A stretch of DNA of 59,766 nt from the NCBI GenBank assembly GCA_029287915.1, contig JARFQE010000016.1, positions 1-59,766 on the forward strand. The letters run 5' to 3'. The stretch is from Arenicellales bacterium. GTDB taxonomy: Bacteria > Pseudomonadota > Gammaproteobacteria > BMS3Bbin11. How positions within the stretch are numbered: position 1 is the stretch's first letter; the number at the start of each line of letters is the position of its first letter. Positions 1 through 59,766 of this stretch are shown here, piece by piece. The notes beneath the pieces were generated by a model. That model was not told where the DNA came from. It ran no database searches and saw nothing but the letters and a program-made list of their open reading frames with translations. The translations under genes and the position numbers were made by a program.

Positions 1-1
1 T

Positions 2-190
2 CAGTACCACCTGGCTATTGCGCACTATCGTTCCCGTGAATGGGATGAAGCAGAAAGACTCTTTAATCAGTTGCTTGTCGATGATAGTGACAAAAAGATC
101 TATCAACTTTACCTCGCACGGATTATCAAGTATCGACAAAACCCGCCATCTTCCGACTGGCATGGTGTTGCTGTCTGCAAAGAGAAGTAA
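2..190 (+). CDS. C-terminal end of an adenylate/guanylate cyclase-type protein (5' truncated)
   Basis: An open frame enters from the left edge and gives 62 residues before TAA at 188-190. It reads as a TPR-like helix pair (AHYRSREWDEAERLF, then a YLARI helix) and ends with a PP..DWHGV...KEK signature. In my memory of the family this is the usual tail of class III nucleotide cyclases that carry CHASE2 or TPR regions: W..A...F, then Y..R, then PP..WDGV. The catalytic domain lies outside the window, so the assignment rests on the tail only. Two cyclic-nucleotide-binding-domain genes follow on the same strand, which fits a cyclase. An unrelated TPR protein remains possible. Confidence 0.55.
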   Translation, partial: QYHLAIAHYRSREWDEAERLFNQLLVDDSDKKIYQLYLARIIKYRQNPPSSDWHGVAVCKEK

Positions 191-358
191 TCTATGTAGA
201 GATTTAGTTAAAATTGACGGAGTTTCTAATTACATCCTGCGGGCTGTGTGCATGGTAGAGGTACCTGAGCATAAAATGTCAAGGTATAGTATAAATATGA
301 AAAGGAAAATGATTAAAAACACTAGACAGCATTATTTTAAGTGATTGAGGTACATCAT

Positions 359-919
359 ATGGACATAACACCTGAAGCATTCAGAGAGCATTTCCCTGCG
401 ATTGCTGAGCACTGTGGACCTGGTGAGCTGGAGGATCTGCTGGCGGCGATGGAAATGCGAAGCATCCATGCCGGTGAAACGGTGACAACTGACGGTGAAT
501 ATTGCGATTCACTTTTTCTTGTCGTTGACGGAAAGCTTATTTCCCAGATTACCAGTGAGAATGAAATCATTCGTCTTGGGACACATGTAAAAGGTGGCTG
601 CTTTGGTGAAGTGAATATTCTTGACCCGGGGCCCTCTACCAGTTCTGTAATCGCTACGAATGAATGTACACTCATTGTCCTGACCCATGATGCTTTCCGC
701 GAACTGGACAAACGACATCCGCAAATGACTGGCAATATTTTACGTATGCTATCCTCGACCATGATACAACGTTGTCGAGTTGCCGATAAATTACTATTTA
801 GCAAGTATGCCTATATTGAAGAGCTTGATGATAAAGATTCAAGCAAACACCGTGGACTAGTAGACTGGGGACGCGGTCTTTTACAAAAACTTCATGGCCA
901 TAAAGAGAGACAGCTATGA
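359..919 (+). CDS. Cyclic nucleotide-binding domain protein, no output domain (first of a pair)
   Basis: This is a stand-alone cNMP-binding (CRP-like beta-roll) protein of 186 residues. The ATG at 359 is chosen because GAGG ends 8 bases upstream; an in-frame GTG at 341 lacks such a site. The beta-roll runs over roughly residues 15-120. Its phosphate-binding cassette begins FGEVNIL, but Ser stands where the phosphate-contacting Arg normally sits (GPSTSSV). A helical and basic tail (residues 130-186) follows, with no DNA-binding HTH or kinase domain. The stop overlaps the next start as ATGA, so the two are translationally coupled. A role as receiver or adaptor for the upstream cyclase is inferred. 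Cyclic nucleotide binding is uncertain because of the lost Arg. Confidence 0.8.
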   Translation: MDITPEAFREHFPAIAEHCGPGELEDLLAAMEMRSIHAGETVTTDGEYCDSLFLVVDGKLISQITSENEIIRLGTHVKGGCFGEVNILDPGPSTSSVIATNECTLIVLTHDAFRELDKRHPQMTGNILRMLSSTMIQRCRVADKLLFSKYAYIEELDDKDSSKHRGLVDWGRGLLQKLHGHKERQL

Positions 920-1386
920 GTATGTATGAATATATGCAATCGATTCCTTTATTTAGCGAAATGACCAATGATGAGCTAAAAACTTTATCTCAATCGATGG
1001 TGGTAAAGGATTACCCTGATAAACATGTCTTTATATCAGAAGACCACAGTTCAGATACCTTATATGTAATTCTTGAAGGTGAAATTGAAATTACACACGA
1101 AAAAGATACAGAACGTGGACTTCAGCGTGTTTCGACATTGGGTCCAGGTGGCATAATAGGTCTACATAGTTTGATCGAGCACCACCGACCTATCGTATCC
1201 TGTCAGGCCAGGGGAAATGTAAAAGCCGCCTTTTTACCGAGCTCTGCATTTAACCTGCTATATCAGTACAATACCGGCCTCACACATCACTTTCAGTTGA
1301 ATGTTGCTAAACAACTGGCCACTGACTACCGCAACATAGTCAAGGAACTAAAAGAAATGATGCTTTCAGACAGTGATGCCGAGTAG
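916..1386 (+). CDS. Cyclic nucleotide-binding domain protein (second of a pair)
   Basis: A 156-residue protein consisting almost entirely of a cNMP beta-roll (about residues 8-115) followed by an amphipathic C-terminal helix. The start ATG overlaps the preceding stop (ATGA at 916-919). The opening residues (SIPLFSEMTNDELKTL) match the helical lead-in of the CRP family. The cassette is more degenerate than in its partner: GLHSL replaces the usual GExxL, and the Arg is shifted by one position (HHRPIV). No output domain is present. The pair probably forms a complex, or the two are partner subunits of something encoded elsewhere; this is inference. Ligand binding cannot be assumed. Confidence 0.78.
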   Translation: MSMYEYMQSIPLFSEMTNDELKTLSQSMVVKDYPDKHVFISEDHSSDTLYVILEGEIEITHEKDTERGLQRVSTLGPGGIIGLHSLIEHHRPIVSCQARGNVKAAFLPSSAFNLLYQYNTGLTHHFQLNVAKQLATDYRNIVKELKEMMLSDSDAE

Positions 1387-1539
1387 AGATTTTTAACAGG
1401 TTTTCATTTCCTCATCTGACTCCCTGCTGCCTGAATGCCGTGCTGGTTCGCGGGGCTTTTTCTATGTTCCAAATCAATCAGCTATTCAGCCCTGCACATA
1501 TACTACGAGTGTGCCTTTTGCTCTGCCTTCAACATCCAG

Positions 1540-1564
1540 GCTAGCTTTATGACATCATGCTAGC
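1540..1564. repeat. Inverted repeat upstream of arfB
   Basis: GCTAGC occurs at 1540-1545 and again at 1559-1564, flanking a 13-base centre that itself holds ATGA..TCAT. A weaker GCACA/TGTGC stem at 1494-1514 followed by CTTTT could be a terminator for the cNMP pair. Neither is strong enough to name a function. The 1387-1641 interval otherwise shows no gene. Confidence 0.35.
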
Positions 1565-1641
1565 GTATGCGAGCTGTCACTGGCATTAACTGAATATTGA
1601 ACGAAAATGTCTTTCGTCTTTATTCTATAATCATTACCGTC

Positions 1642-2064
1642 ATGGACTTGCATATATCCAGCCAGATCAGCATTCCCGAAAATGAGATCGAGCTCAGCGC
1701 TATTCGTGCCCAGGGCGCGGGTGGTCAGAATGTTAACAAGGTCTCATCGGCTATCCACCTGCGATTCGATATCAATGCCTCTTCCCTGCCTCAGACCTAC
1801 AAGCAGCGCCTGTTAAGCCTGCGTGACCAGCGTATTAATAAGGATGGCATCATTGTTATTAAGGCACAGCGCTACCGCACACAGGAAAAAAATCGTGACG
1901 AAGCCCTGCAGCGCCTGTCTGAACTTATCCGTAGTGCCGCTGTTGTGAAAAAAAAGCGCAAGCCCACCCGCCCAACGAAAGCCTCGCAACAAAAACGTAT
2001 GAATAGTAAAACAAAACGTGGACGGATTAAGGATCTGCGAAAGAAAGTGAGTTACGATGATTGA
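1642..2064 (+). CDS. arfB: Alternative ribosome-rescue factor B (peptidyl-tRNA hydrolase)
   Basis: ArfB (YaeJ) enters the A site of ribosomes stalled without a codon and hydrolyses the peptidyl-tRNA ester. The protein is 140 residues, the length known for E. coli ArfB. The catalytic GGQ lies at residues 27-29 in the context RAQGAGGQNVNKV. The C-terminal 40 residues are strongly basic (KKKRKPTRPTK...KTKRGRIKDLRKK); in the family this tail occupies the empty mRNA channel. The ATG at 1642 is chosen over an in-frame upstream GTG-type start because MDLHISSQISIP is the family's usual N terminus. No clear Shine-Dalgarno sequence is visible. The gene is monocistronic between the cNMP pair and a GGDEF/EAL gene. 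Confidence 0.93.
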   Translation: MDLHISSQISIPENEIELSAIRAQGAGGQNVNKVSSAIHLRFDINASSLPQTYKQRLLSLRDQRINKDGIIVIKAQRYRTQEKNRDEALQRLSELIRSAAVVKKKRKPTRPTKASQQKRMNSKTKRGRIKDLRKKVSYDD

Positions 2065-2245
2065 TGGTCAGCAGCAGGCAGAAATAAAAAATATTAGAAA
2101 ATTCTTAATCATCGTATATTCTTATATTAAGGCCGGTTGGCTATACGTTTTATAAAAATAATCAAATAACTATAAATTGACATGTCCTATGGAGAAAAAG
2201 ATCCAGATATATATTTACCTGGAATGAGAGATTTGGCGTTAGAAC

Positions 2246-4228
2246 ATGATTAAATTATCAAATAAAAATCTAGCAGCTATCATTCTCATCATCATCGCTG
2301 TATTTGCGTATCTTCTGTTTAGCGGCTACCACAATGTGAAGGATACTCACACACAGGCTAAATTGATCATTGAGCAACAGCAGAAAAAGCATCAATTAGT
2401 ATCTGAAATGTATAAAGCAGCGCGCGAGCGCTCACTGATACTGTTAACAATGCATGCTACTGATGATCTGTTTGAATTAGATGACCTACACCAGCAGCTC
2501 AGTAAACATGCATCGAGCTTCATCAATGCACGACAACAGCTTATGGCAATGGACCTCAGTGCAGAGGAGCGCTCTATTCTCGATGAGCAAATGAGCCTGG
2601 TAAGAATCAACGCCCCACTGCAGGATCAGGCGGCAGACATGTTCATCGTAGGTAACCAGGAGCAGGCTGAGAAACTACTGTTTGAAACAGCAATACCCGG
2701 CCAGCAACAGGTGTTGAATAAAACCGATGACATACTCGCCTTTTACAAAAGAAACACGAAAAAGGTTATCGCCGATATAGAACTGAGTGATGAAAATGCC
2801 AGCAGCAATTTTCAACGCCTGGCAGCAACACTTTTTATCATCGGAACGTTAATCGCTCTCGCTGCAATTCGTGCCACCCGACAGGAAAAGTCAAGGTTAA
2901 TTCGTTCCGCCGAAAAGATGTCATACCAGGCTGCACATGACCCCTTGACAGGTTTAATCAACCGATGGAAGTTTGAATCCACCCTTGCAAAGCTACTTAA
3001 ACGCATCGAAAGCGATGAAAAACACTTTGTTTTTTATCTTGACCTTGATCAGTTCAAAATCGTCAATGATACAGGGGGCCATCATGTCGGTGATGAATTA
3101 CTCAAGCAGGTAGCAACTATAATGCGGTCATGTATCCGGAAATCGGATGTTCTAGCGCGTATTGGTGGTGATGAATTCGGCATCATCCTTGAATACTGCG
3201 ATTTGGATTGTGCCAGAAACATAGCTGAATCCATTGTTCAGAAGATGCGGGAATTCCGTTTCTACTGGGAAAAAAACACTTTTCGAATTGGCGTAAGCAT
3301 TGGCATGGTGCAAGTAGATGATACCACTCGTGACCTGGCAGAGATTCTCAAGAATATCGACTCCGCATGTTATGCCGCTAAAGATAGCGGCGGAAACCGC
3401 TTTCATGTTTATTCGGAAAGTGATCAGGAACTCATACATAGAAAGTCGGAAATGGACTGGGTTATCCATATTGAAAGTGCCCTTGAGCAGAACAGGTTTG
3501 TTCTCTTTGCACAGCCAATCGTGGCTACCAATGAAAACGACTCACATGTCAATTATGAATTATTAATCAGAATGAAGTCAGCGGAAGATGAACTGATACC
3601 GGCAGGTAATTTCCTGCCAGCGGCTGAGCGGTACAATAAAATGATTGATATAGATAGCTGGGTTGTGACAGAAGCCCTTTCTATTCTTTCTTATTCTCCA
3701 CGATTTGTGGAAAGCATCGACTATTGTTCGATCAACCTGTCCTGCCAGTCCCTGACAAATGAAAAATTCATGGATTTCATCATAGAACAATTCAACAGGC
3801 ATAAACATCTGTCAGAAAAAATTTGTTTTGAAATAACCGAAACGGCAGCCATTACCAATCTAATACAGGCGGATCGCTGTATATTGAAACTAAGAGAAAT
3901 GGGTATACGATTTTCACTGGATGACTTTGGCAGCGGTCTTGCTTCCTTTGAATATCTTAAAATGCTACCCATTGACTACCTGAAGATTGACGGCATGTTT
4001 GTCCGGGACATTGTGACTGATCCCATTGACCGCGCGATGGTGAAGTCAATCCATGAGGTAGGCTCGGTGATGGGTAAAATTACGGTGGCCGAGTTTGTCG
4101 AAAATCAAGACATCCTGAATGAAGTTAAAGCCATTGGTGTACACTTTGCCCAGGGTTACACTATCGGTCGACCTATGCCTTTCGAGCAGGTTATTGACCA
4201 GCAGGAAAATGTAAGAATGAAAGCTTAA
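2246..4228 (+). CDS. Membrane GGDEF-EAL cyclic-di-GMP turnover protein
   Basis: A 660-residue inner-membrane protein. TM1 is at about residues 8-27, a helical periplasmic region spans about 30-188, and TM2 is at about 190-209. A diguanylate cyclase domain follows (about 225-390) with intact GGDEF at 307-311 and an RKSD inhibitory site five residues before it. The EAL phosphodiesterase domain runs from about 405 to 655. Its signature reads ELL (438-440), keeping the metal-binding Glu. It also retains EITE, DDFGSG, YLKIDG and the late AQGYTIGRPMP. Both activities are therefore possible. The periplasmic part resembles four-helix ligand-sensor bundles. No partner gene is adjacent, and the ribosome-binding site is poor. 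Confidence 0.9.
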   Translation: MIKLSNKNLAAIILIIIAVFAYLLFSGYHNVKDTHTQAKLIIEQQQKKHQLVSEMYKAARERSLILLTMHATDDLFELDDLHQQLSKHASSFINARQQLMAMDLSAEERSILDEQMSLVRINAPLQDQAADMFIVGNQEQAEKLLFETAIPGQQQVLNKTDDILAFYKRNTKKVIADIELSDENASSNFQRLAATLFIIGTLIALAAIRATRQEKSRLIRSAEKMSYQAAHDPLTGLINRWKFESTLAKLLKRIESDEKHFVFYLDLDQFKIVNDTGGHHVGDELLKQVATIMRSCIRKSDVLARIGGDEFGIILEYCDLDCARNIAESIVQKMREFRFYWEKNTFRIGVSIGMVQVDDTTRDLAEILKNIDSACYAAKDSGGNRFHVYSESDQELIHRKSEMDWVIHIESALEQNRFVLFAQPIVATNENDSHVNYELLIRMKSAEDELIPAGNFLPAAERYNKMIDIDSWVVTEALSILSYSPRFVESIDYCSINLSCQSLTNEKFMDFIIEQFNRHKHLSEKICFEITETAAITNLIQADRCILKLREMGIRFSLDDFGSGLASFEYLKMLPIDYLKIDGMFVRDIVTDPIDRAMVKSIHEVGSVMGKITVAEFVENQDILNEVKAIGVHFAQGYTIGRPMPFEQVIDQQENVRMKA

Positions 4229-4269
4229 AAATAGTTTTCTATATCCTCTCTTGCCTTTTTACCCTGTCA

Positions 4270-5016
4270 TTACGATTTCTTAATCAAATTTTCAAGCAGC
4301 TCCATCGGTAGTGGGAAAACGATCGTGTTGGATCGTTCACCAGCAATTTCGGTTAATGTCTGCAGATAGCGCAATTGCAAAGCCTCGTTTTGCTGTGACA
4401 GCGTTCTGGCTGCCTCGAGCAGTTTCTCTGCGGCCTGCATCTCACCTTCAGCATGGATCACCTTGGCGCGCCGGGTACGTTCGGCTTCAGCCTGTTTAGC
4501 GATCGCTCGGATCATGCTCTCGTCAAGATCGACATGCTTGATCTCAACATTGCTGACCTTGATGCCCCAGGCATCGGTCTGCTTGTCGAGAATGTTCTGG
4601 ATATCAACATTGAGCTTTTCGCGTTCGGCCAGCATCTCATCGAGCTCATGCTGACCAAGTACGGAGCGCAATGTGGTCTGCGCCAGTTGGCTGGTAGCCA
4701 TGTAGAAATTTTCTACCTGGATGATGGCCTTTTCAGAATCTACTACGCGGAAATAAACCACAGCATTGACCTTGACCGACACGTTGTCGCGCGAGATGAC
4801 ATCCTGGGTCGGAACATCCATGACAATAGTTCGCAGGTCTACGCGCACCATCTGCTGGATAAACGGGATGATGATTATGAAACCCGGTCCCTTGACCTTC
4901 CAGAATCGACCAAGCATGAAGACAACACCACGCTCATATTCACGCAGTATCCGGATTGCACTGGCGAGAAAGGCGATGACCAGCACCGCCACGATCAGAG
5001 TTGTATATGATGTCAT
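4270..5016 (-). CDS. Slipin (stomatin/prohibitin-like SPFH membrane protein)
   Basis: A 248-residue bacterial stomatin homologue. An N-terminal membrane anchor (about residues 5-22) is followed by the conserved [14 protein letters not shown] entry to the SPFH domain. The domain core includes [23 protein letters not shown], and a helical C-terminal region rich in Ala/Glu ([20 protein letters not shown]) promotes oligomerisation. Slipins form ring-like assemblies in the membrane. Its start overlaps the end of the NfeD-type protease by 4 bases, which is the classic slipin-NfeD (p-stomatin/STOPP) gene pair. In this family the protease cuts the C-terminal region of the partner slipin. Membrane quality control is the likely role. 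Confidence 0.9.
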
Positions 5017-6440
5017 GGTTTATCTCCTGTTGTATTTAGCTCTTCATTATCAGGCACCGGCTCGACATTTAACGTCAGTCCATCCAGACTAATTACCCGA
5101 ATATGTTGATCCTTATGTACTGGCAAAGCCGTTTTTGCCTGCCAGGATTCGCTGTGTACGAACACCATGCCAGTATTATCAAAGTCATCCATGGCAATAC
5201 CCGTAGCACCAAGCAATTGCTCGGAGCCACTGACAACCGGCCGACGCCGTGACTTGATCGCCATACCAACGAGCAGAATAAACACTACAGCACTGCTAAT
5301 GGCAAAAGTTAGTATGATAGACAGATCAATACCGAATCCGGGAGCCTCTGTATCCATCATAATGACCGAGCCGATGACAAATGCCACAACGCCACCCATT
5401 CCCAGAATGCCAAAACTGGGCTGGTAGGCCTCGCCAATCATCAGTGCTATCCCGAGCAGAATTAATGCAACCCCAGCATAGTTGATCGGCAGCAACTGCA
5501 GGGAATAAAGCGCCAGCAGCAAGGATATCGCCCCAATCGTACCTGGCACGATAGCACCGGGATTGGAAAATTCCAGGATCAAACCATAGATACCGACCAG
5601 CAGCAGAATATAAGCGATGTTGGGATTGGTGATAACACTGAGCAGGCGGCTACGCCAGTCGGGCTTGAATTCACGAACCAGCAGGCCTTCAGTTTCGAGT
5701 ATGATCGTCTTTTCCAGAATACTGACTTCACGGCCATTGATCTTCTGCAGCAGCTCCGCCATATTTGCCGCAATAAGATCGATGACATTCAGTTTCAGCG
5801 CCTCGCTGGCCTGCAGACTGGCGGCTTCACGCACGGCTTTCTCTGCCCAGTCCTGGTTTCGGCCACGTAGTTCCGCCAGGCCACGAATATAGGCGGCCGC
5901 ATCATTGATGGACTTGCGCTTTGATGCATCCATATCGTCTGCCTTATCTACCGGGCCGGCATCGTCTGCACTATCCGCCGTCTTATCCGCCTTATCTGGT
6001 TTGTCAGACTTGCCTTTATCTGTTGATGGAAAACCACCGATTGCAACCGGTGTCGCTGCACCAAGGTTGGTGCCTGGTGCCATCGCCGCTATATGACTGG
6101 CATAGAGTATATAGGTGCCTGCACTGGCAGCGCGCGAACCGGTCGGAGCGACCCAGCTGACCACTGGCACTTGAGAGCTAGTTATGTTCTTGATGATGCC
6201 GCGCATCGCGGTATCCAGTCCGCCCGGAGTATCCATGCGAATAACAACCAGGCTGGCATTGTTCTGTTCGGCCTTTTGCAGAGCTCGCTCTATATAATCA
6301 TCTGTTGCCGGGCCGATAGCATCTTCAATGGTTAATAGCAAGACATGTCTGCCGGTATCATTGGCCGATACCGTGTTCAGCAGAATGCCCATTGTCAACA
6401 GCAACAGAAAGACAATAGAGGTTTTCGCCTTTACAAACAT
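5013..6440 (-). CDS. NfeD1b-type membrane serine protease (ClpP-class, long form)
   Basis: A 475-residue long-form NfeD protein with a signal peptide (about residues 1-26) and a periplasmic ClpP-like serine protease domain. Ser106 lies in [10 protein letters not shown], and a Lys lies in the [20 protein letters not shown] region; together they match the Ser-Lys dyad of this family. Four membrane spans follow (about 265-395), then a C-terminal OB-fold (about 405-460). Between the two catalytic elements sits a Lys/Asp/Ala-rich low-complexity insert (about residues 141-173), longer than I expect. AAGGAGT lies 9-10 bases before the ATG. The gene is followed directly by its slipin partner and lies downstream of the RND operon on the same strand. 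Confidence 0.9.
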
Positions 6441-6544
6441 AAACGCTCAACTCCTTGTTGAACTTCAGTCTACCACAGTGCATAAAGGTTTTACCTGTTA
6501 CATTTTACATAACACCAAACACGTAATACTCAAAACTGTTTTGT

Positions 6545-9500
6545 TCAACCTTCCGACTTGCGTTTCACAAGCACCGGTTTTTTTACCGTGGCATCCTGCA
6601 ACAACCTGAACATGGCAGACCAGCTTACCCACTTTCGTTCTCCCAACACCAGCATGCAGGGTGTCAGTACCAGTGTCAGCACCGTTGCAAAAGTCAGACC
6701 ACCGGCAATCGCCGACGACAGCTGTGTCCACCATTGTGTAGACGGCGCACCATAGGCAACATGGCGTTCTATCAGGTTGATGTTCAGTGACAATACCATT
6801 GGCATCAGTCCCAACACTGTCGTTATTGCAGTCAGGAAAACTGGTCGCAGGCGCAGACTACCGGTCTCCAGTGCGGCTTCCACAGGTGACAGTCCTTCAT
6901 CCTGACGGATACGATTATAAGTATCGATCAATACAATATTGTTGTTCACAACAATGCCTGCCAGCGCGATGATACCGAGACCGACCATGACGATGCCGAA
7001 TGGTTGATATGTAACCAGAAGACCGATCAACACGCCAGCTGTTGAAAATACTATCGCGGAAAGTACCAGTAGTGCCTGATACAGGCTATTGAATTGCGTC
7101 ACCAGGATCACAGTCATTAGAAAAATAGCAATGCCGAATGCCGTCATCAGGAACACGGCCGCTTCCCGTTGTTCTTCATCTTCTCCCTTGAAGGTGACTG
7201 AGATTAAGGGATCCGGGTTCTCTTTCAACAGCCTGTCCTTGATGCTGGACACCAGATCATCAACCAGCAGTCCTTCCTCGACATCGGACTTGATGATCAC
7301 CACGCGCTGCCCGTCAACGCGCGTGACAGTGCCTGTTTTGTGCGCTGGCACAATGGTAACGAAGTTGCCGATTGGTATCTGACCACGACTGGTCGATATC
7401 GTCAGGTGATTGAGCCGCTCAAGGTTGCGTTCCGATACAGGAAAACGCACCCGTATGTCCACTTCATCATCAGTATCATCGGGACGATAGTCTGTCACCT
7501 TGATACCGCCGGTGAGCATTTGCACAGATTGACCCAGCGTCGTCACATCTGCACCATAGCGCGCAGCCTGTTCACGATCAATCTGCAGGCGCCACTCTAT
7601 ACCGGGCTGCGGAAGGCTGTCCTCTATGCCGACGAGTCCCGGTATCTTGTTCATGATCTGTTTGATTCTTGTAGCGGCTGCCATTAGCCGATCCTGGTCA
7701 CGCGATGCAACCTGTATCTGTATTGGCTTGCCCTGAGTAGGGCCATGCTCTGCCTTCGTAAACTCGATCATAACGCCAGCAATATCGCTGGTTCGCTGCT
7801 TCATTTCCTCGAGTATCTCGTTAGCTTTGCGACGCTGCTCCCAGTCGATGAACTCGAGCATAATGACACCGACGACGTCCTCCGCACGATCAGTTCCCGA
7901 TACACTATTAAAGGAACGACTACTGATAGTTTTAAGCTCGCGCATGTCGAGGATGCGTTTTTCTACTTCACGCAACAGGGCATCTTTTTCATGAATGGAC
8001 AGGTCGCCACGCGCATGCAGCTGCACCTGAGCAAATTCCGGCTCCACGTTTGGAAAGAACTCAACACCACGACCGAAATTTCCGTAAATTATATAGGTAC
8101 CAATTAGCGCTGCCACCGCAACGGCCAGGACCATGCCAGGGCTTTTTAGCAGTTTGGCAAGTATTGTGCGATAGACCTGTCCTGCTTTTCCGGTATCTCG
8201 AGAATGCACGGCCGGTCGTGTCTCCCCACCCAGGCTGCCACCAAGTACAGGAATAAATATCAGCGCCATAGCCAGTGATGCACTGAGACAGATGATGACA
8301 GTGATTGGCAGGTATTTCATGAACTGACCTACCATGCCGGGCCAGAACAGCAATGGCAGGAACACCGCCAGCGTAGTCATCGTCGATGCTGTGACGGGCC
8401 ATGACATACGTTTCGAAGCTGCCATAAAAGATTCACGCAGCTTCATGCCATCTGCACGGTTGCGCTCTGCCAGTTCAGAGATAACGATGGCGCCGTCGAC
8501 AAGCATTCCGACAACAAGGATAAGGCTGAACAGTACTACCATGTTAAGGGTATAACCCAGTGCCGAGATAACCAGGATACCGGTAAGGAAAGCGCCCGGT
8601 ATCGCAATGCCAACAAGAATGGCAGAGCGTAACCCGAGTGCTGCAACGATAATGATCATGACGAGCATAATGGCAGTCAGCACGTTGTTGGTCAGGTCTG
8701 ACAGCATGGTCTTGATCTGCTTCGACTGGTCCTGTAAATAAGCCACCCGGATGGTGTCCGGCCACCGTGCCCGCTCTTCCTCGACAATGGCCTGTACAGC
8801 GTCGATAGTCTCAATTATGTTAGCGCCAATACGTTTTGATATCTCCAGCGTTAGCGAAGGTTGCCCACCAACACGTGCAAAACCCTGCGGGTCCTTAAAA
8901 GTGCTGCGCACCAGTGCAACATCACCAAGTGTGACGACCGTGTCGCCATCGACCTTGATTGGCAGACTGGTCACATCCTCGAGGCCTTCTACTACGCCCG
9001 GGACTTTTATCACCATGCGCCCGGAGCCGGTATCAACCGCACCGGCAGCCACCAGCTTATTGTTGTTATAAATCAGATCAATCACCTGATCGAAACGGAC
9101 GCCGTAGGTCTCAAGTACCACCGGGTCGACGATGATCTCCATCAGTCGTTCTCGATCACCACCGATATCCGCTTTCAGTACAGTGGGAATCGACTCGAGT
9201 CGATCCTTGAGATTGCGCGCAATCTGTATCAGTGCACGTTCCGGGACTGGCCCGGATAGTGCCACGGTGATGATTGGAAACAGGGCAAAATTGACTTCCT
9301 GCACGATCGGTTCATCGGTATCTGCCGGTAATTCAGATTTGGCTGTATCGACTTTCTCGCGGACATCGTCAAGAGCCCTCTTGATGTCATGACCAGCATA
9401 AAATGTCAGGATCAGCGAAGCATGTCCTTCACTGGCCGTTGACTTCATTTCTTTCAGCCCTTCAACTGACTGTAGTTCCTTTTCCATCGGCCTGACCAGC

Positions 9501-9688
9501 AGGCGCTCAGCATCATCCGGTGAAATACCCTCATGGTTGAGTGATACATACACTATTGGTACCGCTACATCAGGGGCTGACTCCTTGGGTATATTTATCC
9601 ACGAAATACTCCCCGCAATAAGCAGAAAAGCAAGAATCAGAAGAACTACTCGGCTGCGATTGAATGCGGCATCTATAATCGTATGCAT
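6545..9688 (-). CDS. RND efflux transporter, inner-membrane permease
   Basis: A 1047-residue proton-driven RND pump with the usual duplicated layout: TM1, a large periplasmic loop, TM2-TM7, a second loop and TM8-TM12. The start reads FNRSRVVLLILAFLLIAGSISW, here split: FNRSRVV then a hydrophobic span. The periplasmic ISPDDAERLLVRPMEKEL segment is typical. In TM4 the proton-relay element is LVDGAIV, with one Asp rather than the paired Asp of AcrB. In TM10 an Asn-rich GIVVNNNIVLID replaces the AcrB Lys region. Both changes are, as I recall, common in a broader RND subfamily. It lies 11 bases after the adaptor gene. No outer-membrane channel is encoded nearby, so a TolC-like protein elsewhere is presumed. 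Substrate unknown. Confidence 0.92.
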   Translation of the reverse strand: MHTIIDAAFNRSRVVLLILAFLLIAGSISWINIPKESAPDVAVPIVYVSLNHEGISPDDAERLLVRPMEKELQSVEGLKEMKSTASEGHASLILTFYAGHDIKRALDDVREKVDTAKSELPADTDEPIVQEVNFALFPIITVALSGPVPERALIQIARNLKDRLESIPTVLKADIGGDRERLMEIIVDPVVLETYGVRFDQVIDLIYNNNKLVAAGAVDTGSGRMVIKVPGVVEGLEDVTSLPIKVDGDTVVTLGDVALVRSTFKDPQGFARVGGQPSLTLEISKRIGANIIETIDAVQAIVEEERARWPDTIRVAYLQDQSKQIKTMLSDLTNNVLTAIMLVMIIIVAALGLRSAILVGIAIPGAFLTGILVISALGYTLNMVVLFSLILVVGMLVDGAIVISELAERNRADGMKLRESFMAASKRMSWPVTASTMTTLAVFLPLLFWPGMVGQFMKYLPITVIICLSASLAMALIFIPVLGGSLGGETRPAVHSRDTGKAGQVYRTILAKLLKSPGMVLAVAVAALIGTYIIYGNFGRGVEFFPNVEPEFAQVQLHARGDLSIHEKDALLREVEKRILDMRELKTISSRSFNSVSGTDRAEDVVGVIMLEFIDWEQRRKANEILEEMKQRTSDIAGVMIEFTKAEHGPTQGKPIQIQVASRDQDRLMAAATRIKQIMNKIPGLVGIEDSLPQPGIEWRLQIDREQAARYGADVTTLGQSVQMLTGGIKVTDYRPDDTDDEVDIRVRFPVSERNLERLNHLTISTSRGQIPIGNFVTIVPAHKTGTVTRVDGQRVVIIKSDVEEGLLVDDLVSSIKDRLLKENPDPLISVTFKGEDEEQREAAVFLMTAFGIAIFLMTVILVTQFNSLYQALLVLSAIVFSTAGVLIGLLVTYQPFGIVMVGLGIIALAGIVVNNNIVLIDTYNRIRQDEGLSPVEAALETGSLRLRPVFLTAITTVLGLMPMVLSLNINLIERHVAYGAPSTQWWTQLSSAIAGGLTFATVLTLVLTPCMLVLGERKWVSWSAMFRLLQDATVKKPVLVKRKSEG

Positions 9689-9699
9689 GATTGCCAGTA

Positions 9700-10785
9700 T
9701 CAGCTATCAGAGTTATTAATGGTCGATGCTTCATCCACCGGGATGACCCGTTCACCTGATTGGATGAAACCCTGTCCGAAGGTAACAAGTCGAACCTGTT
9801 GTGGTAGCCCGGCAACCCATACGCCGCCGTCTTCAGATCGAATAATCGTCAGCGGATAGAACACCGCCTGGCTGGATTCATTGACAGCCATGACACCAAG
9901 GCGTCCATCATCATGCAGGGTCAACAGCGATGGTGACAGGAAATGTCCCTCAGACTCACTTGTCGGAATCTCCAGCACAGCACTCAAGCCGCTGACCAGT
10001 TCCAGCTCTGTGTTCGGTACTTCAACTTCGATACGATAACTGCGCGTAGCTTCATCAGCCAGGCGCGAAATGAAAGTCAATGTCCCATTCACCTGTTCGC
10101 CGGTAATCAGTGAAATTTTTACTGACTGTCCCAGAGACAGGCTACCGATGCTCTGTTGCGGAACCTGTGCTGTCGCTTTAAGGCGCGAGTCATCGACAAC
10201 GGTCACCACCGAGTCACCACGTTCAAGCAACGATCCGAGTTCAGCTGATCGCTCTTCCACAACACCGTCGAAGGGTGCCCGTACCGATGTTCGTTCGATC
10301 TCCAGTTTGATAGCTGCCAGTTCCGCTTCTGCTACCGCCACATTCGCGCGGGCGGCACGGACGCTATTTTCTGACTGCATCTTTTTACCGAACAGGCGCT
10401 CAGCAGCTTCCAGGTCAGCCCTGTTTTGTGCCAGCTGAGCCCTGGCGCGGGCTAATTTAACTTCGCGATCATCCATTGAAATATTCACCAGTACATCACC
10501 TTTCTTAACGCGGGTACCAATTTCCACATTCACCTGGTCGACGGTACCGGCGGTTTCTGCGCGCAGGGTGACTGTACGCCATGGCTCCAGTTGACCCTGT
10601 ACAAAAACCACGCTGGTAACATTCTCAATATTGAAAGTCTTTACCCGTACTTTCATCAGAATTTCGCGCTCCTGCTGCGCCTGTGTGGCTGGGGTGGCGG
10701 AACTTCCATTGATGATATAACCGCTGCTAATCCACAGCACCAGCGCAATGACGATGCCGAGAGCGATAACCTGCGATGATTTCAT
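9700..10785 (-). CDS. RND efflux periplasmic adaptor (HlyD/MFP family)
   Basis: A 361-residue membrane fusion protein that bridges the inner-membrane RND pump and an outer-membrane channel. There is one N-terminal membrane anchor (about residues 8-25). A lipoyl/barrel-sandwich half follows (RAETAGTVDQVNVEIGTRVKKGD), then a coiled-coil hairpin rich in Ala/Glu/Arg (about 100-150). The second lipoyl half is RTSVRAPFDGVVEER, followed by beta-barrel domains. Its start overlaps the TetR stop by 4 bases (10782-10785), and its stop lies 11 bases before the pump. The three genes are clearly one transcription unit. Confidence 0.92.
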   Translation of the reverse strand: MKSSQVIALGIVIALVLWISSGYIINGSSATPATQAQQEREILMKVRVKTFNIENVTSVVFVQGQLEPWRTVTLRAETAGTVDQVNVEIGTRVKKGDVLVNISMDDREVKLARARAQLAQNRADLEAAERLFGKKMQSENSVRAARANVAVAEAELAAIKLEIERTSVRAPFDGVVEERSAELGSLLERGDSVVTVVDDSRLKATAQVPQQSIGSLSLGQSVKISLITGEQVNGTLTFISRLADEATRSYRIEVEVPNTELELVSGLSAVLEIPTSESEGHFLSPSLLTLHDDGRLGVMAVNESSQAVFYPLTIIRSEDGGVWVAGLPQQVRLVTFGQGFIQSGERVIPVDEASTINNSDS

Positions 10786-11414
10786 TTATTTACCTGTTCT
10801 GCTTTCAGTGAATTTATGGCGAAATCGGCAATCTGCTCGATATATACTTGCGGGTCGACTTTCATCCAGCAACGATTGCCCCATAACTGGTTGACGGCTC
10901 CATTGAATAACGCATCAAGCCCCATTCTGACATTTTGCAACGCTTGTATCCGAAATACGCCCGCTTTCATTCCACGCTCTATGTGTTCATTTGCCCACGC
11001 ACCAAATTCCGCATCCAGTTTTTCGAAGGCCACCACATAGGATTTGCTCAGGCGCTCCCAGAAACCAGCGCGGAATACATACTGTCTGACATTACTGTAC
11101 TGCTGGTGTTCCAGGTGATAGTGCAGTGCATCACGAAAAGCATCGCGCAGGTTTACGACTGGATTATCACCAGTTGGAATCTGGCGACAGCGTTGCAGCA
11201 AACCGTTGAAAAAATCCAGTGCCAGCCGGGCATAGATTTCATCCTTGCTAGCAAAGTGCTTGTAGACCGTACCCTTGCCTATGTCAGCCTCTTTGGCGAT
11301 CTGGGTGACGGTGACGGACTCCCATCTTTCACCTGAAAACAACTTCAGCGCAGCTGATAGAATTTCCTGCTCACGCCGTTCAAATTCGCGTATTTTTCGT
11401 TCACTACTTACCAT
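10782..11414 (-). CDS. TetR-family repressor of the RND operon
   Basis: A 210-residue one-component regulator. The N-terminal HTH covers about residues 10-58 (ILSAALKLFSGERWESVTVTQIA then GKGTVYKHFASKDEIY), which matches the TetR consensus closely. The C-terminal all-helical domain binds ligand and dimerises. It is the first gene of tetR-adaptor-pump and is ATGA-coupled to the adaptor. A promoter whose spacer is filled by a palindrome lies directly upstream, so autorepression together with control of the pump is likely. The ligand is not predictable. Confidence 0.92.
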   Translation of the reverse strand: MVSSERKIREFERREQEILSAALKLFSGERWESVTVTQIAKEADIGKGTVYKHFASKDEIYARLALDFFNGLLQRCRQIPTGDNPVVNLRDAFRDALHYHLEHQQYSNVRQYVFRAGFWERLSKSYVVAFEKLDAEFGAWANEHIERGMKAGVFRIQALQNVRMGLDALFNGAVNQLWGNRCWMKVDPQVYIEQIADFAINSLKAEQVNK

Positions 11415-11427
11415 CGTGCAACACTCT

Positions 11428-11459
11428 ATGACCGACAGTCATTATATGACCACTGGTCA
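11428..11459. promoter_or_regulatory. Candidate TetR operator, two copies of ATGACC-N4-GTCA
   Basis: ATGACC starts at 11428 and 11446, and GTCA starts 10 bases later in each case (11438 and 11456). The two sites therefore lie exactly 18 bases apart. The second copy is a near-perfect 13-base palindrome (11447-11459) between the -35 and -10 elements, and the first covers the region just after the -10. The arrangement fits two TetR dimers on one promoter. The binding protein is inferred from adjacency. Confidence 0.65.
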
Positions 11460-11469
11460 CATAAATCAA
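11441..11469 (-). promoter_or_regulatory. Promoter of the tetR-RND operon
   Basis: On the minus strand a perfect -10 TATAAT (complement of 11441-11446) is preceded by a 17-base spacer and a -35 TTGATT (complement of 11464-11469). The -10 ends 26 bases before the tetR ATG. The spacer holds the palindrome TGACCAGTGGTCA, so repressor binding would directly block polymerase. Confidence 0.7.
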
Positions 11470-11700
11470 GAATTCACCTACTATGACATTCTTATTGACC
11501 CTCAGGTTTTTTTTGCACAGATGGCAGGGAATCAGGACGTGTGCAAATGACAGTGATTCAGTAGATCAAATCGTGTCGAGGATTTGTTGCTTATCGCAGC
11601 CGGATATTTGTCAATTATTCAGGCCTGCAAGGAAACAGTGGCAGTTAACTATGACTCTGAGTTTGCCACCGAGTCCTTACAACTGAAAACACACACAAAT

Positions 11701-12210
11701 TTATGGAAACGCTGGAATTGTGGGTTCAGTACCCTCAATGTCTGCATCAGGATGATGTTGCTTGACCAGTTCCTCAATCTCATCAACGCGAGCTTTGGGG
11801 ACATCGACCAACATTAATATTTCGCCCTCTTTGATGGCTTCCTCAAATTGTGCATGGCGAGAGTTTGGGGCACTGACACCGATCATAGTAGACATAAGTG
11901 CACCAAATCCGGTGCCGGCGAGTGCAATACCCAGCAGTGCACCCCCTCCTAGTACCAGGCCTGCGGGCGGAAAGGTAACAGCAGCTACACCAGCGAGAAG
12001 ACCGGTTGCTCCACCAACTGCAATACCACGCTCGAACGCCGGGACTACATCACTTTTCTGCGCCAGTGACGCTTCCGGCAGATCTGCCATCGCAGTACCT
12101 TCTTTCGCAATCACATGAATATTATTTTCAGCAATTCGCGCAAGCAGTAATTCGTCAACAATCTTACGCGCAACGTCGACATCAGGTAACAGGAAGTAGA
12201 TTCTTCTCAT
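11701..12210 (-). CDS. DUF1269-like membrane-hairpin protein
   Basis: A 169-residue protein of unknown function. The ATG at 12210 is chosen because GGAG lies 7 bases upstream; a TTG two codons earlier would be too close. An N-terminal alpha/beta fold (MRRIYFLLPDVDVARKIVDELL) leads to a glycine/alanine-rich hydrophobic hairpin at about residues 65-115. A second alpha/beta piece with ISPxxR-like spacing follows (EGEILMLVDVPKARVDEIEELV). The layout resembles DUF1269 and general-stress 17M-like proteins, in which two ferredoxin-like halves flank a glycine-rich membrane hairpin. It is a single gene between tetR and the csp gene, and no partner suggests a role. Confidence 0.7.
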   Translation of the reverse strand: MRRIYFLLPDVDVARKIVDELLLARIAENNIHVIAKEGTAMADLPEASLAQKSDVVPAFERGIAVGGATGLLAGVAAVTFPPAGLVLGGGALLGIALAGTGFGALMSTMIGVSAPNSRHAQFEEAIKEGEILMLVDVPKARVDEIEELVKQHHPDADIEGTEPTIPAFP

Positions 12211-12402
12211 GACCAAACTCCTTTTTCTAATTAGAAATTATAAAATATGAAAGTATTCTGTTGTGTAAATTATCATAAAAACTAACAAAAGGTACATTGA
12301 TGCATATAGATCTTGCCTTTCATTAATCCAGAGAAAGCGGGCACAAATACCATTAGTATTGTTAGCCAGGCCATTTGTAACTCTAAAGTTTGTACTTTTG
12401 AC

Positions 12403-12430
12403 AAAAAAAACCCCGCTATTTATTGCGAGG
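12403..12430 (-). terminator. Rho-independent terminator of the cold shock gene
   Basis: Read on the minus strand, CCTCGC-N8-GCGGGG forms a six-pair stem (one T-G wobble) followed by eight T residues (complement of 12403-12410). It lies 28 bases after the csp stop, so it ends that transcript. Confidence 0.8.
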
Positions 12431-12458
12431 CTTTTTGATACTTAGTATGACCGGCTAT

Positions 12459-12659
12459 TCAGGTCTGTACGTTTACTGCTGTAGGGCCTTTTGCTCCTTC
12501 TTCAACGTCGAAAGTCACGTCCTGACCTTCAGCGAGTGTACGGAAGCCTTCACTGGCGATAGCAGAAAAGTGTACAAATACGTCCTTACTGCCATCAGAT
12601 GGAGTGATAAAGCCGAAGCCTTTGGATTCGTTAAACCATTTAACGGTTCCTGTTGCCAT
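12459..12659 (-). CDS. Cold shock domain protein (CspA family)
   Basis: A 66-residue single OB-fold RNA/ssDNA-binding protein. Both nucleic-acid motifs are intact: RNP1 KGFGFI (residues 13-18) and RNP2 VFVHF (27-31). The opening [16 protein letters not shown] is the family signature and the length is standard. GAGG lies 8-9 bases before the ATG. The transcript has a dedicated terminator and an A/T-rich leader, so the gene is monocistronic. Whether it is cold-induced or constitutive cannot be told from the protein; these paralogues act as RNA chaperones. Confidence 0.96.
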
Positions 12660-12692
12660 GATAAATACCTCAAAAAAAAATTAAAAAATTAG

Positions 12693-12788
12693 CATGTTAC
12701 AAATCTTACGAGGTAATCAACAGGAGAAAGTTGGATCGAACTTCTGACAAAAACCAGCAGAGTATGTAGCGAGAACGAATGTAACATG
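12693..12788. repeat. Nine-base inverted repeat upstream of the csp gene
   Basis: CATGTTACA at 12693-12701 is the exact reverse complement of TGTAACATG at 12780-12788, 78 bases apart, in the csp upstream region. If both arms are transcribed they could pair in the leader. Otherwise they may be protein-binding half-sites. No function is assigned. Confidence 0.4.
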
Positions 12789-12877
12789 TTTCATGCAGAG
12801 ATAAAAAGCCTAAATTTAGATATAAGATAAAAGAACTGCGCGTAATCTTTTATACCTTCCGCCGTGTTGCAATTATT

Positions 12878-13693
12878 TCAAACCTTTTCTCCGATGGTGT
12901 GAATAACTTCAACATTGAAGAAGATGCCATTTTCATCGGCCAGTTCATTGACCTCATGCAGATGTTCCTGCTTGAATTGCGCCGCCTGTTGTTCGGCTAT
13001 CTGACTAACAAAACCACGGTAGCCGGCCCACCACACTACATCCCACCAGCCATTTGCATCGTCGAAATAATAACCAACCTGGTTTCGTCTATGAGTGATT
13101 TTCTTAAAACCTGCAGCTTCGTAAAGTTCACAGTTGGATGCTTCGCTATCGAGCTGTGACCAGGAGATGTCAGGAACATCAACACCATATTGCTGTAAAC
13201 GTTTCATGATCAGATCCTGCATCGGTGCCATACTGCCTTTTGCAAAATGGGTAGTAAGGAAGCGGCCACCGGGTTTCAGGCGCGTGTAAACGTCTTCAAC
13301 GAGCTGTTGCATGTCTTCAACGAAGAAAACCCCAAAGGATGCATTGATTACATCATAGTGCTTTTGCGGTAGATCCATGCGTGTCATATCCATTTGCTGA
13401 AATTTGACATTAGTCAGTTCTAGAGCATTTGCCCTGGCCCGCGCTTTTTCAAGCATTCCTTCAGAGAGATCAATACCAGTTACCTTACCGTCAGGCAGAT
13501 GACAGGCTAGTAGTGTGGATGCCAGTCCAGTGCCAGCAGCAATATCGAGAATATTCTCATCACCATTCAAATTAAGTAAACCTGGCAGGTGACTGGCTGC
13601 ATTCTCAAAGAATCTTAAAGAGCCTTTGCCGTATTGTTCGCAAACGGTGTTAAAGACCTGGCGGATGAATTCCTTGCGTTGCTCGTCTTCCAT
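12878..13693 (-). CDS. Class I SAM-dependent methyltransferase (UbiE-like)
   Basis: A 271-residue Rossmann-fold methyltransferase. Motif I is ILDIAAGTGLAS (about residues 48-59). The acidic loop after beta-2 is VTGIDLSEGM, and the post-motif region is NASFGVFFVED followed by LKPGGRFL. The N-terminal half resembles UbiE/Methyltransf_11 enzymes. The C-terminal 90 residues are Trp-rich (GWWDVVWWAGYRG), as often seen in small-molecule methyltransferases. The substrate is unknown. It lies 56 bases beyond the oxidase genes on the same strand and may be the last gene of that operon. Confidence 0.85.
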   Translation of the reverse strand: MEDEQRKEFIRQVFNTVCEQYGKGSLRFFENAASHLPGLLNLNGDENILDIAAGTGLASTLLACHLPDGKVTGIDLSEGMLEKARARANALELTNVKFQQMDMTRMDLPQKHYDVINASFGVFFVEDMQQLVEDVYTRLKPGGRFLTTHFAKGSMAPMQDLIMKRLQQYGVDVPDISWSQLDSEASNCELYEAAGFKKITHRRNQVGYYFDDANGWWDVVWWAGYRGFVSQIAEQQAAQFKQEHLHEVNELADENGIFFNVEVIHTIGEKV

Positions 13694-13749
13694 TATGATG
13701 CTCAGGTGTTAAATATCAGATTAATCATAAAACAACTGCGTAAAACTTC

Positions 13750-14859
13750 TTACCTTTTACAAAACCGTTGAATGTTGAATGGCTCAATGGGGAACTCGGT
13801 CCGCTCATCAAGTATCAACTGAGAAATAATCTTACCGACCACGGGAGACAATTGAAAACCGTGCGCTGAGAAGCCAAAGGCATGGTAGGCATAAGGCGAC
13901 CTGCTGCTGCGTCCGATAACGGGCAGATTGTCTGGCATAAAGGCTTCTATACCCGCCCATGTGCGTACGATACGTACATTTTCCAGTTGCGGAAACAGGG
14001 CCATAACTGTGCGTGCGCTAAGCGCAAGTTTTGCCCAGTCCATATCCGTTGTCTGATGTTCAAAATCCAGTTCAGCCATGTGAGCACCACCAATTAGCAG
14101 TGTGCCATTCTGCATCTGCTTGAATGACAGCTTACGGCTCGCCGCTCCTATCACCGGCTCTATGAAACGGGGCAGACGTTCGGTGATCATCAGCATCGGA
14201 GCACCGGGTTTCAGCGGAACCGATTCACCCAGTGCAGCAGCAACACGAGCAGCCCAGGCACCTGCGCAATTCACCAGTACAGGTGCACGAAATTCACCCT
14301 TCTCAGAACTCACACACCACTCGTTTCCATTGTGTTCTATTGCGTCTGCGCGTACCGAAGCGTGATATTCAACACCCAGTGAGAGTGCCTTGCGGCGAAA
14401 GGCATCGAGCGCATGAAAGGGCCGACCATAGCCGTCATTGCGGCATATCAGGGCGCCTTTGCAGTGTGGCGCCAGTGCCGGTACCAGCCGGTATAATTCG
14501 TCTCTGTCAATAATTTCCTCGTGTTCAAATCCCAGCCCTCGAACCATCGCTGCACGCTCCTCAAGCAGCTGCATGTCTTCAGCATTTTCCGCAACCCGGA
14601 TCTGGCCAGGGAAACGGGTATCACAGTCTGAATCAACCAGTGATTCAATGTTATGCCACATATCAGCAGCCGCTACCGATATCGGTATTTCAGCCGGATG
14701 ACGATTTAGCTGTCGCAGGCCACCTGCATTGACGCCGGAAGCATGGCGTCCCGCACTGTCCTTGTCCAGAACCTTGCAGCGCGTGCCGCGTTTTACCAGC
14801 TGCAGGGCTACAGAAAACCCCATCAGTCCACCACCAATAATCAGAACATCAGGCTTCAT
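13750..14859 (-). CDS. FAD-dependent amino/imino-acid oxidase subunit (DAO family, HcnC/OoxB-like)
   Basis: A 369-residue D-amino-acid-oxidase-fold flavoprotein. The ADP-binding motif GGGLMGFSVA begins at about residue 8 and the FAD acidic turn (CKVLDKDSAG) follows. GLRQLNRHPAE and the late RTWAGIEAFMPDNLPVIGR are typical of glycine/sarcosine oxidase-like subunits. The true start is ATG at 14859, overlapping the previous stop as ATGA; upstream in-frame sequence belongs to the neighbouring gene. In the family this subunit is catalytic and passes electrons to an FAD/2Fe-2S partner, here the two preceding genes. The substrate is probably an amino acid, imino acid or opine. Confidence 0.87.
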   Translation of the reverse strand: MKPDVLIIGGGLMGFSVALQLVKRGTRCKVLDKDSAGRHASGVNAGGLRQLNRHPAEIPISVAAADMWHNIESLVDSDCDTRFPGQIRVAENAEDMQLLEERAAMVRGLGFEHEEIIDRDELYRLVPALAPHCKGALICRNDGYGRPFHALDAFRRKALSLGVEYHASVRADAIEHNGNEWCVSSEKGEFRAPVLVNCAGAWAARVAAALGESVPLKPGAPMLMITERLPRFIEPVIGAASRKLSFKQMQNGTLLIGGAHMAELDFEHQTTDMDWAKLALSARTVMALFPQLENVRIVRTWAGIEAFMPDNLPVIGRSSRSPYAYHAFGFSAHGFQLSPVVGKIISQLILDERTEFPIEPFNIQRFCKR

Positions 14860-16250
14860 TCCTTTTCCTCTGGATAGAGACTGGCCAGCTGACCCAGTGT
14901 CAATGGTGTTACCGGTGGTCGACCCCGATAATGACCTCCCCGGGCTATGCTGTCTCCGCCCGTCGCGGCGATGATATTTTCCACCACATCGGCACACTGG
15001 CGACCCTGGCAGGGACCCATTCCGCAGCGGGTCTGAAACTTGACCTGGTTGCTATCGCTATGGCCATTAGCGACGGCCATGCGTATCTCGCCGGCAGTAA
15101 CTTCCTCGCAACGACAGACGATAGTTCCATCGTCAGGCACTCTAAGCAGCTTACCGGGTATATGAAAAAAGGCCTCCAGAAAAGGGCGAACATGTAAATC
15201 TTCACGCATCCATTTCCTGTCTTTCCGACCCAGACGATCACGTTGCCGCTGGTCTATCTTTGCAAGCTGATGAAGAGCCTCCAAAGCCGCCAGACGACCG
15301 GCATGTTCAGCTGTTCGGGCACCGCCTATTCCACCGCCATCACCAGCAATCAGGATGCCATCGATACTGCTATTGCCCCATTCGTCAAGCTGTGGACGCC
15401 AGCACTGCTGGCTGCTGTCCCAGTCATGCCTGCATCCGGCAGCCCGCGACAGCTGAGTGTGTGGAATTACCCCGAAATGGGTTAATAGCAATTCTGTCTC
15501 TAAAACATGTTGCCTGCCGTTCTGACGGAAACTGATTGACTCAAGCTGTTCCCTGCCACTGGCCCGTAACTCACTGATGTTATGCAACGTGCTGATACCG
15601 GCACGCTTCAGCTCCTTTTTATAGGCCATTCCCTTCATCAGGTAATGGCCAGCCAGCAAGGCACGGGGCAGATACGGCAATGCCCGCAGGTGATTGTGAA
15701 CGGGGGTAAGGTCAAGTATCGCCTTTATCTTCACACCGGCGTGCAGATACTGCCATGCCAGTAACAATAACAGGGGGCCAGAGCCGGCCAGAACAACGCC
15801 ATCAGCAGGAACAATGCCATGGGCCTTGAACAGGATCTGCCCGGCTCCGGCATTCATGACTCCAGGCAGTGTCCAGCCCGGAAACGGTAAGGGGCGCTCC
15901 ATGGCGCCATTTGCAAGCAGGATCTGATTGGCCGTGATCATTGCTGCTGTGTTCGAGCACACCAATCCTATTTCAAGCTTGCGGTTCAATGACCAAACCT
16001 GTGTGTCTGGATAATATTCAATGGATGAATCACGCAACACTGATACCAGCTCCGAGCCGCGCTGGTACTCAGCACCGAGTAAGCTGGACCGCTCAGCCGG
16101 AATAGATTCTATGGCTCTATAAATCTGCCCACCTGGAGCAGGCTGCTCATCCAGCAACGCAACATCAAGCCCATGATGTGCTGCATTCACCGCTGCAGCC
16201 AGCCCAGCCGGTCCGGCACCAACGATCACCAGTGAATAGTGATCTTTCAT
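14856..16250 (-). CDS. FAD/NAD(P)-type dehydrogenase subunit with BFD 2Fe-2S domain (HcnB/OoxA-like)
   Basis: A 464-residue flavoprotein with a pyridine-nucleotide-disulfide oxidoreductase fold. The FAD motif is GAGPAGLAAAVNAAHHG (about residues 10-26), followed by DEQPAPGGQIYR. ATP-type binding repeats around VVLAGSGPLLLLLAW and LIAGDGGGIGGARTAEHAG follow. The C-terminal Fer2_BFD domain (about 380-435) has four cysteines arranged CRC and CGMGPC. This is the architecture of the alpha/gamma subunit of octopine oxidase, hydrogen cyanide synthase and D-hydroxyproline dehydrogenase. It overlaps both neighbours by 4 bases, so the three subunits are co-translated. Confidence 0.88.
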   Translation of the reverse strand: MKDHYSLVIVGAGPAGLAAAVNAAHHGLDVALLDEQPAPGGQIYRAIESIPAERSSLLGAEYQRGSELVSVLRDSSIEYYPDTQVWSLNRKLEIGLVCSNTAAMITANQILLANGAMERPLPFPGWTLPGVMNAGAGQILFKAHGIVPADGVVLAGSGPLLLLLAWQYLHAGVKIKAILDLTPVHNHLRALPYLPRALLAGHYLMKGMAYKKELKRAGISTLHNISELRASGREQLESISFRQNGRQHVLETELLLTHFGVIPHTQLSRAAGCRHDWDSSQQCWRPQLDEWGNSSIDGILIAGDGGGIGGARTAEHAGRLAALEALHQLAKIDQRQRDRLGRKDRKWMREDLHVRPFLEAFFHIPGKLLRVPDDGTIVCRCEEVTAGEIRMAVANGHSDSNQVKFQTRCGMGPCQGRQCADVVENIIAATGGDSIARGGHYRGRPPVTPLTLGQLASLYPEEKE

Positions 16251-16543
16251 GTCTGTAGCACACCAGTACCATGCTGTCGTTCTATGGTCATTCCTTCAGC
16301 GACGTATTCCTTACAGGCACGCTGATTGGGCTGGCCATCAATTATCATCAGGCATTCATAGCACACTCCCATGAGGCAAAAGGGCGCGCGTGGGGAGCCG
16401 GATACTGGTGTTGTACGTGTGTAGCCAATACCACTGGCAAGCACGGCGGCAGCAACGGTCTCGCCAGCAGGAACCTCGACGGGCTGCCCCTCTATTGTGA
16501 CTGTGACAGTCTTTTCGGGGTTATCGTCTAATCGTTTTAACAT
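16247..16543 (-). CDS. 2Fe-2S ferredoxin-like subunit of a heterotrimeric oxidase (HcnA/OoxC-like)
   Basis: A 98-residue single-domain iron-sulfur protein. Cys56, Cys61, Cys64 and Cys77 form C-x4-C-x2-C-x12-C, the plant-type 2Fe-2S ligand spacing, in the context FCLMGVCYEC. The preceding SGSPRAPFC matches the small subunits of HcnABC and related amine or imino-acid dehydrogenases. It passes electrons between the flavins or to the quinone pool. It overlaps the FAD/BFD subunit by 4 bases and follows the ornithine-cyclodeaminase-family gene by 31 bases. Confidence 0.88.
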   Translation of the reverse strand: MLKRLDDNPEKTVTVTIEGQPVEVPAGETVAAAVLASGIGYTRTTPVSGSPRAPFCLMGVCYECLMIIDGQPNQRACKEYVAEGMTIERQHGTGVLQT

Positions 16544-16574
16544 GTATCAGTACTTAATTGACGAATCACAGCTT

Positions 16575-17633
16575 TTATAGCCTCACCTGCTTCATAATAT
16601 CCGGATGTTCAAAGATCATGCATTGCTGCAGATCAAGATCCTGACCGCTTCCCGCACGGCTGGCGCGCTGGTACATGGACAAGCCAATTGCAACATCAAT
16701 ATAAGCCAGTCCAACAGCATTAAAATAGATGCGTTCATCATCAGACTCACGACCCGGTTTGTGTCCTGAAACAAGCTCATGCAGATCGGCATGGATATCA
16801 GCCCCGGAAATAAGGCCTTCAGAATACATCCTGCTCAACGTTTGCGTGCGGTGGGTGACGGTGTCCCAGTCGTCACAGACGATCTTGTCACAATTCTGCG
16901 CAACTTCATATTCGTCCTCCCAGCCACCAATGTGACTGTAGAAGGCACCTGGTTTCATCCAGGCGGCCTTTAGTAACGGCGCCTGGGCGCTGGTCGCGGT
17001 AACCAGAATATCGGCATCCTCCATCGCTGCACGACCATGTGTCTTCGCACTGACGAAGTTCATGTCTGTGAACAACGGTGACAGCTCTTCAATGAACTGC
17101 TCTTCCTCTTCGATAGTTTTAGCCGCCACTCGACATTCTTTCAGGCTGGGCCTGACCACCTTCATGGCTAACAAATGCATCTTGGCCTGTTCACCAGCAC
17201 CAATGAAACCTATTACTTCGCTGTCCATGCGGGACAGATGCTTGGCCGCCACACCCCCCATTGCCGCAACCCGCATATTTGAAGCAAGTGTGCCCTCCAT
17301 TACGGCAGTGGGAAAGCCCTTTTCAATCTCGGAAAGGACAAAGATAGCAGATAAATTTTGTGCGCCATGCAATGCCGGATTTCCCGGGAAAACAGATACC
17401 CATTTCACCCCGCTAACCTTTTCGTCCAGCAAAGTGGCCGGCAGACAGTTGATGCGATCCTGCGAAGCCTGATCAAAGATCTGCACGATCTTCTCCGGAA
17501 ATAATATACGATTATCTTTGAAGGCCAGCATGGTTTTCTCTGCCACTTCCATGGCCATATGAATATCAAAACAGCCAGCCTCTAACAGGTCTTCCTGCGA
17601 CAGGTAGGTGAAGGTGATCTTATGGTCGGACAT
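16575..17633 (-). CDS. Ornithine cyclodeaminase/mu-crystallin family enzyme
   Basis: A 352-residue NAD(P)-dependent member of the OCD/mu-crystallin family. The conserved SGVKWVSVFPGNP segment holds the substrate-binding Lys (about residue 76). EGTLASNMRVAAMGGVAAKHL follows, split here as EGTLASNMRVAA. The Rossmann motif is GFIGAGEQAKMH (about 140-151). Family members include ornithine cyclodeaminase, delta-1-pyrroline-2-carboxylate reductase (LhpI), alanine dehydrogenase and opine-type enzymes, and sequence alone does not separate them here. It heads an operon with a three-subunit dehydrogenase. That context favours imino-acid (proline, hydroxyproline or pipecolate) or opine catabolism over siderophore biosynthesis. 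Confidence 0.83.
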   Translation of the reverse strand: MSDHKITFTYLSQEDLLEAGCFDIHMAMEVAEKTMLAFKDNRILFPEKIVQIFDQASQDRINCLPATLLDEKVSGVKWVSVFPGNPALHGAQNLSAIFVLSEIEKGFPTAVMEGTLASNMRVAAMGGVAAKHLSRMDSEVIGFIGAGEQAKMHLLAMKVVRPSLKECRVAAKTIEEEEQFIEELSPLFTDMNFVSAKTHGRAAMEDADILVTATSAQAPLLKAAWMKPGAFYSHIGGWEDEYEVAQNCDKIVCDDWDTVTHRTQTLSRMYSEGLISGADIHADLHELVSGHKPGRESDDERIYFNAVGLAYIDVAIGLSMYQRASRAGSGQDLDLQQCMIFEHPDIMKQVRL

Positions 17634-17685
17634 CCCGGACTCTCCATGATTTATTAGTTACAATACATATCGCAATACACTGCAT

Positions 17686-17691
17686 ATTATA
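17686..17691 (-). promoter_or_regulatory. Candidate -10 element for the OCD-oxidase operon
   Basis: A perfect TATAAT lies on the minus strand about 53 bases before the OCD start. No convincing -35 is found at 16-18 bases, so an activator may be needed. The 17634-17822 interval is divergent with ppdK and must hold both promoters. Confidence 0.4.
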
Positions 17692-17776
17692 CAGAGGATT
17701 AACCTTTGAGTTTTATGACTTGACTACGAAATCTGATTTTTTACTATCTCCCGCAATGGCACTTTGTCATAATCCG

Positions 17777-17788
17777 GTAACAAGTTAC
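17777..17788. promoter_or_regulatory. Palindrome GTAAC-AA-GTTAC upstream of ppdK
   Basis: A 5-2-5 perfect inverted repeat centred about 40 bases before the ppdK start. It sits where an operator would overlap or follow the promoter. The binding protein is unknown. Confidence 0.35.
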
Positions 17789-17822
17789 TTATAAAATATT
17801 ATCTCTCCCGAGGTCAGGAAAA

Positions 17823-20591
17823 TTGAACAAAACAGCTATAAATAAAAAATGGGTCTACAGCTTTAGCGAAGGCGATGGCAAAAACAAGAAACTGCTTGGC
17901 GGCAAGGGAGCTAATCTGTGCGAGATGACCCAGATCGGTCTCAATGTGCCACCCGGTTTTGTCATCACTACGGAAGCCTGCCTGGACTTCATTGACGCTG
18001 ATAATAATGCACTTCCTGACGGTTTGATGGAACAGGTACGCATGCAAATGCAGGCCACGGAGGCTGCTACCGGTAGAAAATTCGGTGATAGTGAGGATCC
18101 GCTGCTGGTATCTGTACGCTCTGGTTCTGCCATGTCCATGCCAGGCATGATGGACACCATACTCAATCTCGGGCTGAACTCTGAAACCCTCATTGGCGAG
18201 ATCAGGCAGACTGGCGATGAACGTTTCGGCTACGACTCCTACCGCCGTTTTATACAGTTGTTTGGCAAGGTTGCTCTGGGCATTGATGATGAACTGTTTG
18301 ACAAGCAGTTCGAAGCAGTTAAACAGAAAGCCCATGTATCGGAAGATGTCGGACTTTCTGCTGCCGACCTTAAAGAAGTCAGCGAACGATTCCTGCGTGT
18401 CGTAGCAGAACAGACTGGCCGGCCATTTCCTGAGGACCCCTATGAGCAGCTGGAGATTGCCATCAAGGCTGTCTTTGGTTCATGGATGGGCAAACGTGCG
18501 ATCGACTATCGCCGGGAATTCAATATCACACCGGATATGGCCAATGGCACTGCCGTCAATGTTTGCACGATGGTATTTGGCAATCGTGGTAATGACTCTG
18601 CCACTGGCGTTGCTTTCACGCGAAACCCGGGCACAGGGGAAAACAAACTGTATGGCGAATACCTCGTCAATGCACAGGGCGAAGATGTCGTTGCCGGCAT
18701 CCGCACACCAAAGCCAATTGACCAGCTCGTTAACGAGATGCCGGAAATGGCTCGCCAACTGGAAGCACTTCGTCAGAAACTTGAAAGCCACTATCATGAA
18801 GTTCAGGATTTTGAGTTTACCATCGAACGCGGAACACTGTATTGTCTACAGACCCGCAATGGCAAGATGAATGCAGCAGCCATGGTAAAGACCTCGGTGG
18901 AAATGAAAGATGAGGGATTGATAGATAAAAAACAGGCGTTGCTGCGTATCGATCCTGTATTGCTGGAGCAGATGCTTTACCCGCGCATCGACCCGGATGT
19001 CCGTGCCACTGCCCTGGCACAGGGTTTACCTGCTTCGCCAGGCGCAGCCTGTGGTCGTGCCGTGTTCGATGCCGACAGGGCAGAGAAACAGGGCAAGGCC
19101 GGTGAGCGTGTTATTCTGGTTCGCGAAGAAACCAAACCGGAGGACATCCACGGGTTCTTCGCCTCGCAGGGGATCCTGACAAGCCGGGGCGGCAAGACCT
19201 CGCATGCAGCAGTCGTCGCTCGCGGCATGGGCAAACCCTGTGTTGCAGGTGCAGAAGGAATAGAGGTGGATGTCGCCATGCGCGAAGCATTTGTTGGTGA
19301 TACCACAATCCATGAAGGTGACATGATTACCCTTGATGGTACAACCGGGCGCGTTTATCTCGGTGAGATTGCTACCGTTGAAGCGGACTTCTCCACCGAG
19401 CTCAATATACTCCTGCACTGGGCAGATGAGGCAGCACGATTGATTGTCATGGCCAACGGCGATAGCGCCTCAGATGGACGACGTGCGCTGAAATATGGCG
19501 CTAAAGGCATTGGACTGTGCCGTACTGAGCGAATGTTCAATGATGTCGATCGTCTGCCTGTGGTGATAGAAATGATCGTCGCAGACACACTTGAAGATCG
19601 GCAGGCTGCCCTGGACAAGTTACTACCCATGCAGCGCAGTGACTTCAAAGAGCTGTTCGAAGTAATGTCTCCGCATCCGGTAACCATTCGCCTGCTGGAT
19701 CCTCCGATACATGAATTTTTGCCATCAGAGAGCCAGTTGATGGATGAGCTTAAGTACCTGAGGCGGTTGAAACAAACGGTCCAGGGTATTGATGTGCTTG
19801 CAGGCACTATGTCATTGCTGGTGGATCCGAACAGGGCAAGCAGCGAGGCTGAATCGATCCGCCATCTCGTCGAGGCTCACCTCGTTGAGGAAGCCATAGC
19901 CAAGAAAGAGTCGATGCTGAAAAAGGTGCGGGTACTCTATGAAACTAATCCAATGCTGGGTCATCGTGGCGTCCGTCTTGGCATAACCTTCCCGGAAATC
20001 TATTCCATGCAGATTCGCGCCATACTGGAGGCAGCCATAGAGTGTGAAAAAAACGGCATCGAAGTACATCCCAAGATCAAGGTCCCACAGGTATGCACTG
20101 CACAGGAACTACAGTACGTAAAAGAACATGTCAATTCTATCAGCGATGAGCTGAAAGAAGACCTGGGTCATGCACCGCAGTTCCAGTTCGGCACCATGAT
20201 CGAAGTAGTGCGTGCCTGCATGCGCGCAGAAAATCTCGCCGAAGAAGCAGAGTTCTTTTCTTTTGGTACCAACGACCTGACCCAGGCAACATTCTCGTTC
20301 TCTCGTGAAGACGCTGAAAACAAGTTCCTGCCAATGTACAACGAGTACGGAATACTTCAGGACAACCCATTTGAAGTACTGGATGAAAAAGGCGTTGGCA
20401 AACTGATGGCACTGGCAGTCGAGTGGGGCAGAAAAGCACGCCCTGATCTGCAGGTCGGTATTTGTGGTGAACATGGCGGACATCCTGCATCGATATACTT
20501 TTGTCATCGTGCCGGACTCGACTACATTTCCTGTTCAGCACCCCGCGTACCTGTCGCACGACTGGCAGCAGCGCATGCGGCATTAACATGA
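17823..20591 (+). CDS. ppdK: Pyruvate, phosphate dikinase
   Basis: PPDK reversibly converts pyruvate, ATP and phosphate to PEP, AMP and PPi. At 922 residues it has the family's full length. The N-terminal ATP-grasp domain opens with LLGGKGANLCEMTQIGL and contains SVRSGSAMSMPGMMDT. The central phosphohistidine domain has the swivelling His in GGKTSHAAVVARGMGKPCV. The C-terminal TIM barrel carries the PEP/pyruvate site (RTERMF, GTNDLTQ, CGEHGGHP). The start is TTG at 17823: AGGTCAGGAA lies just upstream and no ATG or GTG is near. It is divergent from the OCD operon and convergent with the glycogen operon, and could supply PEP for gluconeogenesis. No dedicated regulatory kinase is seen nearby. 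Confidence 0.96.
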   Translation: MNKTAINKKWVYSFSEGDGKNKKLLGGKGANLCEMTQIGLNVPPGFVITTEACLDFIDADNNALPDGLMEQVRMQMQATEAATGRKFGDSEDPLLVSVRSGSAMSMPGMMDTILNLGLNSETLIGEIRQTGDERFGYDSYRRFIQLFGKVALGIDDELFDKQFEAVKQKAHVSEDVGLSAADLKEVSERFLRVVAEQTGRPFPEDPYEQLEIAIKAVFGSWMGKRAIDYRREFNITPDMANGTAVNVCTMVFGNRGNDSATGVAFTRNPGTGENKLYGEYLVNAQGEDVVAGIRTPKPIDQLVNEMPEMARQLEALRQKLESHYHEVQDFEFTIERGTLYCLQTRNGKMNAAAMVKTSVEMKDEGLIDKKQALLRIDPVLLEQMLYPRIDPDVRATALAQGLPASPGAACGRAVFDADRAEKQGKAGERVILVREETKPEDIHGFFASQGILTSRGGKTSHAAVVARGMGKPCVAGAEGIEVDVAMREAFVGDTTIHEGDMITLDGTTGRVYLGEIATVEADFSTELNILLHWADEAARLIVMANGDSASDGRRALKYGAKGIGLCRTERMFNDVDRLPVVIEMIVADTLEDRQAALDKLLPMQRSDFKELFEVMSPHPVTIRLLDPPIHEFLPSESQLMDELKYLRRLKQTVQGIDVLAGTMSLLVDPNRASSEAESIRHLVEAHLVEEAIAKKESMLKKVRVLYETNPMLGHRGVRLGITFPEIYSMQIRAILEAAIECEKNGIEVHPKIKVPQVCTAQELQYVKEHVNSISDELKEDLGHAPQFQFGTMIEVVRACMRAENLAEEAEFFSFGTNDLTQATFSFSREDAENKFLPMYNEYGILQDNPFEVLDEKGVGKLMALAVEWGRKARPDLQVGICGEHGGHPASIYFCHRAGLDYISCSAPRVPVARLAAAHAALT

Positions 20592-20716
20592 GTTAGTTGT
20601 TGTGATGCCGCATGACTGAGGTTTTCGACTTTAATGGGCAGTTTATATTCTGCTTATTTCATTCAGGCTTGAAGTCAAACTGACTGGTTTTTCTCATTTT
20701 ATGTGCAATCAAGAAA

Positions 20717-23248
20717 CTACCTGGAGGGCTCAGCAGTTGTCGGATTTATCGGACCAGGTTTAATCTGGTCCAGCTTCCATATATCGTTATTGTATTCCTC
20801 AATAGTTCGGTCTGAAGAGAACATTCCGCAGCATGCAGTATTCATGATACTCATCTTTATCCATTGCTGCCGATCACGATAGCAATCTGCTGCACGTTGC
20901 TGGGTATCAATGTAGTCACGAAAATCTGCCAGGGTAAACCAGGGATCATGACGATCCTTGAGCGTATCGATGAGATCATTGAAGATTCCCGGTTCATCAA
21001 TATTGAAATGACCTGACTCGAGCAGGTTCATGACCTTGCGCAGATCCTCATCACCGTCAATGATAGACTGAGGATTATAGTGTTCCTTCATCGCTGCCAG
21101 ATCCTCGACACGGTGGCCGAAAAGGAAGAAATTATTCTTCCCGACAGCATCCAGTATTTCTATATTGGCACCATCATAGGTACCGATGGTCAAGGCACCA
21201 TTCATCATGAACTTCATATTTCCGGTTCCCGAGGCTTCCTTTCCTGCCGTTGAAATCTGTTCCGACAGGTCTGTACCCGGAGCAATGATCTCCATTGCCG
21301 AGACACTGAAATTAGGCAAAAAAGTGAGCTTCAGAAGATCTCCGATATCAGGATCCTCATTGATTACTGAGGAAACATTATTGATCAGTTTGATTATCAT
21401 TTTAGCCCGTGAATAACCAGGGGCAGCCTTGCCGCCTATAAGCACACAGCGATTGGTCCAGTTCTCGACATGACCAGCTTTTATGCGGTTATAGAGATGA
21501 ATTACGTGCAGTACATTCAATAACTGGCGCTTGTATTCATGAATACGTTTTACCTGCACATCAAACATCGAGTGAGGGTTGAATACAATGCCACATTGCT
21601 GTTCTACGAGACGTGCCAGACGTTCCTTATTCTGGTGCTTGACCTCATACCAGGTATCGTGAAACTTCTTTTCTGACGGGTCACTGAATTTCTTCAGCGC
21701 ATCGATCTGGCGCAGATCCCGTAGCCAGTTTTCACCTATATGCTGACTGATCAGGCTACTCATTAGTGGGTTAGCATGGGCAATCCAGCGTCGTGGTGTA
21801 ACACCATTGGTTTTATTGTTGAATTTTTCCGGCCATAGCTCGTAAAAATCTCGAAACAGGCCTTCCTTCAATAACTCGGAATGCAGATGTGCAACGCCAT
21901 TGACTGAGAAACTGCCGGCGATGGCCAGATGTGCCATCCTGACCTGGCGCACTGCTCCTTCCTCGACTAGCGACATTCGTTTCATTCGTTCCGCGTCACC
22001 AGGCCAACGCTGCGAAATTTCTCTAAGCATCTGTGAATTGATCTTGTAGATAATCTCGAGAACACGCGGCAGTAATCGTTCAAATAGAAACACCGGCCAT
22101 TTTTCCAGCGCTTCCGGCAACAAGGTATGGTTGGTATAGGCCATGCAGCTGGTGGTGATATCCCATGCCTGATCCCACTGCATACCATTTTCATCGATCA
22201 GGATGCGCATCAACTCAGCTACCGCGATCGAAGGATGGGTATCATTGAGCTGAAATATATTGCCTTCGGCAAAGTCAGTCATGCCATTACTACTGGTTTC
22301 TTTCCAGCTGCGTTGAATATCTTTAAGACTGGCCGAGGCCAGGAAATACTGCTGCCGCAGACGCAGTTCCTTGCCATTTTCACTGGTATCATTAGGATAC
22401 AGCACCATGGTAATGGCCTCAGCATGATTTTTTTGTTCTACCGCTTCAGCGTAATCACCAGCATTGAATTCCTCCAGCGAAAACTCATCGGTAGCTGCCG
22501 CACGCCACAGACGCAGGGTATTCACAGTATCATTTTGATATCCCGACACTGGCACGTCATAGGGAATGGCCAGAATATCCTGCGTATCGACCCATTTTTT
22601 TACCGTTCTGCCCTGCTCATCGGTTACGGTTTCCGTTCTGCCCCCGAAATGAATTACCTGAGATAATTCGCTACGTTTGATTTCCCATGGATTACCTTCG
22701 CGCAGCCAGTGATCTGGTTCCTCGATCTGATAACCATGTTCAAGTTGCTGCCTGAAAATCCCGTACTCATAACGCAGGCCAAAGCCGATCACCGGTAGCT
22801 GTAGTGCAGCACAGGAATCCATAAAACAGGCAGCCAGCCTGCCCAGACCACCATTGCCTAGCCCGGCATCGTGTTCCTGCTGCTCAATGCCTTCCAGCTT
22901 GAAACAGAAATCCTGTATGGCCTGGTCAATATTGTCCCGCAAATCCAGGTTCAGGACATGGTTACCGAGTGAACGGCCAATAAGGAACTCCAGTGACAGG
23001 TAGGAGGCACGCCTGACTTTGTTACGCCGGTAAGTATCCCAGGTTCGATGCCAGTTACCCATGATACGATCACGTATCACCAGAGCCATGGCTTCGTAGA
23101 GGCTATATTTACTGCAGTTGGTAAAATGGCCAAGGTGATTGCACAAATAGTACAGAAAATCCCTCTCCAGCTTTTTCGCATTGGTTGATGGTTCGTTGAA
23201 GTCTATCGCTTTTAACTTCAATAACTTTATATCATCGATATCAATCAT
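20717..23248 (-). CDS. glgP: Glycogen phosphorylase
   Basis: GlgP phosphorolyses alpha-1,4-glucan ends to glucose-1-phosphate. The protein is about 843 residues, close to E. coli GlgP. The pyridoxal phosphate Lys lies in GTGNMKFMMNGALTIGTYDGAN. The N-terminal half has LEFLIGRSLGNH and GNGGLGRLAACFMDSCA. The start is uncertain: ATG at 23248 follows the glgA stop as TAAAATG, suggesting coupling. Another ATG at 23263 would add five residues and overlap glgA by 14 bases. A longer in-frame extension to 23380 lies inside glgA and is rejected. It is the last gene of the glycogen operon and converges with ppdK. Confidence 0.96.
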   Translation of the reverse strand: MIDIDDIKLLKLKAIDFNEPSTNAKKLERDFLYYLCNHLGHFTNCSKYSLYEAMALVIRDRIMGNWHRTWDTYRRNKVRRASYLSLEFLIGRSLGNHVLNLDLRDNIDQAIQDFCFKLEGIEQQEHDAGLGNGGLGRLAACFMDSCAALQLPVIGFGLRYEYGIFRQQLEHGYQIEEPDHWLREGNPWEIKRSELSQVIHFGGRTETVTDEQGRTVKKWVDTQDILAIPYDVPVSGYQNDTVNTLRLWRAAATDEFSLEEFNAGDYAEAVEQKNHAEAITMVLYPNDTSENGKELRLRQQYFLASASLKDIQRSWKETSSNGMTDFAEGNIFQLNDTHPSIAVAELMRILIDENGMQWDQAWDITTSCMAYTNHTLLPEALEKWPVFLFERLLPRVLEIIYKINSQMLREISQRWPGDAERMKRMSLVEEGAVRQVRMAHLAIAGSFSVNGVAHLHSELLKEGLFRDFYELWPEKFNNKTNGVTPRRWIAHANPLMSSLISQHIGENWLRDLRQIDALKKFSDPSEKKFHDTWYEVKHQNKERLARLVEQQCGIVFNPHSMFDVQVKRIHEYKRQLLNVLHVIHLYNRIKAGHVENWTNRCVLIGGKAAPGYSRAKMIIKLINNVSSVINEDPDIGDLLKLTFLPNFSVSAMEIIAPGTDLSEQISTAGKEASGTGNMKFMMNGALTIGTYDGANIEILDAVGKNNFFLFGHRVEDLAAMKEHYNPQSIIDGDEDLRKVMNLLESGHFNIDEPGIFNDLIDTLKDRHDPWFTLADFRDYIDTQQRAADCYRDRQQWIKMSIMNTACCGMFSSDRTIEEYNNDIWKLDQIKPGPINPTTAEPSR

Positions 23249-23249
23249 T

Positions 23250-24725
23250 TTATCTGGCTTCATATTGTTGGTATAAATCAAGGTATTGCTGCGCACTGTC
23301 CTGCCAGTCAAAGTGTTGTTGCATGGCATTTTGCACCAGTTTTTTCCAGACTTTTGGCCGGCGTCGCAGAGACAGAGCATAGTCTATAGCATCATACAGG
23401 GCATCAGCATGCTGTCGTGTAAACACGAAACCAGTTGCCGTTCCCTGATGCAATGCTTCTGCGCTGGCATGAACAACGGTATCAGCCAGGCCTCCAGTTT
23501 TGTGTACCACAGGTGGGGTACCGTAACGCAGGCTATAGAGCTGGTTCAGTCCACAGGGTTCGAAGCGTGAAGGCATCAGAAACAGGTCGCTACCCGCTTC
23601 GATCTGATGTGCCAGTGGCTCGGAATATCCAAGATGAAGAAAAACTCTGTCAGCGTGCAGCTCGGATAGTTGTTGTAATCGCTGTTCATAATCTGCCTGG
23701 CCACTGCCGAGAACAACAAAACGTGCCGTCGTATTAGCAAGCAGGCGTGGGATTACCTGCAACAGCAGATCAACACCTTTCTGTTCCACCAGCCGACCAA
23801 TAAAACCAAGCACTGGTGCGGCGCTACGCGACTGTTTCAGATTAGCTCCGAATGCTTTTAACAATGCCTGACGGTTTTTTCGCTTGGCTTCGAATATATC
23901 ATCCTGCCCAGGGCTATAATTAGCGGCAAGACTGGAATCGGTGGCGGGATTCCACTTGTCTGAATCAATGCCATTGAGAATTCCAGTCAATTTATGTTGA
24001 CGTGAATGCAACAATCCTTCGAAACCATAGCCGAAATCAGCAGTGCAGATTTCCTTTGCATAGGTCGGGCTGACAGTTGTTACGTGATCAGAAAACACTA
24101 TCCCTGCCTTGAGCATGGAGAAACCGCTGTAAAATTCGACTGATTCATGCGACCACCACTCCGACGGTAGCTTCAGGGCCATGAACTCATCATGCGAGTA
24201 ATGCCCGCCATAGGCAAGATTATGAATGGTAAATATTTTAATGACAGGGCTACTCTGCAGACTCAGAAAAGCAGCAACCAGTCCAGTTTGCCAGTCATTG
24301 CTGTGAACCACATCAGGGGTCCAGCCGGTATTGGCATGATCCACTGCCAGACCTGCTACAGCGCGCGAAAATACCGTGAAGCGCTCTGCATTATCAGGCC
24401 AGTCATAACCATCGGGATCAAGATAAGGGTTTCCCGCACGACAATATAACTCCGGGATATCTATCAGCCATAAATTCACTGGCAGGGTTTCATCCTGCAC
24501 CTCGATCACTCTTGCGTCGTAGTGCCTGTTCACACCCGGCAATTCCAACCAGCCAGCGATGCGAAATGTTTTTATCTGCTTCATGATGTCCAGGTAGGCG
24601 GGCAGCACAATGCGCACATCGGCCCCATTGGCAGCGAGGGCCTGTGGCAGGCTCCAGCTTACATCAGCCAGACCGCCCGTTTTTATCAAGGGATACATCT
24701 CACTCGAGGTAAACAGAACTTTCAT
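23250..24725 (-). CDS. glgA: Glycogen synthase (ADP-glucose type, GT5)
   Basis: GlgA elongates alpha-1,4-glucan from ADP-glucose. It is 491 residues with a GT-B fold. The N-terminal KTGGLADVSWSLP (about residues 15-27) carries the ADP-glucose-binding KxGGL element. The C-terminal domain has GFIGRLVEQKGVDLL, then SRFEPCGLNQLYSLRYGTPP with the catalytic Glu, then KTGGLADTV. Its start overlaps the end of glgB by 4 bases. With glgC upstream it completes ADP-glucose-dependent glycogen synthesis. Confidence 0.96.
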   Translation of the reverse strand: MKVLFTSSEMYPLIKTGGLADVSWSLPQALAANGADVRIVLPAYLDIMKQIKTFRIAGWLELPGVNRHYDARVIEVQDETLPVNLWLIDIPELYCRAGNPYLDPDGYDWPDNAERFTVFSRAVAGLAVDHANTGWTPDVVHSNDWQTGLVAAFLSLQSSPVIKIFTIHNLAYGGHYSHDEFMALKLPSEWWSHESVEFYSGFSMLKAGIVFSDHVTTVSPTYAKEICTADFGYGFEGLLHSRQHKLTGILNGIDSDKWNPATDSSLAANYSPGQDDIFEAKRKNRQALLKAFGANLKQSRSAAPVLGFIGRLVEQKGVDLLLQVIPRLLANTTARFVVLGSGQADYEQRLQQLSELHADRVFLHLGYSEPLAHQIEAGSDLFLMPSRFEPCGLNQLYSLRYGTPPVVHKTGGLADTVVHASAEALHQGTATGFVFTRQHADALYDAIDYALSLRRRPKVWKKLVQNAMQQHFDWQDSAQQYLDLYQQYEAR

Positions 24726-26896
24726 GATTGTTTTCTAAGCAGCAGTGCCGACAGCGGCGGTAATGTCAGCTCGACGGAAGCAGGCATTCCCTTCCAGACC
24801 TGCGCATGTGCGTTAAGAACTCCTTCATTACCCTGATTGCTGCCGCCATAATAGTCCGAATCGGTATTCAGTATCTCATGGTAGTCACCAACTTCAGGCA
24901 CACCAATGCGATAAGCATGACGAGGCACCGGAGTAAAATTAAACAAACAGACAATATGATCATGCTCTGACCAGCGAATGAAAGACAATACCGATTGATC
25001 CCGATTTTCACAGTCAATCCATTCGAACCCATCGCCGGAGAAATCACGTTGGTGCAGGGCACTGTACTGGCGGTAAAGTCGATTCAGATCACCAACCAGA
25101 AACTGCAAGCCCTGATGTCCCGCTACAGAGGCTAATGACCAGTCCAGGGCTTTTTGACAGTCCCATTCATCCCATTGACCAAACTCACCGCCCATAAAGA
25201 GCAGTTTCTTGCCGGGATGAGCATACTGCCACGCATATAACAACCTGAGGTTGGCTCGCTTCTGCCATTCGTCACCAGGCATCTTGTCGAGCATGCTGCG
25301 CTTCATGTGCACGACCTCATCATGCGAAAACGGCAGAATGAAATTCTCCGTGTAGGCATACAGCTGACTGAAAGTTAACTTGTCCTGGTGATACTTGCGA
25401 TGTACCGGATCAAACTCGATATATTCCAGCGTATCGTTCATCCACCCCATATTCCATTTCATGGAAAACCCAAGCCCGCCAAGATAGACCGGGCGTGACA
25501 CCATTGGCCACGAGGTCGACTCTTCCGCCATAGTCAGGGCACCGGGGAAACTGGCATGTACGACTTCATTGAGATCCTTGAAAAAAGCGATCACTTCGAG
25601 ATTTTCCCGACCGCCAAATTCATTTGGCATCCATTCGCCGTCCTTTCTCGAATAATCCAGATAAAGCATAGAAGCCACGGCATCCACACGCAGTCCGTCG
25701 ACATGAAATTCCTGCAGCCAGTAGATTGCATTGGATAACAGGAAATTCTTCACCTCATTTCGACCGTAGTCAAAGATCAATGTACCCCAGTCTTTGTGCT
25801 CACCTCGCCGTGGGTCGGCATGTTCATAGGTTGCCCTGCCAGTAAAACGAGCCAGTGCGTATTCATCTCGCGGAAAATGCCCCGGTACCCAGTCAAGCAT
25901 CACACCGATACCCCTCTGATGACAAAGGTCTACCAGAAAACGAAAATCATTCGGTGAACCGAAACGTGCCGTGGGAGCATAGAAGCCTGTCACCTGGTAG
26001 CCCCAGGACTGGTCCAGTGGATGTTCCATCACAGGCAACAGTTCAATATGTGTGTAACCTAAAGCTGATACGTAATCGACCAGGCGTAATGCAATATCGC
26101 GGTAATTCATGAAATCACCTTGCTTGTTTCTTTGCCAGGAACCAAGGTGTAGCTCGTAAATTGCCATTGGTTCGCGCTGCCAGTCCCAGTTCTTTCGCTG
26201 CGTCATCCACTGGTCATCCTGCCACTCAAATTGTTCATCTGCAGGAACAACACAATCAATCTGAGGTCTTGACTTCATTTGTTGTGCGTAAGGATCAATC
26301 TTGGTCAAAACAGAATCATCCTCGGTGAGGATTTCATACTGGTAATTATCTCCACTGGTTAATCCGGGGATGAAGATTTCCCATATACCTGAATAGCCAC
26401 GATTACGCATCAGGTGGCGCAATCCATGCCAGCCGTTGAAGCTTCCAACTACACTAACGCGTTTGACACCTGGAGCCCAGACAGCGAACTGGCAACCGGC
26501 TATACCATCCACAGTCATCAGTCTGGCGCCAAGAAAGCGATAGGCATGATGGTGACGCCCCTCAGCAAACAGATGCAGATCAAGGTCACCAATCTGTGGT
26601 GAGAAGCTATAGGGAGAAATAACCTCATAACTGTTACCTTGATGCTTTTCCACCCAGTCCAGTTTGTAATGCTGGGGTAAAGCTGCGGTCTGCTTGCGGG
26701 TAAGTTGGAACTCAAAAATGTCCGTACCCTGCAGCCGGGTCATTGCTCCAAAACCCTGCAGGTTTACAGACTCTGCTGTCGGCATCATCGCTCTTACGAT
26801 TGAGCCACCGTTACATGGCTGAACACCGAGTACGGCAAACGGATCATGTAGTCTGCCCTGCTGAAGTTGCTGCATCTGCCATTTGTAATTACTCAT
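24722..26896 (-). CDS. glgB: 1,4-alpha-glucan branching enzyme (GH13)
   Basis: GlgB makes alpha-1,6 branches. It is 724 residues, like the E. coli enzyme. An N-terminal glucan-binding (N1) region precedes the CBM48 domain (FAVWAPGVKRVSVVGSFNGW, about residues 133-152). The GH13 barrel has the catalytic Asp in DGLRVDAVASMLYLDYSR and the Glu in MAEESTSWP. The transition-state Asp is in LPFSHDEVVHMKRS. The C-terminal all-beta domain ends LPPLSALLLRK. It overlaps malQ by 8 bases and glgA by 4 bases. Confidence 0.97.
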   Translation of the reverse strand: MSNYKWQMQQLQQGRLHDPFAVLGVQPCNGGSIVRAMMPTAESVNLQGFGAMTRLQGTDIFEFQLTRKQTAALPQHYKLDWVEKHQGNSYEVISPYSFSPQIGDLDLHLFAEGRHHHAYRFLGARLMTVDGIAGCQFAVWAPGVKRVSVVGSFNGWHGLRHLMRNRGYSGIWEIFIPGLTSGDNYQYEILTEDDSVLTKIDPYAQQMKSRPQIDCVVPADEQFEWQDDQWMTQRKNWDWQREPMAIYELHLGSWQRNKQGDFMNYRDIALRLVDYVSALGYTHIELLPVMEHPLDQSWGYQVTGFYAPTARFGSPNDFRFLVDLCHQRGIGVMLDWVPGHFPRDEYALARFTGRATYEHADPRRGEHKDWGTLIFDYGRNEVKNFLLSNAIYWLQEFHVDGLRVDAVASMLYLDYSRKDGEWMPNEFGGRENLEVIAFFKDLNEVVHASFPGALTMAEESTSWPMVSRPVYLGGLGFSMKWNMGWMNDTLEYIEFDPVHRKYHQDKLTFSQLYAYTENFILPFSHDEVVHMKRSMLDKMPGDEWQKRANLRLLYAWQYAHPGKKLLFMGGEFGQWDEWDCQKALDWSLASVAGHQGLQFLVGDLNRLYRQYSALHQRDFSGDGFEWIDCENRDQSVLSFIRWSEHDHIVCLFNFTPVPRHAYRIGVPEVGDYHEILNTDSDYYGGSNQGNEGVLNAHAQVWKGMPASVELTLPPLSALLLRKQS

Positions 26897-28271
26897 TTGC
26901 TAAACGCCCACTTTCATTCAGTAAATCATGAATGCGCAGTTGTAGATCATTGTCCAGGCTCTCCATCGACAGCATCCAGTTCCAGTTGCCCTCCATTGTG
27001 CCCGGTGTATTCAGTCTGGCATCTTCTCCGAGTTCCAGAAAATCCTGCATAGGTATAACTGACAGACAGGCCCTGGAAAACATAGAAGATTCTATCATTG
27101 ACCAGACAATATCATCTTGCGGCGAGATACCAATAGTCTGACGAACGTGTTCCTGCTGCTGCACAGAAAGCGATGAGAACCAGCCTCGTAAAGTGTTGTT
27201 ATCGTGGGTACCAGTATAGGCAACAGTATTTTCCGTTATGTTGCGCGGCTTATGTGGATTGTCTTCGAAGTCGTCGAATCCAAATTGCAGCACGGCCATA
27301 CCTGGCAGTTTATGTTTCTGTTTCAGTTTCCTCACTGCATCGGTGATGATACCGAGATCTTCGGCAACCATGGGTACCGGGCCGATGTCTTTTTCTATCA
27401 TGGACAACAGCTCATCACCGGGTGTCTGCTGCCAGTGACCATCAACTGCGTTGTCATTTTTAGCATCAATCATCCATACCGCTTCGAGGCCACGAAAATG
27501 GTCGATGCGGAACATGTCGACCCATTCCATGAGATATTTAATACGTGCTTTCCACCAGCTGAACCCCTCTGCCTGCATGGCCTGCCAGTTATAATGTGGA
27601 TTCCCCCAGCGTTGCCCGGTAGCCGAGAAATAGTCCGGCGGCACACCGGCGATGTAAATCGGGTGCCCTTCATCATCCAGCAGAAACATTTCGCGGTGTG
27701 CCCAGACATCTGCGCTATCATGGGCTACGAAGATCGGCAGATCGCCAAAGATAATAATGCCCTGGCTTTCCGCCTGCATGTGCATTTCATGCCAGAAATC
27801 AAGCAGCTTATACTGCTGCCATTTGATAGCTATCAGTTCATCTTTGTACTGCTTACGAATCTTTTCCATTGCACCTGTTTCACGGTCTCGATGCGGCGCC
27901 AGCCAGGAATACCATGGACGGCCTAGATACAGGCGCTTGAGCACCATGTAGTGGGCAAAGTCCTCTAGCCAGTGTGCCTGCTGCTGGCAAAAAAAACTAA
28001 ACTCGTCAGATGATAGATCTACGGTGCCATACATCTCGGCAACTTCCGGGAACAACAAGGGATCTACGGCAAAAACAGATTGAGTCTGGTATGGTGAGCC
28101 ATCCGCATGTGGCACGCCCAGCGGCAGGATTTGCCATACTGACAGGCCGCTTTGGTGCATGAAATCGAACCAACGGTTCAAACGGTTACCCTGCGACGTA
28201 GCCGGCAACGACCGCGGGTGCAGCAGCACACCTGCACGGCGCTGCTGGAAAACACTTTTATCCCAGGTCAT
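26889..28271 (-). CDS. malQ: 4-alpha-glucanotransferase (amylomaltase, GH77)
   Basis: MalQ disproportionates maltooligosaccharides, moving glucan chains between acceptors. It is about 460 residues, the compact GH77 type without the N-terminal extension of enterobacterial MalQ. The start RRAGVLLHPRSLP and WQILPLGVPHADGSPYQ are family hallmarks. The catalytic residues are in RIDHFRGLEAVW (Asp nucleophile), VAEDLGIIT (Glu) and YTGTHDNNTLRGWF (Asp). It overlaps the GH57 gene by 4 bases and glgB by 8. In this operon it probably recycles short chains left by phosphorylase and the GH57 enzyme. Confidence 0.94.
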   Translation of the reverse strand: MTWDKSVFQQRRAGVLLHPRSLPATSQGNRLNRWFDFMHQSGLSVWQILPLGVPHADGSPYQTQSVFAVDPLLFPEVAEMYGTVDLSSDEFSFFCQQQAHWLEDFAHYMVLKRLYLGRPWYSWLAPHRDRETGAMEKIRKQYKDELIAIKWQQYKLLDFWHEMHMQAESQGIIIFGDLPIFVAHDSADVWAHREMFLLDDEGHPIYIAGVPPDYFSATGQRWGNPHYNWQAMQAEGFSWWKARIKYLMEWVDMFRIDHFRGLEAVWMIDAKNDNAVDGHWQQTPGDELLSMIEKDIGPVPMVAEDLGIITDAVRKLKQKHKLPGMAVLQFGFDDFEDNPHKPRNITENTVAYTGTHDNNTLRGWFSSLSVQQQEHVRQTIGISPQDDIVWSMIESSMFSRACLSVIPMQDFLELGEDARLNTPGTMEGNWNWMLSMESLDNDLQLRIHDLLNESGRLANE

Positions 28272-29989
28272 GTATGACTTCTACGCATTGTTCCGACTGA
28301 CTCGGCATGATCAACACCAGAGGAAATTGGCGTCGATAGGGTCGCTGGCACATCGACACCGAGAAGTCGATACAATTCAGCCAGCTGAAAGCGATACAGC
28401 TGATCAAAATCACGAACTGATGCAGATGAATTGTAGTCTCCAAACCACCAGAACCAGTCGGAGCCTTCACAAACTGCCAACTGCAGAGTAGCCTGCTGGC
28501 GTACCTCTTCATCGAGTTTGCCCGCTGCCATAACCTCGTCCCAGACCTGCTTGGCCTCGATCAGCAGATCCCATGCTCGATTTTTGTCGGGATCACCGAT
28601 CCAGGTTGAGAACGTGCCGTAGACCCAGCTGCCAGGACAAAGCTTCTTCATCTTGCCAGCGCTGGCAATACTCCGCGCTGAACTGAAATCAGTAGTATTG
28701 ATCTGAGCATTTTGACTTAGTCCGGCATACAGCTTATCGAGGAAATGCCAGGCGTTATCAGAGTAGTGTTCCCAGGCGTTCTCTCCATCCAGAATAACTG
28801 TTACAACATGCTCGTGGGCCTTATCCCCGAAAAAATCAGCGATATTGGTAACATGATTGATGAAATCTGCCACCGCATCATCGGCATTCCATTTGTTGTA
28901 TTCGAATCCGATCAGGTCGGAAAGTCCATCATCACGGAAGAAAAGGCTACAGTCAGCATTATCTATCTGGAACGGTCTGAACAGGAAACGCTTGTGGCGC
29001 AACTCTTTCTCATCACATCCGGACAGTTTGCAGCTATTGTGCCATACCCCCTCTCCCGAGGCGCTCCATGTTAGATCATATTCGCGCAGTAATTCGATGG
29101 CATCATCACTGATACCACCTTCAGAGAACCAGATACCCTTTGGTCGCCTGCCAAAATGTCTGCTGAAGACTTCGATACCATGACGCATATGCCAGTCTGA
29201 ACGCTGTGCACCACCGGGGTAGCCGGGATGGTCTGGCTTTGGTGCTTCAGGCTGACAACAGTCCATATTATGGAAGCTATTCAACAATGGCACAATGGGA
29301 TGGCTGTAGGGTGTCATCGACAGTTCGATCTGACCTCTATCAGCCAGTTTCCGGTATCTATCAAGCAGGTCTACATGGCACTGGTGGATGAGTTTGATCA
29401 GCTGCAGCCTGTCTTCGAGAGTAAAGCAACGTGCCTTGTTTACCAGGGTTCGCGCCGTGTCAGTTCGCTTTAGTGAATAACCCAGCCAGGCCAAATGAAA
29501 CCAGGTGATCAGATCATAGAAATACTGATCTTGCAGATAGGGCAATCTGTCTAGCTCGACATCAATGTCACTGCAGGGATCTCCATCGATGACCATGGAA
29601 AACAGCTCACAATACGCTGTATGGGGTTTGATCATCAGGTGAGCATGTGCACGCCTGCAGTCCATGATCAGTTGTTGCCGTACTTTATTATCTTGTGGAA
29701 TGGGTTCCACACCGGCAAGCAGGTTTAGCATCGAATCGAGCATCGGTTTGCCATTATCGAGGAATTCACCAAGCATGTGCGAATAATCATCGATCTGCTC
29801 CAGCAACACCGGGGCAAAATTGACCACCACGTGCATGTTCGGGTGTCTCTCAAGATGTGCAGCCATATCCGCATAATCCTTGATTACATGCAGATATACC
29901 CATGGCAGTCGATATGTACCCTGTAAACCCTCACGATACCAGGGCTGATGCATATGCCAGCACAACACCAAATTTATTTTATCATTCAT
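28268..29989 (-). CDS. GH57 family alpha-glucan hydrolase or transferase
   Basis: A 573-residue GH57 enzyme. Region 1 is the N-terminal LCWHMHQPWYREGLQGTYRLPW. The catalytic nucleophile lies in GIWFSEGGISDDAIELL (region 3), and the acid/base Asp lies in VTVILDGENAWEHY (region 4). GH57 includes alpha-amylase, amylopullulanase, 4-alpha-glucanotransferase and branching enzyme; this form matches those annotated as alpha-amylase/alpha-mannosidase. There is no signal peptide, so it acts in the cytoplasm on glycogen or maltodextrins. It lies 12 bases after glgC and is ATGA-coupled to malQ. Exact bond specificity is not predictable. Confidence 0.9.
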   Translation of the reverse strand: MNDKINLVLCWHMHQPWYREGLQGTYRLPWVYLHVIKDYADMAAHLERHPNMHVVVNFAPVLLEQIDDYSHMLGEFLDNGKPMLDSMLNLLAGVEPIPQDNKVRQQLIMDCRRAHAHLMIKPHTAYCELFSMVIDGDPCSDIDVELDRLPYLQDQYFYDLITWFHLAWLGYSLKRTDTARTLVNKARCFTLEDRLQLIKLIHQCHVDLLDRYRKLADRGQIELSMTPYSHPIVPLLNSFHNMDCCQPEAPKPDHPGYPGGAQRSDWHMRHGIEVFSRHFGRRPKGIWFSEGGISDDAIELLREYDLTWSASGEGVWHNSCKLSGCDEKELRHKRFLFRPFQIDNADCSLFFRDDGLSDLIGFEYNKWNADDAVADFINHVTNIADFFGDKAHEHVVTVILDGENAWEHYSDNAWHFLDKLYAGLSQNAQINTTDFSSARSIASAGKMKKLCPGSWVYGTFSTWIGDPDKNRAWDLLIEAKQVWDEVMAAGKLDEEVRQQATLQLAVCEGSDWFWWFGDYNSSASVRDFDQLYRFQLAELYRLLGVDVPATLSTPISSGVDHAESVGTMRRSHT

Positions 29990-30001
29990 CGCGTTCGCTG
30001 T

Positions 30002-31300
30002 TCAGCTGATTTTGTAATAGGTCTGGTTTAACATTGATGCAGTCACCAGTACGATGCCACCAGAAGTGACATGAAAGCGCTTGCGGTCTTCTTCAAGGTC
30101 TTCGCCGATCACCGTGCCATCCTCTATATAACAACCCTTATCGATAATGGCGTTGGATATTCTGCAATTTTCACCAATGAGTACTTTCGGCAAAATGACA
30201 CTATCCTTGACATGAGTATAGGCACCGACAGTGGTAGTGAAAAAGATGATTGAGCGCTTCACACGCGCACCGGAAATGATACAGCCGGCAGACACCAGTG
30301 AATCTATCGCCTGGCCACGACGCCCCTCATCGTCGAAAATGAATTTAGCCGGGGGATGCTGTGTCTGGTAGGTCCAGATAGGCCAGTCTCGATCATAGAG
30401 GTTGAGCTCAGGTGACACTTCACAAAGTTCCATGTTTGCCTTCCAGTAGGAATCGACCGAGCCAACATCACGCCAGTAGGCTGGCTCACCTTTGTTATTG
30501 CGAAAAGGGTAGGCCATAACCCTTGAGTCGATAATACTCGATGGTATGACGTTTTTACCGAAGTCATGATCAGAATCCGTATTAGCGGCGTCCTCAATCA
30601 GTTTTTTCAGCAGAAATTCGGTGGAAAAGACATAAATCCCCATTGAGGCCATACACATATCGGGATTTGTCGGTGTTGGTTCCGGGTCATCAGGTTTTTC
30701 ATGAAAATGGGTTATCTTCCATTCCGCATCAACTGACATGACACCTAATTCACGTGCTTCTTCACGAGGGACTTCGATGCAGCCAATCGTAATATCAGCG
30801 TTCGATTCCACGTGCTGCATCAACATTATTGAGTAATCCATGGTATAAATATGATCACCGCCCAGAATGATTACATAATCCGGTGCGTGGCGACGGATAA
30901 TATCAATATTCTGGAATATCGCATCGGCCGTTCCCAGGTACCAGGATTCACCTCTACGTTGCTGAGCGGGGATAATTTCAACCATTTCGCCAATTTCCGC
31001 TCTCATGAAACCCCAGGCACGCTGGATGTGCCTAATCATGGAATGTGATTTGTATTGGGTCAGAACGCCGATGCGTCGAATACCTGAATTGACACAGTTC
31101 GAAAGCGCGAAATCAATAATGCGATATTTGCCGCCAAATGGTACCGCGGGCTTCGCTCGCCATTCTGTCAGTGCTTTCAGCCGTGAACCCTTGCCACCAG
31201 CCATAATCAGCACCAGCGAACGGCGAGTCAGTTCCGTGACTTGCTTGGTTTCTACATAATATTTTTCTTTTTTCCTTTGTTCTTCGTAACTGCTGTTCAT
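30002..31300 (-). CDS. glgC: Glucose-1-phosphate adenylyltransferase
   Basis: GlgC makes ADP-glucose, the committed and allosterically controlled step of bacterial glycogen synthesis. It is 432 residues. The nucleotidyltransferase motif is [34 protein letters not shown], quoted here as [19 protein letters not shown]. The activator-linked [16 protein letters not shown] follows. The active-site region [15 protein letters not shown] is intact, and the C-terminal part is a left-handed beta-helix. It starts 6 bases after the glk stop and is followed by the GH57 gene after 12 bases. Phosphoglucomutase, which would supply its substrate, is not in the window. Confidence 0.96.
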
Positions 31301-31306
31301 TCTGAG

Positions 31307-32284
31307 TTACCTCTTCCCTTGAGAGTGTATTGATTTATATGCATATGAGAGCGCACCCTGCAAGCCGACATTCTCATTAGTAATAAGAATCACCGGCACG
31401 CGCAAGACCAGCGATGACATTCTACCCTTGGCTGAATAATACTCTATGAACTCATCTGAATTAAGCCATTTTTGTATTTTTGGAGCGATGCCGCCGGCAA
31501 TATAAAGACCGGCGAATGGCTGAAACAGCATGGCTAAATTACCGGCAAACCCAGCCAGGATTCGAACGAACAGCCGCATTGCATCGATCGCGATTTCATC
31601 ACCCTGCGCTGCCCGGGATGACACGGCCGCCGGGGAGATTTCTGAATCCTGTTGCATGCCTGCTTCGGTACTGACAAATTGATAAAGCATGACGAGGCCG
31701 GGACCGGAAAGTATGCGCTCATAGGAGACATGAGCCGGATAGCTTTTGCGAAGATATTGCAACAACCTATCCTGCTGTTCGTCGACAGGTGCAAAATCAA
31801 CATGCCCGCCTTCGGTAACCTGAGGAGATGACTCCGGAAGCTGCCAGGCCATGCCGAGGCCGGTACCTACTCCCGTTATTACCCTGGGCCTGTCCGCCTG
31901 CCTGTGGCCGGCGTTGATACTGATAACATCATCGGCCTGAAGGCTGTCAAGCCCCTCACAGGCTGCCTGGAAATCGTTCACCAGCAGCACTCTGGAAACA
32001 TTAAAGCGGCGCCTGATGTCATCTGCATCGAGCACCCATGGTAGATTCGTCAGCCTGGCCTGCTGCCCGTTTATCAGACCCGGCAAGGCCAGGCACAGTA
32101 GATCTATGTTTGAGCCTTGCAGACCAGCATCAACCACGTAGGCTGTCAGCAATGCGCCAAAATCAGCAAATGACTGGCTGTCATAACGATTCACCGCCTG
32201 TAAGTGATTGCTAACTGGCCGCTGGGAATCTGCCAATACAAAGCGGGCAGTTGTACCGCCAATATCTACTGCTACCAGTTTCAT
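31307..32284 (-). CDS. glk: Glucokinase
   Basis: A 325-residue ATP-dependent glucokinase of the bacterial Glk family. The phosphate-binding loop is VAVDIGGTTARF (residues 4-15). The sugar-binding Asn-Asp pair is in LLVNDFQAACEGL, the adenosine region is TGVGTGLGMAW, and YIAGGIAPKI lies near the C terminus. The ATG at 32284 is chosen because MKLVAVDIGGTT is the family N terminus; an in-frame extension to 32407 is rejected. It heads the glycogen operon, so free glucose released by malQ or the GH57 enzyme would be rephosphorylated here. Confidence 0.93.
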   Translation of the reverse strand: MKLVAVDIGGTTARFVLADSQRPVSNHLQAVNRYDSQSFADFGALLTAYVVDAGLQGSNIDLLCLALPGLINGQQARLTNLPWVLDADDIRRRFNVSRVLLVNDFQAACEGLDSLQADDVISINAGHRQADRPRVITGVGTGLGMAWQLPESSPQVTEGGHVDFAPVDEQQDRLLQYLRKSYPAHVSYERILSGPGLVMLYQFVSTEAGMQQDSEISPAAVSSRAAQGDEIAIDAMRLFVRILAGFAGNLAMLFQPFAGLYIAGGIAPKIQKWLNSDEFIEYYSAKGRMSSLVLRVPVILITNENVGLQGALSYAYKSIHSQGKR

Positions 32285-32426
32285 CCGCTTTCTTTTTATA
32301 CTCGCCTGTTCGCTGCCAACATTACCCCTGAACGACTGTAACAACCAGCATTTCGTACAGACAGCTATTTTATTTACGGCACCAATAAAAATCTCGCTTG
32401 AGATCATTTTTTGGCTTTCCCGCTAA

Positions 32427-32432
32427 ATTATA
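32427..32432 (-). promoter_or_regulatory. Candidate -10 element of the glycogen operon
   Basis: TATAAT on the minus strand lies about 143 bases before the glk start. No good -35 is present at 16-18 bases. The distance would give a leader of roughly 135 bases. The 32285-32576 interval is divergent and holds promoters for both glk and the HEAT-repeat gene. Confidence 0.35.
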
Positions 32433-32536
32433 TCATTGCTCGGGCTTTAGTATATGGACAGAGTACCTGCATGACTAAAAATATATAATATGGACTTTTC
32501 GCCTGCTCCCTTTTTTCATTTGATCCTGTTATGACA

Positions 32537-32556
32537 GATTATGGCCTATCATAATC
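32537..32556. promoter_or_regulatory. Inverted repeat GATTATG-N6-CATAATC before the HEAT-repeat gene
   Basis: A perfect 7-base inverted repeat with a 6-base centre ends 20 bases before the ATG at 32577. It contains CATAAT, which could serve as the -10, so a bound dimer would block transcription. The protein is unknown. Confidence 0.45.
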
Positions 32557-32576
32557 TATCGTTTTGAGAATAAAAC

Positions 32577-34085
32577 ATGAAAAAAAATCGAGTTGGTCCA
32601 TTTTTACTGGCGATAGTAATCGTTAGCGCGGCTGCAATCATCATCTCGAACATTCCTTTTCAGCGCATTTACCAGGGCATCACCAACACGAAAGCTGATC
32701 GTGATGATGTCATAGAGCAACTGGTAGATTCTGATGCTAACAGGCGCCTGGCAGGGCTTAATGCCTACCACTTTGGTTTATCGGACGATGCTGAAGTAGA
32801 TAAGGTGCTGTTGCAGATTGTCCTCAATGATCCCGATATGGAAGTACGAAAATCGGCATTGAAAATCTTCGTTGCAAAGACCTCGCTTTCTATCTCGCAG
32901 ATAGAGGAGAAACCGCAGCTGGAGATTACAGTCATTGATCAGATCGCCGCATTGCTTGACGATGAAAGGACTGATGAAAATTTACGTTTGGTGTTAATGC
33001 CTTTCCTTGGCAACACAGCCAAATGGCAATCCCGCCCGCAGAAAGCTATCGAACAGCTGACGGCTCTAATTGAAGAAACTGAACCGGTTGTCGGGGAAGA
33101 GTACTATGCCGCTATTGCGAGGAGTGATCGGCGCCGCAGTATCCTGCAGGCTTTGAGGGGCTATGCGCGTTTCATGATGTTACCTGACGCGACACTTGAC
33201 CTGCTACTGCCAATCTACATCGGCCCGCAGAAACAGCGGCTAAATATTGAAGTTGCTTACATCTACCAGTACCACGCTATTAATGGTCCACTGACAGAAC
33301 CTGTCAGACAGGCTGTGATAGAGGCCATGCAGGGACACCCCAACAGGCAGCTGCGACTGGCCGCTATAATGACCATGGAATGGATCGGCAACCAGGAGGG
33401 ACAGATGCCTGATGAAGTATTAGAGGCACTGGAAAAGGAAACCGATCCGCAAATGCGCAACAATATCAGTCAGGTCATACTGCGCATGCAGCAGAACCCT
33501 GACGACCCGCTGAATGGTTTGCTGGTCGTCATCAGGGATCTAGAAAAACCTGTCAGCCTGAGAACAAACGCCCTCAGCAATGCAGCGCAGTACCATGGCA
33601 AGGACCGGCGGACAACGGAAGCACTGCTTGCTATGACCAGAGACCAAGAGGCAAACATGCGTGCTACTGCTGTGTCCCGTCTGCCCAGTGGTCACCTTTC
33701 CAATGATGAGCATGGACAGACTAACGAATTGCTGCCCTACCTCGATCGCGCGCTGAAAGATCCTGACGCTGTTGTACGCAGTGCTGCAGTTGCCAAGATG
33801 CGCGTATTCAAGCTACCGGTTAGCGAAAAACTGGTGCGACTTGAACAGGCACTGCTGGATAATGATGACAAAGTCTTTGTCAGTGCATCGGAAACGATTC
33901 GTCATCTGAACCTGCACTCGGAAGTTATCAGTGAACATATAGCAAAACGGCAAGGATCTATTGATCCGGCAGCCTTGCATAGTGCCAGGCTGACACAGCA
34001 GAAAATCCACAGACAGACTCGTGGGCTGTGGCAGAGCATCGTTGAGTCAACGAAAGATACACGCCAGCACGGTGTGTGCCTGTAG
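32577..34085 (+). CDS. Membrane-anchored HEAT-repeat protein ending at an in-frame amber codon
   Basis: A 502-residue protein with an N-terminal membrane anchor (about residues 8-25) and a long array of HEAT/armadillo-like helix pairs. Examples are VVRSAAVAKMRVFKLPVSEKL, quoted as VVRSAAVAKMRVF, MEVRKSALKIFVAKT, RQLRLAAIMTMEWIG and ANMRATAVSRL. The fold suggests a protein-protein scaffold. The frame stops at TAG (34083-34085), just as a hydrophobic helix begins (VCL). It then continues open in the same frame for 102 codons encoding three membrane spans. The stop may be a nonsense mutation, a sequencing error or a readthrough site. No family is recognised beyond HEAT. The gene stands alone between the glycogen operon and the ABC genes. 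Confidence 0.8.
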   Translation: MKKNRVGPFLLAIVIVSAAAIIISNIPFQRIYQGITNTKADRDDVIEQLVDSDANRRLAGLNAYHFGLSDDAEVDKVLLQIVLNDPDMEVRKSALKIFVAKTSLSISQIEEKPQLEITVIDQIAALLDDERTDENLRLVLMPFLGNTAKWQSRPQKAIEQLTALIEETEPVVGEEYYAAIARSDRRRSILQALRGYARFMMLPDATLDLLLPIYIGPQKQRLNIEVAYIYQYHAINGPLTEPVRQAVIEAMQGHPNRQLRLAAIMTMEWIGNQEGQMPDEVLEALEKETDPQMRNNISQVILRMQQNPDDPLNGLLVVIRDLEKPVSLRTNALSNAAQYHGKDRRTTEALLAMTRDQEANMRATAVSRLPSGHLSNDEHGQTNELLPYLDRALKDPDAVVRSAAVAKMRVFKLPVSEKLVRLEQALLDNDDKVFVSASETIRHLNLHSEVISEHIAKRQGSIDPAALHSARLTQQKIHRQTRGLWQSIVESTKDTRQHGVCL

Positions 34086-34181
34086 TGGATTCTGGCAGCA
34101 ACCGGCATTCTGATTGCCGCTGGCTTTTCTATCTACTATGTCTACCGCATATTGCTCTTTATACAGCAGAAAAGGCGCCGT

Positions 34182-34394
34182 ATGATTTATGCAGTTGTCG
34201 GTGTGCTGATCGTCTGGACAGGACTGACATACGCCATGGTCGCACTGTTCGTAATCGGTGCGTTCAGTTTTGGACATAATTCCCTGGTGCCGCCCAGGGA
34301 CCAGATAATCATTGATCTCGTAATGACCAGCGGTTTGTTGCTCTACTTGTTCTTTGGCTGGATGATGAAGAAACTGATAAACAGGAGTTTGTAA
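34182..34394 (+). CDS. Small membrane protein, or the amber-separated C-terminal part of the HEAT-repeat protein
   Basis: From ATG 34182 the frame encodes 70 residues with two hydrophobic spans (MIYAVVGVLIVWTGLTYAMV and IIIDLVMTSGLLLYLFFGW). AAAAGG lies 6 bases upstream, so independent translation is possible. The same frame is open from 34086, directly after the HEAT gene's TAG. The intervening 32 codons read WILAATGILIAAGFSIYYVY followed by QQKRRR, a clean membrane helix with a positive cytoplasmic end. Noncoding DNA would rarely encode this, so one 605-residue ancestral protein is the simplest reading. It converges with the FtsX-type gene 17 bases away. Confidence 0.5.
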   Translation: MIYAVVGVLIVWTGLTYAMVALFVIGAFSFGHNSLVPPRDQIIIDLVMTSGLLLYLFFGWMMKKLINRSL

Positions 34395-34411
34395 AAAACA
34401 TGACACTTCAT

Positions 34412-36898
34412 TTATACACCTTCCCTTAATGTCACTACCGGCGGCTGACTTAATACACTGCGCGTCCCCAGTACGCCTGCAATACCAACAAGTAGCACGC
34501 CTGTGGTGATACCAGCCAGGCCAATTAATGGATTGAACTGGTAGGGAAAATGAAATACCTGCTCCGCCAGTATCCATGCCAACGTTGTTGCGGCAAATCC
34601 TGCCAGCAATCCGGCCAGTGCACCGAGGGTAATGAATTCGGCAAACAGTCCGCGTAACAGAATGGAGCGTCGCGCTCCCAGGGTACGCAGCACAGCACTC
34701 TCATAACGGCGTTCATCCTGACTGGCCTGGATGGCGGCGAACAGTACAGCGAGTCCGGCAAGCAGGCTAAACAGGAAGATAAATTCCACTGCCAGGGTAA
34801 CGCGATCCATGATGCTTCGTACCTGGCTCATAATGACCTCTACATCTATCACGGTGACATTCGGATAGTCTTTGACCAGTGGTGCAATGAGACTTTTCTG
34901 CTCTGGTTTCAGGTAAAGGCTTGTGACCCAGCTGGCCGGGTCATCATCCAGCACTCCGGGTGGCACCACGGTAAAGAAGTTGATATTGAATGTCTGCCAG
35001 TCCACCTCGCGTAGATTACTGATTTTGAATACTTTTTCGCGGCCATTGATATCAAAACTGACATTGTCATGGAGATTGATCCGAAGTCTTGTAGCAAGCT
35101 TTGCTTCCAGTGAAATTAACGGTTTGCCGTGATCAGTCGGTTGCCACCACGATCCGGCAACAATGACATTATCGGCCTGTGGATTGCCGGCTGGTGACAG
35201 ATTAAACTCTCGCGTGATCATATGCTTGGCTCGGTCACTGGTGTAGTCATCACTGCTTACCCTGCGACCATTGATATGCGTTAATCGTGCACGCACCATG
35301 GCATGCAATCTCGGCTGCTGTACACCGTGTTCGTTAAAGAACTGTTGTATTCCTTTTACCTGGTCAGTCTGGACATTAATGATAAAGTGATTAGGTGCAT
35401 CTTCCGGCAAGCTTTTTTGCCAGCCATCAAGCAGATCGTTTCGCACTGTTGAAAGCAGTAGCAAAACCATGATGCCAAGACCAAAGGCCACGATCTGTAT
35501 CACGCTATCGGACTGTCGCCTGGCGATATTGGCCAGACCAAATCGCCATGCTACACCGACACGCTGGCGTAGTGTAGCCAGCAACCGTATAAGAGCATAA
35601 GCGGCTAGTGACAATATAGATATAGTTGCCAGCATACCGCCCATCACCGACACAACCATTTTCAGGTCATGGACCTGCCAGTACAGCAAACTGGCCATAC
35701 TTAGAAATACTCCGCTATAGATTAACCAGCTGCGTGTTGATACTGGCACCTGATCACGGCGTAATACACGAAGTGGTGGCACTTGCCTGAGTGCAAGCAG
35801 CGGCGGCATAGCAAAGCCTAATAACAGAATGACTCCAGTGGCGTAACCCATAATGACAGGCTGCAGAGTCGGTGCAGGCAGGCTGGTGAGAAAGAGTTTA
35901 TCCAGTATCTGGCTGATAGCCGCCTGGGCCAGCAGGCCGAGTGCGACACCGACAGTACTGGCAATCAATGCCAGCCATAACATCTCGAGACTAAAAGTTA
36001 GTATGATTTTGTTCTGCGTCGCACCAAAACAGCGGTAGATCGCTGCACTATCAAAATGGCGACGTGCAAAACGACGGGCTGCCGTTGCAATAGCAACACC
36101 CGCCAGCAGTACACTGATGATTGAAGCCAGTCCGAGGAACTGCTGCGCACGCTCCAGAGCTACACGCAATTCCGGTCGCGCTTCGCTGACACTGAGAATT
36201 TTCTCATCAACCAGCTTAAGAGACTTGATCTCTTTGCGAAACTGATCCAGTACTGCCTGCTCACCATCTATCAACAGCCGGTAATTTACCAGCGCACCCT
36301 GTCCTAACAACTGCGTCGCAGCGATATCGTCAAGATTGATCATTACCCGCGGGGCGACGCTGAACATGTCACCGCCACGGTCAGGCTCATAAGTCAGAAG
36401 CTGGCTAATGGTGAACGATATTGCACCCAGCTGCAGACTGTCACCCACACTCAATCCAAGCATTTGCAGTAAGCGAGGCTCTGCCCATACTTCGTGACTG
36501 GCCGGTATGTTCTCTGTTGCACGGTCTTGCGTAAACGCTGCATCAGTGATACGTAATTCACCGCGAAACGGGTATCCATCACTGACTGCCTTGACCTCAA
36601 CCAGTTGTGGTTTTTCGCCAGCAATGGCGACACTGCGGAACTGAATGGTATGCGCGGTCTGCAGGCCAAGGGCTTTCGCTCCTTGTTCTATTGCAGGCGT
36701 TACAGGCTTAGCTGCACTGACTACAAGATCTGCTGCAATCAGTTCAGCTGCCTGCTGCTGTAGACCATGATCGACGCGGTCGGTAAAAAAACCAACAGCA
36801 CTGACGGCAGTCACCGCGATAATCAGCGCAACAGCAAGAATCCGTAGTTCACCACCACGCCAGTCGCGCCATAACAGGCGCCATGAAAATGTCAGCAT
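34412..36898 (-). CDS. FtsX-like ABC permease (YbbP type)
   Basis: An 828-residue inner-membrane permease with two FtsX/MacB-like four-helix modules plus extra spans. It opens with FSWRLLWRDWRGGELRILAVALI and a large extracytoplasmic domain. FtsX core helices then occur at about residues 255-360, 400-480 and 705-815. This is the size and layout of E. coli YbbP (about 800 residues). It follows the ATPase gene by 19 bases, and tesA is divergent from that ATPase, the same neighbourhood as E. coli ybbAP-tesA. Related systems move lipids or lipoproteins, or transmit force across the membrane; the substrate here is unknown. Confidence 0.88.
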   Translation of the reverse strand: MLTFSWRLLWRDWRGGELRILAVALIIAVTAVSAVGFFTDRVDHGLQQQAAELIAADLVVSAAKPVTPAIEQGAKALGLQTAHTIQFRSVAIAGEKPQLVEVKAVSDGYPFRGELRITDAAFTQDRATENIPASHEVWAEPRLLQMLGLSVGDSLQLGAISFTISQLLTYEPDRGGDMFSVAPRVMINLDDIAATQLLGQGALVNYRLLIDGEQAVLDQFRKEIKSLKLVDEKILSVSEARPELRVALERAQQFLGLASIISVLLAGVAIATAARRFARRHFDSAAIYRCFGATQNKIILTFSLEMLWLALIASTVGVALGLLAQAAISQILDKLFLTSLPAPTLQPVIMGYATGVILLLGFAMPPLLALRQVPPLRVLRRDQVPVSTRSWLIYSGVFLSMASLLYWQVHDLKMVVSVMGGMLATISILSLAAYALIRLLATLRQRVGVAWRFGLANIARRQSDSVIQIVAFGLGIMVLLLLSTVRNDLLDGWQKSLPEDAPNHFIINVQTDQVKGIQQFFNEHGVQQPRLHAMVRARLTHINGRRVSSDDYTSDRAKHMITREFNLSPAGNPQADNVIVAGSWWQPTDHGKPLISLEAKLATRLRINLHDNVSFDINGREKVFKISNLREVDWQTFNINFFTVVPPGVLDDDPASWVTSLYLKPEQKSLIAPLVKDYPNVTVIDVEVIMSQVRSIMDRVTLAVEFIFLFSLLAGLAVLFAAIQASQDERRYESAVLRTLGARRSILLRGLFAEFITLGALAGLLAGFAATTLAWILAEQVFHFPYQFNPLIGLAGITTGVLLVGIAGVLGTRSVLSQPPVVTLREGV

Positions 36899-36917
36899 TA
36901 TGTATTTACCCGCACTA

Positions 36918-37601
36918 TCACTGTACCAAGCGGCCGCCCTGCAAGTTCAGGCGTGTTTCACACAGGCCGGCCAGTGCCTCGTCGTGGGTGGCCATGATCA
37001 ATGTCGTACCCTGCTCTCTGTTGAGCTCAAATAATAAATCGATGATACGTTTACCGGTAGTAAGGTCGAGATTGCCAGTAGGCTCATCAGCAAACAATAC
37101 TTCCGGGCTAGCGGCAAAAGCACGCGCTATGGCACAGCGTTGTTGCTCACCACCGGAAAGCTGGCTTGGGTAATGATGCAGACGCTCGACCAGGCCAACA
37201 CGAGAAAGGATATCTTTCGCCACCTCCTTCGGCTTACTGTCTGACGCCAGTTCTAATGGCAGCATGACATTTTCCAGTGCTGTCAGTCCGCTCAACAACT
37301 GGAAGTTCTGAAATACAAAACCCACTGAGCCGGCCCGTAGTAATGCCCGCCCGTCTTCATCAAGCTCACCGAGGTCAATATCGTTGATCATGACTCGACC
37401 TGTGCTGGCAACATCGAGACCTGCCAGCAAACCAAGGAGAGTTGTCTTGCCCGACCCGGAAGCACCGAGAATAGCAACAGAAGTCCCCGCAGGGACACTA
37501 AAATTGATATCATCTAGAATTACCAATGGGCCTTCAGATGTGGTGACCTGCTTGCCAAGCCGAATGGCCTGAACAAATCCTGATGACTGCTGTGAATCCA
37601 T
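36918..37601 (-). CDS. ABC transporter ATP-binding protein (YbbA/LolD type)
   Basis: A 227-residue ATPase of the LolD/MacB class. Walker A is GASGSGKTT, the Q-loop is FVFQNFQLL, the signature is LSGGEQQRCAIARAF, and Walker B is VLFADEPTGNLD, followed by the H-loop MATHDEALA. It energises the FtsX-like permease 19 bases downstream. The ATG at 37601-37599 shares bases with the tesA ATG on the other strand (CATG), so a longer in-frame extension to 37727 is rejected. E. coli has the same ybbA-tesA divergence. Confidence 0.9.
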   Translation of the reverse strand: MDSQQSSGFVQAIRLGKQVTTSEGPLVILDDINFSVPAGTSVAILGASGSGKTTLLGLLAGLDVASTGRVMINDIDLGELDEDGRALLRAGSVGFVFQNFQLLSGLTALENVMLPLELASDSKPKEVAKDILSRVGLVERLHHYPSQLSGGEQQRCAIARAFAASPEVLFADEPTGNLDLTTGKRIIDLLFELNREQGTTLIMATHDEALAGLCETRLNLQGGRLVQ

Positions 37602-38226
37602 GACTAGACAACTCCTGTCTGTAATTGCTCTACTTCTGTTGCTCTTTAGCACCGGCCCTGCAAGGGCAGATGAGCCGGTAATTCTGGTACTTGGTGATAG
37701 TATCAGTGCTGCATGGGGAATCAACACCGAAGAAGGGTGGGTGAATTTGCTCCAGCAAAGACTTGAACAGAATAACTATACATATCGCGTGGTCAATGCC
37801 AGCGTTAGTGGAGATACTTCGCGCACTGGCCTGAACAGGCTTGATGATGCCCTGAAACAACATAAACCGGCAATTGTAATCATAGCACTCGGTGGAAATG
37901 ACGGGCTGCGAGGATTACCGATTAGTGAAACCGAAAATAGCCTGTCTTCTATCATCGACAGAAGCCAGCAGGCAGGACTGTCTGTACTATTAGCCGGAGT
38001 ACGTCTGCCACCTAATTACGGTGCATATTACAATTCACAGTTCGCTGCCCTGTTTCAGCGGCTGGCCAGTAAATACAATGTGCCACTGGTATCGAAGATT
38101 TTGGACCAGGTAGCTGATAATCCAGACCTGATGCAGGCGGATGGAACACATCCAACAGCGGAGGGACAGAAACAGGTGCTGGAGAATGTCTGGCCTCTGC
38201 TGGAAACGTTGTTGTCCACGGAATAA
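37600..38226 (+). CDS. tesA: Acyl-CoA thioesterase I / lysophospholipase L1 / arylesterase
   Basis: A periplasmic SGNH/GDSL hydrolase of 208 residues that cleaves acyl thioesters, lysophospholipids and small esters. A signal peptide (about residues 1-23, ending ARA) precedes block I, LVLGDSISAAWG, with the nucleophile Ser34. The oxyanion Gly is in VSGDTSRTG, the Asn in ALGGNDGLRG, and the Asp-His pair in ADGTHPTAEGQ. The start codon overlaps the divergent ABC ATPase start by two bases, so the promoter must lie inside that gene's coding region. Confidence 0.94.
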   Translation: MTRQLLSVIALLLLLFSTGPARADEPVILVLGDSISAAWGINTEEGWVNLLQQRLEQNNYTYRVVNASVSGDTSRTGLNRLDDALKQHKPAIVIIALGGNDGLRGLPISETENSLSSIIDRSQQAGLSVLLAGVRLPPNYGAYYNSQFAALFQRLASKYNVPLVSKILDQVADNPDLMQADGTHPTAEGQKQVLENVWPLLETLLSTE

Positions 38227-38290
38227 TTTTTAAAATATTAATCACGGTTTTCGATTTATTTTCCAGGATCGAATGGAGATCATAGGCTTT

Positions 38291-38318
38291 TTATCTATCA
38301 TCCCTTATCTATCATCCC
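38291..38318. repeat. Two tandem copies of a 14-base repeat
   Basis: TTATCTATCATCCC occurs twice in immediate succession (38291-38304 and 38305-38318), in the gap between convergent tesA and a methyltransferase gene. No function is evident; slipped-strand duplication is the simplest origin. Confidence 0.7.
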
Positions 38319-38351
38319 AATGCTTCGAACTTGAAACTTTGATAGTGGCAC

Positions 38352-38996
38352 TCAGAACTTAACATACACCTGTGTCAACCAGACCAGGTTACTGTTCTGG
38401 TAAAGCTTGCCAAAACCGGCATCCCTGATCCATTTCTCAATCAGTTCAGGGTCATGCACATAACTACGAAAATCAGAGCGCATGATTTTCATCACCCATG
38501 CCGTCATCCCCATCACCATTCTTACATACCAGCGATTGCGTGGATAAGTGAGGGCATAGACACGTTTTGTTTTGCCAATCGATGCGTGAACCAGCCCATC
38601 TGCATCTGGATAACAGCAAACCACCTTGTCGAGAACGGTAACATCGGCATCCATCACGGAATCGACAAGCTCCATGAAATCACCTTCGATATAAGCTGTC
38701 CTGTCATCAAGCTCACGTTCATGCGCCCATTTCTGTGCTTCACAGATCATCTTCGATGCCAGGTCTACTCCAACTGCAGAGGCTGCCCCGTGTTCTAACA
38801 GGGTCTGGTGTAAATGACCAACACCACTGCCAATTTCAAGTATCTCCGCATCCTGAAAACCTGCCCGCTGCAGACCCTCCATCAGCTGTTTCTGTGAGGG
38901 TTCGAATCCCTTCTTCTCAAAACGCCTGCGGTATCTACCTGCGAAGAAGGAAAAAAAACGATTGGCTGAATTTGAATGCGGGCAACAACAGCTCAT
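38352..38996 (-). CDS. Class I SAM-dependent methyltransferase with Cys-rich N terminus
   Basis: A 214-residue methyltransferase. Motif I is ILEIGSGVGHLHQTLL (about residues 52-67), followed by AVGVDLASKMI. The opening MSCCCPHSNSANRFFSFFA has three consecutive Cys and matches a small family distantly related to magnesium-protoporphyrin O-methyltransferases. In those proteins a C-terminal YPRNRWYVRM-like segment also follows the fold, as here (YPRNRWYVRMVMG). No bacteriochlorophyll genes are nearby, so that substrate is not implied. The Cys cluster may bind metal or be lipidated or oxidised. The gene is divergent from the secreted-protein/TlpA pair. Confidence 0.82.
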   Translation of the reverse strand: MSCCCPHSNSANRFFSFFAGRYRRRFEKKGFEPSQKQLMEGLQRAGFQDAEILEIGSGVGHLHQTLLEHGAASAVGVDLASKMICEAQKWAHERELDDRTAYIEGDFMELVDSVMDADVTVLDKVVCCYPDADGLVHASIGKTKRVYALTYPRNRWYVRMVMGMTAWVMKIMRSDFRSYVHDPELIEKWIRDAGFGKLYQNSNLVWLTQVYVKF

Positions 38997-39143
38997 GAAA
39001 AAACACCTGCTCCCTTGAATTGCTGATCATGTTACCAGATATCGACAGTAATGAAGGATCAAGGTTCCGGTTTGCTGTACATTAAAGGCTATGTTTCAAT
39101 TGAAATACGATATCATATCTAACAGCACCTCATATTAGAAATA

Positions 39144-39725
39144 ATGTTTATGATTAATTACAAACAAAAAATCACCTGGTTAGTTAGCCTGATGATGTTT
39201 TCTACTTCGTCAATCAGCTATGCCGCCTTACCAGCAAAACAAAAAGATGGCACCAACCTGTTCGAAGACAAAGACATGACCGTTGTTATTGGATCACGCA
39301 CACCTGAACAACTGGCTGCCTTTTATACCGGCAGGGGTTTTAACCAGGCCTCTATCGACGCCATTACAAAAAAATGTTTCATCTTCGGCATGGTTGATAA
39401 CAAAACCTACGAAGTACTGTGGCTGACGCTGAACGACTGGAAATTTTTTGCAGCAGATGGCTCACCAATGAAGCGTATGAAGAAAAAAGACTGGCTGGAA
39501 ATCTGGCAAAAAACAGGACTTTCACAGGCTCACCAGTCCACATTCGGCTGGACACAATTACCTGAAAGTCGTGATCTGCGGCAATATGAACATGTCGGTG
39601 GCAATGTCGCTGTCGAATGGAAAGATGAGCCCTTCAAACTGGTTGCCACATTCAAGACCGGTGCCGACAAGGGCGGTGAATCAAGGACCATTACAGTTGA
39701 GAATCTGACATGCATAGCAAAATAA
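39144..39725 (+). CDS. Secreted protein of unknown function paired with a TlpA-like thioredoxin
   Basis: A 193-residue protein with a signal peptide (about residues 3-29, cleavage after SYA). ATG at 39150 is an equal start. The mature part opens VVIGSRTPEQLAAFYTGRGF, then KKCFIFGMVDNKTYEVLWLTLNDWKF, then a KRMKKKDWLEIW helix. It ends in a beta-rich segment with a second Cys (NLTCIAK). Two cysteines in an exported protein make disulfide or metal handling conceivable. I do not recognise the family. Its last 16 bases overlap the start of the thioredoxin gene in another frame, so the two are coupled and probably act together in the periplasm. Confidence 0.72.
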   Translation: MFMINYKQKITWLVSLMMFSTSSISYAALPAKQKDGTNLFEDKDMTVVIGSRTPEQLAAFYTGRGFNQASIDAITKKCFIFGMVDNKTYEVLWLTLNDWKFFAADGSPMKRMKKKDWLEIWQKTGLSQAHQSTFGWTQLPESRDLRQYEHVGGNVAVEWKDEPFKLVATFKTGADKGGESRTITVENLTCIAK

Positions 39726-40249
39726 ACTTTTTCATCATCCTGCTAAGTCTGCTTCCTATGCAGGTTAACGCCGATACTTCCACACCGGCACCCCACAAGG
39801 CTGAATTACCGAGGGGCATCATCACCGTCGATGGCCGTGATGCACCGGCCCTGTTGTTAAACGATATGGATGGCAATACCTTCGATTTATCGACAATGCG
39901 GGGCAAATGGGTATTCGCACATTTTTGGGCATCGTGGTGCGGTCCCTGCCGCAGGGAGATGCCTACCATCCAGGCTATTGCGGAAGAATTCAGGGATTCA
40001 GGGCTTTCAATCGTGCTGATCAATACATCGGAAGATGAAGATACAGTTTTCGATTTCCTCGGTATTGTTGCACCAGACATGAACACCCTGCTCGATAGCG
40101 ACGGCAAAGTCACTGAGCAATGGCAGCCGCGAGGCCTGCCATCAACCTACTTCGTCGACCCCGAAGGCAAACTGAGGTATATCGCACTGGGTGGTCGTCC
40201 ATGGAATAAAGGCGAGTATCTGGGCTTCCTGAAAAGTCTGATTGAATAG
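39710..40249 (+). CDS. TlpA/ResA-like periplasmic thioredoxin
   Basis: A 179-residue exported thioredoxin-fold protein. A signal peptide covers about residues 1-21. The active site is FWASWCGPCRREMPTIQ with Cys77 and Cys80, and the cis-Pro region is RGLPSTYFVDPEGKLRY. The AhpC/TSA-type entry is APALLLNDMDGNTFDLS. In this family such proteins reduce disulfides during cytochrome c maturation or copper-site assembly. It overlaps the unknown secreted protein by 16 bases, and the pair forms a two-gene operon. The substrate is likely that neighbour or a shared partner; this is inference. Confidence 0.88.
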   Translation: MHSKINFFIILLSLLPMQVNADTSTPAPHKAELPRGIITVDGRDAPALLLNDMDGNTFDLSTMRGKWVFAHFWASWCGPCRREMPTIQAIAEEFRDSGLSIVLINTSEDEDTVFDFLGIVAPDMNTLLDSDGKVTEQWQPRGLPSTYFVDPEGKLRYIALGGRPWNKGEYLGFLKSLIE

Positions 40250-40367
40250 AGCTAAAATTGATAAGTCCGAAGTTGCAAGAAAAATAGTATCTGAACCAGA
40301 TTTTTCGTAATAACTAAATCCTAAAAAGCACAATGGATATGCTTTCCTGAAACCAGCCTATCTGCGT

Positions 40368-40373
40368 TATAAT
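40368..40373 (+). promoter_or_regulatory. Candidate -10 element of rapA
   Basis: TATAAT lies 70 bases before the rapA GTG, within the 193-base gap after the thioredoxin gene. The -35 region is poor. It is the best promoter-like element in this gap. Confidence 0.35.
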
Positions 40374-40442
40374 TGGCGGCTTCCATTTATCTTTGTTGGC
40401 CTATTTTTCCGGCAGCTCCTTCTCTCACTCAGGAAAATTATC

Positions 40443-43331
40443 GTGTACGATTTTATCCCCGGGCAGCGCTGCATCAGTGATGCCGAGCTCGAAATGGGCC
40501 TTGGCACTGTTTTGGCGGTCGATGAGCGCACTGTTACCATCGTATTTATTGCTAGCGGTGAAACACGTATCTACTCACGTCAAACAGCTCCATTGACCCG
40601 AATAGTATTCGCCATTGGCGATACCATTAGCAGTCATGACGGGACACAAATCAGGGTAACAGCAATCCGCGAAGACAACGGACTTGTCACTTATATTGGA
40701 CAGGATGAGAAGAGCCAGCCTGTCGAGCTTGAAGAAGCCGGCCTGGATAATTTCATCCAGCTAAACCGTCCTACAGAACGCCTTTATAATAATCAGATAG
40801 ACCCGGATAAATGGTTTGAGCTGCGCTACCAGACCCTGCTGCATCAGAATTCTCTTGCCCACTCGGACCTGTATGGCCTGACAGGCTGCCGCACCAGCCT
40901 TATCCCCCACCAGTTATATATCGCCCATGAGGTGGCCAATCGCTATGCACCTCGAGTACTGCTTGCCGATGAGGTCGGCCTGGGCAAAACCATCGAAGCC
41001 GGGCTGATTCTACATCACCAGATATTGACCGGCCGCGCCCGGCGCATCCTGATTGTCGTACCGGAATCACTGCTACATCAATGGCTGGTAGAAATGCTGC
41101 GTCGATTCAATCTGCACTTCCGCATCTTTGATGATGATCGCTGTTTTGCTGCAACAGATGAGGAGATTGCGAACAATCTGTTTCACAGTGAACAACTGGT
41201 CTTATGCAGCGTCGAATTTCTTATGCAAAATTCGCAGATGTTTGAGCAGGCTGTTCACGGTGACTGGGATTTGCTGGTTGTTGATGAAGCTCACCATCTT
41301 GCCTGGTCACCGCAACATGCCAGCGACGAATATCTGATGATAGAGAAACTGGCTAGCCATACCAGAGGTGTGCTGTTGTTAACCGCCACCCCGGAACAGC
41401 TGGGCAAAGAAAGTCATTTTGCACGCCTTCGTTTGCTTGATCCTGACCGCTTTCCTGATTTCGCGCAGTTTATTGAAGAAGAGAAGCATTACAAACCCGT
41501 CGCACAGACAGTCGAAGACCTGGTTAATGGCAAAGCGCTGACAAAAGCAGATCAGGATCTGATTAAAAGCACATTCAATGAAGGTGACAATCGAACACTT
41601 CTGAATCAGTTACAGGCGGCCGGTAAGGACGATATAGCAGGTGCAGTGGCCCGAACTGAACTGGTCGAACATCTACTTGATCGCCATGGCACCGGACGCG
41701 TGCTTTTCAGAAATACCCGTGCTGCAGTAAAAGGTTTCCCGAAAAGGGTCGTCCTGCCAACAGCGCTGCCGATGCCTGACATCTATCGCCATGATGATGC
41801 CGGTGAACTCGGTTCTGCAGACCATGATAACCCGGTAATGCGAATTTCCCCAGAGCTGCGCTATCTCGACAGTGGTAGCAAGCCGGCCTGGACACAACAG
41901 GATCCACGTGTTGAATGGCTGGTATCTACACTTGAACAACTACACCCAGCAAAGGTGCTGGTCATTGCTGCCAGTAGAAACTCGGTTCTCGATCTGGCCC
42001 AGTATCTAAAGATGCACAGCGGGGTCCATGCAGCAGTGTTCCATGAAGGACTGAGTATTATTGAACGAGATCGGGCGGCAGCCTTCTTTGCCGATGAGGA
42101 AACTGGCAGCCAGGTACTGGTGTGCTCGGAGATCGGCAGTGAAGGAAGAAATTTTCAGTTTGCAAAGCATCTCATCTTATTTGACCTGCCACTGAATCCA
42201 GATTTACTGGAACAGCGTATTGGCCGCCTCGACCGTATCGGACAGGGTGACACAATAGAAATTCACATTCCCTATATAGAAGACTCAGCCCAGGAGATAT
42301 TATTCCGTTGGTACCACGAAGGCCTCAATGCCTTCGAGCACACCTGCCCGGCAGGACATTCTGTTTTTGTGCAGATGGAACAGCAACTGATCGACGTAAT
42401 CAAGCATCCGCACATGGGATTCGATAACCTGATTAAAAACACCAAAGATCTACATCACAAGCTTACCACTGAACTGCATGATGGTCGTGATCGCCTGCTG
42501 GAGATCAATTCCTGCCGTAAAAATATCGCGGATGATTTGAAGCAACGTGCTGAACGGCAGGACAAGGAAAATCTGCTACCTGAATACATGGGCAATGTGC
42601 TTGACTGTCTCGGCATTGATTCAGAAATACACAGTGACAACTGCCTCATCATTCGAGCAACTGATGAAATGGTGAATCAGCTACCGGGACTGCCAGATGA
42701 TGGTCTCACTGTGACTTTCGATCGACAGACTGCACTGAGTTTTGAAGATGCACAATACCTGAGCTGGGAACACCCACTAACGCGCACCGCCATGGATATG
42801 GTCACCAGCAGCGAGATGGGCAATACCGCAATGACAGCAATCAGCAAGACTCATATCAAATCTGGAAGTATTCTTCTCGAGTGTATCTATAGCCTGGAAG
42901 TCCCACCGATAAACAAGCTGCAAAGTGACCGCTATCTTCCTCCGACAAGCATCCGTGTATTGATCGATGAACAGGGCAAAGACCACCAGCAGGACCTGAC
43001 ACATCCGTTCATTCTCGAGCATCGTGTGCAGGTCCCGTCAAAGATGGCAAACAAGATTGTACATGCTAAAAAAACTACCCTGCATGCCCTGTTTTCCCGT
43101 TGTGAAGAAATTGCCGGTAAACAGACTCCGGTGATTCTCAAGCAGGCCCATCAGCAGTCCAGTGAGATACTGAGCAGAGAAATTAACCGTCTCGAAGCCC
43201 TGGGCCAGATTAACCCGAATATTCGTGATGAAGAGATTGAATTTTTTGAACAGCAGCTGGCTGCCCTGAATGAGGTGCTTGATGCCGCCAGGCTGAGGCT
43301 GGATGCGTTAAGGGTTATTCTTGCTTTGTAA
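40443..43331 (+). CDS. rapA: RNA polymerase-associated SWI2/SNF2 ATPase RapA (HepA)
   Basis: RapA binds RNA polymerase and uses ATP to recycle it from stalled or post-termination complexes. It is 962 residues, nearly the E. coli length. N-terminal Tudor-like domains (FIPGQRCISDAELEMGLGTV) precede the SNF2 core. Walker A is LLADEVGLGKTIEAG, the DEAH box is LVVDEAHHLAW, motif III is LLLTATPEQLGKESHFARLRLLD (start LLLTATPEQ), and motif VI is QRIGRLDRIGQG. The C-terminal RapA_C region is long and helical. The start is GTG at 40443 with AGGAAA upstream. The ABC-F gene begins 27 bases after its stop and may be co-transcribed. Confidence 0.96.
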   Translation: MYDFIPGQRCISDAELEMGLGTVLAVDERTVTIVFIASGETRIYSRQTAPLTRIVFAIGDTISSHDGTQIRVTAIREDNGLVTYIGQDEKSQPVELEEAGLDNFIQLNRPTERLYNNQIDPDKWFELRYQTLLHQNSLAHSDLYGLTGCRTSLIPHQLYIAHEVANRYAPRVLLADEVGLGKTIEAGLILHHQILTGRARRILIVVPESLLHQWLVEMLRRFNLHFRIFDDDRCFAATDEEIANNLFHSEQLVLCSVEFLMQNSQMFEQAVHGDWDLLVVDEAHHLAWSPQHASDEYLMIEKLASHTRGVLLLTATPEQLGKESHFARLRLLDPDRFPDFAQFIEEEKHYKPVAQTVEDLVNGKALTKADQDLIKSTFNEGDNRTLLNQLQAAGKDDIAGAVARTELVEHLLDRHGTGRVLFRNTRAAVKGFPKRVVLPTALPMPDIYRHDDAGELGSADHDNPVMRISPELRYLDSGSKPAWTQQDPRVEWLVSTLEQLHPAKVLVIAASRNSVLDLAQYLKMHSGVHAAVFHEGLSIIERDRAAAFFADEETGSQVLVCSEIGSEGRNFQFAKHLILFDLPLNPDLLEQRIGRLDRIGQGDTIEIHIPYIEDSAQEILFRWYHEGLNAFEHTCPAGHSVFVQMEQQLIDVIKHPHMGFDNLIKNTKDLHHKLTTELHDGRDRLLEINSCRKNIADDLKQRAERQDKENLLPEYMGNVLDCLGIDSEIHSDNCLIIRATDEMVNQLPGLPDDGLTVTFDRQTALSFEDAQYLSWEHPLTRTAMDMVTSSEMGNTAMTAISKTHIKSGSILLECIYSLEVPPINKLQSDRYLPPTSIRVLIDEQGKDHQQDLTHPFILEHRVQVPSKMANKIVHAKKTTLHALFSRCEEIAGKQTPVILKQAHQQSSEILSREINRLEALGQINPNIRDEEIEFFEQQLAALNEVLDAARLRLDALRVILAL

Positions 43332-43358
43332 AGAATATAACCAGGGATAAACATAAGC

Positions 43359-45275
43359 ATGTTGGTATTTTCGGAACTCTTTCTTCGTCGCGGCAAAAAA
43401 GTGCTGCTTGAAGATGCTAATTTTTCCATCCCAGCTGGACAAAAAGTCGGCATTACTGGTTCCAATGGTGTTGGTAAATCGAGTTTATTTTCGCTGATAC
43501 TTGGCAAGCTGGAGGCAGACAACGGCAACTTCAGCATGCCTGCTGACTGGGTCATCGCGCATGTTGCGCAGCATACGCCTGCTGGTGACATCCCTGCGCT
43601 GGATTATGTTCTGCAGGGAGATCGGGATTATGTAGACTTACAGGATAAGATCAGCGCCGCTACTGATAATGATGACGGCATGATGCTGGCAGAACTGCAT
43701 GGCCGGCTGGAAGACATAGACGGATATAGCGCAGAAAGCCGTGCTGCTACATTGATGCATGGCCTGGGATTTAAACCTGAAGAGATCAGGCTGCCAGTTG
43801 AAGAATTTTCCGGTGGCTGGCGTATGCGGCTAAACTTAGCGCAGGCTCTCATGTGTCGCTCAGATCTATTATTGCTTGATGAGCCGACCAACCACCTGGA
43901 TCTGGATGCAGTGATCTGGTTACAGAACTGGCTTAGCCGATATGACGGCACACTGCTGTTGATATCACATGACCGAGAATTTCTTGATTCGTTCATTACC
44001 CTGATTGCCAATATCGAACACCGGCACATAACACTATATAGCGGACACTATTCATCATTTGAAAAGGCACGGGCCGAGCAACTTGCACAACAACAGGCTG
44101 CACACATAAAACAGCAGAAAGAAGTCGAGCACATTGAAAAATTTATCCGTCGCTTTGGAGCTAAAGCCACCAAGGCTAAACAGGCACAAAGCCGCGTAAA
44201 AGTGCTGGAACGCATGCAATTGATTGCAGCTGCCCATATCGATTCGCCCTTTCACTTCAACTTCCGTGAGCCGGAGAAGCTGCCCGAGCGCTTGCTGGAT
44301 AGCCGTGAGGTCTCACTGGGGTACAATAATATGGCAATACTTAAAGATGTCAGCATTCATTTACATGCCGGTGATCGTATTGGCCTGATCGGCCCTAACG
44401 GTGCAGGCAAATCGACTTTGATAAAGTTTCTCGCTGGCGAGCTGGAGGCCCAGTCAGGTGAAAGCTGGCAGGCCCAGTATTTGAAAATAGGCTATTTCGC
44501 TCAACACCAGCTTGAGCAACTGGTTCCTGAACAAACAGCTCTGCAACATTTACGCTTACTCGACAAAAAAGCCCGTGAATCTTCTCTGCGTGGTTTTCTC
44601 GGTGGCTTCGGTTTTATCGGTGATCGTGTCGAAGAGCCCGTGGCGCCTTTTTCCGGTGGAGAAAAAGCGCGGCTGGTCCTGGCTCTGTTGATCTACCAGA
44701 AACCAAACCTGTTGCTGCTTGATGAGCCCACCAATCACCTTGACCTGGAAATGCGCCATGCACTGTCGATGGCACTACAGGAGTATGTTGGTGCCATGGT
44801 CATCGTGTCGCATGACCGCCACTTGCTCAAGTCTGTAACAGACCAGTTTATCCTCGTTGACAATGGCAAGGTCGAAGCCTTTGAAGGCGACCTTGATGAT
44901 TATGCAAAACGCCTGCAGGGAAAAACAGAGACACCTGCAGAAGAAGTATCAGTGATTGAAACAGCCGCAATTAAACCTGTTGTTGAGAACGGCCCGACTA
45001 AAAAGGATATTCGCCGTCTCGAAGCAGAAAGAAGAAAAAAACTTCAGCCATTAAAAAAGCGGGTTGATCGTTTAGAACGAAAAATTGATGAATTGAATGG
45101 GGAACTGGATTCTATAGACAAACAGCTGTCAGACCCTGCTTTTTATAATGAAGAGAATACTGACCTGATGACATCGTTGATGCAGGACAAGGCATACCTG
45201 GCGAAAGATATCGCGGATCTGGAAGAACACTGGATGCAGGCAACTGAAGAGTATGAAGATGCAAGCAAGACATAG
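43359..45275 (+). CDS. ABC-F ATPase (YheS-like)
   Basis: A 638-residue soluble ABC-F protein with two nucleotide-binding domains and no membrane spans. NBD1 has Walker A GSNGVGKSS, signature FSGGWRMRLNLAQAL and Walker B LLLLDEPTNHLDLDAV. A P-site tRNA-interaction linker of about 80 residues follows. NBD2 has GPNGAGKST, FSGGEKARLVLALL and LLLLDEPTNHLDLEMR. The C terminus is a Lys/Glu-rich coiled coil. The order and length fit YheS rather than Uup or EttA. ABC-F proteins act on stalled ribosomes. It lies 27 bases after rapA. Confidence 0.92.
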   Translation: MLVFSELFLRRGKKVLLEDANFSIPAGQKVGITGSNGVGKSSLFSLILGKLEADNGNFSMPADWVIAHVAQHTPAGDIPALDYVLQGDRDYVDLQDKISAATDNDDGMMLAELHGRLEDIDGYSAESRAATLMHGLGFKPEEIRLPVEEFSGGWRMRLNLAQALMCRSDLLLLDEPTNHLDLDAVIWLQNWLSRYDGTLLLISHDREFLDSFITLIANIEHRHITLYSGHYSSFEKARAEQLAQQQAAHIKQQKEVEHIEKFIRRFGAKATKAKQAQSRVKVLERMQLIAAAHIDSPFHFNFREPEKLPERLLDSREVSLGYNNMAILKDVSIHLHAGDRIGLIGPNGAGKSTLIKFLAGELEAQSGESWQAQYLKIGYFAQHQLEQLVPEQTALQHLRLLDKKARESSLRGFLGGFGFIGDRVEEPVAPFSGGEKARLVLALLIYQKPNLLLLDEPTNHLDLEMRHALSMALQEYVGAMVIVSHDRHLLKSVTDQFILVDNGKVEAFEGDLDDYAKRLQGKTETPAEEVSVIETAAIKPVVENGPTKKDIRRLEAERRKKLQPLKKRVDRLERKIDELNGELDSIDKQLSDPAFYNEENTDLMTSLMQDKAYLAKDIADLEEHWMQATEEYEDASKT

Positions 45276-45410
45276 GACAAAGAATGAGAAAAAAAGTAAA
45301 AACCACGACAAGACTTATCTTTTATCTTAAATCCAATGTGGACAGCACAGCACGGTTCACTTGATTCGCCTGAAGGCATTCAACTGAAACAACTGATAGA
45401 CTGAATATAG

Positions 45411-46139
45411 ATGACCATCCCCTTTCTCATTGGCTTGCTCAGTGCCGTTCACTGCTTTGGCATGTGTGGTGGGATCGTGGGTGCCCTGACCATGAGCCTG
45501 GCACCGGAGATTCGTGCTCGTCACAGCCGACTGTTCTATTACAGCCTTGCCTACAACCTGGGCCGGTTGACCAGCTACACCGTCGCCGGGCTGCTAATTG
45601 GAGCGCTCGGAGGCACCCTGGTAGAGCTGCTGGCGCCACAACATGGATTGCCAGTGTTACGTATCATTGCCGCCGTGATCATTATCGTGCTCGGGCTCTA
45701 TCTCGGCGGCTGGATGCCCCGTCTCGCAGCCATTGAGCGGCTGGGAACGCCGATCTGGAAAAAACTTCAGCCACTCGGTCAGCGCCTGCTCCCGGTCAGC
45801 AGCCCATTTCAGGCCTTCTTGTTTGGCATTATATGGGGCTGGTTGCCCTGCGGACTGGTCTACTATGCACTATTGCTTGCGCTGTCAGAAGGCAATGCCA
45901 TGGATGCCGGGCTGTATATGATGATGTTTGGTCTCGGCACCCTGACACCGATGCTGCTCGCCTCCATGCTCGCCGGCAGGATGAATACTTTACGGAAATC
46001 ACTTATAATTAATAAGTTAAGCGGAGGCCTGTTGATTCTGCTGGGCCTGATATCACTTGTTTTGCTATACAACCCGGAAATACTGCATTCACTGCACTTC
46101 ATGCCACAAAAGGTACATCTACATGAAATCGGAAAATGA
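45411..46139 (+). CDS. TauE/SafE- or DsbD-like six-helix membrane protein
   Basis: A 242-residue polytopic inner-membrane protein of the DsbD_2/sulfite exporter TauE-SafE type. There are about six spans. Paired motifs SAVHCFGMCGGIVGAL at the N terminus and WGWLPCGLVYYALLLA in the middle give cysteines inside the helices, as in DsbD/CcdA relatives that move electrons or metal. The C-terminal tail is short and His-containing (HLHEIGK). Members near cytochrome oxidase genes are thought to help copper or heme delivery; a copper receptor gene lies close by here, on the other strand. Its last bases overlap the sigma-54-type activator by 17. Confidence 0.83.
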   Translation: MTIPFLIGLLSAVHCFGMCGGIVGALTMSLAPEIRARHSRLFYYSLAYNLGRLTSYTVAGLLIGALGGTLVELLAPQHGLPVLRIIAAVIIIVLGLYLGGWMPRLAAIERLGTPIWKKLQPLGQRLLPVSSPFQAFLFGIIWGWLPCGLVYYALLLALSEGNAMDAGLYMMMFGLGTLTPMLLASMLAGRMNTLRKSLIINKLSGGLLILLGLISLVLLYNPEILHSLHFMPQKVHLHEIGK

Positions 46140-47076
46140 CATGATCAACGGCAACTCACCTGAACTGATGGAAGTCTTACGCGCGGCAGATGTGGTCGCC
46201 GCTACAGATGTTGCAATATTAATCACTGGTGAAACAGGTACCGGAAAAGACTTGCTGGCTCGTCGTATTCATAACACCAGCCACCGCCATGACAGGCCGT
46301 TAATAACTGTCAACTGTGCTGCACTTCCTGAAGCACTCGCTGAATCTCTGTTTTTTGGGCATTGTCAGGGCGCTTTTACCGATGCACATAACCCACGACG
46401 CGGGTTTATCGCCGAAGCCGATGGCGGAACCCTGCTGCTGGATGAAATCGGTGAAATGCCAGCCCAGGTGCAGGCCAAGTTATTGCGCTTTCTCGAAAGT
46501 GGTGAATACCAGCCGCTAGGAAAAGTCGAAGCACGGCATGCAGATGTTCGTCTTATAGCGGCAACAAATTCAAATCTGGAAGATGCTGTCGAAGCAGGCA
46601 GTTTCCGGCGCGACCTGTATTACCGGTTAAATGTTGTACCGCTTGAAGTACCGCCTTTGAGGAAACGTACTGGTGATGTGGCGAACTTATTACAGACACT
46701 GAATGAAAAACTCTCGGCAGAGCATGGAATTCCTGCGCCAAGCTATACTGATGCCGCTGTCATGGCAATGGAAAGCTATTCATGGCCCGGAAACGTCAGG
46801 GAACTACGTAATTTCATGGAAAGAATGCTAATCCTGTCCAATGGCAGGGATATCGATGTAACGAATCTGCCACAGGAAATGCATGCTCAGTCTCAGTCCA
46901 GCATTAGCGAACTGTTTCGCCTACCGGAATGCGGACTGAACCTGGAGGCCCTCGAAATAGGCCTGATGAACCAGGCCCTGCAGAAGGCAAACGGCAACAA
47001 AAGCCGTGCTGCGAGATTGCTTGGCCTGACCCGCGACACCTTCCTGTACCGGCTTAAAAAATACGCTTTGAGATAA
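46123..47076 (+). CDS. Sigma-54-type AAA+ transcriptional activator without a sensor domain
   Basis: A 317-residue protein made only of an AAA+ core and a C-terminal Fis-type HTH. ATG 46123 has AAAGG 9 bases upstream; ATG 46141 is an alternative. Walker A is GETGTGKDLLARRIH, Walker B is GGTLLLDEIGEMP, and the arginine-finger region is SFRRDLYYRLNVVP. The sigma-54-contacting loop reads GAFTDA, with Asp in place of the second Gly of GAFTGA. The HTH is NKSRAARLLGLTRDTFLYRLKKY. There is no receiver, PAS or GAF domain, so control must come from a partner or from expression level. It overlaps the TauE/SafE-like gene by 17 bases, which may be its sensor partner. Confidence 0.88.
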   Translation: MKSENDMINGNSPELMEVLRAADVVAATDVAILITGETGTGKDLLARRIHNTSHRHDRPLITVNCAALPEALAESLFFGHCQGAFTDAHNPRRGFIAEADGGTLLLDEIGEMPAQVQAKLLRFLESGEYQPLGKVEARHADVRLIAATNSNLEDAVEAGSFRRDLYYRLNVVPLEVPPLRKRTGDVANLLQTLNEKLSAEHGIPAPSYTDAAVMAMESYSWPGNVRELRNFMERMLILSNGRDIDVTNLPQEMHAQSQSSISELFRLPECGLNLEALEIGLMNQALQKANGNKSRAARLLGLTRDTFLYRLKKYALR

Positions 47077-47104
47077 TTTCGGCCTGCTATTATCAGGCAC
47101 TATA

Positions 47105-47857
47105 TCATTTCAGATCGTATTGCATGTTAAACGTTACAGCTAGTGGCAGTTTTAGCGCAGCCGGTGGCGCAGGTAAAGGCATTGCTTGCGTGATTGATTT
47201 GATCGCAGCCTGATTCAGCAAGCGGTGCCCACCGGTACTCGTGATATTACTGGCCTCGCCGTTCTGCAGCAGCACAAAACTGACCTCAACGTCACCTTCA
47301 ATGCCTAACTTACGAGCTCGGCGTGGGTAATACTTGCGTGATTCGATATGGGCCTGCAGAAGGCTGTAATAGTCGATCTTCTGCGATTCCGCTAATACAG
47401 ATTCGGCGGTTGTCTTAACTTCAGCGTGCTTCAGACTGCTGGCAACACGTTTCTGACGCTGTATCGGGTTAGCTGTCTTTTTTGTTTTCGGCTTTGGTCT
47501 GGCAATGGGCCGGTTAAGCGGCTTTGATATTTTCTGCGCTTTCGCTTTCTCCACAGTTTGCGGAACTGCTTTCTTTTCAGGTTCTGGACGGTTATCTGTT
47601 TCAGATTGTTCAGCAGGGTGTGTTTCGCTGCTAGTTTCTGTAATAGCAGAATATCTTGACTCTATCTGCTCAACGGATATCTGAAATGATTGCAGTGGTG
47701 CACTCTGGCTGGCTGTTCTCGAAGCAGAAAAAAATAACTCTGCAAGACCAGCTCCCGCAACGTGCATCAAGGCTGAAAATACCAGCGCAAAAGCCATGAT
47801 ACGGTGTGCTGATATTGTCATATTACTGTTGACCATGAATTGAGCAGGCGTCAACAC
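47105..47857 (-). CDS. tonB: TonB energy-transducing protein
   Basis: TonB couples the inner-membrane proton gradient to outer-membrane receptors. It is 250 residues with an N-terminal anchor (about residues 18-38) and a long Pro/Lys-rich periplasmic linker (RPIARPKPKTKKTANP). The C-terminal TonB domain has ESRKYYPRRARKLGIEGDVEVSF and ends in LAVTFNMQYDLK. The start is uncertain: GTG 47857, ATG 47836 and ATG 47821 are all in frame and none has a strong ribosome-binding site. It lies 31 bases after the copper-receptor gene, so the pair is likely dedicated. No exbB/exbD is seen, so shared ExbBD is assumed. Confidence 0.9.
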   Translation of the reverse strand: MLTPAQFMVNSNMTISAHRIMAFALVFSALMHVAGAGLAELFFSASRTASQSAPLQSFQISVEQIESRYSAITETSSETHPAEQSETDNRPEPEKKAVPQTVEKAKAQKISKPLNRPIARPKPKTKKTANPIQRQKRVASSLKHAEVKTTAESVLAESQKIDYYSLLQAHIESRKYYPRRARKLGIEGDVEVSFVLLQNGEASNITSTGGHRLLNQAAIKSITQAMPLPAPPAALKLPLAVTFNMQYDLK

Positions 47858-47888
47858 CCGGTTGGATTCCGCTCAATTAATGAGCAGA

Positions 47889-50006
47889 TCAGAAAGTTGC
47901 ATCAGCGCGCAACCAGAATGTCCGTCCCGGTTCATTGACCCGAACTGCAAATGGATCCATCAGGTTAGAGCGACTGACATGCTCGGCATAGGTCTCGTCG
48001 AACATATTGTTTACCCCTGCACGCAGGTTGAAGACATCGTTAATGCGGTAGTTGCCATACAGATCGAGTACGGCATACGATGGAGTTGGGCCGACTTCCT
48101 GCTTGCTGTACTGGTCGACGCGATCCTGTTCTGCTGCAAAGCGAACACGTCCGCCAACACCCCATTTTGGAACTGAGTAATCCAGACTCAGCCGACCATT
48201 GAGCGGTGGAGTCTGGGCAACAGGACGGTCATTATCCGTGGTATTCGTTGCACGAACGTAGGCCAGGGCACCCGACAGGTCCCAGGACTTTGCTAATGCC
48301 CATGAGGCATCAACTTCAGTTCCCCATAATACGGCATCGACATTGCGGTAGATATCAGCACCATTAGCCTGCAGCGTACCTGACTGGCCGCGAGCAGTAT
48401 CACGGAGGATATAATCCGATACGTCATCATAGAACAGCACACCATTCCAGCTCACCCGCTCATTCTGCTGACCGATGCCAAAATCTATCTGGTGATGCTT
48501 TTCAGGCCTGATTTCCGGATTACCTACCCACTGTAGCGCAGGCATCATCGCGAACTTGTTCATATAACGTTCGCTGGCGTCCGCTGTACGCACACTGCGG
48601 GAAATACCGGCAAACAGTACCATGTCATTTCCATAATCATGTTCGTAGCGTAGCAAGCCACCCCAGTTGGTCTCCGTCTGATCTGTTGCTTTGACACCAT
48701 AGTACATCTGGTACAACTGATTGGCTGTCTTCGGTCCAGCTTCCGGTTTCACATCAGCCTTATCAGCAGAGGCGCGGATATAATCCAGCCTGAGCCCGTA
48801 CTTCAGGCGTTGTTTCTGTGCCAGTTTTGTCTCGGCCTCTGCGAACACACCGGTCTGTTCAATGTTTGCCCCCGGCCACAGGTAGGAAATACTTTTTGCT
48901 ATACCGCTATCCATGTTGTTCAGTACCGCATTCCTCTCATTGTTCTGGATATTCAGGCCATAGTTCCACCACGTGTTGCCTGTCCGTGACTGCATGATAA
49001 TGTGTCCACCGGCAGTATCAGAAGTAGTTGGTGTGGCGCGCAGCATCGGCTGGCCGGCTTTGCTATGGTTTAGTGGATAGCTGGGTGGTGTACGCAGGCT
49101 ATAATTATCCATCAAATGATAGACATCACTGAAGTAGGCTTCGACCTTGATATCATTGAGCCAGACAGTTGCTGGCTTATCGGCATATTTCAGGCGGTAG
49201 ATGTCAGCGTCTTCTTCCGGACTGTCCATTCCCGCTCCCGGATACAGCGCATCGCTAAACTCGTTTTTCTCATAGGTGAACTCGAACAGTCTATCTTTCG
49301 TCGCTGTCAGGCCAGCCACAAAACCAGCCTGTTTATGATCAAACGATGAACGCACTTCCCGGCCATCACCATCCTTGTAGTTATCTGCTGATTTGATTTG
49401 GGCGATACCACGCAAGTAAGCTTTTTCATTGGAACCCATGATATCAGCGGCGATATCACCGGTTATGCCATTATCTGTGGCCATACCACTGACACGCCCA
49501 TGAAGACCTTCCTGCTCGCTGGCCAGCAGCCGAGAATTACGATTAAACAGGACGGTACCACCACTGCCACCACCACCGTAGACCAGTGTCTGAACGCCTT
49601 TGATGACCACCACTTCTTCGTAGGTCTCCAGCGCTGCCCAGCTTGTTGGTGGATCCATCCTGTTGGGACAGCCGCCGTGTATATAGGCACCATCCAGCAG
49701 TATATTCAGTCTTGTTTCCTTCTGTCCACGAATGACCGGATCAATTCCCCTGCCCCCAAAGCGACTACCTGAAACACCGTTTATCTGACGCAGGAATTCA
49801 CCACCATCGGCACTGGTGGGACTAACTCGGTTGTATTCATCTGGTACAGAAAAATTCGGGTTGATACTGATCCGGCTTTCAAATACATCTCGTACGATGA
49901 CCGGGTCGAGTAGCACTGCGTTGGTGCCTGCTGAATCCGCGGCCTGCGCTATAGCGCTCGTTTGAGTGGACACGGCAACGGCTAGCATGAGTGCACGTTT
50001 TTTCAT
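47889..50006 (-). CDS. TonB-dependent copper receptor (OprC/NosA-like)
   Basis: A 705-residue outer-membrane receptor. The signal peptide is MKKRALMLAVAVSTQTSAIAQA, given here as MKKRALML...AIAQA. The plug domain includes GGRGIDPVIRGQKETRLNI. The CPNRMDPPTSW element, following HGG, is the hallmark of the OprC/NosA copper-receptor group. A beta-barrel fills the rest, ending in a terminal aromatic (RADATF). ATG 50006 is chosen because AGAGAGAG lies just upstream; an extension to 50027 has no such site. That ribosome-binding site can pair with an upstream arm (see hairpin). It is followed by its own tonB. Copper is the probable cargo, assigned by family. Confidence 0.9.
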   Translation of the reverse strand: MKKRALMLAVAVSTQTSAIAQAADSAGTNAVLLDPVIVRDVFESRISINPNFSVPDEYNRVSPTSADGGEFLRQINGVSGSRFGGRGIDPVIRGQKETRLNILLDGAYIHGGCPNRMDPPTSWAALETYEEVVVIKGVQTLVYGGGGSGGTVLFNRNSRLLASEQEGLHGRVSGMATDNGITGDIAADIMGSNEKAYLRGIAQIKSADNYKDGDGREVRSSFDHKQAGFVAGLTATKDRLFEFTYEKNEFSDALYPGAGMDSPEEDADIYRLKYADKPATVWLNDIKVEAYFSDVYHLMDNYSLRTPPSYPLNHSKAGQPMLRATPTTSDTAGGHIIMQSRTGNTWWNYGLNIQNNERNAVLNNMDSGIAKSISYLWPGANIEQTGVFAEAETKLAQKQRLKYGLRLDYIRASADKADVKPEAGPKTANQLYQMYYGVKATDQTETNWGGLLRYEHDYGNDMVLFAGISRSVRTADASERYMNKFAMMPALQWVGNPEIRPEKHHQIDFGIGQQNERVSWNGVLFYDDVSDYILRDTARGQSGTLQANGADIYRNVDAVLWGTEVDASWALAKSWDLSGALAYVRATNTTDNDRPVAQTPPLNGRLSLDYSVPKWGVGGRVRFAAEQDRVDQYSKQEVGPTPSYAVLDLYGNYRINDVFNLRAGVNNMFDETYAEHVSRSNLMDPFAVRVNEPGRTFWLRADATF

Positions 50007-50012
50007 ATTAAC

Positions 50013-50042
50013 TCTCTCTGGTTTCAATTAACTTCAGAGAGA
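50013..50042 (-). promoter_or_regulatory. Hairpin covering the ribosome-binding site of the copper receptor gene
   Basis: On the minus-strand transcript TCTCTCTG and CAGAGAGA form a perfect 8-base stem with a 14-base loop. The 3' arm is the Shine-Dalgarno sequence, ending 6 bases before the ATG at 50006. Folding would hide the site and lower translation. Whether temperature, an sRNA, Hfq or a metal-linked factor opens it is unknown. Confidence 0.6.
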
Positions 50043-50312
50043 TCCACTAGAAAGAATCGTGCCAGTTAGTTCAGTCATAAAATCAACAGCTTAGGATGCT
50101 TAAATATTTATTATTGTGTTATATGCCCTGTCACTGTGTGAACAGCCTCATTTGGTGTATCCTTATTTACGTGGACGACCTGCCGAAAACTGCAATAGAA
50201 ATCACCATTTGTTGTGACAGCAGCAGATACAAAAAAACCCGATTTCCCTTTTTGCTACAGCTAGTGTATTTATAATCTAATAAAAAGGATGGAATTTTAA
50301 GGAGAAGCTCTT
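50043..50312. other. Divergent intergenic region, copper receptor / PilZ gene
   Basis: No gene is seen in this stretch. TATAAT at 50271-50276 and AAGGAG at 50300-50305 belong to the PilZ gene; a good -35 is missing. The left side must hold the receptor promoter, and no known copper-regulator box is recognised there. Confidence 0.5.
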
Positions 50313-50678
50313 ATGACAAGTAAAACTCATGTTTTTGCCATAGAAAAAAGACAGAGGCGTCGCTGGGAGCTCGTTTTTTACCTGCGTATTTTTGACCAGA
50401 GCGATGGTTCATTACTGGGACATGTCATTGATATTTCGGAGGCTGGCCTGATGCTGCTCAGTGAAATCCCGATTGAAATCAACAAGGACTACGACCTGAG
50501 TCTGGAGTTGCCAGGCTCAGGCGGGAAAAACCGACAGAAAATTTCCCTGAAGGCTCATAGCATATGGCAATCTACCGATGCCAATCCTGATTTAGTAGAT
50601 ACCGGATTCAAGCTGATCAATCCTGACAGCAACTCAGTAAAAGCTATCAAAAACCTGATTGCAGAACTGCAGTTCTGA
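50313..50678 (+). CDS. PilZ-domain cyclic-di-GMP-binding protein
   Basis: A 121-residue single-domain PilZ protein. The RxxxR element is at the N terminus (KRQRRRWELVFYLRIFD) and the D/NxSxxG element is DISEAGLML (about residues 46-54). Both ligand-binding motifs are therefore present. A strong AAGGAG lies 7 bases before the ATG. It is monocistronic between divergent copper-receptor and convergent pirin genes. As a stand-alone effector it could respond to cyclic-di-GMP made by enzymes such as the GGDEF/EAL protein at 2.2 kb; the target is unknown. Confidence 0.85.
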   Translation: MTSKTHVFAIEKRQRRRWELVFYLRIFDQSDGSLLGHVIDISEAGLMLLSEIPIEINKDYDLSLELPGSGGKNRQKISLKAHSIWQSTDANPDLVDTGFKLINPDSNSVKAIKNLIAELQF

Positions 50679-50708
50679 GGATTGAGCGCAGCCTTTCAAA
50701 TTTTTTCT

Positions 50709-51584
50709 TCAAAATCTGCCATGCCTGTAATCATCAAAGGCCTGCTTGATTTCATCCTGTGTATTCATTACAAAAGGACCGCCTCGAGCAATCGGTTGCC
50801 TCAATGGTTTGCCTGACACGAGTAAAAATTGTGCATCATGTTCACCTGTACTCAGCCTTACTGCGTCGCCATCCGCCAGTACGCCGAGGTCATCACGTAC
50901 TAACTGCAGCACCTGTTTAGACTCACCCATGACTTCAACAGGACCATGAATGATGTATATAAAAGCATTGTGTGAGGTCGGCAACGGCTCGACAAATGTC
51001 TGACCAGCCGGCACCCGGACATCAAGATAAAGAGGGTCAGTCAAGGGCTGCACTACTGGTCCGGTGGTACCTTGCGATGTCTGTCCGCTGATGACCCGTA
51101 CTTCAATGCCGCCTTCCCTTGCTTCCACTGGTATATGCTCAGCTGCGTATTCCTGGTAGGACGGGGCATCCATCTTGTTTTCTGCTGGCAGATTGACCCA
51201 TAGCTGGAACCCTTCCAGCATACCGTTTTCCTGCTCTGGCATTTCTGAGTGAACAATCCCTTTGCCTGCTGTCATCCACTGGATTCCACCGGGTTCGATA
51301 ACTCCCTCATGACCCGCATTATCTTTATGCCGCATACGTCCTTCGAGCAGGTAAGTGACAGTCTCAAAACCACGATGTGGATGCGATGGGAAGCCGGCCA
51401 GATAATCTTCAGGTTTATCGGACCTGAAGGCATCAAGCAGCAGGAAAGGGTCAAGCGTGTTCAATGCCGGCTGACCTATGACGCGCGTCAGCTCAACACC
51501 TGCGCCGTCAGTTGCAGGCATACCCTTTATGATCCGGGATACAGTTCTGATTTCGATATTGTCTGTGGTCTTTGACATGTTCAT
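50709..51584 (-). CDS. Pirin-family bicupin (quercetinase-like)
   Basis: A 291-residue bicupin. The metal ligands are in FPSHPHRGFETVTYLLEG (two His) and AGKGIVHSEMPE (His and Glu), the canonical pirin set. The C-terminal cupin is shorter and lacks metal ligands. Bacterial pirins such as YhhW have quercetin-dioxygenase activity, while others have regulatory roles. GGAG lies 8 bases before the ATG. The gene is the last of DoxX-azoR-pirin, with gaps of 10 and 18 bases, and this operon is divergent from a LysR gene. A role in quinone or electrophile stress is likely. Confidence 0.9.
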   Translation of the reverse strand: MNMSKTTDNIEIRTVSRIIKGMPATDGAGVELTRVIGQPALNTLDPFLLLDAFRSDKPEDYLAGFPSHPHRGFETVTYLLEGRMRHKDNAGHEGVIEPGGIQWMTAGKGIVHSEMPEQENGMLEGFQLWVNLPAENKMDAPSYQEYAAEHIPVEAREGGIEVRVISGQTSQGTTGPVVQPLTDPLYLDVRVPAGQTFVEPLPTSHNAFIYIIHGPVEVMGESKQVLQLVRDDLGVLADGDAVRLSTGEHDAQFLLVSGKPLRQPIARGGPFVMNTQDEIKQAFDDYRHGRF

Positions 51585-51602
51585 ATCAGTTTCTCCAATA
51601 TT

Positions 51603-52229
51603 TCAGGCAACTGCCGATGCTTCCAATGGCAGCCATTGGGCTAGCATATCAAGAGCAGCGCCTTCACTAGACGATGCATTGCTATTGGTTGCCTCTGCGT
51701 ACACAGCGCGTACATCAAGGATACCAATAAAACCGAGGATATGGCGTAGATAGTCACTGGCAAAATCCACCGGGCTGCCAAAAGGAACACCACCTGATGC
51801 CAAAACAAGGTATACAGGCCTGTCTTTTAGCAAACCCTGTGGCCCCTTTTCTGTGTAGCTAAACGTTAAGCCGGCGCGACAGATCATGTCTACCCATGCT
51901 TTCAGTGATGCAGGCACAGAAAAATTGTAGACCGGTGCCGTTATCACTATTGTGTCTGCAGAATCCAGCTCTCTAACTAATTGATCAGAATAGGCCAATA
52001 CCTGCTGCTGATCCTGATTGCGCTCGGCAGGCTTGGTCAAGTTTGCCCGCACCCAGTTTTCATTTAGAAGCTGAATACCATTGCCAACATCACGCTGTGT
52101 CAATTCAGCCCCCGGGTACTGCAGTTTTAAACGCCTGATGACTTCATCACCGAGCCTTCGTGTGATCGAATCACTATTGCAGGCACTGCTGTCTACCCGA
52201 AGTATCCTGTTTACCTTAGTATTCGCCAT
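51603..52229 (-). CDS. azoR: FMN-dependent NADH-azoreductase/quinone reductase
   Basis: A 208-residue flavodoxin-fold enzyme that reduces quinones and azo compounds by two electrons. The N-terminal ILRVDSSACNSDSITRRLGDEV matches AzoR's FMN phosphate-binding loop (quoted as RVDSSACNSDS). IVITAPVYNFSVPASLKAWVD gives PVYNFSVP, and TFSYTEKGPQGLLKDRP and LASGG follow, all conserved. The start is ATG 52229, chosen because AAGGAGG lies 5 bases upstream; an ATG one codon earlier is too close. It sits between DoxX and pirin and is probably controlled by the divergent LysR protein. Confidence 0.93.
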   Translation of the reverse strand: MANTKVNRILRVDSSACNSDSITRRLGDEVIRRLKLQYPGAELTQRDVGNGIQLLNENWVRANLTKPAERNQDQQQVLAYSDQLVRELDSADTIVITAPVYNFSVPASLKAWVDMICRAGLTFSYTEKGPQGLLKDRPVYLVLASGGVPFGSPVDFASDYLRHILGFIGILDVRAVYAEATNSNASSSEGAALDMLAQWLPLEASAVA

Positions 52230-52239
52230 CATAACCTCC

Positions 52240-52638
52240 TTATGCCCTGGCAATTCGTTTACTATCAATTGACCAGTCATGCGCAGCACCGGCCACCAGC
52301 AACAGAAGACCACCAGCTATGGCTATATTCTTCATAAAAAGAATCGACTGCATTTGATCAGCAAAATTCGCATGAAATATAAGCGCACTGACAATGCTGA
52401 AGCCCGCCAGCAGGAATGCTGCAATCCGTGTCTGCCATCCCAGAAGAAGCGCCAGTCCACCACCGACTTCCAGCATGATCACCAGCGGCAGCAATATTCC
52501 TGGTACCCCCATGCTTTCCATGTATCCCTGGGTGCCGGTATAGGCACCTATTTTGCTTATCCCTGCCATGATAAAAATAAAAGACAACAGCACACGTCCG
52601 GTCAGTTGCGTGGCTGAATTTAGAGTGGAATTATTCAT
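52240..52638 (-). CDS. DoxX-family membrane protein
   Basis: A 132-residue four-helix inner-membrane protein of the DoxX/YphA type. It opens TGRVLLSFIFIMAGISKIGAY and has a conserved VGGGLALLLGWQTRIAAF segment, given here as GGGLALLLGWQ. The start is ATG 52638 with GAGGA 7 bases upstream. It is the first gene of DoxX-azoR-pirin, with a 10-base gap to azoR. DoxX proteins often accompany redox-stress genes; the molecular role is unclear. Confidence 0.87.
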   Translation of the reverse strand: MNNSTLNSATQLTGRVLLSFIFIMAGISKIGAYTGTQGYMESMGVPGILLPLVIMLEVGGGLALLLGWQTRIAAFLLAGFSIVSALIFHANFADQMQSILFMKNIAIAGGLLLLVAGAAHDWSIDSKRIARA

Positions 52639-52690
52639 CGTTATATCCTCATTGATTAAGGGCACACCGTTGTACCCGTTAATGACATAT

Positions 52691-52746
52691 TATTTGTTTC
52701 AAAAAATATTATAAATATAGGTTTATGAAACTATTTGTTCTATAAT
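52691..52746. promoter_or_regulatory. LysR-type binding region and lysR -10 element
   Basis: The divergent interval holds an inverted repeat GTTTCA (52696-52701) and TGAAAC (52726-52731). It also holds TATTTGTT twice (52691-52698 and 52732-52739), 41 bases apart, about four helical turns. TATAAT at 52741-52746 ends only 10 bases before the lysR ATG, so that transcript may be nearly leaderless. The binding protein is inferred from adjacency. Confidence 0.5.
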
Positions 52747-52756
52747 TTGCAACAAT

Positions 52757-53689
52757 ATGGACAAGTTTGCTGATATAGAAGCCTTCACAGCAGTAGTCGA
52801 AGCAGGAACTTTTAGTGCCGCCGGCGAGCGCCTTGGAATAGCAAAATCTGTCGTTAGCCGCCGTATCAGTCAATTGGAGCAGCGCCTGGATAGCCGACTA
52901 CTGCATCGCACTACACGTCGATTATCGTTAACGGATGCAGGAAAAAACTTTTATCAACGGGCTGTGCAAATTCTTGCAGATCTTGATGATGCCGAACTGA
53001 GTGTTACTGAAGAGACTACAGATTTACGTGGTTCCCTGAAGCTGGCCGCCCCTCTATCCTTTGGCCTGACACATCTGTCGAAGACTATTTTTGACTTTCT
53101 CAATGAGCATCCGGCGATTGAATTAAACCTGGATCTGAACGATCGCAACATTAACCTTATCGAGGAAGGTTTCGATATGGCAGTCAGGATTGGAATACTG
53201 CAGGATTCAACACTGGTGGCCAGACGACTGGGAACCATGCGCCAGGTTACCTGTGCTAGCCCGTCTTATCTTGAACAGCATGGCGAACCCACACACCCGG
53301 CTGATCTACAACAACATGTTGGTCTTCAGTACAGCAACATAAGTTATAAAAATCAGTGGGGTTATAAAACTCCAGAGGGCAAGATGCTATTTGCACAACC
53401 ACAGATACGTATACGGGCCAACAATGGTGAAGCACTGGCAGCGGCAGCAGTGGCTGGCATGGGGATTACAAAAGGCCCGACATTTATCCTCGGCAGCTTA
53501 CTCAAAGAGGGAAAGCTGGTTACTATTCTCGACGAATATCAACACCCGTCGGCTGGAATCTATGCTGTTTACCCTCCCGGTCGCCTGATACCGAGACGTA
53601 TTAAGGTCTTTTCAGATTATCTTGCGGATCGCTTTGGGGATCATCCTTACTGGGATGATGGATTAAGTTCGTTAAGCAAACCGGCATAA
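52757..53689 (+). CDS. LysR-family transcriptional regulator
   Basis: A 310-residue LysR protein. The N-terminal winged HTH spans about residues 1-60: FADIEAFTAVVEAGTFSAAGERLGIAKSVVSRRISQLEQRL, quoted as FSAAGERLGIAKSVVSRRI. The effector-binding domain follows, with LKLAAPLSFGLTHL and VAAVAGMGITKGPTF. It is divergent from DoxX-azoR-pirin, the usual placement of a LysR regulator controlling its neighbour. No Shine-Dalgarno sequence is visible before the ATG. The inducer is probably a quinone or electrophile, by analogy only. Confidence 0.93.
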   Translation: MDKFADIEAFTAVVEAGTFSAAGERLGIAKSVVSRRISQLEQRLDSRLLHRTTRRLSLTDAGKNFYQRAVQILADLDDAELSVTEETTDLRGSLKLAAPLSFGLTHLSKTIFDFLNEHPAIELNLDLNDRNINLIEEGFDMAVRIGILQDSTLVARRLGTMRQVTCASPSYLEQHGEPTHPADLQQHVGLQYSNISYKNQWGYKTPEGKMLFAQPQIRIRANNGEALAAAAVAGMGITKGPTFILGSLLKEGKLVTILDEYQHPSAGIYAVYPPGRLIPRRIKVFSDYLADRFGDHPYWDDGLSSLSKPA

Positions 53690-53715
53690 GTCTGTTACAA
53701 GCAGGGTACTTGTCC

Positions 53716-54018
53716 TTACTTTAGTATATCAACGATTTCTCTTGTTGCTTCCATTAATCTTATGACCTTACCTTCCACCTTAATGGTTATTATTCCCTCG
53801 TGGTTTACCGGAACAACAACACTGCCCTGTCGGTAGACCCGGTAGTCTAAAATCTCCCCTTTATGTAATTTCTTCTGCCAGCCCGGCGGTAGAGACTCAC
53901 CACTGTCGACTTTCTTTTGCAGCCCGGGCGGCAACGATTTATCCTTGTTTGTTGCATACGATGAGGTACTACACAGTGCCGCAACTAACACTATGGTCAA
54001 TGATACTTTCACGTACAT
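53716..54018 (-). CDS. Small secreted RcnB-like protein
   Basis: A 100-residue protein with a signal peptide (about residues 1-22). The mature part has the near-repeat LPPGLQKKVDSGE/LPPGWQKKLHKGE, then a YRVYRQG beta segment and VIRLMEATREI. This is the pattern of RcnB/DUF-type periplasmic proteins, where LPPG..K repeats precede a small fold. RcnB itself modulates nickel/cobalt efflux, but no metal ligands stand out here. AGGTGA lies upstream of ATG 54018. It follows the outer-membrane-type gene by 19 bases, so the two are co-transcribed. Confidence 0.7.
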   Translation of the reverse strand: MYVKVSLTIVLVAALCSTSSYATNKDKSLPPGLQKKVDSGESLPPGWQKKLHKGEILDYRVYRQGSVVVPVNHEGIITIKVEGKVIRLMEATREIVDILK

Positions 54019-54037
54019 TCTTTTCACCTGTAAATCG

Positions 54038-54895
54038 CTAGAATGAAAAAATATCTCTCCTAAGACTTGGAATAATACGCCCAATCTCAGCAAACCCAGT
54101 ATCCCGTGAAAACAGGACACCAGCCCCTATATCAGGACTGCCATCAGAAAACCCCTTGACCAGGTAACCCATCACTTTCCACTTTGGATTCATACGATGG
54201 CTGATAAAACCAGTCAATTCACTCATACCTTCAGTAAACTCTGTCGTCGCTTCCCTGATATCATAAAAGGCACCGAACGATGTCGTTTTGTTGTAGCGGT
54301 ATGAATCACCGATCGAACCATAGAATACGTTATTGATCTTCACTGTATCTGTGTCGCCAAAGATTTTGTAACCCACAGTAAAGAATAACGAATGCCTATC
54401 CAGTCCCTTGATCAGATCAGTCTCCAGTGCCCAGTCGAATTCACCTGTGCCAAGGCCTTTATCCTCATCTGCCGTCGGTAATTTAACCCTGCCCGTGACA
54501 TCCACAATAGGCAGCGTTTCTGTGCCGGGATAGGCAAACCAGGTAAACGATGCGGTGATATCACCAAGACCTGATTCACTGGTTGAGCCACCGCCTGGAA
54601 TCGGTACTGGTCTGCCATCAGGACCGATTACCACATCACCGGAGCTTTCAAGTGAGATATAAGGTATCGTAATACCACTACTCCATTGATCAGTAGCATA
54701 TTTGAAGGTTAATGGTATATAGAGCATGTCCGTAGTTTCTTCGGCACCGTATTTTCCCGAACTGAAATCGATTCCAGTGCTTATCAGAACACTATTTGAT
54801 GGAAGATCTACAGCCTGTGCAGGCATTGGCAGGTAAATAGCAATAATGGTGGCTATTGCAGTGAGAATAGAATGCGTATTTGCTTTCTTCAACAT
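54038..54895 (-). CDS. Outer-membrane-type beta-barrel protein (MetA-pathway-of-phenol-degradation-like)
   Basis: A 285-residue exported protein. The signal peptide is about residues 1-30 (ends PAQA). The mature part has alternating amphipathic strands: VLISTGIDFSSGKYG, IPLTFKYATDQWSSGITIPYIS (quoted in part), GLGDITASFTWF and VTGRVKLPTADEDKGLGTG. The GLGD and KLPT.D..GLGTG motifs recall the MetA_phenol_deg transporter family, which are probably outer-membrane proteins. The start is ATG 54895; an in-frame extension to 54946 uses GTG inside a hairpin. It lies just after that hairpin and before the RcnB-like gene. Function unknown. Confidence 0.72.
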   Translation of the reverse strand: MLKKANTHSILTAIATIIAIYLPMPAQAVDLPSNSVLISTGIDFSSGKYGAEETTDMLYIPLTFKYATDQWSSGITIPYISLESSGDVVIGPDGRPVPIPGGGSTSESGLGDITASFTWFAYPGTETLPIVDVTGRVKLPTADEDKGLGTGEFDWALETDLIKGLDRHSLFFTVGYKIFGDTDTVKINNVFYGSIGDSYRYNKTTSFGAFYDIREATTEFTEGMSELTGFISHRMNPKWKVMGYLVKGFSDGSPDIGAGVLFSRDTGFAEIGRIIPSLRRDIFSF

Positions 54896-54927
54896 CTTTT
54901 TTCTGTCATTGATGTAAATAAACGAAA

Positions 54928-54957
54928 TCGGCGAAAGAGTTTTCACGCTTTCGCCGA
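54928..54957 (-). terminator. Strong hairpin after the duplicated secreted-protein gene
   Basis: TCGGCGAAAG and CTTTCGCCGA form a perfect 10-base stem with a 10-base loop. On the minus strand it is followed by TTTCGTTTATTT. It lies 19 bases after the stop at 54976 and 33 bases before the next ATG, and fits a terminator or partial attenuator between the two genes. Confidence 0.7.
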
Positions 54958-54975
54958 CAGATCTGTTACTGAGAT

Positions 54976-56148
54976 TTAACTACGACCTGGTCGTTCAGGT
55001 TTTGCAGGTTTCTGTGGTTTTTCAGGCCGCTGCGGCTTCTCAACACGAGTGACCTTCTGCGGTCGCTGCGGTTTCTCAATACGGGTGATCTTGGTCGGTT
55101 TCTGGGGCCGTTCTATACGCTCTACCCTGACCGGTTTTGAGATTTTTTCTACCCTTTCAACCTTCTCTACTCTTGTAGTTTTCTCGGGCTTTACATGCTT
55201 TACATGCTTTACATGCTTTTCAGGTTTCTGGTTCCTGTCTATTTTTACCTTAGCTGCTTTAACACTGTGCCCAGGTATACCCAGTTCTGCTGAAACAGCA
55301 AGCTCTTCAACAGCAGGGGTGTCGCCCGCATCAACCGTATCTGGTACTTCTGGCGTATCATCAAACAGGCCCAGCTTTTTTAGCTTGCGCTCAAGGTTTT
55401 CCCGCAAACGCGACAACGCGGTCTGATGCCCGGAATTACTGCCTTCATAGGTGACACTATCAAGGGTACCATCGGTGTCATAGACACCTTCCATGCCCGG
55501 CTTCTGCTGTTTGTCTACGATCGCATTATACAAACCGGCAGGACCGCCTTCAGGATAGGGGTTGCCATCGTTGTCCAGTGCAACGCCCTCTGGCAGCGAG
55601 GTCTGTGGAACTAACTCTTCAACAGCACCCTCCTGTGCTTGTGGTATTTCGGTCAGCTCAGCTATCTCTCCTTGCAATGGCTCTCCGTCAGGAACTCCTG
55701 CCCCATCATCAAGCAGCCCCTGCTTGTTCAGCTTGCGCTCAAGATTTTCGCGCAGGCGAGACAGTGCCGTCTGATGCCCATGGTTACTGCCTTCATAGGT
55801 AATACTTACAAGATTTCCATCGCTATCATAGACGCCGGTCATACCGAGCTTCTGCTGCTTGTCTATGATTGCATTATAGAGACCAGCTGGGCCACCCTGC
55901 GGATAGGCATTGCCATCGTTGTCCAGCGCAACGCCTTCTGGCAGCGAGGGTTGTGGTTCTATTTCTGCCGCTTGCTGTTCTACTTCAGGTGTTTCTACCA
56001 GGACAACTTCTACATCCGGGACCTGTGCCGGCTCGACATCCCCTTCCTGTGCCTGGGAGGCCATTGATGCTGTGACTCCCAGCACCAGTGCTGACGCAAT
56101 AGAGGTATACAAATTCATCCTGCCGGGACACTCAGTTATTACCTTCAT
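54976..56148 (-). CDS. Secreted protein with internal domain duplication and basic proline-rich tail
   Basis: A 390-residue protein with an export signal (about residues 11-33). An acidic Pro/Glu/Val stretch leads to two copies of an 81-residue unit (residues 68-148 and 184-264) that are nearly identical. Each has SLPEGVALDNDGN, GGPAGLYNAI, DKQQK, GVYD.DG, TYEGSN.GHQTALSRLRE and NLERKL. After an acidic spacer comes a highly basic tail (about 305-390) of HVK, RVEK, RIEKPQRPQK and KPERP repeats. The calcium-type DNDGN and D.DG loops hint at metal binding. GGGAG lies 7 bases before ATG. No family is recognised. The acidic/basic split suggests an envelope or surface polyelectrolyte-binding role; inference only. 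Confidence 0.75.
   Translation of the reverse strand: MKVITECPGRMNLYTSIASALVLGVTASMASQAQEGDVEPAQVPDVEVVLVETPEVEQQAAEIEPQPSLPEGVALDNDGNAYPQGGPAGLYNAIIDKQQKLGMTGVYDSDGNLVSITYEGSNHGHQTALSRLRENLERKLNKQGLLDDGAGVPDGEPLQGEIAELTEIPQAQEGAVEELVPQTSLPEGVALDNDGNPYPEGGPAGLYNAIVDKQQKPGMEGVYDTDGTLDSVTYEGSNSGHQTALSRLRENLERKLKKLGLFDDTPEVPDTVDAGDTPAVEELAVSAELGIPGHSVKAAKVKIDRNQKPEKHVKHVKHVKPEKTTRVEKVERVEKISKPVRVERIERPQKPTKITRIEKPQRPQKVTRVEKPQRPEKPQKPAKPERPGRS
55357..55599 (-). repeat. Second copy of the internal 243-base repeat
   Basis: Encodes residues 184-264 of the secreted protein. It is offset by 348 bases from the first copy, and the DNA is as similar as the protein (for example both copies contain GTTGCCATCGTTGTCCAG on the plus strand). 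This points to a recent duplication. Confidence 0.85.
55705..55947 (-). repeat. First copy of the internal 243-base repeat
   Basis: Encodes residues 68-148 of the secreted protein and pairs with the copy at 55357-55599. Differences between copies include NHGHQT versus NSGHQT and LNKQGLLDD versus LKKLGLFDD. Confidence 0.85.
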
Positions 56149-56549
56149 TTCTTTCTCCCATTTTTTAGCTAATTACTTCAACACTAGGTGACAAAAGTGC
56201 GGATACCAAGAACTGCCTGATCAGTGGATATCGCTGCTGGATGAACAGCACCAATGGTTTAAGGCAGTTTATGTATTTATTTTATTGTAATGTCCTTAAG
56301 CACAGCTTAAGAGTTACACTGTTCGTAGTCATCGCTCTTTTTTTAATTCGAGTATCATTTTTACCGTGCTTTTCACACTTTTTGTGCGAGTCATTTTTAT
56401 GCAGGCCATTACTGGCTCTAAGCTACGGGCCAGGCTGATGTATACAGAGCTTCCACGGAACAGGATGGTAGGGAGTAGAATCGCGGCTATGTGCCTGTAT
56501 AAAACAATAAGGGAAGCGGTTCGTCGAGAAGGGCGAAACCTTCAAAGCA
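56149..56549. other. Intergenic region before the secreted-protein gene
   Basis: No convincing gene in 401 bases. Two structures are visible. One is an 8-base inverted repeat AACTGCCT/AGGCAGTT (56211-56218, 56262-56269) enclosing a TGCTG/CAGCA hairpin. The other is a CTTAAGC-ACA-GCTTAAG hairpin (56295-56311). They may shape the leader of the secreted-protein transcript or end the hydrolase transcript; the latter ends to the right, so a leader role is more likely. A 65-codon open frame here has no support. Confidence 0.4.
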
Positions 56550-57710
56550 CTATTCAGGACCAGATAACAACATCCAGTAAGGAAGTCCATCTTTTTTCAG
56601 CTTTTTCATGTTTGGTCGCTCTGAAGCATCTTTTCCATAAGATAATAAAGATGCCAGGTCAGCCCTGACAGTATCGTTATAGAGATGATACAAATGACCT
56701 GTCATTTCTCGACCACCTGTCATACTGACATCGATAGTATCCATGCCTCTGAGCACAACCAGATTCTCACCAGCTTCCCCAAGCCGTGGATAACCATGAA
56801 CTTCATTGGACAGGCGCAGAGGTTGATCGTTTCCAGATGAGTAAAGGCTTATTCGATTAACAATCTTCTTCAGCTCAGGAAAGGCCGAACGAAATACATC
56901 GGCATCTATATCCGGGGCCAGGAACACCAGTTCATTGATATGTTTTTTATTGTCTTTGCGTGATAGCAATTGTAATACTCTAAAGACACCTCTTGAACCC
57001 AGACTGTGGGCAACAATACTTAGCCGCTCTGGACCATAAATTTCAGATAAATTCTGAATAACCGCCTCTAGCGAATGCTGACTCCATTCAATATTGGCTT
57101 CATCCTGTGTATACCTGACCAGTGCACCCGCAGACGGCCAGCTAAACAGCAACAGGCGGCTGTGTTCATTCAGCGTCTGTTGAAACAGAGCAGCACGATT
57201 GCAGCCTTTTGAAAAATCAATATTGTAGCCATGAACAAACAGCACCACTTTATTCTTTTCGGAATCATTAGCGGCCTTGTTAAATGCCTGCCATAGCCTT
57301 GCTTCAGGAAACTCTTTTATGGTCATGACTTTTTTGCTGGTATCCGACACGTAAAAAGGCAGACGCGAGGTTATTTCTTTAAATCCAGTTGGGCGAATGT
57401 GTACATCGCAGAGACCCGTGTGTGGACTGCCACGCAAGTCTCCGTAGTATTCGTCTACGGTTTGTTCACCGGTGTGATTACGCAGGGTGTAATACAGCAC
57501 GGATTCTCTTGTCGTATCATCCGAGCTGATTATTGTCGTGTCATTTTGTGTACTGTCATCGGCCTGTGCAAGCTGAAATATAAACAGAGCAACGACCATC
57601 AGCAGGAAAAGCAGGCGTGAGGGACAAAGACCGAGTGTAGTACTAATACAGGAAAAAATACCACGCCCTGCTGACAATAGACTACCTGTTTCAGACTGCT
57701 TGATTTTCAT
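56550..57710 (-). CDS. Alpha/beta hydrolase of the DUF900 type
   Basis: A 386-residue protein with an N-terminal membrane or signal segment (about residues 30-50). The alpha/beta hydrolase fold starts with NKVVLFVHGYNIDFSKGC. The nucleophile elbow is IVAHSLGSRGVFRVLQL with the Ser in HSLGS. FLAPDIDADVFRS follows with the acidic residue, and a late His lies in EMTGHLYHLY. This matches DUF900 (esterase/lipase-like). Export means it acts in the periplasm. It follows aspS by 24 bases on the same strand, but a functional link is unlikely. Substrate unknown. Confidence 0.83.
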   Translation of the reverse strand: MKIKQSETGSLLSAGRGIFSCISTTLGLCPSRLLFLLMVVALFIFQLAQADDSTQNDTTIISSDDTTRESVLYYTLRNHTGEQTVDEYYGDLRGSPHTGLCDVHIRPTGFKEITSRLPFYVSDTSKKVMTIKEFPEARLWQAFNKAANDSEKNKVVLFVHGYNIDFSKGCNRAALFQQTLNEHSRLLLFSWPSAGALVRYTQDEANIEWSQHSLEAVIQNLSEIYGPERLSIVAHSLGSRGVFRVLQLLSRKDNKKHINELVFLAPDIDADVFRSAFPELKKIVNRISLYSSGNDQPLRLSNEVHGYPRLGEAGENLVVLRGMDTIDVSMTGGREMTGHLYHLYNDTVRADLASLLSYGKDASERPNMKKLKKDGLPYWMLLSGPE

Positions 57711-57734
57711 CTTCCGAATATTCTTACCGATAGT

Positions 57735-59549
57735 TTATAAATCAGGTTGTTTTAATGAGCTTTCCTGCTTGCTGCTGTTTTCTTTTACCAGTGGCTTGCG
57801 CAATTTGAGATTGAGTTCCTGTAACTGCGCGTTATCTACTTCATTCGGTGATGCAGTCATCAGGCAGGACGCCTTCTGCGTCTTTGGAAAGGCAATGACG
57901 TCACGAATAGAACTCACTCCTGCCATCATCGCTGCAATACGATCGATACCAAAGGCAATTCCACCATGAGGTGGAGCGCCATATTTTAGCGCATCGAGTA
58001 GAAAACCGAACTTGTCATTCGCTTCTTCATCGCTGATTCCCAGTGCCTTAAAAACCTTTTGCTGTACTTCTTTCTGGTGGATACGGATAGAGCCTCCACC
58101 AATCTCGGAACCGTTCAGCACCAAGTCATAGGCACGAGATAATGCCGTAGCAGGGTCAATTTCGCCTTCTGTTACAGTTGGTGAGGTGAATGGATGATGC
58201 AGTGAAACATTGCGAGCCACTTTGCTATCGTACTCAAACATCGGGAAGTCGATTACCCACAGTGGATGCCATCCTCCATCAACCATGCCCAGATCATGAC
58301 CCAGTTTCTCACGCAGAGCACCGAGCGAGTCATTAACCACTTTGGCAGAATCCGCACCAAAGAACAGCAGGTCGCCATCTTCAGCAGCCGTACGCTGAAG
58401 AATTTCCTTTATAACGTCATCTGGCAGGAATTTGAGTATCGGAGACTGCAAGCCATCGCGTCCGCTGGCAACTTCGTTAACTTTCACATAGGCCAGCCCA
58501 CGGGCACCATACAGGCCTACATAGTCGGTGTAGGAATCAATCTTAGCGCGTGAAAGGCTATTACCACCGGGTACTTTCATGACAGCTACACGACCATCAC
58601 TTGCTTTTGCCGGGTTTGAGAATACCTTGAATTCAACATCCCGCATAACGTCACCGAGATCCACCAGTTGCAGAGGTATACGCAGATCTGGCCGATCACT
58701 ACCAAAGCGACCCATGGCCTCATGCCAACTCATTCGTGGAAATGGATTCGGTAATTCAACGTCCAGAACTTCAGCAAATAAATTACGAATCATGTCTTCC
58801 ATCAAATTCATAATGTCGGACTGATCGATGAAAGACATCTCGATATCCAGCTGTGTAAATTCGGGCTGTCGATCGGCACGTAGATCTTCATCACGAAAGC
58901 ACCGGGCGATCTGATAATAACGTTCATATCCAGATACCATCAGCAGCTGCTTGAACAACTGCGGTGATTGCGGCAGGGCAAAAAACTCACCAGGGTAGGT
59001 GCGGCTCGGAACCAGATAATCTCTGGCGCCTTCAGGTGTTGAACGGGTGAGTATCGGTGTCTCTATCTCGGTAAAGTCTCTATTTTCAAGATAGTTGCGT
59101 AGAGATCGGATTATAGAATGACGAATACGCAGATTTTTCTGCATTGCCTCACGGCGGAGATCAAGAAAACGATGACGCAGGCGGACAGATTCAGTAGTAT
59201 CATCATCGTCGAGCTGAAATGGCAGCGGTTCTGAGCTGTTCAGTAATTGCAGTTCAGTGGTATAGACCTCTATCTTGCCGGTGGGAATATTCAGATTGAC
59301 AGTCCCCTCAGGACGGTGGCGAACACGGCCTTTGACACGCAACACATACTCATTTCTTACATGTTCAGCCAGCTCAAAGGCGGCTTCTTCATCAGGATCG
59401 AAAACGACCTGGACAATACCTGTACGATCACGAAGATCAATAAATATGACGCCACCATGATCACGCCGGCGATTGACCCAGCCACAGAGCTCGACGGTGT
59501 CATCAATATGTTTTTCTGTGACTTCGCCACAATTGTGTGTACGCATCAT
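57735..59549 (-). CDS. aspS: Aspartyl-tRNA synthetase
   Basis: AspRS charges tRNA-Asp. It is 604 residues, bacterial type. An N-terminal OB-fold anticodon domain ([26 protein letters not shown], quoted as [11 protein letters not shown]) comes first. The class II catalytic core has motif 2 [25 protein letters not shown], given as [17 protein letters not shown], and motif 3 [13 protein letters not shown]. The inserted GAD domain (about residues 280-420) marks the bacterial form. A second ATG one codon later would give the usual MRTH start. AAGG lies 10 bases before ATG 59549. Whether it also charges tRNA-Asn cannot be told here. Confidence 0.97.
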
Positions 59550-59600
59550 TTCAATATCGCCTTCGGTATGCCCCGATTAATAATTTGTCTACTGGTGAAA

Positions 59601-59631
59601 AACAAAACCGCTGGCTTGTAAGAGCCAGCGG
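59601..59631 (-). terminator. Rho-independent terminator after fmdB
   Basis: On the minus strand CCGCTGGCT and AGCCAGCGG form a perfect 9-base stem with a 6-base loop, followed by TTTTGTT. It lies about 33 bases after the fmdB stop and about 52 bases before the aspS start. aspS therefore needs its own promoter or depends on readthrough. Confidence 0.85.
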
Positions 59632-59663
59632 CCTGGTGTATTTGTTGGTTTCTTTCGAAACGT

Positions 59664-59766
59664 CTATTTTGACGAATCTCCACTCGGGCATGTACTGCAC
59701 GATGCGGCCTTGTTGTCTGGCTTGCAGCTGGAATTCTTGAAATCAGTCTCGTACCAGCCACTACCT
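59664..59766 (-). CDS. C-terminal end of an FmdB-family zinc-ribbon protein (truncated by the window edge)
   Basis: A minus-strand frame enters from the right edge and encodes 33 residues, starting GSGWYETDFKNSSCKPDN and ending before TAG at 59664-59666. GSGWYETDFK is the conserved end of FmdB-family regulatory zinc-ribbon proteins. In many gammaproteobacteria fmdB sits directly before aspS, as here. The zinc ribbon itself lies outside the window. The tail carries three Cys, more than I expect for the family, but this is a partial view. Confidence 0.75.
   Translation of the reverse strand, partial: GSGWYETDFKNSSCKPDNKAASCSTCPSGDSSK

Follow-up and report, generated by a model that had tools for sequence, protein, structure and literature searches.

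A signal-bearing protein with two 81-residue units and a proline-spaced charged tail as a possible partner of a neighbouring outer-membrane barrel in Arenicellales

Results

The window is the whole stretch of DNA analysed here, 59,766 nucleotides of contig JARFQE010000016.1 from an Arenicellales bacterium. On its minus strand, positions 54976-56148 hold a gene for a protein of 390 amino acids, here called the repeat protein. Translation confirmed the open reading frame, and the gene is a genuine one. Two units of 81 amino acids were delimited by local alignment, unit 1 at residues 68-148 (55705..55947) and unit 2 at residues 184-264 (55357..55599), with a linker of 35 residues between them. 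The protein ends in a low-complexity tail of proline, lysine, arginine, glutamate and valine with a net charge of +18 (residues 301-390, 54979..55248); units and tail are encoded on the minus strand. The first-pass annotation described the protein as exported, acidic on its N side and basic on its C side, and belonging to no recognised family. This description holds: the N-terminus resembles a Sec signal by eye, the net charge is -34 over residues 1-290 against +20 over residues 291-390, no family in Pfam and NCBIfam is reached above the cut-off, and the PDB sequences give nothing at E < 0.1.

Two weak PHROG matches, to a small terminase (residues 219-284, E 9.2e-6) and to an unknown family in the tail (residues 296-389, E 8.7e-5), were taken as chance or compositional matches, and by eye none of the open reading frames listed for the window looks like a phage gene. 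Within the gene a tandem-repeat finder reports a single array of 9 bp x 3.6, which lies at 55188-55219 in the tail region, and a scan for promoters and terminators stayed at chance level. Structure modelling, proposed in the annotation, did yield models, but the mean pLDDT of 52.4 for residues 31-390 (single sequence) and 55.8 for one unit (four sequences) is too weak for a fold search. At this low confidence the units are modelled as mixed alpha/beta and the tail of about 90 residues without structure.

The gene for an outer-membrane beta-barrel of the PF13557/COG4313 type (54038..54895, minus strand, 285 amino acids, start set by alignment to G006) begins 80 bp past the repeat gene. Third in the row is a gene for a small signal-like protein of 100 amino acids (53716..54018, minus strand, start set by comparison with G006). 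It is weakly CigR-like, with E 3e-7 and 30.9 bits against the CigR family NF040487, where the cut-off of 78 is not reached. A gene for a DUF900 alpha/beta hydrolase (56550..57710, minus strand, PF05990 E 1.6e-37) lies upstream of the repeat gene at a distance of about 400 bp and is regarded as flank rather than core.

Six genomes match in a relatives sample of 56, three by the whole protein and three via the tail alone. The whole protein is present in the window genome itself, in G006 from the same genus (G006:C4, 69%) and in G007 from another genus in the family (G007:C227, 46%). A wider contig search gave two loci, a full one (L009, taken as the G006 record) and a tail-only one from a Bacteroidales bin. 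The repeat protein was not found in plasmid records, and plasmid relatives of the barrel come from six records, all of sphingomonads. The window and G006 have a common gene order of hydrolase, repeat gene, barrel, CigR-like and LysR-like genes, and the pair of repeat gene and barrel is kept in G007. Neither gene is found in G001 to G005, three of which are at least 91% complete, therefore some members of the genus have the pair and others lack it.

The gap between the hydrolase gene and a PilZ-like gene is 61 bp in G001:C11 (L047) and 5871 bp in the window (50679-56549). This 5.9 kb stretch, missing at this place in G001 of the same genus, holds pirin-like, quinone-reductase-like, DoxX-like, LysR and CigR-like genes together with the barrel and the repeat gene; the gene names in the stretch were given by eye, DUF900 excepted. 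G006 also has a second barrel, 35% identical to that of the window, on contig C66 (L018, L021). It stands behind a signal-like protein of 108 amino acids that is rich in glutamine, arginine and methionine and has no proline tail, and a DUF6502 fragment lies at the start of the contig.

Units 1 and 2 align without gaps and are identical at 68 of 81 amino acids (84%), so the duplication described in the annotation is real, but the DNA copies, with 194 of 243 bases identical (79.8%), are not nearly identical as was claimed. The Nei-Gojobori method gives a pS of 0.56, a dS of about 1.03 and a dN of about 0.098. Most change between the units is therefore silent, and both copies are old and constrained. 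A recent duplication, as first proposed, is ruled out by this dS and by the presence of both units in the same-genus and the other-genus relative. All three full proteins (window, G006 and G007) consist of two units, linker and tail; the copy number of the unit, for which variation among strains was to be looked for, is two in each, and the tail, whose absence in homologues was to count against the annotation, is present in both full-length relatives.

The unit has no match in Pfam. A profile search with the unit alone, as suggested in the annotation, found it in three of eight genomes of the order. Among 369 genomes of the class, a sample in which G006 and G007 give no hits, E < 0.01 was reached in the window genome only, with a next best value of 0.0102. 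Among the samples searched, the 81-residue unit is found in this bacterial family only. In a protein tree of the six units the two G007 units pair (support 0.991), and unit 1s and unit 2s are not cleanly grouped; such a tree would fit a single duplication long ago that was followed by partial homogenisation, and equally duplications that occurred independently. The dS of 1.03 between the window's own units is lower than the 1.14 to 2.22 seen for window/G006 unit pairs, which leans towards some homogenisation. A half-repeat within the unit was considered and dropped, since the fraction of shuffles that reached its score varied between 0 and 0.49 among the six units.

The window barrel reaches 22.6 bits against PF13557, just above the cut-off of 22, and 9 of the 23 barrels in profile A4 match this family at E <= 0.001. 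Profile A4 also matches the FapF chains 5o65, 5o67 and 5o68 (E 2.4e-6 to 6.1e-6) in three collinear pieces that extend to the C-terminus, the first piece alone being strong. FapF is matched neither by the window barrel alone nor by the six-barrel profile A2, which has TodX as its best PDB match (E 0.019), therefore the link to FapF is seen for the barrel group and not directly for the window barrel. In the window barrel PTA is aligned with PTG of FapF. No coiled coil was seen before this barrel, where by eye the barrel-like sequence follows only a few residues after a signal-like segment; a short N-terminal plug may lie inside it. At another locus (L067, G327:C1) one frame of 462 amino acids holds two barrel matches with a long stretch between them, and an Asp/Arg repeat protein precedes it.

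FapF is described in the consulted part of PMC5557850 as a plugged trimeric barrel of 12 strands that exports unfolded FapC. Structurally it is closest to Pput2725, a COG4313 channel, and the PTG motif is present in both (PMC5557850 and PMC6173800, sections consulted). According to a section of PMC3792158, a FapF profile gave 217 protein matches, 68 of them Fap, and FapF was inferred to be a member of a larger family.

A protein that looks exported and has imperfect repeats separated by a linker, encoded beside a barrel of a FapF-related group, recalls the FapC layout as described in that section of PMC3792158. The repeat protein might then form functional amyloid in the manner of Fap, with its barrel as exporter. 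However, the minimal repeat given there for FapC and FapB, X15-G-X4-N-X3-G-X6-N-X7, is absent from the window protein and from those of G006 and G007. Asparagine and glutamine make up just 7-11% of the repeat region, and the low-confidence model of the units is mixed alpha/beta. The FapD C39 peptidase, FapA, FapB, FapE and other fap genes were not recognised by eye among the open reading frames overlapping 50000-59766. A curli-type motif is absent too. Fap membership fails on the repeats and on the coiled coil, and an amyloid role is most improbable.

Some neighbours of related barrels are signal-like proteins with a terminal run of the kind RPEIERPEIE or ERPERPDRP. A tail was counted if the last 80 residues had at least four prolines that follow one of [RKEDQH] and are spaced 3-6 apart, a metric fixed after the first (class-sample) barrel loci had been read. 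The spaced-proline score is 7 in the window protein, 8 in G006 and 6 in G007. The class-sample set consists of 29 loci with DNA read, of 42 listed places, with the window left out. Its upstream neighbour passes at 9 of 29 loci and its downstream neighbour at 3 of the 22 loci with a downstream open reading frame, distinct from the former, where the frames include spurious ones and the best of several was taken per locus. In total a tailed neighbour is found at 12 of 29 barrel loci, these 12 being from ten bacterial families, and among 382 other open reading frames none passes; the barrels were located with profiles that include tail-associated barrels, and these counts apply to the sampled loci and not to the whole barrel family. 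In the second barrel sample (13 loci after removal of the window and two G327 loci) the metric is passed by 1 of 13 upstream neighbours, 0 of 12 downstream neighbours and 2 of 186 other open reading frames. There is no clear excess of tails beside barrels outside the class sample.

An earlier test on composition required the last 60 amino acids to contain at least 13% proline and at least 30% charged residues. In the first set, which here included the window's G006 and G007 relatives, it was passed by 11 of 33 upstream and 3 of 33 downstream neighbours, and in the second set by 1 of 14 upstream and 0 of 14 downstream neighbours. The background was 35 of 428 open reading frames from the loci of both sets, neighbours and barrels included. 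This test was set aside because of the high background and the lack of excess in the second set, and the spaced-proline metric was made afterwards. A further count covered the window and 20 other regions. An upstream neighbour was called in 13 of these (8 pass the threshold of 4) and a downstream neighbour in 9 (none passes), fractions that are biased because 14 regions were chosen for a tailed neighbour already seen; the background, 1 of 384 other genes, is usable.

When the tail from G162 was searched against 339 genomes of the class, 32 genomes matched at E <= 1e-4, many by low complexity. At E <= 1.5e-10, a limit set after the list was seen, there are 14 open frames besides the query. Eight are within 3 kb of a class-sample barrel (two each in G062, G272 and G268, one each in G162 and G285) and six have no such barrel within that distance. 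The clusters in G162, G272, G178 and G062 have two tailed genes around one barrel, one of them coding for a DUF5666 protein; the G162 barrel was placed from the class-sample barrel listing, and G162 and G272 are of the same genus. In three of these clusters, those of G272, G178 and G062, Pfam confirms a DUF6502 gene. The front parts of the tailed proteins differ and consist of 81-residue units, DUF5666 or a sequence with no Pfam domain. The pairing of barrel and tail is frequent in one sample but not obligatory, because 29 of 42 barrel loci (17/29 and 12/13) have no neighbour passing the metric and some tailed proteins, such as G008 C19 and G008 C38, have no barrel called nearby.

Several other barrel neighbourhoods have features of their own. 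The barrel neighbours at L081 (G621:C1) and L061 (G173:C1) combine an Asp/Arg-rich run with a domain of about 46 amino acids that has a TEQER-like start and no Pfam match; by eye there are three copies in the former and one in the latter. At L095, L098 and L101 (G016, G137 and G223) the barrel and tailed genes adjoin a gene for an OmpR-type response regulator, confirmed by Pfam in G016 and recognised by eye in G137 and G223, and in G137 a gene for an EF-hand protein lies ahead of the tailed gene. The barrel neighbours at L057 (G130) and L080 (G665) have by eye a domain with GYGN and GMGWG in common, without a Pfam match, and the L080 tail fails the metric.

Fifteen tails beside related barrels were delimited by hand. 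They contain 14-29% proline and 31-53% charged residues, and their net charge ranges from -29 to +18, or from -16 to +18 without G264 and G137, both of which are below the tail metric. Basicity is a feature of the window protein's own family, and the wider common feature is spaced proline with dense charge. This bears on the proposal in the first-pass annotation that the protein is secreted and binds calcium through DNDGN loops or polyanions through its basic tail. The window and G006 proteins have four D-x-D-G loops each, and basic tails are found both in the window protein (+18) and in G007 (+15). However, G007 keeps one of the four loops in its units, and the pattern D-x-[DNS]-x-[DNS]-G, taken as an EF-hand-like calcium loop, occurs once in G007 and in neither the window nor the G006 protein. 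Polyanion binding fails as a general reading of the tails, in which the charge is not conserved. Either kind of binding is highly unlikely as the main role.

The Pro-rich arm of TonB is a tether that spans the periplasm or binds the wall. The tail of the repeat protein, 90 residues of proline and charge modelled at low confidence without structure, could be a tether of this kind with the barrel merely as operon neighbour, and the barrel-less tailed proteins of G008 are consistent with this. Two findings argue against it, the excess of tailed barrel neighbours in the class sample and the four genomes whose clusters each hold two tailed proteins, and such a tether is rather unlikely.

Discussion

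We tentatively favour the view that the repeat protein is a signal-bearing envelope partner of the downstream barrel. The two units would be its payload, and the proline-spaced charged tail would be a disordered, extended segment that is used with the barrel. The tail and the barrel would touch, and either the barrel would let the tailed protein through or the tailed protein would gate the barrel, so that the units may be brought to the cell surface or close to it. The gene pair is kept in three genomes of two genera. Similar tails are found on unrelated signal-like proteins by related barrels in ten other families of the class sample, and the tail is read as the shared element. The profile relationship of the barrel group to FapF, an exporter of unfolded polypeptide, also counts for this view. 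The earlier suggestion that the protein binds a partner surface is plausible in this respect, with the neighbouring barrel as the best candidate, and was only one of several targets named.

Several findings weaken this partnership. Tailed neighbours are lacking at 17 of 29 class-sample and 12 of 13 second-sample loci, six of the 14 reverse matches have no barrel within 3 kb, and the tailed proteins of G008 are barrel-less. FapF is missed by profile A2 and by the window barrel alone, and no coiled coil is seen ahead of the latter. Moreover, low-complexity tails can arise repeatedly, and the link between tail and barrel is read from sequence. The barrel family also includes hydrophobic-uptake channels (PMC4493636 and PMC6173800, in the parts consulted).

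The last point leads to a possible but less probable explanation, in which the barrel is a COG4313-type channel for hydrophobic uptake and the repeat protein stays inside as a periplasmic accessory for substrate binding or channel support. The Pfam match of the window barrel is to PF13557, the family under which OMPdb has COG4313, classed there as a specific diffusion channel (PMC9581022, section consulted), and COG4313 channels are implicated in the uptake of hydrophobic molecules (PMC4493636, likewise). Barrel profiles give weak matches to the uptake channel TodX (E 0.013 to 0.021), and the window barrel by itself has no FapF match. The LysR, DoxX-like, quinone-reductase-like and pirin-like genes that follow, named by eye, could serve aromatic or quinone chemistry. 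On the other hand, the PDB matches of profile A4 up to E 1 include FapF and not the COG4313 structure Pput2725 (4rl8), and an uptake role leaves the similar tails on unrelated proteins unexplained.

If the repeat protein is a partner of its barrel, a broader and more doubtful extension is that the proline-spaced, charge-rich tails are a common tag by which unrelated exported proteins use a dedicated COG4313/FapF-type barrel as their exit or anchor in the outer membrane. With similar reserve, such a tag might cover the 81-residue unit proteins, the DUF5666 proteins and near tail-only proteins, as a two-gene route for surface display in Gammaproteobacteria. In open PMC papers we found no description of such a tail-tag and barrel route and no papers on DUF6502. 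If some FapF-like barrels outside Fap have tailed substrates or gates of their own, a function could be assigned to some of the barrels annotated as 'Phenol_MetA_deg', and also to the DUF5666 and DUF6502 genes.

Comparison with known systems shows both likenesses and differences. The COG4313/PF13557 (Phenol_MetA_deg) channels resemble the window barrel at the level of the profile, at 22.6 against 22 bits, but the window barrel is paired with a repeat/tail protein. In the Fap system of Pseudomonas a signal-bearing repeat protein, FapC, and an outer-membrane barrel, FapF, are encoded together as in the window, and the best FapF match of the barrel-group profile has E 2.4e-6. Unlike that system, the window has no Fap repeat and no fap genes recognised by eye nearby, its barrel is without a coiled coil (by eye) and without a direct match to FapF, and its repeat protein carries an additional proline-charged tail. 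DUF5666 was found in none of six genomes, the window's included, and DUF6502 was not found in the window genome. The tailed DUF5666 proteins encoded beside DUF6502 genes and barrels differ from the repeat protein in having an unrelated body, but they share with it the type of tail and the kind of neighbouring barrel.
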